A stretch of 64,000 nt of DNA from Echinococcus granulosus (lineage: Eukaryota; Platyhelminthes; Cestoda; Cyclophyllidea; Taeniidae), in NCBI RefSeq assembly GCF_000524195.1, contig NW_020170502.1:131916-195915 (forward strand), written 5' to 3'. Numbering within the stretch: position 1 is the first letter of the stretch; each line of letters opens with the position of its first letter. This document shows positions 1 to 64,000 of the stretch, piece after piece. The position numbers and the translations under genes are program-made. The notes beneath the pieces were generated by a model. It worked only from the letters and a program-made list of their open reading frames with translations, did no database searches and was not told the origin of the DNA.

Positions 1-249
1 CTCAGTGCTATCACTTAGTCCCGGTATCAGCGCCAGACAGTCACATGATCACCGGCGAAGTAGAACAGACGGTTGGGTAAGTGGGACGGAAAGGAGTGGA
101 GGGGTGACTAGGCGAGCGGGCGAGGGGATTGTTTACCCTAGCGGTAAATCGCCTAGCCTAAATGTAACTGACACCAGCTTGAATGCCATTGAGTACAGAA
201 ATAATTACACAGGAAGGGGCAAAAAAGCTTTATGCAGCCATCCGTGCCT

Positions 250-422
250 TTAAAGTACTCCTTGTACTTTAGGTTGCCCTAAATAGACCTGCGACATGAA
301 CATTAAACCCTGCCGCCTATCGTGCACCCACACACCCACAGATATCGACACATCGGGTTGCAGTAGGCTCCCGTCCACACAGACCTCCACGGGGATGTTG
401 ATGCTACCGATGATGACATTTC
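250..422 (-). CDS. Possible terminal exon of an unidentified minus-strand gene
   Basis: Read on the minus strand, a pyrimidine-rich stretch ending in TTATTTCAG (AG at 424-423) is followed by an open frame of about 57 codons that stops at TAA (252-250). The frame enters with one carried base. It reads as alternating hydrophobic strand-like segments, including VIIGSINIPVEV and VSISVGVWVHDRRQG, which suggests a beta-rich domain. I do not recognise the family and could not find the preceding exon with confidence between 430 and 3200. It may be the last exon of a gene or a chance open frame behind an acceptor-like site. Confidence 0.3.
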
Positions 423-3021
423 CTGAAATAACAGCCGAAAATAAAAGATGATTTGCATTCCAGCCTGCCAAATGTTATGATGGTTAATGGTTTTTGACCA
501 GCCGACAGACACTGCCGTCCTGGACATGAGTAGACAAAAACCGCTTCCTGTCGTTAACATCACCCAACACTTCCCTCCCAGCAGACCTCGCGGAAGAACA
601 GCCAAATTGATCTAATAATACCGAGTTGTAAGGAATTATTTAAAGAAAATGAGTTTGACTGTTTACTGACGGCTTAACCAATAAAAAGCGAGAGCATACT
701 TGGTTTATTTGATGGAAGATGCCACTCAAAGTGTCGTTTTTTATCTGCAAACAAATGGTTGATTTGATAGCAAGCATTGCCAACAATAGGTGACGTTGTC
801 ACTGGGTCTCAAATCTGTACAATGGAGGCTTGAAATTAATCCAGTACAGAAAAATGCGGAAGGGTATAAAGCACACAGGGGTAGAGTCTGTAGCCGGCGG
901 GTATAGAATAACCCTCGCTAATAATCTTGCAGTTAAACAAAAGTTAAAAAATTGAAAAGAAGGGGCGACTCGGTAGAGGCGCTTCCTGAGTCTACCTTGG
1001 AGAGATTAATCAGCAGCATCAATTTGTTGGAGGTGACTTCTGCTATCGCCTATCCCCAGCTAGACGGGGGAAGGATTCTGCAGCCTTGGAATTGAGACAA
1101 ATTTTACGTATTAAACAGACGTCCCCACATCACATCCGCCCCCTCCGGTCTACCAACCTCGGATGAGGTGGGAGGCTAAAATCTGCAAAAAGAAGGGAGT
1201 CAAGTGCTGAATGCGTCTCTCATGGAGTTCCTTAAGCCGAAAAAGCTCATTGCAAAGAGGAATACCGAAAGAGATCGCTCATGACAAGGACACAGCAGTG
1301 TGTTGGTATTGATGAAGTGGAAAGGGATTTTAGACAAATCTACTTTAAAAATTTTCTAGTCGCCCGAAGAATTTGTCATCCTTTTGATAGAACACGCCCC
1401 ACACGTGCTTGGATCAAATAGTTGGTGTGGTGCTCTTTGAAGAGTCTCCACCATGTCGGGTCTACTTTGGTTCCTTATGTCATCATACGTCGGTCTTACG
1501 CAATGGACGAGTGTGATTCATGGTCTTCGGTTTTACGAGGCAAGTTCAACCAGTATTTAGGGACTGGAGGCTAACATCAGTTAGGCATGAATTTGGATGC
1601 TTGGGTCTGGATGCTTCAGAATGAAGTTGACTCGCCTTCCCCATAATGCAGGCAACTGCAAGTCATTATTTATGAGGAAAAGAGGTGATTAAGGTGTCCA
1701 GAAGCATCTGCGATGCTTGTCTTGAGTGATGAGAAAAATTACTGGCACTTGCATCAAACGAAAAGGTTGTGGAGGCTACTGGAGCGAAATGGGGTGGCAG
1801 ATGTACCACATTTTTACAGATGACAGTAGGTGCAAACGATTTAATTGCCAATTCGAATTGCTTCACTGTTTGTACACACTGAAGGAAGGGTAGGGTGTGA
1901 CTGACAGAGGGTTTGTTGACTGACTTGGTGTGAAAAGGAGATGCGGAATTGGCAATTTGTACACCCAACACACTGTCTTCAAGCCCTTCACGCACTGGCT
2001 GAAGCACACCACTTCAGGCCAAGAAAATGCGTCTGCTTTGTGTGGCGAATAAGAGGCTGAATTGTTCCTTAGGGACAGTTTTTTAAAGGAGAGGCAAATG
2101 AGGTCTGACACCAATCTCATTGATACGTTCCTTCCTGAGGTATACGGGTGAGGGAGCTTTTCTGCGTAGTGTCGGTGATGTAGTGATGAATCAGCGGGAA
2201 GAGGTTTAAATTCTGCGCCCTTTTGCCTCGAAACAGGTCCGTGAGTAAAAATGGACTCTAGTTGAGATTGGACGGAAGGAGTGAGCAATGAAAAAGTACG
2301 TAGAAAGGTAGAGGAAGATGAAAGGAGGATGGGCTAATGAGTGGGTGGGTGTGGTAATGCTTCGTTCTCTTTTGATCAGGACTTCCTCTCAGTACTTCAG
2401 AGTATTTCTTATGCAAAGTCAACCATTTTGGCAGAAGTCATAACTTTATAAATGATAACCTCTAGCTGCCTAGTACTGATCACTTAATAAAAAAAGGAGT
2501 CAAGATGGTCAAAGCGATTTTCACAGATTTGAAATAAAGGGATAATTTCCCATACAGCAGAACAATTTCATGAGTAGCATAATATTTACTTAAATAACTT
2601 CAGTAGGCAAACAATTACTTTCTTGACTCGCTGTGACATACGACATGATCCGATGATCCCCGCGCCTCATAAAATTTAAGTATTATTATTCTATTCGATG
2701 GTATATTAGAAAAACTCACAAGAATTATAAGAGTATGTAAACACTGCTTCCGCGATTTCCCCGGGATCATATTTTACGACTCAAAATAGCGAGGTCAGGG
2801 GCCTATATTTCGAGTCTTTTTGCGAAATCTATAAAACTCTAAAAATGTATTTGTTACATTTCTTGGCATTTATTAAAAGAATATGAATGTTATAATTGTT
2901 CCTTAAAAGTGTAGAAGCATGGGGAAGGGGACTGCCCCTACAAGACCGGAAAGTTGGGCAGTCTTAAACGGCGGGTTTTTTTAGCCATATTGCTGGATCC
3001 TACTGCTGATAGTCGAAACAT
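423..3021. other. Intergenic stretch without a supported gene
   Basis: Short open frames exist on the minus strand at 1666-2288, but they lack recognisable domains, overlap each other in two frames and have no convincing splice context. The DNA around 2400-2950 is AT-rich. I see no RNA gene or mobile element here. The last part presumably contains the TPPP promoter. Confidence 0.5.
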
Positions 3022-3085
3022 ACGCACACTCACACACACACACACAAACACAAGCCCACCCACACAAACACCCAAACACACGCAA
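3022..3085. repeat. CA-rich microsatellite upstream of TPPP
   Basis: An imperfect (CA)n tract with interspersed AAACACC units lies about 165 nt before the TPPP start codon. Confidence 0.85.
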
Positions 3086-3248
3086 AAACCTATCGTACAA
3101 CCAAGACAGCCATGATTGGTCGCTTTGCGTGCTCCGAATCACCCTCGCCGCGCACTGATTGGTGCATGTTAAAAGCCTTTCGTTAAGCAGCCGCAACTCC
3201 CATATTCGCGATTAATACGATCGAAAGAGTAGGTGGGAAGGTAAGACC

Positions 3249-6200
3249 ATGGCATCCGCGTCAAATGACAACGCTTTGGAGGATAAATTCCTCCTCTTCT
3301 GCGACTTTGTCAGAAAAGGTTCCACCACTGCTACTGATAAGACAATTAAGCGTATCTTCACGGATGGTGGAATTTACTGCAAGGGCATGGATCCCAATCG
3401 AGTGGATATTGAGTTCCGCGGATTTATCGGGAATACTAAACGGTGAGGAGGGAGGAGAGGGAAAATTTCCCTTCTCCACTTGTTTTTTTCGTCCCTTGTT
3501 AATGGTACAAGCATTTAATTACTTTAACACGATTTTATTTATCATTTCCTCATCCCAAACCAACTCGCGCTTCTTTTAAGCAAACTGTTGTGGAAAAATT
3601 TTAGAAAATCCTAAAATAATTTTTACTTGCTATTATTTAACAGTTTTTCTGTTTGCAAAAAGAGAAATGACATAAAATGCCTCTCAATTTACCGTCGATT
3701 ACGGCTAGAAGTTCCAAAGTGGAAGTCGTGTGGCAATCAAATTAATCAAGGAAAGCCTCCACGGCATGCTGAAAGCATTTCTTTTTAAGGATCCTCTTAA
3801 TCATTTTTCATTACAGAGTTTTATAGATGAGAAGGCGAGACATCTGGTGTAGAGACTCCTCATCTCTGATTGGTTCATTTTGTGGTGTCGAGTTTGATTT
3901 TGTTCACTTTCTTGGATAAAAAAGCTTTGATTTGATTGATTAAATTAGGATAAAGTAGGAGCACCTTTTTGTGTTAAGACAAGCAAAAAAAGTGTATTAC
4001 AAAGTAACACTGTGTAAGGCGTGGCTTGTTGAGCAGATGCTACTGCCTTAGGACACAAAGTACGGGTCTAATCATCCTTGTGTGTGGAATAGAGTCGACA
4101 GTTCCAACACAAAACTCTAGTTGATGAAGGGAAGGCCTTGCCATCCTCATCCAAATTCTCCTATTCGGCCCGCAAAGACCTTAACATGGCTCGAGAATTT
4201 CTTCTCCCCTTTTGTATGCGATTCCCCAAAAGCCTTTGCCCTGTATTTAGCGCCAGTTTTATGGGAAAAGAGAATCAACATCTTCTTCCCTTGTGTAATC
4301 TAAGCCCTGGTTATCAAGCCCTCCAACGCACTTTGCACTCCAAGGAGGTGAGTTACTGCCGTCCTCTACCAGTTTGACATCCCTGACGTGTAAACAGCCG
4401 CGGCAGTAGGGCAGACAAATTAGGCGATGCTATTCATTTTTGCGGTAAAATATTGGGAATTATTTAGGCTAAGGAAGAGTTTGACACCTAGCAGAAGTCT
4501 CTCTCTCCGTATATATGCAAGTAAATTCCGTAGATGGAGTTGTTATTTGCGTAAATCTCCCCTCAAGGTGTGTTTGATGGTGTAATTGGAGGGATCACGT
4601 GACCTCCTTCAAGTGTCTTCTTTTCTTACTACCAACACGCATTTCTACTGCGAGCGTCGTAAATAGGAAGAAGAAGGTTGAATGAGGCACTTTTTCTCCT
4701 GACGGCCTTCAGCCATAATATAGCGTCGCTTCAAAAGCAGATCTTTCCGCCTGCTTAATACCTCTTCAGCTAAAGCGTGCCAAATTTTTTTCCTTCTTCT
4801 CTCTAGAGACGTCGATTTTAAGGGCTTTGTTGAATTTCTCGAGGGTCGATTAGCAAAGACCTACGCTGCAGCCAAGGGCATTGAGGATCCAGCCGAAGCG
4901 GCGGCCACATTGAAGTCGATGGTGGAGAATGCGACGCCTCAACTGCGCGGTGCCACGGTGAGTTCAAGTGTCACTTCCTCCACTATCCGTTACTATATTC
5001 TTGTAAGGCCAGTCAGGAAAAAGGTTTTATTTATCCGCGGAGTAAAAAGGCGTAAAAGCATAGTCTAAAGCTACTCGTCAATCACGTCAACTGTCACACA
5101 TGATGGTAAATGCTAAGGTCACATTGGTGAGGTAAATTCCGCACCCAAAGAAATCAGGAATGTTCGTCTGGATGGGATATATTTTCTAACCCTCTCTTCC
5201 ATACTCCTCTTCTAAGTTAGCACTGAAGATAGTTTAGTGTCAACATTTAGGAGGTCTGAAAATATGAGACCACAGCCGGAAGCCTTGGACACTAAGATGG
5301 TGGTGGTAGATTAAAATGCCAACGTGGTAAAATAAACCAGTAAAACATAATCACTGTTTCATTATACAATTTCATTCCTCTTTTAAGCGTCATTGTGAGG
5401 GGCGGCTTCATACACGATGGTTAAATGAAGTCAATGCCGCTTATTTACTTATAAGTAGTGTGTGCTGCCGTCTGGATAAAATGAGTTTGAAATGAGAAAT
5501 TGAGCAGAAGGTAATCAAGACTAGTCGATGTTCCAGAGTAAGCGTACTCCATTGAACACCTGCTTTTGGTAGGAAGATGTAATGACCTCAGAGCTCTGCG
5601 TCATTTTTAAGTCGCTTACGTGCGGCATATCCGATCAAATCAATCACTTCGATGCCATTAATTTGGCACAAAGAGGCACATCAAAAGCTGATGTTAAGCT
5701 TTGATCATTGGCGAGGATTTGAAAATGGTGAACAGTCCTAGAAACCGGTATTTTGGTAACTCGTTCAAGGTGGTGCCTATGCCAATGGGTAAACGACACC
5801 GAGGAGTATTAAATTAAAGGTCAGTGATAGAACTTTATCACGATGGTAATGCACACAAAATGGTTTAATTTTATGAACAAAAATCTGGCAAATTTGTGCA
5901 TTTGCTCTGCCTCTTAGAGGCCCCTTTCCAGTACGGCCCAAATTTGACTCACCGCGATGAATGTAAGGAAAATTTACTGGCTTGCTGAAAGCAAATGCAT
6001 TATTAGGTCGACAATCCGATCTTATTACGATAAATTTATTTAACTCCTGTACACTACTGCAAAGTAAACTATCATAAAGTAAAATTGCGCACCAATTAAA
6101 TGCGAACTACTTATAAGTGCAAGAGCCAATAAGAAGTCAAGGTCACTCGAGTTTACTAAATCAATGCAGATAGTGAATTGCTTTGTTTCCGCAAAAGCAT

Positions 6201-7926
6201 CGTAAATTACTAAGTTTTTCTTTTGAGAAGGAATTAATTGCTTAAAAGAATGTGCAATTATTTTGGTCAGCAATTGTCTTTTAAACTGAGAACCCCCAAA
6301 AATCATGATTTATTTCCATCATTATCACACCTGCAGCGTAACAGATGTAGCTATTTACGTACGTGTGCGTGTATGTACATGTGTGGGATGGAATAGTGAC
6401 CTCTATTTCGTGGTTAAACTGATTCTCCCCCCCTGTTTGCGTGCAGTCTAGCTTAAGTCGTTCTAACAAATTGATCAACACCTAGTAGAGAATGAATCAT
6501 TGCGGCGATTGGTTGCATGGGCGAATTCTATAACTGTCTACTGTCTGAGTTGGGAGGGAAAGATGGTCGAAGCGATAAGGTGCGCGAATGGATGGATGGG
6601 CAGCCCAATCAAGGAATTGAAAAGTAGACAAACTCAATGGGATTTGCATGGCAGATTAAGGGGTGCCGCACATGTGCACCCACAGCAGTGCCACCCTTGT
6701 GGGAAACGTACAAGTTAGAAGGGCGCTTTAATGCCTGAGAAATATAGCTCTCGGAGGTGTGGTATCAAAGAGCACCTCACACAAGTAGGTTGAGAATGGA
6801 ACGAGGGTGAGTAATTACGAGGCCTGATTTATCACATCTTCTGGCGACTTCCCCCTTCACACTTTGTGTTGTTTTAATTACCGAGGGATGGAACGATTTG
6901 GCCACACATATATTACTTGTGAGCGTTGTGAATCTATTAAAAAAAGAGCTTCCCATGCTCTGTATTGGGAGGCAACATTACTTCTTTACGAATGTCATAA
7001 AAGCGAGACATTTCAGATGGTTTGTTAATTAACTGGCTGCCTGACTAATGAGATGAAATTGCTTTGGCATTCTAGGGACCGATAAGGCGAACAAATCCAC
7101 CATTGGTTATGCCCAAGTGATATAATCACCCACCATTCTTCCATCAGGCCGGAGACTCGTGGAGAGTTAGTAGCTCTCTTAAACTGTATGAGAGGCCTTC
7201 AGGAGTTTAACAGTTTGTTAAAGTGGTAAACTCTTAAAATTTGGGCTCCGATTGATGGCACTGTAATGAGCTTCCATCTAACAAACTAGGCGAAGCCTTC
7301 GATATAAAACCCACTTTGTGACGATTAAGGTCAAAAGAACTTGGCTTCACTTTCTTAATGGGGCGAAATAGTGATACAATTCTACGCGAATTTCAATCCA
7401 GACTCGTTTCAGACCTGACAGCTGCTTTTCCTCTCCGCATGGTCTAGAGGGGAGAAGTGGACCAATCAAATCGTTACTTCATAAGACGAGCTTCTAAACC
7501 CCATTTTGATTGGTTAATTACTCTGCGAGATTCTTTTACCCTTGTAATATCAAGTTATGTCCAAAAACCAGTGTATGTCTTTCCTTTTTACAACAATTTT
7601 TCTAGGATGTCAATTTTAAACATCGACTTTGTTGGAATACAGGAAATGGCTTTGACTTCATCAGTAATTTCCGATTGGAGAAAAATAAGGGAAAGTGACC
7701 GCATTGGAAAGCGATAGTAGAAGATAGAATATTCACCTTTCTACTGTCAACTTTGTAGAAAACCAGTACCGATGCGACTACTGCGCGTCTAACCGATGTT
7801 AAAGGTTACACGGGCTCAGCAAAGGAACGCTTTGATCCTTCCACGGGAAAAGGAAAGGGCAAAGCGGGTCGGGAAGACCCACCTCCAGCTTTCACCGCCT
7901 CGGGTATTTCTGCTCCTCGAAAATGA
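3249..7926 (+). CDS. TPPP: Tubulin polymerization-promoting protein (p25-alpha family)
   Basis: The product is a 170-residue cytoplasmic microtubule-binding protein of the TPPP/p25-alpha family, which bundles and stabilises microtubules in vertebrates. Exons are 3249-3442, 4807-4957 and 7759-7926. All introns are GT-AG and the phases (2, then 0) join into one frame ending in TGA. The N-terminal exon carries the EF-hand-like p25 core ([17 protein letters not shown], then [17 protein letters not shown]). The second exon continues it ([19 protein letters not shown]). The third holds the family's hallmark C-terminal motif [23 protein letters not shown] in two parts: [10 protein letters not shown], then the glycine-lysine run. 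ATG 3249 is preceded by an in-context purine (ACCATGG). The length equals the short TPPP3-like forms without the vertebrate N-terminal extension. Introns are 1.36 kb and 2.8 kb and contain nothing recognisable. Confidence 0.93.
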
Positions 7927-8244
7927 GCATTATGGATAAGTTACAGGTTTTATTCCGTGCTCCCCTTCCTTTCTTCCTTTTCATCTACCTTCCTCTTCCT
8001 TAAAATTTCCCTTTCTTTTTCGTGTTTTGTGTCTTTGTTATTTTGAATCCATGCTGCTTCCACAAACCTTTGTTTCCGTGACCTAGAAGAAAAAAGAGGG
8101 TGTATGCTACTAATATAAAGATAAGTAGCAAACCCTTGGCGGGAAAATGATTAGGAAAATGTACAAACAGACGAGTGTGCAACCGGTTACACTACGCAGA
8201 CCAAAAAAGCTTAAAGTATTCCTTTTTTGTGCTTTATAGAGACC

Positions 8245-9296
8245 ATGGCTGATATGTTGCATAAGTTTCATGTTACCTTTCGTTTGCGATATCCACGATC
8301 CTGGAGATCACTTAATAACCAAACCGGACAAATGGCCATAGAAGGCGTCAGAGATGACATTCCAGTCTACTCTCAGCAGCTTTACTCCGTCTTATCACAG
8401 TGGTGTATCTTTCAAGTCTGCGCTAATAATGGAGAGTGTTTTCTGCCAGTCTATCTTGCAATGGAATTTCTCGGGGTAACGACTGCCGGTAAATGTATTG
8501 TTAATAGTCTTAACGACCTCACCAAGGCGACAGTCGAAGGTGTTTAAATAAGGAACATTAGATTATCAAGAATGAAGCTTTTGGGCGTTCCCCTTTGGGT
8601 TATGCAGGCTGATTGCGATGGAGAAAGATTATACAGAAACACTGGTAGGTCTTCTTCTGCATTTCTAGGTAAGCAGAAAAGGGTCGAAAAAGTGAGGAGA
8701 TACAACGCAGACCTCATGAATCATCATTTATCGGGTATAGCATAACCTGAATTTTGGGGGATTTTTCAGCGTAGCGGCTGACCCATCTTTGCTACTAAAT
8801 TTAAATTTAGTAGCATAAAGGAATTACACTCATGGTCCATTTTCAGGTCTCAGATTCCATGATGAGACATCTCAACAGAATGACGATGGAGAGGATAAGT
8901 GTTCTTCTCCTCCAGGGGATACAGTGGCGTCCATTGCGACCTTTATTCCACTTTGCTGTAATGTTCTTGACCAAGGTGGTAAGCGGCTGGTGTGAGTAGA
9001 CGACGCAATAAAAAATCTTACAGAAATTGGGATACCCGCCCAAATCATTTCTTTTCAGGAAAAATTTAGATTTTAATAAATTCGACATTCAATATATCAA
9101 TACTCCCTGTGATGTAAACTTGTCGTGCCATTGCTGTTCCAGTCCCGCAGTTGATGAGGATCGAAGCAGAGCAGTGGCCATAGAGAATACCAGAGAGGAT
9201 AATTTATTTATGTCTGCCGTTTGGGCATGCAGAGGCTTACCATCTTGGCCTAAGCTCAGATCTGCTTGGAATCGTGACAGCTTCAACCACAGCTGA
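8245..9296 (+). CDS. Unrecognised 4-exon gene, 216-aa cysteine-containing protein
   Basis: I assembled four exons: 8245-8475, 8608-8644, 8847-8991 and 9059-9296. Their junctions are GT-AG (donors gtaacg, gtaggt, gtgagt; acceptors tgcag, ttcag, ttcag), and the phases 0, 1 and 2 chain into one 217-codon frame ending in TGA. This is unlikely by chance. The protein begins MADMLHKFHVTFRLRYPRSW and has a central hydrophobic stretch (ECFLPVYLAMEFLG). It then has an acidic, glutamine-rich stretch (DETSQQNDDGEDK) and a cysteine cluster in exon 4 (NLSCHCCSSP). I recognise no family and assign no function. The ATG lies six bases after a CTTTATAG acceptor-like site and 318 nt after the TPPP stop, so it may be a downstream trans-spliced unit. 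The alternative first donor after GCCG (gtaaat, 8489) would break the phase. Transcript evidence would settle the model. Confidence 0.5.
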
Positions 9297-10115
9297 ACAA
9301 TCCCGTATTAATCCTCCAAAAGGATCTTTTCAGGGTTTGGTTTCCCTAGACTCAAAGGCTTTTTCGACTTACACATTCGTATAGTTATCCTCATTGACTA
9401 ATATGTGATGGAGACAAGTATTATGTACAGGATCAGGATAAACAGGTGACTAGGCATTCCAGCCAATGGAGCACGCACTAAATTGGCATTAAAGATCCCG
9501 CTTCCCCAAAGTTGATTTTCACAGGTTTTATAGAGCTGCTTATAAAGTTGTGCCTCTGCTGTCAAATGTTATGAAGCCAGCAGAGGAAAAAGGTGGCGAA
9601 GGTCTAAAAATCAGCCCTCAAAGGCTTCTGCAGACTGTACCTCTGCTTAGCAGCATTAGCAAGGGATCGGGCTAAGAGCTGCTCAGTTTCTCCTTTCACA
9701 TATCTTCCATTGTCCTGATACAACTTGTTAGGTTCTTGAAGAAAACACATTGGTGGCAGCGGCAAACAAACCCCATCCAAAAGGTCAAATATACATATCT
9801 TTATAACTGATGGTTAAAATTAAACGCGACTGGGAGCAAAACTCTAACGAGGAGGTTTTAATCCTTGGATAGGATGAATATCCAGATACAATAGAAATAT
9901 CGAGATGTATTACTAAAGTTGGGATCAAATATACGCCTGCATGAAGGGTGGCGTAACATATGCTTCTCTTAATTATTTGCTGTGATAGGCAATAAAAAAG
10001 GCAACCATACCTAAGATTAGAACAACAATTCAAAGATAGAACGATGTTGTGCATCTGTTTGAGTTTTTGTTTAACCACGAGTTTAGAAAAAAGCAGTATC
10101 TTAAGTTGGTATATT
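9297..10115. other. Intergenic, no supported gene
   Basis: A second open frame continues from about 9200 to 9390 (segment GHAEAYHLGLSSDLLGIVTAS, out of frame with the preceding gene), which might be an alternative 3' exon. Otherwise nothing recognisable. Confidence 0.35.
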
Positions 10116-10317
10116 GTAGCGTCCTGAGACTCCCTGAAGAGGAAAGAAGACGAAATACTCGGGCAGAATATATGTTCAGCACAGAGAAGGTGTCTGGGCT
10201 ATTGGCATGGCCCAAAAGGTCAGCCCACCAGCGAGGTACAAGGGGGCTGATTCAAAGTACAAAAGTGGCGCCGCACCAGTACCGAGGGATAAACCACTAT
10301 CGTATTACAATATTCCA
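10116..10317 (+). repeat. Dispersed ~200-bp repeat, copy A
   Basis: This copy shares long stretches with copies at 59064 and 59572. They include the blocks GAGACTYCCTGAAGA, AATACTCGGGCAGAATATAT, GGCATGGCCC, CCAGCGAGGTACAAG and GGGATAAACCAC. All three copies have the same orientation. Length and lack of coding capacity suggest a SINE or a short remnant of a retroelement 3' end. Confidence 0.75.
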
Positions 10318-11712
10318 AACTCATTCTAGAAGCCATTAAGTTGTTGTGGACGAAATAATGCTTTATCTTGTATCTTTAGGGACTATTAGGACTTCATACA
10401 TGACCAAATGTGGTACATTATTTTGTGGAGAACCATAAAACTTAAATAAAATACGCATCGTCAAAATCAAGTGAAATACCTCCAATTAAACCAAAAATCA
10501 CAGGAGGTATACAAACGTTAGTTTAAAAAAGTCGGCAAAAAATTTAAAGGTTACTCTTATTAAGTGCATCTTAAATGTTACGGTTATCCTCGGTTTTAAA
10601 TGTTTACATTTTTTCGGTAAAAATAGCATCGAAGAAGAATTTTATAGAATTCCTTTTATTCACTCGAAACACTAATTAGTAAATACGGTTATAATGTTCA
10701 AGGTGTTTATTTTGGCTTCAGGGTTAAAGTGTTTATCAGAGTCAAAATCCTAGGCCACATACATTCGTAATTTCAAACATCCTAGGTCTCGTACGATGTC
10801 TATAGAGGAGACGAATGTAGGTTTATCATAGGGAAGTATGTTTTATTGCATTTTAAAATGTCCTCCTTACATTCAAAAGGGGGTGTAATTCGGTGGTTTC
10901 GATACTGCATATAACTGCACTGCTATTTTTAATCATTTTAGCCCATTGCTCCCTTGCACTGCAGCCTCTTATTTGTTTTTTCTTTAAAAACTAAAAATGT
11001 ACATTGTTTACTTGTATTTTTTTGATTCCATAAGTGGAATGGTTTGCTATCATGCTTTACTCACATGTACTTTAAAATGATACTTCATTTGTGGGTTGCT
11101 TTGATACATCAGAATATTTCAGTGGTACATGATTTTATAAAGGCAATTTGTCTGTGTAAACAGCTTAGATACTTATTGGTTTAGATATTGGTTAGTCGGT
11201 GACAGCAGACAATTCAGTTATTTTGCTTGAATTACCCGACCAGTCATTTCACGTTCATGATAACGCGGTATATCATTACACTTAGTATTTTCTATATGCA
11301 TACGCTAGGTTTAGCATAGCATCACGTAAATTTGAGTAGACTTTACACCTACCATGCGATGATTGACACCACAATGTGAGCCTTTTATGACTCGGTGAGC
11401 CCTTCAGCATAAACAGCTTTTTCTGTGGCTCCCAGTCACATGATGGATTAGTAATTTACGTTTTCCCTTACTATCCCACAGCTTTTGTTGATTTTGAGTA
11501 ACGTTAGTTGTAATTTTGTTCCTATTGACTTAAAACTTCCGTAGTTTCCAACTCTTGTAGGAAAGTGTATTTTCTAAAATATGAGGGTATTCTCACCATT
11601 TCATATACGCCTTTGTCATTTTACGCTTTTTCTACTAGGACAACGGTGAAAATGGGTAGGTCTCTTTCAATACCTGTGGATTTGTCCCTTAAGGCAAGCA
11701 GAAGTGCCTCTA
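10318..11712. other. AT-rich intergenic region upstream of TTC39
   Basis: No gene is supported. The last 80 bases contain AAGGCAAGCAG just before the TTC39 ATG, which could be a splice acceptor for an upstream non-coding exon. Confidence 0.5.
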
Positions 11713-14700
11713 ATGGATGGAGTTAACGCAGCAGAGTCCGTGTTGAACCAGTTTCTGCAAAACAAATTCATCGAGGCAAAGACCACAGCACAGTCATTGT
11801 TGGTTGCTGTCACTTTCTTTCATGCTACTAACCTTTTAGAGCCAGCCGTAGTATGTACCACGCTGTCGCCTACGGCACCATGCTTCATCTACAGGCTACC
11901 GCCACTCTGGAACCCGTAAGCCTCATTCTTACTCCTTTTCATCCCCTTTTTTTGCACTGAGGCCATTTTAAGTTCAACCTTTTGGGACATAAGAATTAAT
12001 GCTTGCGACATGAAGTTTTCAGGTAAATCCTTTTTTAAGTCATAATTTAAAGGGATAAGAGATCTTGAAGTCACTCCCATGGTTCTGTCATTTTCACCAC
12101 ACCAAATACTCACTCAGTGATTGTCAAAAGATAAAGAAATCTTCATCTTTCATAACGAGTGTATCTGAAGATTTTGGTCAGACAGCCTGTTCCTTTTTGT
12201 CACCTTAAGTAATGAGGAGGTAATTAGTCGTTGTCTGTCCGTTCTTGTTTTCCCTCGAATTCTGCTCTTATTCAACCCTACATTTAGTATATCTAAGCCC
12301 ATCTCCTCCGCGTGTACGATGTTTCACTTCTTTGACTAAATTAGCTGAAAGTATTTCTCTTAGTCCATAATGGTGCAACTACCCTAACCTTGTGAGACAC
12401 TTTGAGCAGAACCTCTGAACTGGCACATTGCTTCCACTCGTTGGTAGAGGTGTCACAGGACGGACCCAAAGCCTCTCCACCTCACCATATATGCTTCGAC
12501 ATCCTATTATAGCACCCATGGTATTAGTGCTCGTCAAAAAAGTAAGAAGAACTACACGACTAATTTAAAAGAAGCCTTGTTTTTTGCGATATGTATATAT
12601 ATAGACGTCAAGATTACTTTGATAGGTGGAGCTCCACACAGTGAGCAGTGTACCGCGTGGGTTTAGTGTTTGTATGTGTAGCACGGGTAACTTACACACA
12701 ATCATTGGCTCTCTACCTCACCAACTCAGCACACACACACACACACATAAAAGAGAGAGAGAGAGAGAGGGGTGAAACTCAGCAAATAGGCTCTCCTCAA
12801 AATAATGCAGGTTAGCGCATAGCAGTGTAGGTAAAAACTGGTGGCAATTAATTGTTTATCGGTGGTAGGCGGGGGCGGGGGACGGAGGCGAGGCCGCCAC
12901 CACCTCCAGTACCAACGCATCGGTGACTCAAATTATGCATCAGGCTTTCTTAATTCGCCGAAATTACTAAATAGGTAGAATACTGGACCCATAATTCGGT
13001 TTATATCCAACACTTTTTCTAACTGTCTGATGGCAAATAAAATTTAAGGGATCTTTGTTCATGGAAAGACGCTTAAACATTGTCAGAGGTGCCTGTATAT
13101 GGCACAAGGCTTGTGGTGGATAGGCGGTCAGTTTATCGACACATCTCAACCCTGCTGTGTGGTGTGCATCAACCTCTTGCCCTCTTGAGTCGGTTAAACA
13201 CACCCAAGGCCTTTAAAGATGGAGCTTCATAAAGAAAAACGTCTTGTGTATGTGTATTGAGGTGATGGAGGTGAAGAGGGTGGGGATTCTGCTCCCTGCT
13301 TACCATTCTCCGCCTGGCTTTCCACTTGGGGTCTTTCATCTCCCCTCACTGTTGGCTGAATAAATGCGAGAAAGAAGATAAAAGTGAGGTGTGTAGGTAG
13401 GTGGGTGGGTCAAAAAAAAAGAATTTATTTGTTCCCTACACTGCTCAATCAATAGGGAAGCCAACTGCTGTTTGTTTGTATGGGAAGGTTACAGGGCAAC
13501 CACACACACTAACAAAACTCCAAAGCACACAAAATCGACAAAGTTAAGCAATAACTCTTTTTTGTATGTCATGTGAACTTCATAGCAAGCCATTCATATT
13601 TGATTTATAGAAAGGCTTCCTGTCTCTCTTTCTTTCCGCCTTTTGGAGTACTAAATAGTCAATCACCAAGGCACACATATACACACAGGAAATTCGTTTC
13701 AGTCGTGCAAAATTGAAGAAGAAAGTGCCATTTTAAATTATTAGGAATAAATTCTTTAAAAAAACAAAGATTTATTGCCCATTTTATGCGTTCCAAGCTC
13801 CCCATAAATCCGAATATATGTGTGAGTCAACTAAAAACTCATTTTGCGGTTGGTGGAGGCGAGGACGGCGGTGCTGCAACAGAGGTGGGGTTGGGGGCGG
13901 GGGGCGGGCGTGAGGAGGTGTGCTAATTTTAATGAAGTATTTCTACACCCATTTGATGGATGGCCATTACTCAGCATCACCTGACAGGCCTGCGAAATGA
14001 TGGCATTTAAGATGCGATGGTGCGATTGCCAATTGATAGTCATGCTTTAATTAAGCCACGACTGGAGTCGCGGTTTTGGAGGAGAGAAAAAGGCAATGAA
14101 GCAACACCCACCAGTACTCTTCAAGAATCGTCACTCTGAGTTGTGCTTTTGGGTTTGTAGGGCCACTCATTATGTGGTTTTCGGGTCCCCTGTTGTTGTC
14201 GCCTTGTGAAGACATCTCAGTTGGGAGGAGAAGAGCGCGGATGTGGAAATATTTCCTGAGAATATGGAATAATGAGGTGCCTTTTTGGTTTGTCTTTAGA
14301 GTGATCTGGAGAAGGCGACAAATCACATCAAATACGCTGTGAAGGCTTGCCTGATGAAGCGGAGGAAGGCCAAATTTGCTGACAACTTCACTAGATCAAC
14401 AAGCAAGGCGAAAGCAGCATTCTATGCGGCCTATTCGGATGGTAAGAGGGTTCGTCCATCATCCTATCTGTCTCTCCATCCATCCCTCCATCCTTGCCCT
14501 ATCCATCCTATATNNNNNNNNNNNNNNNNNNNNNNNNNNNNNNNNNNNNNNNNNNNNNNNNNNNNNNNNNNNNNNNNNNNNNNNNNNNNNNNNNNNNNNN
14601 NNNNNNNNNNNNNATCCATCCATCCATTCTGAATCCATCCATCCTGTATCCATCCATTCATCCGTCCATCCATCCATTTATCTGATATCCATCCATCCGG

Positions 14701-17700
14701 TACCCATTCTATTTTTATTGGTCTTAGGGACCCCATCTGCCAATAGTGAATCCGGCTATTCCCTAAATTTTTTGGCCTTACTTACTCCTTACCTAAAGTA
14801 ATGCAGAGTGAAATTGAGCCCCGTGTTTGTACTTTCGAATGTTACAAGTTCTACGCCTATAAAATCACTTTTTTTGTGAATCATGGCGAAATTTTTAAGA
14901 TTAGTACATAAAATAATGTGAAAAACGTGATTGGCACGTAATCCGGGGTCGATCTGTCTATCACGAGGTCATTAACACCCTCGCATGCCTCCAAATAGCC
15001 CTGCGGTTTGAACTTTCTTAGACAATAAAATGTCAGAGCACCTTAAATTCGGGTGTTTTTTGTATTTTCCGTAATAATTAAACTAATTTGTAAATTCTAC
15101 TCCTTTTTATGTCTCGTGTCAACAGACGAAGCGCACGCCGAACTCTGCTACGCCGAGAGCCTCCTCCAGTGGGTATTTCTGGCTGTGTTGCAGGACGAGA
15201 AACTGGTGACCCTCATCAAGAGCTCCATCAAACTACGGGAATGCTACAAATGCTACAGGTAATTTCCCCCCCCCCCCCCCTCCTTGTCATCCCTTTTGGT
15301 GAAGATTTGTTCACTGACAATCATGGACATAGGTGTAGCCTAGGCACTTCAGTCATACATGCAGGCGTCCTAAGGAGGGAGCAGGCTCAAGGAGGTATAA
15401 ATAAGGCGGAAAACATGTCACGTCACGTAGAGGTAGTCAAGTAGTCCACTTCAAGGCCATCCAATGTTTTCCAAACCTTCGTTGTCAGACAGGATTGACG
15501 GTGATTGGTTAGTTCTCCCATCAATTATCCTGCCTCCTCTTGGGGAGGAGATTTGACAAAGCTGCTTCAAATGAGGCTCTACTTTAACTGTCAAACAATG
15601 TTAGCTCAATAACAAATGATCAAAAGCTTTCTGGAGTTGTTTATAAGCCCTCTCAATGACACGATAGTCGTTAGTGGGCTCTCGCCTAATTCCAAAGCTG
15701 CAGAAACTTCTTGTCAACTTTGTCTGACTTTTGAAGCACGTAATGGTGAATGTGTCCCTCCCAAGAGGCTTGCCTCCTGACAGAACGCCTTTTGAAGGTG
15801 TAGCAAACACATCGCCAGTTAGCTAGTTCTAAACCATCCACTCACTTAACCACGCTTCCAAGATACGCACTACTTCTCTCTCAGAAGGTGGTGTTTGCTC
15901 TCTGCCTGTTTGGTTGTACTTTAGGCACAATTATTTAGTTGAAATGGGTCATCTGGTGAGGGTTAAACAGTTATTTACATCCGAGTTCTACCTACTCGAG
16001 AAGAGGTCCAAATAATCTTTTCTAGCCTGAATGTTGGAAGAATGTCCCATTCAAAGTTTTCCAATACTTCATTATTGTGTTTTAAATCATCTCATGGGGT
16101 GATCTGCACTCCAGAATGGAGTGTCACGAAAGGAGAGAGGGAGGAATACTATGCCTTGTCCTCATCTCCCGTATTCGCCCTAACATACAACTCTCCAGGC
16201 GGCGATTGTAACCTTTTCCTGATGTGGAGTTCGATAGGCGATGAGAAATGAGGCAAAATTGGCTAAGGTGGGATTTTTGTCATCTCCAGACCTGAAATGC
16301 AGTAACTAGGTTCCTTACCACCTCCATTTACTTTATTACCACCCAGTCCCTTGTCTCCTTTGTTTTTGACCTTAATTGAACGGAGTGGACACCTTTTTTC
16401 ATTGACAACTTTGTCATATTCAACTTCCTCCTCGACGTGAAGTAGGTATTAAGTCGTGTAAGCAGTTTTCACCTTCACAGCTTCTACTACCCTCTGGTTG
16501 CCTTCCAGATGTCGCATTTTTTTCTCAGACGTAGGCCTTCTCTTAAGCCATCAGAGGCAGAAAGCATCTCCTTTCCGACTAGTACGAGACGCCGGCCATA
16601 TTCAACCCCACTACCGCCATGACTACCTCCCACCTTCTGCTCGAAGGTGTTTCAAAACATTAGAGAACTGGATTGCAGGACAGAACTGAGAGGCTAGCAA
16701 CATGGAATGCTTGAATTTCCCTCCATCCATCTTAAAGTCTTACTTTAATCAACGCGACATTAGGAAATGTCAGAAAGAGGTGGAAAAACAAATGGCTTGC
16801 ATTTCAGGACCTGTTGGAAGATCTACAAGAACAAGGACTGGGAGGATCGACCCACGCGCGCGTCCTTTGAATGCGGTGTTCTAATGGGCGTTGGAGCTTT
16901 CAATCTGGTTAGTCTTGACTACTTATCATCTGCCATATCATTTGCCCCTTCCATCATGCTTCTACCTTCGTTAAAGATTATCGTCTCCCTTAAAATTCTC
17001 TTTAGCTGCTTTGTCAAGTTTCTTCTTCTAAATCTAGGCTATTTTTAATGGTTGGCCGGTCTTCCCAAGTCTTAATCAGTCGCATCAGTAGACAATTGGC
17101 CAAATAAGTAGTATATGTATAATTTCCTTCTTAATCTTCTGGATACAGCTAAATTAATACACGAACGCCAGGGTAAGAAATAATAGGGTTCTGCCACATT
17201 GAATTCGCAGTGAGATCTAAAGTTTCCTTTTGTATTTCAGCTCCTCTCCTTGCTTCCCTCCAAGGTCCTCTCCCTGCTGGAAATAGCTGGATTTTCTGGG
17301 AAAAAGGTAAAATCTCCTTCCTCTTCTGATGTCATTTGCTGAAAAACTTGGAGTGAGAAGTAAGTGATGCCTCATAATCGGTCAGCACGGTGGAAATTAG
17401 AATCTGTCACGGGGGAGCAGTTGACATCCACAGCTAATGAAACATTTCATCGCTCCTATCCGACATCCAGATTGTTTTTTTTTTCGCCCCAGTTTAATAC
17501 ACACTCCTCCTAATTTGCCGTAAATTACGGGAAAAGTTATCAAAAACGCGGTGTCACATATTTGTGGCGTTGGTAACGAACGCGTTAGCAGTGTCAGATT
17601 TGAATAGTAAATGTTTCTTTATTCTCAAATGCTTTTTTTCCAGGAAGTGGGTCTTCAACTTTTACAAGAGGGCAGCAAAATTGAACACGGCGTTCGCGAC

Positions 17701-20700
17701 TCGCTCTGTGCACTAATACGCCTTGTATATGATCTATATGCCACACAGATGACCGGTAAGTTTGCACCGTTTTATTAAAACAATTTCCACCTCTTTGTGC
17801 TGTTCTAGTTTGTTTACGTTTTAGGCAAAGCATACTTATCTTTCTGCATATTTGTTTGCAATTCCTCGTAGCCTTGCAAACATCCAATCACATTTGGCGA
17901 TGAGTAGTTTAAGCTTTTCATTGGCTAGTCGGAGAGCAGTGTGCTTGTCACACATACACATGTGCACACCTTATAGATCTGAGGCATGCATTGCGTCATT
18001 TTTACACCAAATCACAACAATTATTGTTGTAAAAAGGTCCCGTTAAAATTTTACGCAATTTTGACAGATACTAAGCCGAGACTGCGTCAGTTTTCATCTT
18101 TGTTGCGAAACTCAGGCTAGGTAGAGACACTACCAAACTGCTAACCAACCAGACTTCAAGAATCACTATCGTGCTCTATGGTGTCTTGCAAGGGCACTTC
18201 TTGAATCATGTTATTTAAACAAAGAACCCTCTTATTCATTAGTTTGGTTAGGAAAAAAGTATCTAAAATTCTAACACAATTTAGGCTAGGTTAATTGTTT
18301 GTCTGTAAATCAGAGTTACTGGCTACCAAAACAGGACAAATTACATAGTCCTCTTGTTCAATTTCGTAAGATTGTAACTGTACCTCCAGGTGATTCATGC
18401 TTTATCTACCGTAAGTTTGGTTAATTAACACAGTGAACACATTTGCACAGGAGAAATCACATGAAAAAAAAACAAAAGACGTGCTTTTTGTTTACCTCCG
18501 CAATTAAAATGCACAAAAACATTCATCCACGCTACATTCACAGGTGATACTGCATGTGATGCAAGTGAGTGTTACAATTTTTGCCTCTTTTTAAGAAGTT
18601 TACACAAATCCCCTCTTCAATCACTTTTGCCACCCTCTTTAATCTACCTTGACTAATTTTCATTCCCGTATTGAATCGCATTTTTTAACCGCGCCTCGCT
18701 TCGTCTGCGCTTCTGTTAAAATCTCATCACCAGATGTGTAGATTCAATTTTATAAAAAATCGTCTGCATGTTATTTCTAAGTCATAGATGTAAGCTAGCA
18801 TCAGAAATGATTTGAGTTTATTTGATTAAGCACTATGAATGTTGCTTGCATATTCAATCAAACACCACGGTTACATTATCGTTTATAAGACCGCTTTGAG
18901 GCAAATAAATGTTAAACATCTTAGGCTTAAAATTTTGGCAGCATGACTTGATTTTCTAGAGGAAGTTGAAATTTAGACACAGTCATTAAGGTAGACGTGT
19001 TAAAAAAACTTTGCGACAAATTGTTCTACTGGCCTCTTGGAGAGCAATGTGTTTCATCTAGAATAAATCGCAAGCTTCATTAGTTGTTTTTACTTTCTTT
19101 CATGAAATTATCAGCAATTGTAGGCTGTGCCGCCAAGTACTTATCTCATTATTGCATCTACTCAGGTGCTGGCCAATTTTGTAGATAGGAAAAATTCTCA
19201 TACCTAAATGCTTATGAGATTTTCCCCCCATTTCAATGCTCACCTTGTGTGATTCGGGATGGTCAGCTTCATTTTTTTGGCCTAATTCAGGTTAGTTCTG
19301 TGAATTACACTTAAGTAATGTTTTCGGTTGGTTAGAGCAAGTGCTGCGGCGGTACATTTTGCCAGATATGGTTCAACAAATTATGGCCAAATGAATCACT
19401 GTTAGATATATTTTGTTCTGGAAGACATTTTGTCCATCGCTCAAGCCTTAAGTGAGAATGTGTGCTTTTTCAACGCATGTTTGGCGTACTAACGCCGTAA
19501 TTGTTCACGGTGAATCGTTTGCTAGCTGAAGACCAAAAACTGCATTTGAGATTGATTTGATGGGGGCAGCTTGAGGGTAGGCATGAAAACCTTCTTGGTG
19601 TCTAGAAAATAATTCAAGATTAGTGATCACGTCGCGTAATACATATGACAGCACTAATCCTTGAGAAAGTATTCAGTGGGGGGGGGGGGTTGAGAGACTT
19701 CGTCTCGTTTTCACTCTCGTGATGTTATTTCCTCAAATACCTCTAACTCACCCTTGAATTCGTTTGAAATTCATACAATCGCATGGGGAATTGAAGAATT
19801 CATTTGTGAAACTAGTCGTGAGAAAGAAAAGGCGATAACTTAGGGGTCATTCTTTGTGTTTTTTTACAGGCGAAATGTTTGGTAAAATGCATTTTTGGCT
19901 TTCGAGAAAACCATTTTAAAAGGGAACGATAGTGGCTGTACAAAATGGGCAGAATGCAATAAGAAGTTGTGGTTTTTTGGCATGCTCGGATTCTGTAATA
20001 GTGTGGCAATAACAGGTATCGAAAATTATTTTTCTTAAAGAAAATTCAACTGTGTTTTGTTAATCTTGTAAGGGTAAATATAACTAATGAGTAACCGTAA
20101 AATGCGATTTATAATCACTACCTGGAACGGGAGAAAAGCATCTCCTTGGTTTCATAACTGCAGGTGTGCCTAACTCCCATTCTAATCCCATTTACAAATA
20201 GGATATAGTAAGACGCCCGTAAACTGTAAGAGAGTAAATTCCGACATACTAAATCCCTAGAATCGCGGAATTTCCACATTTAAGCGGGCAATCAAGTACT
20301 CTGGATGTAGTAGTTCCACTATTTAACATTTTTTGTGGTTTTACAATTATATAATAAGTTATATGAAGTAGAAATCAAGATTATTTTGCAAAACACCAAT
20401 GTGACACTAGCGATTGCCCAGCGGCGAAATCCACCGATTCGAATAAGCTTTCAAGGACGTACAGAGGACTATTACTTCACGAGTGTGCTTTCGGAGTTTA
20501 TTTAACATACATGGAACTTTGTATTGACAAAATAAAGTGCACGAATACCGATTTATCAAGTTATTTAAAGTATAATAATGGCATACATAACAACAATGGG
20601 TGCTTTTCTGCAAAACAAAGGCTTAAACTGGCGTTTTTTATTATATTTATCCAGAGTTGGAGTATGTCGTTAAACTAAATAAAATAAAATTGGCTAGATA

Positions 20701-23565
20701 ATTTAACATTGATGATTGTATATTTAATAAATCTTTTTTGCATCATGACCAAAAATCAAATGACCTTTCATAGGATGGAATATCATGTTGCACTAAAAAT
20801 TATTCCTACTCAAATCTGTTTATTAAACATATTTCCCTTTGTTAAGTTAATTGTTAATTTAAAACTAACTGCCTTATTAAATTTGATGGATCCTTGCCGA
20901 TTTGCGTATGAACGTCTTCCCTTCCTTTTCTAACAGCTTAACCACATTCTTATACTCCCTGTGGCCTCGGAGTAATGACCCATGCTTTGCTGGTGTGTAA
21001 GCGGACTGAAGGAGTAATAGATGTGAGGTGTATGTCTGTTCTTTTTTCTATTTTAGTTGGGGACGAGGGTGCCGCATTAGCGGACGCTCGCGGCTTGCTT
21101 CCAATTTGGATGACCAAGTGTCCAAATAGTGCCTTCTTCCTCTTTCTCCGTGGCCGCCTGGCTACCCTCAGTGGAGATTTTCGTGGGGTATTATCTACTT
21201 CTAACCGATTTCTTAGTGTGATTTCTTCTAATACTGCTTATTTTGCTACTTTTTGGCCTCTCTTTAGGCAAAAGACTACTTTTTCAAGTCCATATCCTGC
21301 CAAACAGATTTCCAGAATTTTTATCACATTTGCTACTGGGAGATGATGTGGTGTCACTGGTGAGTTAAAGCCTTTCACTAGACGGTGAACGCGTCTTGTA
21401 GTGCATATTAACACACAAGTTTAAGACAACCCATTTTGTTTTACCCGTTATCCTCGTGTAGTGTCCAGGGCGAGTGGATGGATGCAATGAAGTATGCGGA
21501 GAGGTTGGCCTGTGAGAGCAAGTGGAGCAATGCGACATATCGCTACCTCCAGGCGGTTTTCATTATCCAGTTCCTTGATGAGGAACGCATAGCTGCAGCC
21601 CACTCAAATAACACCTCTCGCAAGGCCTCCAGTCCTGCGCCAGTCGACTGCGATCCCAAAGACGATGCTGACGGTGGAGTTTTGGCAAAAAATGTGGAGG
21701 ATCTGCTTGAGTACATTTGAGTCCAGGCTTTGTAACCTGTAAAAGTGAAGTGTTAGAGCAGTTTAAAAGTGTTATTAGGCTCCCTCAAAGGGAAAATGTC
21801 ATGTATAAGCACTAATTTTTAACAATCCCGCGGATATTTTTAGAGATGATCTGACTAACATGGAGGTCTTTCACAAGGAGTGACTAACTACACTTTAAGT
21901 TAGTTGACCGAGGCAAGCGCCACCTGCAGTCCGTCCCCTCTACGCAACTGCTCCACGGGTTGTACCAGGAAGAAAATAGACGTACCACAACATGTGGTGC
22001 TCCGTCTGAGGCAATTTTTTGATCTCCCGATTTGACGAGTGCCTCCATCACCTCATGGCCCAAAAAAATCCTAGTGTTGTTTTAAGTGTCTGGAAAAGAT
22101 GACAAAAATAATTTATTTTAGGATCAAACTGCTGCCTAGTGAGTTGCCATCAGCACAAGATACCGTGGTTGTCAATTAACTTCTGATGATTCTCTTACCT
22201 TTCAGAAGTGTTCCTCAAATGATTCAACGAATAGCAGGAAAGTCCCTTCCCATTGAAAAATTTGCCTTGAAGAAGGCATTGAGGTTCTTTGAACAAGGCA
22301 AGAGACTTACTCTACCCGGTCTTGTAAGTGTATTGCGCGGTTAAGGCTTTACGTAAGGACGTTCACGTCAACCCGGGATTGATGAATTTACACGGAATAA
22401 TGCGTTAAATTTTGTGGTTTAGAAGGAGTTGTCGGTGTGGTTAAGCCATTTCGCGAGGCTCCATGCGAGGTTAGCATTGACACAAGGACGTACGACTGCC
22501 CTTGACCTTTTAAATCATCTGTTTTTGAAGTCTTATTTGAATGCATGTAGATATGTGGGGGTGTTAAGCACTCGTTTCTAGGAGCCTTTATCATCGGCTC
22601 TGGACTAACTGTTGAAAATTGGCGGTGATTTTGGTGAAGAGAATTTTGTAGGGCTCCTGCTACTTACTACGATATCAGCATCCCCTTTGAGAATCCCTGT
22701 TTGACTTGAACCCACATGTTCCCCTCTTTTTTGGTAACAAGCAAGTCTTCTTCATTTTAGGAAATCATGTACCTCTGGAGTGGTTTCAAACTCATTAATG
22801 ACAATCGGGATCTGGTGAATAAGTTCCTCCTGATAATCGAGGCCAAGATTCACAGTCTCGTTGACAACCAAAGTAAATTTTCAGGACTCCTTAGTTTGAT
22901 AAACTAGTCAAAAAAGAGGGGCGGAAAACATCCTTAGTTCTTTTTTTATAGAGAACATCACCAACTACACAGAAGACTTCTGTTTGGCCACTCTCCTCAA
23001 GGGCGTGTGTCTTCGGTGTTTACGAAAGCGCTTCCAGGCAAGGATGTGTTTCATGGAAGTCCTTATGAAGTAAGCTTGTAAAGTAAGAAAAGCGAAAGTG
23101 AATGAAAGATAATTTTCTGATTTTTTTTCCTCTACCTAGTGAGAAGGCAATACGTCTGGACAGGTACCTTCTACCCTTCAGTGAGGTCGAGCTCTGTCAA
23201 ATTGCCCTGGAAGAAGGTGAAATTGACGAGGCCAAATCCCACCTTGACAAGGCGTGGTAAGTCCTCATGCCTGTAACCCTCAAGAGAATGCCCCTTTAAA
23301 TCGGTTCTTTTGGGGTGAATTTAGGAATTACACTAGGTACAGCCTGGAGGCGCGGCTCCACTTCCGTCTGCACTCCCTGAGCGCACAGATAAAGGCCCTG
23401 AAGAATCCCAAACTACGTGGCAGTAAGAGTTTGCAGGCCACTCCGGTGAATTCGTGGCACAATGGACTCAATAAATTCTCTGACAATGATGAAAATCCCT
23501 TCGACATTCAATTTAACTCCTCACTTGGCAACTACGATGACAACCAAATTACCCTTGAACTGTAG
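11713..23565 (+). CDS. TTC39: Tetratricopeptide repeat protein 39 (TTC39/DUF3808 family)
   Basis: The product is a 630-residue TTC39 orthologue; mammalian paralogues are about 610-680 aa. The family shares the DUF3808 TPR superhelix with yeast Iml2, and mammalian TTC39B is linked to LXR turnover and lipid handling. Fifteen exons fit: 11713-11798, 11840-11915, 14300-14441, 15126-15258, 16808-16907, 17241-17306, 17644-17755, 21057-21187, 21268-21359, 21462-21710, 22206-22323, 22761-22872, 22952-23069, 23140-23256 and 23325-23565. All junctions are GT-AG and the total is an exact multiple of three. Family landmarks are SMYHAVAYGTMLHLQA, DEAHAELCYAESLLQ, CGVLMGVGAFNLLLSLLP, YHICYWEMMWC, ACESKWSNATYRYLQA and RIAGKSLPIEKFALKK. 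The first donor (gttggt) is chosen for phase. The gene may have a 5' UTR exon, because a CAG precedes the ATG region. It ends at TAG 23563-23565. Confidence 0.93.
12729..12770. repeat. Compound (CA)n(GA)n microsatellite in TTC39 intron 2
   Basis: Perfect CA repeats are followed within a few bases by perfect GA repeats. Confidence 0.9.
14455..14700. repeat. (ATCC)n tetranucleotide repeat spanning a 100-N gap
   Basis: CATC/ATCC units flank an assembly gap of exactly 100 N at 14514-14613. The real array length is unknown. It lies in the intron just after TTC39 exon 3, and peptide translations of it are low-complexity artefacts. Confidence 0.95.
17553..17568. repeat. Degenerate copy of the GTCACATATATGTGAC palindrome
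   Basis: GTCACATATTTGTGGC in a TTC39 intron differs from the perfect palindrome at two positions and carries the same flanking GT. Confidence 0.4.
17756..21056. other. Long TTC39 intron 7
   Basis: This intron is 3.3 kb and AT-rich. It includes a G homopolymer near 19678-19689. No exon is needed here, because the phase-1 exon 7 joins directly to exon 8 and the alignment to the family is continuous. No mobile element was recognised. Confidence 0.7.
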
Positions 23566-24562
23566 GCTATCCGTTCTCCTCATTCACCCCCACCTTTCCT
23601 TTCTCTTCTTTCGCCTTGAAATGCCACCTTCTTTTTTCTCTGCTTTGTAGAAATGCCGAGAAGTGAGGGATGCCAAGTGACAGGAAAAAACATTGTGAAT
23701 AGACTGACTTTCCACAGGTTGGGCGAAAGCGAACCGCGACACCCTTTGTGAATAAGTTAACGCCTTCAATACTGCTACTTCTAGCATAACTGTGGTTATT
23801 TTTGAGGAAGAATGTATGCCTTTTCGTATTATAATTGATCTCTTTCTTTTTGGACTCACATTTTTTCCTGTTGGATATCGAAAAAGGACAAGGGGGGGAA
23901 AAAAAGTGCTGATTGGGAGATTAAGGAGGAGAGGATGGGATACTGCCACATCCTTTGGCTCATATTTCCCCAAGGGGCGCTTGTTACCTTGGATGAAAAT
24001 GAGAAGGTTCTACTTGGAGGCAAAGGTGGAAGTAAAGAACGTAGGTGATCAAGCTGAGATCCTGCCCTCTGCAAGTAATGCAACACGCAAGATTTCGGGA
24101 AGCCTTTCTGCCGAGGATAGCCTTCGACCAGAGTAGATGGCCGATTTATGCCCATGTAGGTTCTATTCTAGGCAACACTGTAAGCGGCCGTAAGGATAGT
24201 GGATCCACCCTACCACCAATTTCACTCCTGAAGACCTTCCGGACAAGGTCCAAATTTCATCGAGTTTGTTTGAGGGCTCAACTTGTCTACCTACGACTCA
24301 ATTCGGAGCGATCGCACTCCACCCAAATCAAATCATTCTACACCTCTAAAAATAGCCCACTTTTGCCACCCACTTTTTTGACCAAAGACAATGCCACATA
24401 TACGGGCAAGTACTTGCCTCTATGCGTGGAATGGTTGTATTGGATAGGTAATTGAAGAGAGCACTGCACATAGCAAATCAAAAGGCGTCCACTTTCATGT
24501 GAATAAGGAAAATAATAGTTTTTGTTGAGAATGAGATGAAAGAAAAAGAGTGATTCTGCTGC
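23566..24562. other. Convergent intergenic region between TTC39 and the kringle-ApeC gene
   Basis: This region holds the 3' ends of two convergent genes. Overlapping open frames on both strands are non-homologous and carry no splice context. No gene is called. Confidence 0.55.
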
Positions 24563-24854
24563 TCATTCCGCGGTATCATCAGAGGCCAGTAGGACACCCT
24601 TTGAGCCGCGCCAACTTGCCTGCGGTCTCTCTGCTATCTGACGGAAATGCTAAAAAGAAATGATTTGTTAAAAGATTTGCTACTGAAGTTGCGTAAGTAG
24701 AAAGAATTTTCCTCACAGGCCGTCGTAGACTGAAAAGAGCGAGGTCGGGTCTGCGACGTCGGAGGAAGACAATTCCAATGAGAAGCAGAATCAGGAGGAT
24801 TAGGAGAAGTGAAACTACGATTGCCGTTACGCTGACAACCTTTGGATGTGGTGC
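24563..24854 (-). other. Transmembrane helix and cytoplasmic tail (exons 29-30)
   Basis: Exon 29 encodes a hydrophobic stretch (VTAIVVSLLLILLILLLIG) followed by a stop-transfer cluster RRRR and then DLALFSLRRP. A donor gtgagg at 24716 and an acceptor TTTCTTTTTAG (AG at 24651-24650) define a 67-nt intron. Exon 30 then encodes about 28 residues ending DDTAE before TGA. Reading through the intron also stays open and would give a different tail, so both forms are possible. Confidence 0.75.
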
Positions 24855-27800
24855 CTGAAAAGATTATCACGTCAGTTGAACCATATAAATTCTTTTTGGG
24901 TGGAAAACTTCTGCCAATTCTACAAGGCAGAACTTAGAGATCTTCGTATTTAAAAGTGCTGTAGGTCTAGATTTGTCTTTTGACTTACTGGAATGTACTT
25001 AAATGTTGCACTGGTATAGTATATTCGGCCATTTGTGAAGAGAATCGGTTTCTCCTCCACCTCCATATCGTTCACTAGCAGCGTCTCCTAGATGAGAATG
25101 CAATGCAGACAATCCATAAACCAACATATTTATTCTGAAAAAGAGCGCACAAAATTTTTAGTCGGCCCGTTTTTCCGCTATCCTTCTTCTTATCAACATC
25201 CATTACTTCCACAGTGTTATTTCCTAATCTTTGCCTCTAAATCGCGGATAAAGGGTCTTGCTAAACTTGATGAGATCTTTATTATCAGGACCACATTACC
25301 TAGTTTGCTTACGCTAGCCGTAAAGCGAACAATCTCTACCCTTTCTACAGGCTCAGCCAACCTGCACTTTATGATATGTGAATTCCGAAAAGCAGGAAGG
25401 TAGCTAAGAACGTGATGTAGAATGCAGGGCCTATTGTGTAGCAATGACCTGACATATTTAGAACCGCCTATTTAGCTGCACCAGCTCTTCTGACTCCAGA
25501 ATTTGTGTCTACTACCTTCTGTGACATGGACCGGCAGTCATGATCATAGTTCCCCAGCTCCAGGAAATGTTTAGAGCCCTGCTAGACTGCACCACAAAGA
25601 GCAGCCTCACTCATTCCCATTTCCTTATGATCACATACCGTATTGTTAACAGTAATAAGAGTTCCGTTGAGACTGATGAGGTGAGAGATCGGTGAGTCGA
25701 TGAATTTACGGTACTCTCCTTCACTCCACAGCATAACGATATGTGAGGAGATTTCGTCGCATGTTTTAAGCAGCTTCACAGGAAAGAGAAAAATCAAATG
25801 AGTAAGTGTAGTAGCAAAGAAGAAGAGATAAAAGAGAGATGAGTTTGTCTTCGGGTAGACACTCATCACTACTCCCCGTCAATTTTCCCGATTGAGACGC
25901 CAGCAAGGTGTGGATTCACCTAGTCCCAGCTACTGCCTTCGCCATTCATCTCTTTCGCTCAACTGCCTCTTCCATCTCTAAGTTGGCTATATGGTGTTCG
26001 GACTATAATATCAAGAAAGGGCAAGAATTCCTCCCTTTTCACGGTCTGCTCAGTTGATGGACATGCCAATGGGGCCTTTTACCAGTTCCTTCTGGGGGCA
26101 ATAAAATTTAAATAACTCCACTAGGGCTGTTCGCAACCTCAGAAAAACGTGATTATATGAATTTCCAGAAGCAAAATTGTGACGCTACTTTCGTATCATT
26201 GTTGGCAGCATTAAACTAAAGCACTAATCGCTCGCAAGAATGTGCCACGGCCGATGTGTCTGGTCGCGTCTTCAGAGCAACCTTAGAGCTACTCCAAAAC
26301 TACACCACCCATTCTTAGACCCAAACAAAATCTGCATTGCAAACATAGGGAGGAAAACTCCAAACATCTTTGGAGAGGAAGCAAAAAGCAACCTGGGAGC
26401 AGATTGAAAGGGTGGAAGGCAATATCAGTAAATTGACAGTGCTTTACATACCTCTGGTGGTGCAAAGAGAATAAAGAACCTCTTTGGCTGTTGTAAAACC
26501 AGGGATTTGAAGACCTCATCATTGAAACAGCCAAGATGCTGCAACATGTATTGTGGCAGATCCTTCTCCGCTTGAAGACTCGAGTAGATGTCAAAGTGAC
26601 ACTTCTCGCCATCTTCAATCGTACCGGGGACACAAATACAGGTGGGAACTGGAAAGAGAAAAAAGCATCGCAATAAATTCTTCTGTCAATTTCGTCCATT
26701 GGTAGTGAAATAGAAAGCGTTGATAGCAGCTTCATTTTGGTTAAATGCCATTTTATGCCCACATTTATGTTGGACTAAAAACAAAAGAAATTTCCTCGAC
26801 CAAATCTGGTCGTTTTTCCCATTTCACGTGTTAGTGTTGCAAAATAAACTTTTCTTGGTCCAGTTTAATGTGACAAAAATGTACTGAAGCATACAAATCC
26901 CTTTTTTGCAAATAAAAGAAGTAATGCTTTATTTTAATCAGTAAAGCAGCCTTTGTTAGCACATTATTTTCATCACTAAAGGGATTATTTCACCGGAAAA
27001 ATTCATCTTGTAGAAATTCGTTACAATTTCATGACATTAACAAAGTCATTTTCTGTCTAATCCTGTTTAAATTAAATAACGGGCACTTCTCAATAAGTAC
27101 CGGCAAACATGACTGACTTCTTTCCGGTTGTCTTAAATGAGTGCAAATAGTTTTGATTACCACTTTGGCTTTATAAAAATTTGCTCTGGTTCCTTTTTTA
27201 GCTATAAATATTACTTACTGACTGCTTTAATGATTTGTCTGCAAAACTTGGTAAAATATTTAAACTATTTGGCATTTTCCCTAACTGTGAAATAGGCCAG
27301 AAGCTATTTGGGTTCCAGTGGTTTGTACTTGCATCTTCATGGCGTGGTCATCCTCTAATATTTACCCTTCCGGTCTTTATTTTCAGTAAAGTTAAAGCTT
27401 TCTACAATAAGATGTAATTTTATAGGCGTTGGTGATTACATTAGCCAAGCCCCCACCTTTCCGATGGCCTTCACATGCTTTAATCGAGGATTTTATTGAA
27501 TCAACAAATCATAATAGGTTTCAATTAGCTTGTTTTTTAGAAAGTGTTCAAAGACTAGGCCGACCTCAAATTCGCCAATACTGTGTCCTCTAGGTCAGTT
27601 CTGTTTAACTCTGACCAAACTGGTCACCTTTATAGCTTCTGCACGTCCAGGTTGCGGTCACTTTGTGACATTGTTAGAGCTCAAAGCTGATACTACATTG
27701 GCAAACTATTTATGAGTCTCATCCAACACAATTCATTTTATCCTGGCAGATTTCAAGGCGGATGAGGAAAATTTTCATCCCATGTTCTGCACTCTTATCT

Positions 27801-30800
27801 CTCCACGCCACTTATAAACATTCAGCTTACTGATATATCTTTTTGGAGAAAAAATCCGCAGCCTCTTTAATAAAGAGTGGAACACACGATCAAGGATGCA
27901 ACTGGGAGGACCTAGGCCACTGCAATTTGACTTACCGCCTTTCCTGATTTTGCATCTGCTGAAAGGTTGACAGGTGTGTGCACTGCACTGAGGAAGGCAA
28001 CTAAAGCCATCTCCGACGAATCCCGGTTCACAGACGCATGCCGTTTCCTCCTTCTAGGCATTTTTTGTCAGAAAAAAAAGGAAGCTATGGCATCTATTTA
28101 TTGTATATTCAAAACCACAAATTCTTGGTTTATCTAATGGCATGACCATGCAGTTTGGTGTATCTTAACACACTAATTAATCAGCTCTACTGCTTGTCAA
28201 GTAATTCAACGAGATGCACTAGTGACGCCGGAATCAAAGGTCCCTCACCTCTTAAGGGACCTGTCAAAGTTTTAATGGCTGACACAGGGGAGTGGGCAAG
28301 GAAAAGGTCAAGAGTGGTGCTCCAGAAAAAGGGAAACAGGAACTGAATGTCTAACTACACACGTCCACTAGGAATTGATGTCCATGGGTGGTATTATAAA
28401 AAATGATAGTCCGAGCATTTTAATTAAAAAACATTTAAGAACGCAAACACAATCTCATTTTCGTGCCAGTTTGTTTTTTCAATTGATTTTAAGGATTTTT
28501 TATTTTAAAAATGAGGAATCCCATGAGAACATTCATCCAAAGTCATTAACCAAATCTCTAACGTCCTGATGGTATTAAGCAGGTTGGAGTGCCTACTTAC
28601 AACAAAATAAGTAGTGTTAATTTCCCAACTCACTGTTCTGCTTATGAACGAGTGCTTCCTGCGTGTCTTGCACTCGGCGTGTACATGGCAGAGGTTGGCG
28701 CAGTAATCAGTGAGCGGAGTAATCTGCCGACAGACGCGAACACCGTCGCCAAAGTAACCCTTCTTACATTTGCATGAAAACCGTTTGAAAGGTCGGCAAA
28801 TAGCGTTCTCGGCGCAACCACATTCACCTGGTTTGTAATGAACAAAAATACACAGATAGAATCTGACCAAACAGGACCCACAGAGTGAAAATGAAAGACA
28901 GGTGTTTTGTCAATGGTTTCTTTTTTTTTACAAATGGCGAGAGGAACAAAACTTTAGTGTAAAGCTCCGTATAAATGAGCTCCAAAATTATGGTTTAGAA
29001 GCAAGAATTTGGAACAAACGAAGTCATTGACTTCTTCAGACCTAAACAGCTTATTCAGAGATGTTCGGGTGTGCACTTACTACTTGAGACGGTGGACGGC
29101 ATCTCTCCTATTACTGATTCAAATAAAGCAATTCAAACCCCCTACTCACCAGCCAACCACAACGAGAGCGCAGTGCTGCCCGGTTCAAGCAATTCATGCA
29201 GCATGTCACGGTCTTCAGTAGAAGAATTTGAAGTTACAACCTTCTGCATTTGGTGATAGTAGCACAGTGTCATTACTCCTGGCTCTTCAAAAGGCGGTGG
29301 CATCCACCGCTGACGCTGGCGCTGCCGCTGTCGCCGTTGGATGCCTTCCTCATCATCGGATCCCTCAACTAGGTAAGGATCCAGCAGAGTTGGATCCAGA
29401 TACGTCGTCACCTGAGTAACAGATACAGAAGCATGTGTTCCTACTAACAGCAGTAAAGTAGGTGCACTTACCAAATCAGAACTAAATGAGTTTTTTCAAT
29501 AGTTTATGCGATTTGCATCCCAAGATGGTTTCACCAGTCGATTTTAACACTTCAGTCCCCGTCTTTTAAACCCAAGGCAGATGCAGAAGACGTGAGGGCT
29601 GATAGTAAAACCCTTCATTATTTGTATAATAGTAATGACCACGGATCTCTACAGGCCAAAATATTTTCGTTTTTTGCTTTTGAACCACCTAATTGCCGTA
29701 TTTAAACAGTAGTACACACCACACATAAGTTTATGGATGAATGTAGCAGAATCGACAAAATAGAGGCCAATTTTGGCCATACACTACAATTATTTATCTC
29801 CTCTCTTCTATACAGAGCTCTAAATATATTTATGAAGCAATGCTCCCGACACACCTAACTTCCTAGTGGGCTACGCATTTGGTGTGTACTGATGGAATTT
29901 AAGTAGTAGCACACGCACGTACATACCTGTTCATGTTCGATAAAGGTGCCTGGAATACTGGAGCATAGGCTGGATCCAGCAGGAAGATACATGCCCCCAG
30001 AAAAGCCGGGCAAATCCACCAACAGCTGTTTATCCTCACGGCAGCAGACTGAGTAGTATGTGACAGAACGCGAGTCACTGGGCATGGTGATTGACTGTCC
30101 CTCAATTATCTCGCCATAATCGGTGGCGTTGTGAATCGCACGCAGGTAGCTACGTGGTATTCGCATTACCAGCTCGTTAGATGCGTCTGAAATGGTGCGG
30201 GCATACGTGCTACTTAAAAAAATAAGTAGCTCAGTCGACAGGCTCACAATAAATAATTTTTCAGAGGAAATCGACAAGAAGGATGCTCAAGTCACATCGG
30301 AGCTTATTAAAGACGAGAACAGCTTAGAAATGGCAAAAAGTGAAGCTGTTATTCCCCATACCTCCCCAAAACATTCACTGACATGTTCCAGCAACTTCGG
30401 TACCGAATTCTTAAGAGTATGGGAAGCCGTCTTAAGGAAATGAACTTTAAATCATCACTAATTCTAAAATAAGGGTCACTCTAATCTTCCACTGCCTTGA
30501 AGCAATTCAGAACACTCCAGTCCATTGTGGGTAAATGAGCCTTTTCAGCTCAGCGCACCAGTGAACTCTGCCATGCCGATCTAAAGAGAAAGCTGTCTGT
30601 TCCTAAATTACTCTATCCACAGCTAACACAGACGGCAAATCCTCCTGTGGAATAAAACATCGTCACCAAGTACATCAGTCGTACGTCTAAAGTTAAGTAG
30701 TTCTCAAATTTGGTGCATATTATGGGCTGGAAGTCTTCACAAACAGTGACTGCTGCTAACAGACTTTCAGACCATCTCAGTGGAATATTTGCATCGTCCA

Positions 30801-33800
30801 AGTGTTTTACTGTACTCAAAATTCGTCTGCATTCGCAAGCAAGAAGCTTCTTTCGTCGCTTCACGTTACTTTATGCATCCGCTGCTAATATTACCTGTCG
30901 TTGTGATCAACAGCAACTAAACGGTGGCCTACTACTCCTCGTATTCCAGTCGTGTGAACAATTCTCCTCCATTCAACTTTTAGAGTAAAGGAAGATAAAA
31001 CTTTGCACAACAACTCACGCATTTCAGGAGGACAGATGGCGCCATTCACAATTACACAGTAGTCCCCCTTAGGCCAGGAGATAATTGTTTCACTAGATGA
31101 TTTATTATTGCGTTGGCAGAAGTGGAGCATGACTGTCGAACCCGAAGCCGATTCTCCGCCACTTTCAATGTCAAATTCCTCCTCGTGGGTGGAGTATTCG
31201 TGAAGGATACGATGAAAGCCAACAGGACAGGCGAACTTGAAAGGTGTGGATGAGAGCTCGGAATCGTTGGCATTAAGTGCGTGAATGGACTGACCGCGTT
31301 TTCCAATAGGCAGGAGGTAGTCACCAGGAGGCCAGCTTCTACGAGTTTCGAGCCATTCAAGTGGCAAATAGTGACACAAACTATGGATGTGAGGATCCAC
31401 TGAAGAAAACAACAGAATAACGTATTTTTCGGCCTGCAAAAGAAATAAATTTTTAATTGAAAATGAATTTTTCATTTGGATTGCTCTCATTGAAATGGCA
31501 TTAAAGCTGCTTATTTAATTCAGTAGTGCGCGAAAGTTGAAGACAAATGACAATCGGTTGGATTTCAACAACCTACGTGTGTATTCTCAATGGGCAAACA
31601 GGCAAGCTCAGGTTCGTCAAAAGCTCCCATGAGGAAGAAGTCGCCAATGAAGGGCAATTTCACTGGGAAGGTAGGAGCGCTGCTTGCCATGTGACAGCAC
31701 AGCTCAGCCAGCTGGCGTGTGAAACGGTGCAGTCCTGTCAAAAAAAAAAATACAGGAGAGAACACTTCTAAAGAACAGTACCAAAGGCGTATAGGAAACA
31801 CTTTCCATTATCAAGGTTTATTGTCCTTTATGGCGCGTCTATCACTGATCTGCGATTTTGGCAGTTTTGCTACATCTTATTCCCTTGAACCCAGCGCATT
31901 CGTTACTGGCATCACACGGCTTAATAAACTCTTCCTTCGACAGAAGTCATTTGATGTAATGACTACTGTTTACGTACAACTGAAATAAATAAGCAGATAC
32001 CTTGTGGGCAGGTTCTTTTGTGTAAATCCATGAGAACACAGTAGTTGCCAGGTGGCCAATCGGGGAAAGACGTGAGATTGTACGCTTCGGGCACATCACT
32101 GGCATTGCGTTCACACGTATGTAACGTCGGCATTGATGTCTCATTGCCTAGACCGAAGACCTCATCGGTAGCTGACGGTTTTTGCGTGAAGTACTCAGCA
32201 AATGACATCGGACGGAAGAAAGTATTGGCGATCACGTCCGATCGAATGTTGTAGCGAATGGCCAAATTGAATCCTGGGGGACAGGCGAGCCTGCCATCCT
32301 CGCGTATTGTCGTGAGAAGTGAATACGAACCCGCTGGCCAGGCTGTTCCGTTATTCTGTTCCACTAATGTGAAAGTTAGGTATTACTTAAAAGGTTAAAG
32401 TAAAAAGTATTTTATCAATAAAATCAGACGCTTACCCTCTGGTGTAGGTTTAGATTCAGGAACGGCTGAAAGAGACCGTGGAGATATGATTTGAGAAGTA
32501 TTGCTCGTCTTTAATGGACGAAAGACCCAAAACCAACGCTACTTTGACTCACTTGATTCGTAGTAGCAAAGGTTTATCTTCACGTTGCAATGATCAGTAG
32601 ACATGGAGAGGGTTGGTGTGAAGCCCTCAATGTGATACGTCTTGTCCACAACCTCCATTTGGAAGGCGTAGGAGTGGACAGTGCCTACAAGAAACTCGGG
32701 TGCATCCATGCATATATACTCCTCGGTTGCACGCAGTCCAGCTATCTCCTGACACGTCTCTCCAGCTCTGTGGGGAAAAAATGATTTTATCGATGAAATA
32801 TGTTGTCTTCTCGCTGCGATACAGGTTCATCATGTTGTTGTCCTCCCTTTCTCACCGATGAATACTCGCGGTTAGAAATACTGAATTAACACGATAAAAC
32901 AATGCTTACTACATGACGGGACCCCTGTGGCATTGCAAACTTTATTACTGATCTTCCAGCCTTCATGCCTTTTAGACACCTTTAGGGGTAATTTAGGCGG
33001 TTTAATAACTTTACATCATTAAGCACTTATAAATTTTAATAACTCTGGCTCATATTCGCTGATCATCAACCTACCTGTATAGATAGAACGGTCCGGTGTC
33101 ATTCGGGAACCCCGTGATAGGAATTAATGCTGAAGGTGAATCTGCACGACAGCAGAACATGTAGGTGACACGATCGAAGGACAAACCGGTGTCGGCTTTC
33201 TCTACCTTATCACGAAATATGCGTGGCGCATTGTGTGTCGATACCTCAGCACCCATCGGTAGGTCAGAGATGTCTATAGTTGCAGGATCCACGCCTTCTT
33301 CGGTTTCGTTGGGTTTGAGGAGACCTTCAAAGACGGAGAGGCTTCCAGCAGTGAATCCTGAAGAGGAGACAAAGTAAAATAGGAGAGTTTTTTGAAAAGG
33401 ACGGCAATTCAATTGCTTAGACCCTTCAATTGGCCAACATTGGATAGCCGTACTGATCAATAACGCCTGACGCCAAGGACTGATTGCGAAAGGCCCCAAG
33501 AGTAATACTTACTGTAAGAGAGATAACGCAATCGCAAATGTACAGACTCCTCAACCTTCAGGTGATTCGCGAAGTCTACTCATATTTATGGTCCTCCCAG
33601 TGCTTCAGTGTGGATCTCTCAGGCCTGCTTCCAGCCTGATATAACTTACTAGATCGTCGTGGGGCACTCAAGACGCTACAAGAAGAGTCTTACCGGCTGG
33701 ACATCGTCTGCCGACGAGAAGGACGCAGTAGTGTCCCGGTGGCAGAGAAGTGGTGTGTTTCTTATTCCATTGAGATGGTGAGGTTTCAATTTCTCGGTGA

Positions 33801-36800
33801 CAGTAGCTCAATTTTACTGCGCGGGAATGTGCGATGAAGTCACCTGCCAGATGAATGGGCTGAAGAAGTGAAAAGACAACACCTCCAGTGATCAATTCTG
33901 CTTGAAATGCTGATTACTTCTGGGGTGTGGTGAATGGATCCGTCTTAACGGATACAGTGACAAAACCCACGTACCTGTGAATAGTGGAAACCATTACGAC
34001 CTTGAAGGTGGATGAAGGTGGTTGAGGTGAAGTCCGGTGGACATCCGGTTACTGGCTGCGGAATGGCATAGTTATCAATTGGCCAGGCTAACAGGGTGCA
34101 AAATAGAAGCCGTTCATTATTCCACTTACTAATGTGCTACTAGACCTGAAAAGTGCAAACGTCACATATGTGTGACGCAAATAGTGAGCCTGTTATATGC
34201 ATAAATTTCACCACTTGAGTCGTTTTATTGTCCACAAAAGTGCAACTTACAAACACCAGTGTTCGGTTCTGCCGGTCTGTTCGTCTGATATTCACAGAAA
34301 ATGGCATGCAGTAAGCCATCCTGCAACCACATTCCCGTTCTCCTTCCAAACGCTTCCTTACTGTCATTCATGCCTGCAGTGACATTCAAAAGGTGATGGA
34401 TCGAGGGCCTTGCAATCAGCGTCTTGTAGCGTTTAGGTCGCCACATTTTGACAAATCGTCGAATGAGTGAGTACTGCTGAAATTCAGGACATCCCTCGTC
34501 TGTTTCGGGTTGTTTCAAGTCCCGATGCAGTTCTGTAGGCGCAGCTAAATCCTTAACCTTTTCCTCATCACCTGCACTTTTACGACCGAGGGTGACAATA
34601 GCACGCACGTGCTCTGGCCAAGTTGAAACACGCTGGAATGTTGTCGGCGTGTTCTGGAGGTGGGAAGGTTGTTTGACACAGCAGACGATGTATTGCTGGT
34701 AGGGGAATGCGGACACCACCTCGAAATCTACGGTGTAAGAAAAATGGGTGAATGGATGGATGGATACGTGGTGGACGGTCCAACATGTGAATGAGACACA
34801 GCCGTACACCCTCCCCTACTGATTCAGGCAGGTAATATTCATCCATTCAACTCACCTTCATTAGGACATGTTGCAAATACTACGAGACAGTAGTTTAAGT
34901 AGCCGTGCTCCGTTCTTGTAGGCACTTCAGTTCCGCGCACCTCGTTATAGCAAAGTTCCATCGCGTCGTTGGATGAGAAATCTTGCATCGGTGTTGGGAT
35001 CAGCCACAGCCTTCGATGGCGCATCATGAAGTTGCGAGCTCGAGAAACTGGAAAAAAGTTTGGGAATAAGCTGCTCTTTCTGCTGTCTTGATTTGAACAA
35101 TCGGTGCGAAATCTCGGATTTTAGGTTAAATCATCGAAGCTCAAGAATGTGCGGCTTTCAGTTGACAGAAGTCGACAAAATCCAGTAGATCCATGTCGTT
35201 TAGGCTTACCCGAGTTGAGGGCCCAGTTGTCACTACAGGTGAGAACGATTTCTGTTTTACCACGAAGATTACTGGGAAAAACGCGACGAGGCCAGACCAC
35301 AATTGACTCCGGTTGTTCTATAAGTAAAAAGGATTGACGACGCCAAAATAGGAAGAGAAGAAGTTGCAGGACTACTCACAAATATAGTGAGTAGTATTGA
35401 GTCATGTAAGTGAATTTTGCAATCTGTTTTGCCTGAAAAGTGAGTTGGTTTTGGAAGTTAAAAGGAAAGTTAGCACTTTAAAGGGAGGACGGCTGGGAGA
35501 TAATTACACCACCAGAACTATGGAGGAGCGACTTCCGGTCGTCCGCCAAGTACTGTAGTCTGTAAATTGACCAGAAAGCCCAATTTTTCCGCCATCAGAT
35601 GAGCCGTGGACACTGGCTCAAGGATGTGGGAGTTGGCAGCTAATTTTGCGCAGTGACGGTACTGCAGTCAATGAAGCTCCTTTTTTCTGCCTCATCAAGA
35701 CAGTGGATGACGAGGACCGATGGTCGCGCCTCCACTCGCATCGCATCTCATCGAATTGAGGCAATTTTAGATAGAATGCGGCTAGCCTATCGTGACACTC
35801 CAGTTGTCACCACTACTTAGAGGGTCATCGGGTATAAGGACAGCTCGCGTCTCATTTACGTGCCGCGGCCGAGGCTGACACCGAACAGGAGCAGCAGCAG
35901 CAGCAATCAAGAACTCAACAAATGGAGGCGCAGTAGTGGTGTTAAAATGACCGCACCGGGGCAATGGATGCAGAGTACTTTGGCCACCTAACTATATCCA
36001 CAATTACAAAGAGGAGAATCCCTCTTGTGACTCACTTGACCCTTCACCCAGCCCCCCTCACCTGGACTAAAGTACCAATCTTTTCATAGATCACCTTTGC
36101 AGTACGTAGTCCAACCGCCCCCATGCAGAATTCTGAACCAAGTTTCCACGACCCAAGGTGGCTTACAAATCTATAAGCTGTCAGTCGAATCATCTAGCAT
36201 TGTGGATTCGCGATGGACGCCTAACCACGATATTATTTGATCATAAGACAAGCCTGTGAAAGGAGGTGCAGGCGCCGTCTTTGCAGATGACAAAACGTAA
36301 ACAGTAAACAATCTTTCATTAACTGAGGCCGTCAATTATTTGGGGCATTTAAACTAACCTGTGATAGGCGTATACTCACAGAATCCCTTGGTCTGATCCA
36401 CTGTGAACCCGACAAAGCTCTGGCAGGATGCCTGTAGTGCAGGCAATGCAAACGATGCCGTTATGTTGAGCGGCAGTTCAATGGCACCCAGCGACTCCTC
36501 TGACTGACAGCAGAGCTCCTTTTCGTCGTTTAAGGCCGGCGAGGGCAGAAACATCGTTTGGAGGAGAAAGGAGCGAACTAGTCCTTCGAAAACGCTGGTC
36601 TGCAGTTCAGGAAGACCTACAGAGTGCAAGGAAACAGGCGAATGTGTATGTTGAACTGCTTACTCGCTGGCAGTAGGCCTTGTGAGGGTAAAGGACTCTC
36701 AAACTACAAAATTCTTCTGCGCAGAACTCACCAAAGCTATCAATTTCCGAAGAATTTGGTACAATCAGATAGGATTTACCAAGGCATGACACGTGTCACA

Positions 36801-39800
36801 TATATGTGACGCCAGCACCTGACCGTCTTAAATGTCTCGATTTTAAGTTACATTGGTACCTCGCTCCATTTTTTGACACCGCTGATGCTGTGAACAATCT
36901 ATACAGGCTTAAAAGGACTACGTTCAGGAAAAATATGCGCCTGTAGATTGAAATGACTACAAGTTGAAAATCGACCACTTAATTACCGGGTGGACAGACT
37001 TTCGCAGTTCTGTAGAAACAATAGGATCCAGTAGGGAAGACGATGTTAGTGACATTGACAGCACAGGTGGTCCCAGCATCGTGCAAGGTATGAACGGTTG
37101 GAACGGGACGTTCACCTACCCCTCGACAGAAGCCTTGTGGAGCAAGAATCCCAATTTCGTCTACAGCAGAGAAAAAGGAGGAACTGTAGACTTGACACAA
37201 AAAGAATGGAGTCTGATCCCTCAGCGTTCGATTTAAAAATGTATTTTGACAATGCTTGGCGTTTGCCCTAGGAAACAGGAACAGATAAGGTAAATCGCAA
37301 TGTCACACATATGTGACGCTTATGGGGAACACGCTAGGCTTAAATTGCCACACTTCCAAGCAAAGAGACGAATTAAGAAGTAAGCGGCTAACTAGAGGCG
37401 CTTAATTTGAGGCACACTAAGGTGTTCTATCCATGATGATGGAGCGTTCCATCAGTTGGGACATCTGCTCTCCTTTGTAGAGCACTGACCTGTTCCCATT
37501 CAGTGAATGAAATGCGTGGATGGGGACTGCTCGATGAGGAGAAGTGACATACCTCGGGGTTGAGAATACTTGCAGAGGGCTAAGACTCCTCGCACCCCGC
37601 TCATGGATTCTACAAAGTCGACTGGATTGTTCTGACCAATCAACTCCAGCGTCAAGTAGGACTCAGACTGCATTGTTGGTCTCTAAAGGGTTGCACACCG
37701 AAAAAAAAACAAAAAGAAACAGACTTGAAAGGTTAGGGTTAGCAAGTTGTAATCTGGAGGTATCTATGCAATGACGGCCTGCTCAATCATTACATTTTCT
37801 TCTCTGCCACCTTGGGATTGACTTCAGTGAGAGGGTCGGAAACGAATCGTCGTCCAGGGAGGACACTTTAATTTTGGAGCCTTTTGCATGGGAGTAGCCT
37901 TTTATCTCTACATCTTATATCAATCGTTCAATTTAATGCGGGATTTTTTTGGTTAACACCAGAAAAGGATGCGTATGTGATGATGCCAATCAGGACACAG
38001 ATTTTGGGGTCAGTCCAGTCTAGACATCGACCCCGAAACCATCAACTAAAAGGCTTACTCCTTAACGAAGGCGCATGATACAAACCGTCAGGTAGCTACT
38101 CTTGTAAAGAAAACTTCAAGCACAGTACGAGAATGTCATGTTGACACCACTGTACCTGACCAAAACTTTCAAAAGATGACTACCCTGGCAACACCGACCG
38201 TGGAATTCGTGATTCCTGCGAAAATCGGATCAGGCTGTGCAACACCTTCATCCCAAATATCCAATCGACGCAGTAAACGAATTATTCTGTAGATAAGGTG
38301 GTTGAAAAAATTAATTCAGCCTCCCTTACAGCCAATGTCTAGGCTTCTGAGGTCAACTCCCAACAGTCCCTGTTTGTCATGAACGCCCATACCGAAAGAA
38401 ATTAAAACTGCCTAATAGACTTACAAAATCCGCAGTTAGTTTAGTTCCTCGATCAGAGTAATCTGGGCAGCTTCCGCTAAGGATTAAAATGGCAAAAGTT
38501 GGCACGGATCGGAGGTAGTAGGGGAGAGGGAAGGTCGGAGTGGGACCGCTGGAGCTATCTGTCCTATCTGTTGCTGATGAAATCGGTGATCCATTGCTGG
38601 CTAAAGTGGCACCCCGACGACAGCAGAAGTATATAGTTACCGATTCGAAGTCGTGGGCTGATGCATTACCGCCGGCCCAACGCAATTCAGTCTTATCGTA
38701 ACCTAGGGGGTTACAAATAGTTGGCGATTTATTCCAATACTGGACGATAGAATTATTCCATCAGTGAAACTAATGTTTAAGTGAGTCAACTTGGCTCCGC
38801 CCCAGTTCCTAACTCGAATTGTCAAAGAGCAGAGGACCATGACACGGAAATACTGGCTAATTTCTGCTGACCTTGTTGTGGATACTAGCATGTGATGTTG
38901 GCCGATCAAAAAGGGCTCATCGAGAAATCTAATTGCGAAATTAACCATGTGGTCTCCCACAAGTAAACATATATGTGACACCCGTAGCGTACATTTTGAT
39001 TGGTTTCGTATTTACACATTTATGTAGAAAATAAACAAGACACCCTTACGTGGAAATAAAAGGCTCATAAAACGATTCAAGCCACCGAGTGGATAGCAGT
39101 ATCTCTTCAATTAGACCTAATCTTCTTCGAGTATTTTCTACTCCCTGTAAAGTGTTCCATTCACCGTTTAAATCATAAATTAAACATTTTGACATTTACT
39201 AGAAGTCATGAAATAACTTAATTTACCTGAAGGACAGTAATATCTCTTCAATGGAGTTCCATAACTGTCTTCCCCCTCCTGCTCCTCCTCATCATCCGCC
39301 GTTCCATCTAGCTCCTCTTCATTATTCCCCTCACCACGACTCACCAACTCACGAGGGGTGTGGGAGATGAAGCACTGATTTCCATCGGGCAAAAGCTTGT
39401 CAATGGCGTCATGACGGTAAATGCCGTCGGGTTTGCAGAGGATGAAAGCCGCACGAAGGTAGTAGAACATGTGATGGGCTTTGGTATTGGGTGCCGGAGA
39501 GAAGTGAGGTGGACAGGTCTTGCCCTCCACCAGAATGCTTGGAATTAGTGCTGGGAGGGAGGGGGAGGAGAGGAGAAGGGGAAATGCAGTCTCTTATGCT
39601 TATTGTAGGGTCAAGGTCAATCAGTCACGCGAGATGGGAACCACTCCGACTCCACTAGCGAGTCAGACAGCTATCATCCACGCACACGTCGTATCCTCGT
39701 CGAAGTGAAATGAGGCAAAAATACCAAGACACGCAACTCACTTTTGTTGGGCTGGGTTGATGGTGGTGGCGGTGGTTCCTCATACTCATAGTACGCGCAC

Positions 39801-42800
39801 ATCAAGGTGTAGTACCCATAGTCCAAAAGCGTAGCCGTTAGATTGGACGGTCTATACGTGCCCATGGTAAAGATCTTTCGACGCGTTCCATTCACCGGTG
39901 GACAGCGTTCAATAGAGAAGAAAAGTGGTGTGTCTCTGGACACCGGAGTCGTTGGACTGTCGTTAAGCATCGAATCCTCAATGGGTTGTGAAAGTGATCC
40001 ATGCGACTCCCCATGGATCCAGGGTGCCAGGGGATTCGATCGAGGGTGTGTAGATTTGTAGGCCACACTGGATCGTGGAAACTTGGTTCGAAGTTCAGCA
40101 TGGGAGCCATTGGTGCAGCAAAGAGAGAGCCAAATAGATGTGAAGCCCTCTTGACGAAACATGCTGAATTTTCCCTTGGCTTTCAGTTTGGTACGCATGA
40201 AGGTCCTTTTCATATCGAAGCCTGGAAATGAATGGGAGATGCAAAAGCCAACTGATACAGGAGATCTACTCCTCCTCTCCCCTTGATTATGCCTAACTAA
40301 TTGACATTAACTCGACACAGTTGACATCTTTTGTCCTCTGGTTGGGACCTCCAAATTTGAAGGGGTTTAAAGCGGAATAAAAAGCGTTCCTGAACCACTC
40401 CACCTTGCAGGAAGGTGGGAAAATTTCGACAGCATTCCATTCTCTTAACAAGAGGTAATATAGCTTTATAGAATTGATTTGTCTGAAGGTCCATGAGTAG
40501 AGGGCTGTCCATATTCCACAATTTAAAAACCATCTAGGAGAGTGCGCCCAATACCCACCAACACCGATCGCTGATCTGTTGAATTTGTGACTCACCTTTA
40601 GGACAGGTCTCGCGGTTCTGATTAAGTAGAAACATACAGAAACTCCTGAAACGACCTTTCTCCGTATTTCGCAGTCCCTTAGCGGAGAGTACACAGTAGA
40701 CTGTTGAAATTTCACCCTGTGGAGAGGTGGTCTTCCCCACTTGAGTCAGGAAGCCCGGTGGACATTCATCTCCAAAATCCAGGGGCAGCCCTATGTGACT
40801 TGAGTGATCTCAAAGAAGAAAACAGGTAAGGTATTTATCGATACGTTAAGAAAACCCGCAATCGGGGTCAAAGGTCAACATGTAAGCTTCGTTAGTGTCA
40901 CTCGATTTGCTCTAAACACTGACTTAGAAGGACCCATGAAAACAAAGCTATGCGAAGCTGTATGACAGGAGCGATGTCTATTGGGCACTTCTTAGGATGG
41001 GCATTTCTGTCTCGTGAGTCGTCCCCACCTACACACTGAGCATCCCACCTTTAAAGTCAAAATGGGGCCAAAAGAGGCGTCAACAAGGCGAGATGCATAA
41101 ATTTGTGTGGACAAAAACTTTAAGGCTCCCTGACACTTTGCTCTAACCTGTCAGCAATGTTTTGGAAGGATTGTATATACCCAAAGGCGTCTGCCAAATG
41201 TAAACAATGCAAACGACCCGCTTTAGTCAGCCGCCGCCACACATTGCTCTTGTTTAAAATTGTGGGGAGAGAAAAAAAACAAAAAACAAAATACTGCACT
41301 TTTGTCCACAGCATTGTGAAATTTGTGTGCATGTGCTGGTAAACATGTGAATGCGAACGCAAACGGTTCTCCGAACTCATGTCTTTTTANNNNNNNNNNN
41401 NNNNNNNNNNNNNNNNNNNNNNNNNNNNNNNNNNNNNNNNNNNNNNNNNNNNNNNNNNNNNNNNNNNNNNNNNNNNNNNNNNNNNNNNNTACAGGATAGA
41501 GGCTAATGAGATGACTGAAGGCATCCATACATCCAGTCACTTACCACACATGTCCACTTTGCATGGTGCTCTGCGATATCCTACTGTGGTGTGGTACGTA
41601 TTTATCGAGTTGCCCGTGTACGAAACCGTGGACACGTAGCACCATGGCTTGGCCATTCGACCCTCCGGGTTGCGACAACTTCGAAAGTTGACAACGCTCA
41701 AAGCGAAGCTGGAGACTGGAGTTCGATTTGTTGGTGAAGTGTAATTCACAATCACCAAATACGGAGTTCCTGGCTTCAAGACACTTACGCGGATTACGTC
41801 TACCCATGGAACACATATCTACAAGAGAAGAAGACAGACATAAATCAGAATCAGCTAAATTCCTTCTTCTGTCCACATTCGCTTTGGGTACTAATATTTC
41901 TAACAGATCGGATGGTTGGATATAACAATACGATCATCACCTGAGGAAATATGAATCTGAAGAAAATGGATAATGAGGATAGGCGAGCTTTTTCTTCCCC
42001 ATTCCCCCCCTTGCATCAGGAATAAAGTGCACATCCCCCAGGTAGTTTTTTAGGGTACCCACTGTTGCCTACTTATAGCCGATTGAATAATCCTGTCTGG
42101 TTCTAACGAGGAAGATTGTTTACCGAAAGAGAAAAGTTTCATTTTAGGTTCTCCGTCCTTCGACACAAATAAACGTATTATACCGGAGGAGGGTATACTT
42201 AAACGTGATGCATTTGTCAGTATCCAAGTCAAATCCACTAACCCGTCAGAAAACACCTCGTATTTTCCGAATTTAAAAAAAGGCAGTTTCAGACTTAAAG
42301 CTGCAGTAACTTTAGTCAACAGGGCAGACTCGAGTCCTATCTACACGATTCAACCTGCATTAAATGTCACGCGTATAGACATGGAGAATAGTTGGGGACA
42401 AGTTTGGGCCTACTGCACGGATAGAATGATGCGAATTAGAGAACAAACACCAATACACAAAGTTTTAAACTGCCTAACAAGTGAATATCGAACTGAACCA
42501 TGGCGAAAGTTAGGAAACTCTGACCCAAAAACCTGATCCACTTGTCAAAGTTGTAAGGTTAGCTGAATATACCACAAAATCTGCATAAAGTAATATTATA
42601 ATTACATTTGTTTGCAAAAACGAGTCGGCAGCATTTAAATACGAACCAAAGAATAGTTTTACTCAACCGTTAATGTCTTGTTAAAGTTGCTTACTTGACC
42701 ACCCTCGGCAATATTGGCATCTCCAAGATAATCCTCGCCAACACCCTCGTAGCAATCAATAAGGTGCTCTGAAGGACAAAAAAATTTAAAACAAAATCCT

Positions 42801-45080
42801 TGTTTGTCAGCTGTCGGTACAGCATAAAGATGCAATCCTTTCAGCTGTCAAGGGTTGTGATTCCCTATGGTCATGTCTACAGCCTGGAGATCTTTTCCCA
42901 TACCAACTTCTGACGAGACTGGACGATCCGCATTTGTAGCCATGGTAAGCAAGACCGACTCAAAAAAGATGCATATAAAAGATAATATCACATAATAGTT
43001 GTACATTTAATCATGCAGAAACCTCATTATTCGTGGTTGTTCCTGCTACCAATTGACGGCATGACCTACGGATTCTCGTTTGTTCTGTGCACGAACAAAG
43101 GGTCTTCCAAAATAGTTCTGCCCATCTCATTTCTATGAAGAATCAGGTTGTGCTTGCTAATCAAATAAACTACTCCAAATTTGCTCCTGGTTTTTGTTAA
43201 TCAAATTCAAATGGTTCACTCAGTAGCAGCCGACTGTTGATTGGCTCATTATACTTACAAGGTCAATTCCGTTTATCTACTCAAATGCAAGCAACCTAAC
43301 AATTCTTTCATAACAAGTAAAAGTTATTAAACATTATTTTTTACAAATATTTGACGTTATTTTGCAATTTATTGCGAACTACATGAATTATACAGAGCTG
43401 ATTTAAGTCAAAACGGGAATATGACGCGTACCCCGTGGAAATACACATTTTCGTGATGATATCACACACACGGTACTAGGTGGGCAGTAGCTGTGGCATA
43501 CGTTAGGACGCAGTCAATGCCAGACACCGTAATTAAGATGCTTAGCCAGAGTAGTGGCGTGCGCATATCTGAAATGGAATGCGTGTGTGCGAAAATGGCT
43601 GAAGCGTCTTGCGGATGGTGTTATAAGTCAGAACCCTCGGGGTTATTGGTTGCGTAGGAGACTTCGAGCACGTTTTCCATGGTGATACGAAGCTAAGTTA
43701 CTCAGCACGTTTCAAAGGCGTCCCTGGCTTGCCAATGACTTATTCCTACGGAATGCCTGAGCTCCGGATATTCGAGTACTAAGTTGTCGTGTGTCGAAAT
43801 TACAGGAAAAGTGTGAGATCGGTATTCTTCTTGAAATCAATAAACGTATTTGTTGATGATCACTCTAACAAGCTAAAGGTCTTGAGCACGCCAGGTACTT
43901 GGAGAACTGTCCATAATTGTTCCTTTGCATTAACAGAGTTTTAAAAATGAACAAATGTATGTATGCCTAGTGAGCAATGAGTGCTATCCTAATTTTGGCC
44001 ACAAAACTTTGCTATCACATGCAGTTTCCGCAAGATTGTCCGGCAGAGCCGCGAGTTGTATAAATTGATGCAATTTGATGCTGCTAGCAATGAAGCTGTT
44101 TAACCACACGGCTTTGGTGAGAGGCAAAGAAAAAGAGGATTAAACACTGCATTTGTAAACAATCGTTTGTAGATCCTTGATAGCAGCGGGTGCAGCTATG
44201 TGGTTTCTTTTGGGAAATAGTGATCACTTTTGTTTTCTCAAGATAATGGGTCAGTATTTGCAGTTTTATCTATTAACACAAGTCGGATCCAGAATTGGCC
44301 ATTGCATCTACGAAATACGCAATTTAGAGCACGATTATCTCAAAAAAAAGAAAACACATGGCTTGTGAATCAGTAGTCTGAAGATAAAGGGATTTCCCAC
44401 GATCTAATATCATCAAATAGATTGCCGAACGGAAGGAATAATGGTTTAATGGTTGGACGGAAGGATGGATGGGTGAATGGATGGATAAATGAAATCGAGA
44501 CTGTTTAAATGAATGATTGACTGAAAAATTGAAGTCTTTAATGATTAATTTGCCATGTGAGCGGAAATATGGTCAATCCGCTCACAGCTTTCTGTTTATC
44601 TGGCACAAATTAACAATGATCAAACCGTTATTACACCAACCGACGAAGCGTAGTCACTAAATACATTGTCCCTGATTATTCTATCCTAGGCATTCTAACA
44701 AAACAATCCCGTGGATATTTTACTCTTACTACTTCTCATACATAAGATTCCAAGAATAGCGATTCAAACTCACCACAATGTGGAACTGCACAAGTTCCAT
44801 ACTTTGCCCTCGTAACCATACACCAAGGACCCCGTGGATCATCATCCGGATTTCGACAGTAGTTTGACTGCTCCTGCAGCACCGAGGCATTCCAACTGCT
44901 TCGTAGATGTAGGTGGGTAAATTCACTCCACGGCAGACAGGGTTCGCCAGCTGCCGTATGATTCAGAGTCCCGTTGTAGGGCGGTCCACTCTGTGTATAG
45001 CAGTCCATTGTGGACGGCTGCCCTACCCCAAGGAATGGCCATGCGAGGAGGAGAAGAAAGCCTAATTTTAGCAGTGACAT
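24563..45080 (-). CDS. Giant kringle-ApeC-EGF-FAS1 type I membrane protein
   Basis: Thirty GT-AG exons join in frame (6522 nt, 2173 residues). Exon bounds, 5' to 3', are: 45080-44774, 42768-42695, 41818-41545, 40808-40596, 40221-39742, 39550-39227, 38702-38425, 37682-37553, 37160-36987, 36616-36359, 35317-35210, 35047-34856, 34727-34251, 34087-33975, 33859-33694, 33357-33075, 32767-32553, 32465-32436, 32363-32001, 31734-31577, 31433-31019, 30186-29927, 29411-29150, 28827-28634, 28053-27936, 26648-26452, 25773-25639, 25087-24989, 24854-24717 and 24649-24563. The order is signal peptide (MSLLKLGFLLLLAWPFLGVG), two kringles, seven ApeC-like units, three EGF-like modules, FAS1, a transmembrane helix and a short tail. 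It should sit on the cell surface with a very large disulfide-rich ectodomain. ApeC proteins elsewhere bind bacterial cell-wall material, and FAS1 and EGF modules mediate adhesion and scavenging. A recognition or adhesion role is inference. The start is chosen because it opens the signal peptide. The model rests on splice phases without transcripts. Confidence 0.82.
24989..26590 (-). other. Fasciclin-like (FAS1) domain, exons 26-28
   Basis: The H1-like motif is FFILFAPPE in exon 26. Exon 27 gives SHLISLNGTLITVNNT, the strand region typical of FAS1. Exon 28 gives the H2-like motif VNDMEVEEKPILFTNGRIYY. The domain spans about 125-135 residues, close to the usual 130. Following EGF modules, this is a stabilin-like arrangement. 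Confidence 0.7.
26591..28827 (-). other. Three EGF-like modules, exons 24-26
   Basis: Module 1 (exon 24) runs from CGCAENAIC to CKCKKGYFGDGVRVC. Module 2 spans exons 24-25, from YCANLCHVHAEC to CVCEPGFVGDGFSC. Module 3 spans exons 25-26, from CSAHTC to CICVPGTIEDGEKC. All end with the Gly-Asp-Gly-like turn seen in stabilin and related EGF repeats. Confidence 0.8.
29150..31334 (-). other. ApeC-like unit 7
   Basis: The unit shows the opening WPPGDYLLPI and FACPVGF, the second WPKGDYCVIVNGAICPPE, the double cysteine YYSVCCRED, MYLPAGSSLC and a terminal LCYYH. A basic low-complexity run (alternating Q and R) is inserted in exon 23 before the last strand. Confidence 0.75.
31335..32465 (-). other. 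ApeC-like unit 6
   Basis: Motifs in order are AWPAGSYSLL, RLACPPGF, FPDWPPGNYCVL, RTCPQG, AELCCHM, GDFFLMG and a terminal SLCHY. A tiny 30-nt exon (32465-32436) supplies the linker TVPESKPTPE before it. Confidence 0.75.
32553..34087 (-). other. ApeC-like unit 5 (best match to the ApeC consensus)
   Basis: Motifs are WPIDNYAIPQPVTGCPPDF, LPPGHYCVLL, RRCPAGF, VTYMFCCRAD, GPFYLYRAGETCQEIAGL and a terminal INLCYYES. Their order and spacing are those of apextrin C-terminal domains, and this unit was the key to identifying the others. Confidence 0.85.
34161..34176. repeat. Copy of the 16-bp palindrome
   Basis: GTCACATATGTGTGAC lies in an intron of the kringle-ApeC gene and is followed by GC. Confidence 0.6.
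34251..35047 (-). other. ApeC-like unit 4
   Basis: Motifs are LWLIPTPM, MELCYNE, LNYCLVVFATCPNEG, QQYIVCCVK, DEGCPEF and a terminal AIFCEYQ. The unit lacks the WPxGxY tryptophans but keeps the cysteine order. Confidence 0.65.
35210..37160 (-). other. ApeC-like unit 3
   Basis: Motifs are LAPQGFC, TTCAVNV, VFPTGSYCFYRTAKVCPPG, KELCCQSE, FALPALQASCQSFVGF and a terminal IVLTCSDN. A phase-compatible candidate cassette exon lies inside it (35987-35811). Confidence 0.65.
36795..36810. repeat. Perfect 16-bp palindrome GTCACATATATGTGAC
   Basis: The 16 bases equal their own reverse complement and are flanked by CGT and GCC. Related copies occur at 34161, 37302, 62437 and 17553, with a partial copy at 38967-38979. 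Confidence 0.7.
37302..37317. repeat. Copy of the 16-bp palindrome
   Basis: GTCACACATATGTGAC differs from the perfect palindrome at one position and is followed by GC. It lies in an intron between ApeC exons. Confidence 0.6.
37553..39550 (-). other. ApeC-like unit 2
   Basis: Motifs are GKTCPPHF, AFILCKPDG, LLPDGNQCFI, RYYCPSGY, VTIYFCCRRG, PYYLR, SGSCPDY and a terminal VLALCKYS. An acidic insertion (EEELDG to EEEQEGED) and a Ser/Thr-rich stretch enlarge it. Confidence 0.75.
39742..40808 (-). other. ApeC-like unit 1
   Basis: Motifs are DECPPGF, STVYCVLS, RSFCMFL, ETCPKGF, IWLSLCCTNG, LFFSIERCPP and a terminal YTLMCAYYEY. Exon 5 (480 nt) is the largest exon and a proline run follows the unit. 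Confidence 0.7.
41390..41489. other. Assembly gap (100 N)
   Basis: A run of exactly 100 N lies in the intron between kringle 2 and ApeC unit 1. Missing sequence could hide an additional exon, although exons 3 and 4 join in phase without one. Confidence 0.99.
41545..42768 (-). other. Kringle domain 2, split by an intron
   Basis: Exon 2 gives CYEGVGEDYLGDANIAEGGQ and exon 3 continues ICVPWVDV, then NFRSCRNPEGR, KPWCYV and APCKVDMC. All six kringle cysteines are present. The segment between the second and third cysteines is about 45 residues and differs strongly from kringle 1. Confidence 0.85.
44774..45080 (-). other. Signal peptide and kringle domain 1 (exon 1)
   Basis: After a hydrophobic leader the exon encodes a full kringle: DCYTQSGPPYNGT, EPCLPWSEFTH, NYCRNPDDDPRGPWC, GTCAVPHC. 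Six cysteines and the NYCRNPD-GPWC core identify it. Confidence 0.93.
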
Positions 45081-48000
45081 CGCATGCAGTGAAAGAATGA
45101 AGAGACCTGACCGAACACTGCTACCGTCGTGTCTGTGTGTGTGTGTGTGTGAGTGTGTACACTCGGCATGTTTATTTACCAGCCAATAGGAATGCGCCTG
45201 CGTGGTGTCATCGATGCGCATTGTTGTCTGGGGGGTCAAAAAGGTGGACGGTAGTAACGGTGGACGTTTGTACATAAATTCAATTAAGCTTTTATTTATC
45301 TGTGTATGTAGAAATTGCTCTATCTTGGCACATATTTACCGGATTTTTTTCTAGCTTCTCCTACCATGGAAGATTTAAAGGATGAGAACTGAGCGACAGA
45401 GGAACGCTCGGCAATTAACGAATTTAACAAGCTTCCCACTACTTTTAGCAGATTGTATCACCTCCAGAGGTCACTCCGGTGGTACGTTGGTCGCTGCGAA
45501 GTAGAATACGTTCATGACCTTTTAGCCCTTGAGAAGAAGGTGCCAGGCGTTATTGAGGCTTCAAAACTACCTGCGACCTCTCAAATCTACTGAAAACCAT
45601 GCGAAAACTTCACAGGGGAAAGACGTCCGCACTGAGTTTTGGTAACATATAAGACTGATGCTAGAAGAGCTGCCAGCGTCCAAGGCATTCCATTTGTTCA
45701 CACAAAGAAATGCCTTCATTATTACCAGAGGAGGCTCATTAATTTAAAATTTGGTTTTCGGGTAACTTGTAGGATGCCGTTGAAGGGCCACGAAATGTTA
45801 AAGTGGAACTGTTTTTACTATTTTTTAATTCCATTTTCGTTGTCTGATTGGTTCAAATAACAAATTTTACAAACCCACTTATGGTTAAAAGAAGGCTGTT
45901 TGGATTGTAAAGATGCATGAACCTCGACTGGTTAAATAATTGGAGAGTAACTTGTCAAGAACTACCTTTTAAGGTAGTTACCGTGAGCTGTGAATCGTTT
46001 AAGTGGCATCCACATCAACTGAGAAGGCGAAAACAAAGCTAAACGGAGTCCTCTTTTAGGTAACTGGAACACCCCACTGACTGTTCGCCACCACTCCACT
46101 ACCTCATCACTACCCGCTCTATACATTAGTGGAATACATAACGCGAAGGCAATTATTTTCCGTGTTTACGGTGAACTCCAGGACACATTAGTTTACTACT
46201 AACCGTTTACTCGCTTGAGGCTGAACACCGAATATAGCTGAAATTCATCTACTCCGCACAGCTCGATAACACCAAAATGGTGTATCAAACGCCCCAGACT
46301 AGAAAAGCTGGTCACAACGAAAGTTTGAGAGGAGTCAAGACAGAGCAGCAGAAGACCTTATACCGCAAAACTGGCCTGTGAGTAGATTTGCGCTTTGCCT
46401 CAGGGGAGGTGGAGGGAGAAGGGAGGAATTCACTACCTCGTTGTATTGCCAGGTCTTGTGATGACAGGAGTTGACAGTCTTTTTACCGACTCACCACATC
46501 TTAGTGGTGCCGACCTTGGATGTGCGGCAAGGGTAGTTGTGGGATGGTGGATTGCCTGTGAACAACCAATGATGTGTTCACTCGCTCTTTCAAACGTCCG
46601 TGTAATTATGTGCGAACCATTTTACCGCTCCAGTTCTTCGTAAGACGCCAAATCAACAGCAACGCGTAAGCTCCTACAATTAGGAATGCAGAGCCACCTG
46701 GCAAAAGAATGCATCCGTATTTAAATAGTTCTTTTTTGATAACCGCTACCAAGCAGTACTTTCAGCTGTCATACCTGTCACACCCCTCGCAAGTGCGGCA
46801 AGATACTTCTGCGCAATTTAAACCTCCTTGAAGTCATTTCACAAGTGAAGTGGGTTCGAAGCGAAGCGGATTTGTTCCATCCCCTATCTAACGAGGGCTT
46901 AGAAAAGGTCGGGAAATTTTACAGCTGAGGGCAAAGTATTTCCACTTCACAATGCACAAAACCACTTGTACTTCACTTGTCCTTAGAAATTCCGACAAGC
47001 CAGTCCATCGAGGTCTACTATTTCAGGTCGCCTTGTTTGCTGTCGGGCCCGTCACAATCGTTTTAATGAGATGGCTACGACTCAGAGGCCTCCAATTTCA
47101 CGCACTGTTGATGAGTTAATGGGAGTAGACCAGGCAATTATGTGGATTTTGCCCCGTTTCACTCCAGTAGGGAAGGCATTTTAAATAATCTATTATTTAG
47201 AAGCCTCCGAGTAGCTAGTCATGCCCCATAAATGCCTTCTCTCTGTGACCTTTTATTGACGGTCACCGAAAGCATGCCATGCCGAAAGAGGAGCTATACA
47301 TAATCCGCCACTCAAACACTTCGGTCACCTCTGAAAGAAGCACAAACTTTGCTGCCTTAGTGATTGCAGGAGAACCAATTCGTACTCTACCGACCTTAGT
47401 TTGGTGTCATACCCTTCGCAAACAGTTAAAGATCCCGTGTATTCCCCATCATGCACTCACCTATCAAGTTACACGAAGGAGCGAATGGTTAAGGTATAAA
47501 AAGATGAATGGATGGACTGGTAGATGGGTAGATAGATGGAGGGATACAGGGTGGATACGAGATAGGTGAAAGTTTAAGGGAAGGATGGGTGGATGGATGA
47601 AAACGGGATGAACAGACAAATGAACACTTTATAAGCGCAAAACCCCAAAAAAAGACTTTCAACTTTCATGCTCACCAGCCACGCAGCAGACTATGCAAGG
47701 AGCGAACGATCAGAATTAGGTGTTTCATACGCTGACTGTTTATAGGAACAACTTTGTTGACAAAGGCCGTTACTGGCACAATTTCGGCCAGCTTTGATTA
47801 GTGTTCGGTCTTTGAAGGCGTCCTATCACTTATCCGTTGAGTATCTCACAACCAAATTCCGTCGATACTTGTCATCATGTCACATTGACCGATGGCGTCT
47901 GGAATGGACCCTTTTGTGTTCACCGGGCATAAGTGCGCAACCGGACAAATTTACCATCAAAACATGCAAAAGTAAAGGCGCCAATTTGAAGTGAGACGAC

Positions 48001-49210
48001 CTAGTAACCGGGCCGATCCCGAATTTCACTTGATTTCTAAACTGGACAAGTCACGCCCTTTGAAGGTCGCAAATGCTACTGACATGTTGAGCTGCGCTAG
48101 TGATCAAATTATTTCAAGTCGTGGCACCAACAGAGGTAGTAGAAACAAGCTTGATTCCATGCCGCATGGTCCGTTCACCTTTAATCACTTACACAGATGT
48201 GCGTTGATACTAGGGCGACATTCGTCCGCAGCATCACATGCCATTGTAACATTGTTTACTCTCTCTCACCTCCAGCAGATCAGCACAGCACACACTGTGT
48301 GCTTGTGAGGTCCGACCTCATGGAGTCAGCTACCACTACTACTGCTACGGCTGCTGCTGCTACTGCTGCCAGCGCTGCGTAAACAGTACGCTTTGTCATG
48401 TCCATGTCGGGCGGTGAACCTCAGCAGAGGACAGGTCGCAGAGTGATCTAATAGGGTAGAGGATGCAACCCACCCAACATTGCCCAGGTAAAGCCAACCA
48501 CTAACGCTCCACTTTGTAATGTAAGGATTTTGTTTGCTTGTTTTTGTAATTATAAAGTATCTTCTTTGAAAAATATGGCAAATAAACCGATCGTAATGAT
48601 CATAAAGCGGAATTCAAGCCTGAAGTGGTGAGGCGGCAGTGGGTGGAACGCTCCAATTTGTTTACTGATTCTAGTTCCCAAATATCAAAGGTCTTGATCT
48701 CCCTGTTTTTTTACTTAAAGTAAGTCGAAAAGTTCTAGAATTTTAAATGGTATAAACAAAAATTAATCGAAAAGTAGGGAATCAGCACTTTGGCCCACCC
48801 AAAATTGCACTTATGTATATTGTTGATGTGTGAGACAATAATTGACCTAAGTCTACAACTCCTACTAGATTGAACAGCGTTCTGTCCCAATCGATGGTCT
48901 TTAAATGCGATAAGAGGTGGTATTTGTGTCAAAGATGCGGTCGAATAAGTGTCAGGTCACCGAATAAACATCCCACAGATCCCGCCAATTATGATATGGT
49001 AATGTGCCCCCTTTTAAATCCTCCAAGGATTTGTAATTTGCAAAGACGTTTTAGATTTAATAAGCATTACAAAATTATTCACTTTCTGCATTTTATTGTT
49101 TTTCCTTCCCAGTTTTATAAATCAATCAGTGAGAAACCGCTTCTACTTAATTCACATCAGTAGACATAGTCGAAAGGAAGTCGATTTAAAGATCATACAC
49201 TTTATAGGAT
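45081..49210. other. Intergenic region, no supported gene
   Basis: A (TG)n tract lies at 45131-45158 just upstream of the kringle-ApeC start codon. TGGA-type repeats occur around 47503-47605 (and at 44447-44492 within intron 1). Open frames at 46395, 47279 and 47991 lack domains or splice support. Confidence 0.5.
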
Positions 49211-49900
49211 TTAAAAGAGCAGAAAAGCTAAAAAGCACATCAAAACGAGCGCAGAAGGTGAATTGGCCATGAAGGAATCCAAGACCCAGGTGAAAGTCTC
49301 CTCATACGGTCGCATAATCCACGGTTCCTCATCCAGCGGAAAATCACCCTCACTTTCCAAATGTTGGTAGGGTTGGAGCTCCGAGTAATTACCCGAGGGG
49401 TAGTAACAACAAACAAGCACGTGACGTTTTACCCCCTGATCACAGACACTCCTCTCACATCCGAGGTACTCTGTATCAGCCCAAATAATCTGCCTATACT
49501 GGCCACAATAGCCCCCTCTGCAGATATTCAACTCAAAGTCGAAGTTGTATCTGTTAATGTCCCACAGGTTAAAGAAAGTCTCTATGGAAGGCGGTGCCTC
49601 GTTCAAATCACGCAAACCTTCGGTAGATATCATCGCGATATTGATGCCCACATAAAATAGAGGTTTCTCCTCTGGGATAGCTGGATCGGGGAAGCCCCAG
49701 GAGCACCTTTTGGCCCAGAACCGAGCATGCTTTTCCAACTCGGAAGACCAGAGCAGTGGGCGCATGTTAACGGCAGGTGGCTGCACACCCACACGAGCCG
49801 AGACGTGGAGGAAGGTGAGCATCTCTCGATCACTCGTTGAAATAGCCTCCACGAGGGAGGTGATAAGCACAAAGGAGTGAAAGAGAAGGTACAAAGGCAT
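49211..49900 (-). CDS. CAP-superfamily (SCP/TAPS, venom allergen-like) secreted protein
   Basis: A single open exon encodes 229 residues from the ATG that opens a signal peptide (MPLYLLFHSFVLITSLVEA). An upstream in-frame ATG would add 46 basic residues before it and is less likely. CAP landmarks are the helix-1 region LTFLHVSARVG, WSSELEKHARFWAKRCSWG, the signature GQYRQIIWADTEYLGCE, and the CAP2-like VLVCCYYPSGNY. The usual GHYTQ histidine is replaced by glutamine (GQYRQ), so the CAP cavity tetrad looks incomplete. A hydrophobic C-terminus (ALVLMCFLAFLLF) follows a small-residue stretch and suggests a GPI-anchor signal or membrane tail. Flatworm VAL proteins are secreted or tegumental and are often multi-exon; lack of introns here is notable. 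Neighbours do not suggest a shared pathway. Confidence 0.85.
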   Translation of the reverse strand: MPLYLLFHSFVLITSLVEAISTSDREMLTFLHVSARVGVQPPAVNMRPLLWSSELEKHARFWAKRCSWGFPDPAIPEEKPLFYVGINIAMISTEGLRDLNEAPPSIETFFNLWDINRYNFDFELNICRGGYCGQYRQIIWADTEYLGCERSVCDQGVKRHVLVCCYYPSGNYSELQPYQHLESEGDFPLDEEPWIMRPYEETFTWVLDSFMANSPSALVLMCFLAFLLF

Positions 49901-50626
49901 GGATCTGGTGTTGGACGGTTTTAAATCGACGCCATGCCTTGAAGTGCGCGACGGATGACAACAAATCGATTGAAGGCTTGAACGCTCGGAGCATGACGCA
50001 CGGGCTTTCAAACGCCTCCAGAAATCTCTTATAGTCAATCCAGGCGGGTTAATCGTAGAAACGTCTCCCTAGGAGTAGACCTAGCCTCCAAGGTGAGGGG
50101 TCCTCCGGGTGAGCACCTCAAGAAAATAACTCTATTCTGATCCTCTGGAAGTGCACCCCTTTTCTTTGGGCAGTTTTCGATCACCTCAAAACTCGTGCTC
50201 CTACTCAACTCTCTCAATTGGCCGGTGTCATGTAAAAACAGACATCAGACAACCCAATAGTCAAAGAAAATACCGCGACCAATTAAAGTACGACAAATAG
50301 GGGACAGTTAAACCCCCCTATGGCCAGCAGTCACGTACACACACGTCATGCACTCTGCTTACTCATCCACGTCGGTGAACAAAGACAGCTGTATCGAAGT
50401 CTTGTACCCGCATTACTCGAGTCGTTGGTAAGCCAATGGTATTCAGACCCACTGGCAGGTAAAAATGAGTTCACCAACAGTAATTCGACTATTGTGACCT
50501 AGGTCACGACAACTTCGATGGGTTATCTCAGCCTAATGATCTATGAGTTGACAGGCTGCTTGAAAAATTAACAAAGATCGACACAACGCACCCGTCCTGA
50601 ACTGGATTTCGGGGCACTGGCCATCT

Positions 50627-50794
50627 TTATCTGCTTGAGGTTAAATAGGTGAATTGGACGAGATGCTGAACATTTTGTAGAAGAGAGCTCCTCCACCGGT
50701 GCACATCCATCTGTGCGTCAGAGGAACATAAAGGCATGCCGTTGACGATTCCGCAAATTACGAAAGTACACAAGAACTGCAGCACCGCCACCAT
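50627..50794 (-). CDS. Possible small secreted peptide or orphan signal-peptide exon
   Basis: A 55-codon frame begins MVAVLQFLCTFVICGIVNG, a credible signal peptide, and continues with a short polar segment (SSDAQMDVHRWRSSL) to TAA. I see no homology. It could be a small secreted protein, a first exon whose donor I cannot place, or chance. Confidence 0.22.
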   Translation of the reverse strand: MVAVLQFLCTFVICGIVNGMPLCSSDAQMDVHRWRSSLLQNVQHLVQFTYLTSSR

Positions 50795-51555
50795 TCGTGC
50801 CACAGAGCAAACGCTGGAAAAATACTGACGAACCTCGCCCCAGGATTCCACTAGGATCAAACCACTTGGTCGTGAATGAATGTGGATGTCCAAGGCCATG
50901 TGCATTTGCTGGTACCACTTTCTAGCAAATGATTTAATTGAACCACAACTACAAGTTACTTCCATCCGCGCATTGGACCCATGTGTTGGAGGAGGGGAGC
51001 ATGCATAACCTCCGCACACACACACACACACCCTGCACCAATGCTGGTCACAACTTCCAGGACGGTCTACTTCCGATTTGACAAGCCGGAAGTCACAACC
51101 AACAGGGTGAAAGTCATCCCATTCACTGCGCGTGTTTCAGGAGTTTCATTTAATCCAACTCCTGTGATCCAGAAATGCGGTAGAGGAGGGAAACAGGCAC
51201 ACGCCGTCGGGAGGAAAGACCTATGACAGTTCGTGACACCCTCAAAGATCTACTTCAGTTGTAGTGCATCACAATGCTGTGCTTTAAGTCTACACATTCA
51301 ACAGCCCTGTTCGGAGTTTACACGAGGACTTTGTACAAGAAGACGGAGGTTATTTACTTGATTCACATTCTTACTCTTCCAACCTACAGGAGATCAACAC
51401 CTCAAACATACTAGCAAATCGCTAACAACGCAGACAAACAAACAAATTAAGGCTACATGGCGCTTCAGTTGTACAAAATTTACGCGGAAATCAAGGAGTT
51501 CTTTCGTGGGTTAGTCGGTTTGTTGATTGATTGATTGATAGGATAACTGTGACAC

Positions 51556-54500
51556 CTAAATGTGCCTCGTCTTGCCCAAACTGAGTAGAAATTCGGCCAC
51601 TCCAAGGTAGTAGACGGTTTGCGCGATGCCGAAAAGAGGTGCCATCACCATGACACGACAGCCGGCGCCCTTGAACAGGGCTTTCAAACCCTCCCGTTGG
51701 AAGGTGCGGTAGAAGCAGTCCGCGATGCCCGTGAATTGCATCTCACCCTTCAGATGTGACAGGGTCTGTAGACGGGTCTTCACCACTACAAAAGACGGCG
51801 GATAAGACGAAGGATATGCAAAATAAGCATGAACAGAAGCTGAAGAAATGTCAAACACGGTACTAGTAGTGGAGAAGGAATAATTTCATCAATTTTCCAA
51901 GGACTGCAATACCACTGCGGTAGCCCAGGTTTTTCCTTCCACGGTTTCACTTGAAAACCTACGAACCGTCTCTTGCCTTGTAGAGAACTGGTGACCCACC
52001 AGTTCTGCCTGACAATTCACCTCCTAATGTTTATGTGGGTGGTTTGATTGGCACCTTCACACAGCCCCCTGCACGACGTCATCAAAGTAGACACTTGAGT
52101 GAGAGCGAGGCTCGTCTGCAGTAACCTGGATTCCAAAACAGGATATGGTTAAGTCGATAATCAAAAGAGTTGCCATTTGGATTTCAACAGGACTGCCGCC
52201 TTCTCAGACAACCTCCGTGGGCGTGTTATCCCGAGCGGGTTCTTTTAAGTCGGACCTCCCAATCACTTGTCAACAAAATCAAGGAGACCAGGAACACATG
52301 CTCACCATCCACGGGAGTCACCAGAAAGGCTGCCACCGTGCTAGCCGTACATCCAGAGAGGAAGGACCAGTAGAAAACCGTTCCTGTACCGTCACTTCTA
52401 CGTGGACCCTTCAAGGGAGAATAGATTTCAATTACCTCAGCTGATATACAGAAGAGGGGATAAAAAAAGGATGAAGTACCAGGTTGTCTAAATGTGCGAA
52501 GAGGGGAAAATACATGATGGAGAAGGTGATGTCTCGAAGTGCCGTAGCTCCCACACCCTTGTAGAGACCGAAGATGCCCTTCTGTCGAACAAGATCTAGC
52601 GCTAGACGAGTGGCGGAGAGGCGTTTGGCTGTCACCACAGTAGCATTAGCTGAGGCTACCGGGGCGGCGGTTCCACCTAAAAAAGGGGACAGTTAAGCCA
52701 GTCGTCTAGACAGTATCACATGTCTGCAACGTCCAACTTCATGAATGAGTAACAAAAAAGTCGTTTCACAAGCATGGTACTTTTTGAGTACCGCTATTAA
52801 AGCTGTTGTCGACGTTTCGCATCAAGTGAAGCCTACTTCAAATATCGGTAGATTGGACATTTCATTCCAGCGCAGTTCTCCACCTTCTCTCATATTTAGG
52901 GTGTTCAAATCCAATGGAGATTTTCAAATTCACCAAACCTGTACCTCAATAAAGCATTTAAGGCCTGATGTTCCGCATAGCACAGAAAAACCATCGCGAC
53001 CTACGAGAGCCATCTCAATCAGGAATGGCTAATGACGCACACTTGTCCATCAACAGTTCACACTACACGAATGCCCTACGACAAATGAATCTGCCGTGTA
53101 AGGAGATACCAGGGAGGGCTACATTTCCTCCCTCATTCACCCCCACAGCGCTGTTCCACATGCGCATCCTTATTCGTAATGTCTAGACCGGCCTACGCCA
53201 TTTGTCCCGACTTAACGTTCACTAGTCACAACCATTGAGGAACCATCCAAAAGCCCATTTAGACCTCCGAATTTGCACGTCCAGTGGTAACTCAAGAACT
53301 ACGAAAATCACAACCCTCAAACGACCTTGACATCCACATTGTCATAGTAAGATCATCACTGTATAAGAATTGGCCTCCGAAGCCAAAACAGAGGATTAAC
53401 GGTACACACAACCAACCAAAAGACGGAAACGGCTAATAAGTACCACCATAAAGTTAGCTCCACCTCAATTTGAACTTGTATTTCAAAAGAGCGCTTCCGC
53501 AGGCGACTAGAGTGAATGATCACACCCGCATGTTTATCACTACTCGACTACACAAGTGACCCTTGCAGGGGTGAAGGGCTGTACTTGACGCCGCATAAAC
53601 AATGCCTAGACGCGTCGCACTACGGAACAAGAGAAGGATCTTAGTGCACTATAAAAATGGACACAGCGAGGGTTGAAACAGCCTTGTTCTAGCCACCTTT
53701 GTTTCTATTCCACTTTTCATCGTTATTTTGTATGTGATTGACCTCACCACCAACTCCAAGAGGCTTTGCCCACACACAACAGAGGGTCTTCCTGCACGTT
53801 ATGCCTCCTCTTTCACCGTTACAATTTGATTTGTTGACCCATTACCCAGCGGCACGTTCCCTCGTACGTCCCGCATTGCCGGCCGACGCATCGAGGGCTA
53901 CAGCACAGGTGGCCAGAAAAGACCGAGAAGGGTTCAAATCGTCCAGTCTACATTTGAGGTCCAACAGGAATAGTTACCAGCATTGAAGATTGTGATAAGG
54001 CTAAGAAGGTCATCGAACTGACGGGAAAAACCCTTAAGGTCTTATTCATCGAAAGTTGTAAGGATATAAAACCATTTTTTCTCGGACGGGGAAGTTAAGT
54101 ATTCAATTTCGGGGAGGATAATGCTGCCCAATGGAACTCCGTGTTTGCATGTTCCAGCCTTCTCACAAACGCCTCCGAGGCTAATCAAAAAGGCAACGTT
54201 CTCGCGGTTGATGTTACGTACTTCTGGCAGCCAGGACGTGTCAGTGACCAGTAAAATAAGTTGACTTATTCACCCCTGCATCCTTTCTATGCGAATGTCG
54301 AATTATACGCAAGGTCTTGACACTTCAGAGGAATGATCGTTCAAGTCGACTTCTTGTTGCGGAGTGCCTGTAGCAGTGAGAGACCTTTGGAAGATGTTCG
54401 ACTTCTAGGGATGAGAAGTTAGGCAAGACAGCGCACCTTTAATTGCCATAATCAACTTCCTCGTCATTCCAGATTGAGAGGGGTTATGGAAATCTTGAGC

Positions 54501-57500
54501 TACTCTCCGCTTTACCAGGGCCATTGCAAATACAGGATGTGTATGTGTGTGTGCCAGCTCCATACATTAAATCACCTGCACATGCGCTCTTAATGAGCGG
54601 TTGGAAGTCTCTTGAAGTTGTGAGCCAATCAGCTTTGCTTGCTCACAAGTGGTTTCACTGGTGTGACAACAAATGCACATCGCTTCGGACATCCACATCT
54701 ATTTGCGACCAAGTGGAATGATTCTGTCGCAACCTGGGAAGAAATTCACCAATGAAAAATAGCGCTTGTACGAGGATGAAGTAGGAGGGCAGCTAAGATT
54801 GAAACATGGGCACAAACTGCAGCATAACTGTCTTGCGAGGAATGATGATGTGGGACATTGACGCATCTTTTCCCGAGGTATCGGTTAGCCCTGAAAGTTG
54901 GCGTAAGTTCTTGCACAGCCAGTCGCAACACGCTTTTCTCTGTGAGCATACATTATACAGTACAGATAGACATGGTTCGATCAGTCGAACGTTTAGTCTT
55001 TACGGTACTACCTACCGCCTTTCTGCTACCCTCTTCGTGCCTATCTTAAAATGTCGCATGAAATGCCCTGATGAATATGCAAGATTGTCGCCTTTTCCAG
55101 CTGATTCAGGCTTCATTCCAAAGTCTCTCAGGAGACTTATTGTTTAGCATGGAGGAACTGACTCGTGATGAAAAGTAGACCACTAAATATCCCCAATTGA
55201 TCCATTATTCAGTCCGTATTCCCGAGGCCATACTTTAGTCCGTTCGGTTTGTATATGTGATACACTGCGGCTTCAATCGTTTCCAATGTAGTCCTCACTT
55301 GCCGAATGCCAAAGCAAAATCGCAGGCGCAACTACCCCTCCCGATACATCTCAATTCAACTCAAATGTGCGTTAGAAACACGATTTGTTCTTAAAAAACA
55401 ACCGGGAGTAGTCAGTCTGGTAAAATTCCAATTTACAAAAGATCACAAAACACATGACCTCTCGTGCACCCTAGTTAGGATGTAGGTTGAGATAGATACT
55501 CTCCCACCCAGACCCTCACCCTCGCACTCTCCACTCCTCGATTTCTACTTCTCCAGATGATAATAATCAACTTGGCATTCACACAGGAAAAACTCATGAT
55601 CACACGCGAATAAGAAGACAGTTGGGAAATAAATGTGGCATAGAAAGGCAGGTAACTAGGGATGAGGCTTGATCCCTTGCTTCTAGGGCCAAGATAGTTG
55701 CAATAAAGGTGAGCCACGCAACTGCTTTTCGAAAGGATAATACTGAGTAGAGACGATTCAATCAAACCTCACGAATTCATTTGGTTGTTCGATTCACCTA
55801 ACGCATGTGATTCACCAATAGGTAATAACTGTGTTTTGGCGAGAAGGGAGGTATGGAAACGAGAACTAGATTAAATTACTATCAAACTCAAGAACTGGGG
55901 TTTAAAAACCGCCTTCCAAGTATACGATTTAACTGACTTAAAAACAGAAGATTTTCTATTAATAAAAGTGCCATGATACCAATGCTACTGATAAACAAAA
56001 CGGAAACAGGCAAAGGGGAGGAGCCACAAGAAGGCACTGGTAGAAGGCCCCTTGTTAAATAGGTGATTTTGAAGCAGTCTGCTCAACGGTATTTTTTAAA
56101 AACTATAAAAATCAGTTCTGAAAGTTGGGAAGTGTAAATAGATGAGGTGCTTTCAAAAAGGTTGCACACTTTACCAGCGCTTCGAACTTGAGAACAGATG
56201 TCTACCTTTTGTCTTGCAAACCAGCAATCAATGAAGTTTACTGAAGCATGAATTCACTCTGGAAAGAAGAAAACTACGAAATCCATGCAACAATTGAAAG
56301 AAAAGAAGCAACAAATATCGCCGACTTATAGGTAATCACGCCGCCTCTAGATAGGCAAATTTGAAATTCTTAACCTGTCGCATGCAAAACATCATCAAAG
56401 GAGTTACCAGATTCTCTGCCCCAAATTTAAGCCTATCATTACTGAGGTCGTTAGGGTCGTTTTCTCGCAAAAAATTCATGCAGCCGTTTCAAGAGACTCC
56501 ACCGGAGTTAACTGTTTTTTAGCGAATAGGCAACCAGGTCTCCGACTATATCGCACCCGTCGATTTTTGGATCGCTTTTAATCTTAATAAATTACAGTAG
56601 TTTAGAATATTAAACCCAAAAGGGGTTCTCAGCCTCAAATGATGGAGAAGCTTAAGTGTAATGAAGCTTGAATTATGTGGAGCACCAAAATATTTTCCGA
56701 GGACTTTGGTGGCACCCAAATGGTTCCTACCCAACACGCAGAATTTCCACGTAATGTAAGTTAACTGCGAAATCTAAGCCGGACACGTACCAACAGGCAA
56801 TAGTACTGCTACTCACAACCATGATGAATAACAAAAAAAGCACTGGGGGTCATTCCACAAACTTACCTATTTTTCTTCCTAAGCATCAGTCTCCAAACTT
56901 TTCTGTAATCACGATATTGACTGTATCTTAGCAACATGGAAAATTAAATTGAAAAATCAAATGAAAGAGACATTCTCACCACGTGTTCGGCCGGCATCCT
57001 GCATTTGGATTTTAAGCAGTTCCATGGGAGTTGTAACGATAATTTGGCACAAACCGGCGCCACCACCAGCAATCATTTCTCGAATTGGCGTGAGAGGGAC
57101 CCTCGAAATGTAGAGGAAAGGGTAAAGTCTAGCTGGTCCTTATGCACTATGAGACCAAACAGGATCGTACTGTTTAGTCGCAAATATCGCAAAGTACATT
57201 GTTGTAGTGAACTGACACACATCAATTTCAAATTCTAGTGCACGGACCCTTCCATTTTCGCGCAATTTGACATTCACAATAATGACAAGGAGGCGTGTTC
57301 GCACTGCTCATATGATAATAATCTCCCTTAAGACATCTTCGAGAACAGTTCCAACACATTCTAATCCTGGTAGAAAAAAGTTTCAACACTTACCGATTAC
57401 ACTAAAGCAAGCGAGATCAAGGGAAATAACAGTAACCATTCGTGCCAAGAAGTGTTGTATTGGCAATTCTGCCTTGCAAATAAACAATCCTTAGTTTGGC

Positions 57501-58573
57501 ATACATGTTATCAGTCCAGAGCGGGGACGAATACAAAGTGGATACAGCAAAGAGATGCTACGAGAGCGCAAACTCATTTCTATTGACATTCGTGCCTCAT
57601 GACAAGAACTAAATACTCATTGTCAAGAAAGGAATAATGGCAATTTATGCGAAGACAGCTTACGTAACTTCTTAAAATATAGTTAAGTTCTTAGATTTTA
57701 CTAAACCAACCTATAATCTATGGTTATGAGCAAAAATAGACAAAAAAACCGCAAGTCTGCTGACGAACTGCACATTAGATAAGGAAATTTAGTAATATTA
57801 AATCTGTCGATGTATCAGTGTGTACGCTATGAATTGAAATGTCGAGAAATGCAGGCCCTAAAGTGGCATAAAAGTGTACAAGCAAACATCAAGGAAAAAC
57901 GGATAGAAAATTGGTAAGACTCACCCTTCTGTCTTCAAATGATATCGGAAAAAATCATTGCCAACCAGTTTGATGGCCTTTTCGGGGGTGATGAGAAGTA
58001 GATTAACGCCAGATCCTGACGCAAAACTCAAAATAATGTTGACACATGCGCAAAAGGAAAAGTTGGACAAAAGTAGAAAACACACCTCTATACATTCCAA
58101 AAAATCCGTCAGACCGATAGGTTTTTCTTGCGCAATCGAGGCTAAAATTTTTGAGCAGTAAAATTAGCTGCTAACACTTATCAGATTCCTGGTATATAGT
58201 TCCTAGTATTTCAAAGAATTAAGATTAATATATTCAACAAAAAAATAGTTAATAAGCAGAACACCGCTTGACCCAAGACCCAGAAAAACATTTACAGGAA
58301 AAATCAGATTTCCAATCGAGTAGCAAAAAAGCTACCCAAATAAAACGAATGAGGCAAGCTGTATAGTACACTCACATATTCTTATACATTATTACGCCTT
58401 TTTGCTGATTCTGTAGTCGTGTTTTCACCAAATCGATGGGAAATACGCATGAAACACCGACAATTCCTGCGATACCACCATTTATCACTTTGGGCACAAG
58501 ACTAAACGTGTAGACATATTACAGAGTCATACGAAAAACTGGCATCCCGATCCCATTGCTTTTTCTCAGGCAT
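51556..58573 (-). CDS. SLC25A22: Mitochondrial glutamate/H+ symporter (SLC25A22/GC1-like carrier)
   Basis: The product is an inner-mitochondrial-membrane carrier importing glutamate with a proton. Eight exons are 58573-58533, 58501-58376, 58141-58086, 58015-57925, 57101-56980, 52676-52480, 52408-52306 and 51785-51556. They total 966 nt, or 321 residues; human GC1 has 323. Three carrier signatures are visible: [22 protein letters not shown] and TPVDVVKTRLQ (the last split between exons 7 and 8). GC-specific stretches include [56 protein letters not shown] and [18 protein letters not shown]. The first exon ([13 protein letters not shown]) and its 31-nt intron are the least certain part and were chosen because the phase and total length fit. 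The 4.3-kb intron 56979-52677 holds no recognised element. Confidence 0.92.
52677..56979. other. Long intron of the glutamate carrier gene
   Basis: Open frames here, including one of 113 codons on the plus strand at 54806-55147, have no recognisable domain. Minus-strand translation around 54050-54250 has interrupted, vaguely protein-like frames that could be an eroded retroelement, but nothing diagnostic is present. Confidence 0.45.
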
Positions 58574-59063
58574 ATCTTACAGGGGGTTTGTGAGGTAAAT
58601 TACGAAAAAAGATACGACTCGAAAACCGGCGGAGAACGAACAAAACGCCCAAATAACTGACCGATGAAAGTAGATAGGCGCCTTACAAATCAAGAACTTA
58701 AACAAAAAAATGTGCAAAAATTATATGCAAAAAACAAAAAAAATAATATATGAAAATTTAATAAAAACTATACAAAAAATTTTGCTTTTTTACTGAAATT
58801 GCTTCAAAAACTTGTTGTTTCTGTGTTAGCATAATCAGATCCCCATTTTTTTCGTACTTTTTAACCGTGCTGCGTGTTCTGTGCAAATCCAGCCCAACCT
58901 CACATTTTTTAAAAAAGTAATTTTTTAGAGGCAAAATTTTGTTTTTTCTAAATATTTGTATGTAGTTACCAAGCGGTTTCCCCAAAATGGTTATAGGAAA
59001 TAATATGTTAAATGATTAAATATTGACACCTTGAGAATTTTTGAAGTTGTAAGTGGCCATCGA
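58574..59063. other. AT-rich upstream flank of the glutamate carrier gene
   Basis: A-rich DNA with no supported gene. It presumably includes the carrier promoter. Confidence 0.45.
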
Positions 59064-59253
59064 TGTAGCGTCTCGAGACTTCCCTGAAGACAAAAGAAGA
59101 CACAATACTCGGGCAGAATATATATATACAGCATGGAGAAAGGCTGCTGGCATGGCCCGAAGGCCAGCCCACCCAGCGAGGTACAAGTAGGCTAATTCAA
59201 AGTACAAAAGTGGTACCCCACTAATTCCAAGGGATAAACCACCGTCCTTTTTC
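59064..59253 (+). repeat. Dispersed ~200-bp repeat, copy B
   Basis: This copy matches copy A (10116) along its length: AATACTCGGGCAGAATATAT, GGCATGGCCCGAAGGCCAGC, CCCAGCGAGGTACAAG, AATTCAAAGTACAAAAGTGG and GGGATAAACCACC. Confidence 0.75.
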
Positions 59254-59571
59254 AATAAAAGTGTAGGAGGGAATATATTTTTCTGACGTACAGAAGTACT
59301 GAAGCTACTGGCATACTCAGGACCTATAACTCAGTTTGAAAATACAATATGTGGATAAATAAGCGCCAGCGCAATTAATATGTTATCAAAAAAGAAAAGA
59401 TAAAAGGCCTTAATATGACCTGTGAGCCATTATTCGTTGTAAAAGTTTGACAAGCTTGCACCTAATTGGTCGTGTGATTAAACAAAACAGCAAATCACCT
59501 CACTACAGTTTATGCTAAGTATACTTTTATTCGGTGGATTTTTATTTTTCCTCATTTAATATCGCTGTAAA

Positions 59572-59749
59572 GTAGCGCCTTGAGACTTCCTTGTCGACGA
59601 AAATAAACATAATACTCAGCCTGGGTATATATGTTCGGCATAGAGGTATTCGGGCTACTGATATGGCCCCAAGGCCAGCCCACCCATCGAGGTACAATGG
59701 CCAAGACAAACTGAGAGTTAAACAATCATCGTATTATAGTAATCCAATA
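59572..59749 (+). repeat. Dispersed ~200-bp repeat, copy C (more diverged)
   Basis: This copy shares GAGACTTCCTT, ATAATACTC, GGTATATATGTTCGGCA, GGCCAGCCCACCCATCGAGG and a terminal ATCGTATTATAGTAATCC with copy A. It lies about 320 nt after copy B in the same orientation. Confidence 0.65.
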
Positions 59750-61783
59750 TGTGAGTTTCACTGAAGTTTGTCTACTAGGATACTTTTCTTGCAAGTTCTC
59801 AATAATTTTAAACCGAACATCCCTTGTTTCTATGAAAATGCCCACTTTCGCCCTTGAGACAAAGACATTTCAGAGCTACCAATTCTGGCAAAAACTAAGG
59901 AACTTTTCCTTAACCGGTGGCCAATTTTGAAGGGAGCAAAGACTGACGACAGGAAAGTCGTGCCATCAACTAGGGAATGGTGGCACGTGGTCGAGGTGCT
60001 ACTACCAATCTTCGGGTCGTCAAACTGCATCAGTGCACTCGAAGAGGGTCCTAACTTGACGGCATTTTTGTTGCAAATGAAAAGAGGGCACTGTGACAAT
60101 GCAAGTTATTCATCGCTGCTAATCACCATAGAAATGTTGCCTTCGAGAAAAAACTTCCGTTTAAATCGTTTGTGACGCGCACTTTGGAATTTTGCCCATC
60201 TGTTTAATTTTAGATGATCTGCTACTTTTAAATATATGTAAGATTTGCAACTGCATTTTGCTTGCATTTTTTTCGTATCAGAGGTCGGAAAATGGATTTC
60301 AAGTATGAGCTTGTGGTGCTTTACACTTTCTTCTTCATAAGTATTCTTTTTAGCATTTTTTAGAGCTTCTTAATTCAGATACTGACTGTTAGCTCAATCC
60401 TGAAGTCCCAAAAGTCACTTATTGTAGTTCCTAAAAGTGTTTTGGGCTTATTTCACTCTCTCAAGGCGTGTCTCTTGTCCTACGCCCACCACACCACTCC
60501 CTTCAATTGCCAGACCTCTTGATTCCCTCATAGATAACTCGGTGACAGAGCTGCCATGTCAGCGTGACCCCACTCCCACGGACGCACACATCTGCCCACA
60601 ATGCATGGCGTGGGGAGTGATGTCGTAACCTCCTTTGCGCGGAAGGACACCGCGACTACCTTCACTCGACATGTCGGAGAGAAGTCGTCGCATACCCCCC
60701 AGATGCGATCATTTCGTACTCCGCTAGCCGTCCCACATGAGGGATACAAGAGCAAGGAGAATATTTGTTCCTCCACTATTGCATAAAGGTCATGAACTAA
60801 AGCTGTTTGTGGGAGAGCATTGCGAAAGTTTACATATGATCTGATGGCAACTGAGCCACAACGAAGGAACATCCAAGATCAAGTGCGGAAACTACGGCCT
60901 CTCCAAATCCTGTCATGATAGACAGAACCCAGAATTAGGCCGAATTTATTATTCATAAGCTTACGTTAATAGCTTATAAGATATAAGAAACCAATCCGCG
61001 GCATATTCGACAGCACTTTAAGTCGATAATTGCAAAGCCTACGCCAAATCAGCCACCCCAGTTTAAACAAGATATTTGTCAACTATTGACCTTCTTAAAT
61101 ATCTGATTTTGCACAAACCACATAATTTATCAGTATGTTTATTATTAAATTACCTCAAAAAAGTAGACGTCGAAATGTTGTGTGATGTTTAAGCTTTTTA
61201 CTAAATATTAGTTTTTAATTATTCTTCCAATATATCCTTTTTGTTGTCGAGTTTCATTTCCACGAAGTTTTGGAGATTTTTATTGTTTACTTAAATTGGC
61301 TACGGTAGTTTAGACGAAATAAGTTAATACCATTTATTTACAAGTATATATTGAACTCAATATTATACATAGTTTACGCTAACAACACGTCACTTTTAGA
61401 ATATTTGCTGGTAATTAAGTAAGAAAAATAATGTTCGTAAAATAATGTGGAAATGTCACTCAGTTCTGGCAAGTGGGGATCCAATAATGCATACATTTAT
61501 CGCCGATTTCCTTTAACATGCAAAATTTGCCAATGACTTGGATAATACAATCGAAGCTTTGAAAGCCTTTGTTAGCAATATTGTTTAAAAAGTTCCTGAA
61601 TTTTAGAAAAATGCACAAGCCATCCATTAATTTCACCGTAACTCCTCATATGAAGCCATAGAAAATTCCTAACCAACAAAATAGCCCAGAACAACATCTC
61701 GAGTGTGGGTGCATGATCTTTTCTCTTAAAAAAATCAATCATTTTGACAAATTAAAACAACTGTCGTCTCGTCTTCACCTCAC
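59750..61783. other. Region without a supported gene
   Basis: Minus-strand translation around 60528-60920 gives protein-like pieces in several frames (for example GFGEAVVSALDLGCSFVVAQ) broken by stops. This suggests an eroded coding sequence or retroelement. The rest, to about 61680, is AT-rich. Confidence 0.4.
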
Positions 61784-62117
61784 CACTGATCTCGTACTCG
61801 CAGGCGATACCATAGTGACTGGGTGGGCAGATGCATCTGCAGACATCGACAGTATTTCGTGGAAGAATCATGATGCCATTGTTGAGACAGGGTCGCATAC
61901 AATGCACCACTTCGTAGATAAGGCGTCTCAAACGCTCGGTTGCACCGTTCCCCGTCAGTGGTAGCAGCATGACCCGTTTCCTCACTCCTAAGCCCTCCTC
62001 CACACCATCTAACCCGAGATCCACGTCCACTAGGGACTCCTGAGCTGTTGAAGACCCATCGAATCCCTTCGACTGACTGGTTAGAAGCGCGCTGATGACA
62101 AGGATCTGGAGTAACAT
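61784..62117 (-). CDS. Secreted EGF-like protein, first exon
   Basis: The exon starts at the ATG opening a signal peptide (MLLQILVISALLTSQSKG). It continues through an acidic propeptide-like stretch (SLVDVDLGLDGVEEGLG) and VRKRVMLLP, where a dibasic site could be cleaved. It then reaches a cysteine module: HCMRPCLNNG, followed by VCRCICPPSHYGIACEYE. This pattern (C-x3-C, then C-x-C-x7-C) is EGF-like. A good donor (gtgaggtg) follows AGTG at 61783, phase 1, so the gene should continue toward lower coordinates; I could not find the next exon. Without splicing the frame would stop at 61752 after eleven more residues (113 aa in all). The family is not identified. Confidence 0.5.
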
Positions 62118-62436
62118 ATTACCGTGAGTGGCCGTGCTATTGTGTTTGGACGTTGTTATACTCCCACCACGGACCAATGGCGGGCAGGGAAGGGGGATAG
62201 GAGGGTTACTAGTGGTCAGGATCTAAAGCAAGATTGATGATTTAGTGGGATCTGAGAGGTGTCACTTTGAATTGCGTCTTAATTTCATCTAACCAATCGA
62301 TTTCGTTTATCTACGGTCCATTCTATCAATGCCAGGCTTAAACGAAAGCGTTTGTTGTTTTACTTGGAGTCAAAAATTCAACCAAATGCATTGTTACATT
62401 ACAGTTTCATAGAAAATTAAACGCACGTTAACACGT

Positions 62437-62452
62437 GTCACAGATATGTGAC
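62437..62452. repeat. Copy of the 16-bp palindrome
   Basis: GTCACAGATATGTGAC lies upstream of the EGF-like gene and is preceded by ACGT, like the perfect copy at 36795. Confidence 0.6.
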
Positions 62453-63151
62453 AAACGTTCCTATTAATTTGTGATCCCTCTAGTAAAATAAACTGATAAA
62501 TATACAATGGTTTTCTTATTTAAGGAACAAAAGCACAGTTTTTTCTTTAATTTTTATGGTAGTGGGCTTTGGTCTGAGCCCTTGCCCTTAGAGGAAGTCC
62601 TCTGAATTCCACCTATTTATTGTTCAAAAATAACCGATTTTCTTCACATTTGTCTTGTCTAAAATTGTGAAAATAAAGTGCAAACTCATGGGGCATAAAA
62701 TTCTCTTTCGAAGTGGTGCAGAACATGCAAATCCGAAGATGTCAACATGGCCGACGTTGAAAGGAGAGGTAATAAAGTCGAAAAACTCGTGAAGATGCGA
62801 GCAAAAAATCAAAAGAAAGGCGTAAATTTATTTTGTAAAAAAGATGTTCTTTCTTGGGGGTATAAATCTGTGAGATATTAATTTTGCGCGAAAAATCTGT
62901 GTTATAGCGGTCAGAGATAATGACAGATGGTGGGTTTAGTCACCTCCAAAAGACGAGAGCGAGATTAACGACAACAGTCTCGTCGATGAAAGCCAAAAAG
63001 GAAGTTTACTAAAAGCCGAAGAGTACTCTCCGTCTTTTTTTTCACTTTAAAAGCTTTTTAGTCCTCAATAAAAACTACTTTATTTTTACAGTCGGATTCA
63101 TCCCCTAAAAAGCCTTAGAGCCTTGCTTTCTCTAGTCACCCTAGAGAGGGC

Positions 63152-63303
63152 ATGGTGGCGTATTCGGGGGGCGAAGTGGAGATTTTCCAGGCGGCGAAAT
63201 TGAAGGCATCACTGCGTAGACTGAATGCTTGCGCGTCCACCTCGATGGTCTCTGGCTCATTAGCCCTACCCGCTGACCGCCTTGATGATAATGCATGGAT
63301 GTG
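63152..63303 (+). CDS. Candidate first coding exon of an unidentified plus-strand gene
   Basis: A well-placed ATG (GGGCATGGTGG) opens a frame of 50 codons, MVAYSGGEVEIFQAAKLKAS then LRRLNACASTSMVSGSLALP and ADRLDDNAWM. It ends at a donor (gtaaaa at 63304) in phase 2, just before an in-frame TAA. GC content is clearly above the surroundings, which fits coding DNA. No family was recognised and later exons would lie beyond or near the window end. Confidence 0.4.
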
Positions 63304-63689
63304 GTAAAATCACCTTCCGCATAGGTGTTGAATGCGTAGTCCGTGTTTTTTGGGATGGGCCACCCAAGCCCGTGTGCAGTGGATTTGAGCGATGCCCTAT
63401 TACTGAAGTTTTCATTTCATGTCCTAAGTGGCTCTGATAACAGCGTCGAAGTCGATGCACTCGGGATTGGAGAGACGGGCAGGAAATAGACAATCTCACG
63501 ATACAATAAAGTTCTGAGTAAAAAGAAGTCCTGCTGAATGAAACTTATTGTCTTTACCAGGTAAAGCGTTTCTAAAATTTACTTATCTCATTAATTATGA
63601 TTAGGCAAAGAGGTGATTCAAATTGCCTCCATCGCTCAAGTTCGAGCTAACAATAGATATAAATACACATTATGCTTGTCAATTAACCT

Positions 63690-63905
63690 TCGACTAGTAG
63701 ATGGATGGAGCCAAAATATATAAGTTGATGGACAAAATCGGGAAAGATGAATTTCGATAGGATGGACGCCGGATGAATGGGTGCGATATGGATGAATACG
63801 GGCTGGTAGGGTGCAAGGATGGAGTGATGGATACCGAATGAATGGATACGGGTTAGTTGGACGGATAGACGGGTAGGTAGACAGATGGATATGGATGGAT
63901 GGATG
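63690..63905. repeat. Imperfect GGAT/TGGA-rich tandem repeat
   Basis: Degenerate TGGATGGA-type units, similar to the (ATCC)n array at 14455, make up this stretch. Its translations are low-complexity. Confidence 0.8.
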
Positions 63906-64000
63906 CAAGACGGAGCATAGGTAACCAGGTAAGCGAATATCAAAAGAAGTCTTCTCTCAAATTTATTATGACACATTTAAAATGCCTTACATTACATAAA

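Follow-up and report, generated by a model that had tools for sequence, protein, structure and literature searches.

Gene model and domain organization

The window is a 64,000-nucleotide stretch of Echinococcus granulosus contig NW_020170502.1 and carries a large multidomain gene on the minus strand. The spliced model (exons 45080-24563) reads through 2,173 aa to a single terminal stop, and 29/29 introns are GT-AG. An automatic 46-exon chain contained small spurious exons and was dropped; the model was curated by hand. A separately deposited protein, P0001, "Plasminogen [Echinococcus granulosus]", equals the curated model at 2,147 of 2,149 aligned residues from residue 25 onward. Since this match is gapless, all 29 junctions agree with the curated model. 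P0001 starts at M25 and does not include the leader (aa 1-24). These results bear out the original prediction of 30 GT-AG exons and about 2170 residues at the same coordinates. The parts are as follows, with introns included in the spans:

24563..45080, minus strand: whole coding span, 30 exons, 2,173 aa (spliced model and public model P0001)
45009..45080, minus strand: signal peptide-like N-terminus, aa 1-24 (hydropathy; leaders in relatives)
44775..45002, minus strand: kringle 1, aa 27-102, plasminogen-like, retaining most residues of the lysine site (Pfam, alignments, conservation)
41546..42754, minus strand: kringle 2, aa 108-218, with six cysteines, lacking the acidic pair of the lysine site (Pfam, profile, alignment)
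39743..41545, minus strand: ApeC-type unit 1, aa 219-449 (eight-cysteine order; phase-1 intron after CPKG; no Pfam match)
37557..39742, minus strand: ApeC-type unit 2, aa 450-692 (eight-cysteine order; phase-1 intron; profile; no Pfam match)
36360..37556, minus strand: ApeC unit 3, aa 693-837 (Pfam ApeC sub-threshold; profile match to unit 5)
34252..36359, minus strand: ApeC_platyh unit 4, aa 838-1096 (PF24148, E=2.2e-71; eight-cysteine order; phase-1 intron)
32551..34251, minus strand: ApeC unit 5, aa 1097-1356, ten cysteines (PF16977, E=4.8e-19)
32436-32465, minus strand: linker exon of 30 bp, preceding ApeC unit 6
31362..32436, minus strand: ApeC unit 6, aa 1366-1563 (Pfam sub-threshold; profile match to unit 7)
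29151..31361, minus strand: ApeC unit 7, aa 1564-1851 (PF16977, E=4.3e-10)
26599..29150, minus strand: three EGF-like modules, aa 1852-1972 (PF12947 EGF_3)
24992..26598, minus strand: probable FAS1 domain, aa 1973-2098 (profile to TGFBI; sub-threshold Pfam; weak fold match 1w7d)
24762..24842, minus strand: predicted transmembrane helix, aa 2104-2130 (hydropathy)
24566..24761, minus strand: short tail, aa 2131-2173, predicted to be cytoplasmic, carrying RRRR and a conserved ASWRGSxGVLxAS (sequence, alignment)

Kringles

The whole protein matches Pfam Kringle (1.3e-22, 80.4 bits against a cut-off of 34.3) in two stretches, with kringle 2 scored only within the whole. Both contain six cysteines, as had been proposed, and a profile comparison of kringle 1 with kringle 2 gives a probability of 98%. 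No other module has as large a share of invariant positions as kringle 1 (56 of 77, 0.73); the ApeC array units range over 0.33-0.58. Identity to the four other species is 82-95% for kringle 1 and 47-75% for kringle 2. Kringle 1 does not lead in identity in every species: to Spirometra, the EGF block is at 83% and kringle 1 at 82%.

The lysine pocket of kringles has an acidic pair, a Trp, a basic residue at 71 and an aromatic residue at 72, and kringles that bind lysine have Tyr or Phe at position 64. At the positions of kringle 1 that line up with the lysine site of plasminogen, R60, D79, D81, W86 and K93 are invariant across all rows and Y94 is replaced by F in one row. The pocket thus reads D, D, W, K and Y/F with an aligned R, and has M at position 64, which may weaken it. 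Among nine human plasminogen and HGF kringles aligned, the full pocket set is found in plasminogen K1 only, the K4 alignment ending before 71-72. Among solved structures, kringle 1 matches plasminogen best, at 5.2e-48 for the five plasminogen kringles taken together.

ApeC-type units

All seven units share one eight-cysteine order, to which unit 5 adds two further cysteines, and the unit cysteines are invariant in five species (58/58). Every unit also has a phase-1 intron lying 2-4 residues after its fourth cysteine, an arrangement reached in 0 of 200,000 simulations. Of the motifs proposed earlier as common to the units, the terminal C-x-Y is present in 7/7, but the CPxG ahead of the intron, seen as CPKG in unit 1, is replaced by CPNE in unit 4 and by CPPE in unit 7. 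A WP-x-G/D motif is found in units 5-7 only. Three DXED motifs are a typical ApeC trait; the exact D-x-E-D motif occurs in 0/7 units.

The curated cut-off of Pfam ApeC (PF16977) is 26.5 bits. Unit 5 (69.5 bits), unit 7 (40.2 bits) and the whole protein score above it, units 3 (22.4 bits) and 6 (22.0 bits) score below it, and units 1 and 2 matched no Pfam family. Unit 4 covers the full ApeC_platyh profile (1-182 of 182). The seven ApeC-like units of the original prediction thus agree in cysteine order and intron position; in Pfam, units 4, 5 and 7 pass the cut-off.

Profile comparisons relate unit 3 to unit 5 (93%) and unit 6 to unit 7 (97%), with lower values between units 2 and 5 (38%), 2 and 7 (31%) and, weakly, 1 and 2 (25%); unit 4 has no significant match to the other units. 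A profile built jointly from units 3, 5, 6 and 7 detects unit 2 with a score of 30.6 against 24.4 for the best of 25 shuffles, and unit 1 barely, at 21.1 against a best shuffle of 20.9. The same profile misses unit 4 (16.5, best shuffle 24.4). When unit 2 was added to the profile, unit 1 reached 41.5% and unit 4 reached 2.5%, both values being without a shuffle control. Because the joint profile scored unit 4 below the best shuffle, its kinship is based on the Pfam family, the cysteine order and the intron, not on profiles. A sequence search with unit 5 alone returned no relatives in the PDB. AlphaFold2 gave mean pLDDT values of 29.7 and 32.2 for two models (units 1-4, and unit 5 to the tail), too low for a conclusion on the fold of the ApeC units.

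Membrane-proximal modules

The three EGF-like modules claimed earlier are supported by EGF_3, which scores 33.7 bits in the whole protein and 42 bits in the C-terminal piece (Pfam cut-off 28.5) with three stretches at E<=1. The adjoining region probably contains the proposed FAS1 domain, placed before the anchor. A four-species profile of this region matches TGFBI at 4.6e-4, but Pfam Fasciclin stays below its cut-off of 22 bits, scoring 19.5 and 16.1 bits in two of four species pieces and nothing in the Echinococcus piece. Among whole proteins, Fasciclin is matched in one of six (E=0.056). A PDB fold search with the low-confidence model of unit 5 to the tail gave no match at E<=0.001; its 35 weak matches are led by EGF-type structures, with the fasciclin structure 1w7d seventh (E 0.86).

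Hydropathy predicts a signal peptide and a single transmembrane helix, as there are just two hydrophobic stretches, at the N-terminus and near 2100-2135. Hydrophobic leaders also occur in the relatives P0002, P0004 and P0005. RRRR follows the predicted helix at 2131-2134, and the ASWRGSxGVLxAS tail motif is shared by the four species whose C-terminus is intact. The signal peptide, membrane helix and RRRR of the original prediction thus stand at the level of prediction.

Relatives in other tapeworms

Protein searches identified relatives (60-78%) in four other tapeworms: those of Mesocestoides, Anoplocephala and Spirometra are full-length, that of Hymenolepis is partial. Gene models of five tapeworm species keep the modules together and in order; four run from the kringles to the tail, and that of Hymenolepis is partial. 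Since relatives in four other tapeworms keep the modules joined, in gene models rather than reads, a split into separate genes is rejected and the proposal of one gene stands.

The original prediction suggested that other flatworm proteomes be searched for the same architecture. It is present in tapeworms (five species) but was not found in trematodes or free-living flatworms, in searches of limited reach, which returned just five tapeworm proteins from candidates limited to 0.55-1.75x the query length and sharing exact words. Exon-by-exon family searches of the worm's own genome placed kringle, ApeC and ApeC_platyh matches at this locus only, which is a statement of low sensitivity because kringle 2 and five of the seven ApeC-type units of this very locus escaped them.

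Possible function

Tapeworms are gutless and contact the host and microbes through their surface. We give about even credence to the reading that the 2,173-residue product of this single gene sits at the tapeworm surface as a receptor or adhesion molecule with one membrane pass, in which kringle 1 would be a lysine-gripping head on a rod of ApeC-type units. The head would bind lysine-bearing proteins or peptides. Above the EGF and probable FAS1 modules, the seven cysteine-rich units could make up an extended rod that is in part ligand-binding, locked by disulfides so that the head is held off the surface, and may themselves contact a microbial wall or matrix. Inside the cell, the ASWRGSxGVLxAS tail might relay or anchor a signal.

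It is rather unlikely that the protein instead belongs to the tapeworm's own tissues (tegument or basal matrix) as a matrix or cell-adhesion component that has neither a microbial nor a host ligand. The EGF and probable FAS1 modules are consistent with such a role, and the best FAS1 relative, TGFBI, is a matrix protein. The conserved tail motif and the constrained kringle pocket, however, suggest a specific ligand and partner over a passive matrix. In the available portions of the sources, apextrin of sea urchins belongs to the apical extracellular matrix (PMC8361754) and ApeC is combined with Kringle in a limpet mucus protein (PMC7333891), which also favors the matrix role. A microbe-recognition receptor, in which the array binds gut peptidoglycan and the kringles are structural only, is unlikely. 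The ApeC proteins tested are short secreted forms from molluscs and amphioxus, the units here are divergent, with units 1 and 2 unmatched in Pfam, and the strongest constraint falls on kringle 1 rather than on the array.

It is very improbable that the protein mimics host plasminogen, competing with it for lysine sites and thereby altering fibrinolysis. The best solved-structure match of kringle 1 speaks for mimicry; against it are the predicted membrane anchor, the presence of one candidate lysine-binding kringle out of two, and the lack of a protease match, as no protease family is among the 14 families matched by 6/6 members at E<=10. The name "plasminogen" is rejected on the same lack of a protease match. 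Kringle 1 is also kept in Hymenolepis and Spirometra, which are gut dwellers, and this too argues against mimicry.

A more novel reading, which is quite improbable, is a lysine reader in two parts, in which the array would bind Lys-type peptidoglycan, the common ligand of ApeC domains tested so far, and kringle 1 would clasp the free lysine of the stem peptide. If so, the surface receptor of a gutless animal would recognize bacteria through a plasminogen-type pocket, with the kringle sensing microbes and the ApeC array acting as a multivalent arm for it.

Comparison with known proteins

The protein is a new architecture of known domains. It resembles plasminogen in kringle 1, which has most of the lysine-site residues, but it has two kringles, an ApeC/EGF/FAS1 ectodomain, a predicted membrane anchor and no protease domain match. 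TGFBI has FAS1-like sequence in common with the tapeworm protein, which has just one weak FAS1. The EGF modules adjoining FAS1 above a predicted membrane helix resemble stabilins; ApeC and kringles are not known from TGFBI and stabilin-type families.

As far as the accessible text of PMC9585378 and PMC8361754 extends, eight conserved cysteines are a trait of the ApeC domain. The tapeworm protein shares these, a Pfam ApeC match and a (predicted) secretory route with apextrin, amphioxus ACP1-5 and mollusc CgACP1/BgACP1. It differs in having seven units rather than the one or two that those same sources name, a predicted membrane anchor, kringles, a probable FAS1 and no exact DXED motif. The Pfam family ApeC_platyh describes one domain, which here is the fourth of seven units.

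Tandem ApeC with kringles had been thought unreported. In tapeworms, the architecture was not found in the available text of the literature covered, including PMC8308605, PMC8935821, PMC10744797, PMC5775281, PMC7438934 and PMC10855680, a scope outside which the main ApeC survey lies (Li et al. 2021, Mol Phylogenet Evol 155:107009); "kringle" does not occur in the searchable portions of the tapeworm and helminth proteome papers. More widely the statement needs narrowing. Limpet P-vulgata_14 has ApeC and Kringle in one protein (PMC7333891) and dual-ApeC modules are mentioned for Platyhelminthes (PMC9585378), both in the parts available, and ApeC_platyh exists in Pfam. P-vulgata_14 differs in being secreted and in carrying peptidase M12A, CUB, SUSHI, C-type lectin and ShKT domains with ApeC once (PMC7333891, same portion).

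The locus takes ApeC beyond the one or two copies named in the available text of the literature, to an array of seven units that share an exon structure. This large, strongly conserved ectodomain, obscured by the misleading label "plasminogen", is a concrete candidate for tapeworm surface contact, and offers a simple test case of whether a flatworm kringle binds lysine.

Gene model and public annotation

The kringle/ApeC gene occupies the minus strand of the window from 45080 to 24563 and has 30 exons, modeled by a dynamic-programming chain that was then curated by hand. The 29 introns are all GT-AG (18 in phase 1), and the spliced product has 2,173 residues with a lone stop at the end. A 100-base N gap (window 41390-41489) falls inside an intron. 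The public protein P0001, "Plasminogen [Echinococcus granulosus]", aligns gap-free over 2,149 residues and differs from the window model at I581M and P1603T. Therefore, all 29 junctions are shared with a separately deposited gene model, the window probably derives from E. granulosus or a species very near to it, and the originally claimed thirty-exon, in-frame gene of about 2170 residues is upheld. P0001 starts at M25, without the predicted signal peptide; in relatives P0002, P0004 and P0005 the corresponding place is taken by a hydrophobic leader. Despite the name, Pfam gives no protease domain match in P0001. Both the name and the leaderless start look like annotation errors that mask this protein.

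The ApeC array

Seven units (aa 219-1851) follow the two kringles. All seven have the cysteine order C...C...C...CP...CC...C...CxY, which survives residue shuffling of a unit in 0 to 11 of 20,000 cases, and their 58 cysteines are all invariant across five species. Eight conserved cysteines are called an ApeC hallmark in PMC9585378 and PMC8361754. Each unit also has a phase-1 intron 2-4 residues past the fourth cysteine; with 29 introns placed at random, the best of 200,000 trials matched four units. Profile comparison of units 3, 5, 6 and 7 gives 42-97% for five of the six pairs, the exception being units 3 and 6 (14%). Unit 2 weakly matches units 5 (38%) and 7 (31%), and unit 1 weakly matches unit 2 (25%). 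Unit 4 is the most divergent in these profiles, tied to no other ApeC unit (4% or less). ApeC units against non-ApeC modules gave 1.3% or less, and the positive control, kringle 1 against kringle 2, gave 98%. Since the cysteine order and intron are shared beyond the Pfam and profile ties, we conclude from the sequence that the array consists of seven tandem units of common origin. The predicted seven ApeC-like units thus stand on these two features, and Pfam bears them out in part: units 5 and 7 (ApeC) and unit 4 (ApeC_platyh) pass the cut-off, units 3 and 6 match ApeC with sub-threshold scores, and neither unit 1 nor unit 2 has a match. The exact DXED motif occurs in none of the seven.

Unit 7 has a glutamine/arginine repeat between its seventh and eighth cysteines, which is shorter or interrupted in relatives:
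Window about 29304-29340, minus strand: QRRQRQRQRQR, residues about 1789-1800

Relatives and novelty

Every search of a 5.8-billion-protein set returned the same five tapeworm proteins; candidates were at least about 0.55 times the query length, which says nothing on short relatives in other flatworms.

Tapeworm relatives and their likeness to the window protein
E. granulosus P0001: 2 differences over 2,149 residues
Mesocestoides corti: 78%
Anoplocephala perfoliata: 74%
Hymenolepis diminuta: 70% (partial)
Spirometra erinaceieuropaei: 60%

Pfam finds Kringle, ApeC, ApeC_platyh and EGF_3 in the window model and all five relatives. In the 103.6-Mb assembly the Kringle, ApeC and ApeC_platyh models match only this locus, by exon-by-exon searches that overlooked kringle 2 and five of the seven ApeC units at the locus itself.

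Flatworm ApeC is already known (Pfam PF24148). PMC9585378 mentions dual-ApeC modules for Platyhelminthes, and PMC7333891 a limpet mucus protein with ApeC and Kringle. Neither a seven-unit ApeC array nor its combination with kringles, a FAS1-like domain and a membrane anchor was found in the literature searched, whose coverage excluded the chief ApeC survey. The original claim of novelty therefore keeps the full union and loses the ApeC-kringle pairing.

An open frame lies upstream on the same strand:
Window 49211-50068, minus strand: unspliced CAP/SCP frame, 285 aa (PF00188, 9.9e-13)
In the public Anoplocephala model a CAP domain is fused to the kringle protein and the first cysteine of kringle 1 is missing; this model probably merges two adjoining genes.

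Kringles and constraint

Among solved structures, the best alignments of kringle 1 (aa 27-102) are to plasminogen and HGF kringles. Compared with plasminogen K1 it retains the acidic pair D79/D81, W86, basic K93, Y94 and R60, and position 64 is M. Every row keeps R60, D79, D81, W86 and K93 unchanged, and Mesocestoides has F in place of Y94. Kringle 2 has EGR, GGR or GGK at the acidic-pair site and is therefore not expected to bind lysine.

Kringle 1 has the top share of invariant positions among the modules (56/77, 0.73), followed by the EGF block (0.59). Compared with the four other species it is 91, 88, 95 and 82% identical, where the Anoplocephala value takes in a few residues lost through the fused public model; kringle 2 reaches 75, 68, 51 and 47%, and the ApeC units 53-90%. 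In three of these species kringle 1 exceeds every other module in identity; in Spirometra the EGF block reaches 83% and kringle 1 82%. This constraint suggests that, of all the parts, kringle 1 has the most exacting partner.

C-terminal region and possible role

EGF_3 passes the Pfam cut-off. The predicted FAS1 domain is only partly borne out: it scores under the cut-off, its four-species profile matches TGFBI at 4.6e-4, and a low-confidence structure model weakly matches fasciclin 1w7d (E 0.86). One hydrophobic segment, RRRR and a tail with ASWRGSxGVLxAS follow; this motif is conserved in the four species having an intact C-terminus.

There is about an even chance that the protein is a single-pass surface receptor or adhesion molecule. 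In such a molecule kringle 1 would form the head, the ApeC array a rod locked by disulfides, and the tail motif would sit inside the cell. An endogenous matrix protein is possible, with a rather low likelihood. The ApeC domains assayed to date bind Lys-type peptidoglycan, according to PMC9585378; a peptidoglycan receptor is unlikely here. The most daring reading, which would combine such binding with a candidate lysine pocket in kringle 1, seems improbable. A plasminogen mimic, set beside the kringle 1 alignments and the missing protease match, is very improbable.

Repeats in and around the gene

A palindrome close to GTCACATATATGTGACGC occurs at six places (window 17554, 34162, 36796, 37303, 38965 and 62438), giving 11 matches at up to 3 mismatches with both strands counted, where 0.11 are expected. 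Within the gene span are three copies that are exact or nearly so, plus a weaker fourth one. Genome-wide, at up to 1 mismatch, the palindrome matches 262 times forward and 303 times in reverse, and the backwards control gives 0 in both cases; one place may count on both strands. Intron 10 also carries a 97-nt inverted copy of part of exon 5, 75% complementary:
Window 36111-36207: inverted copy in intron 10
Window 40017-40113: its counterpart in exon 5
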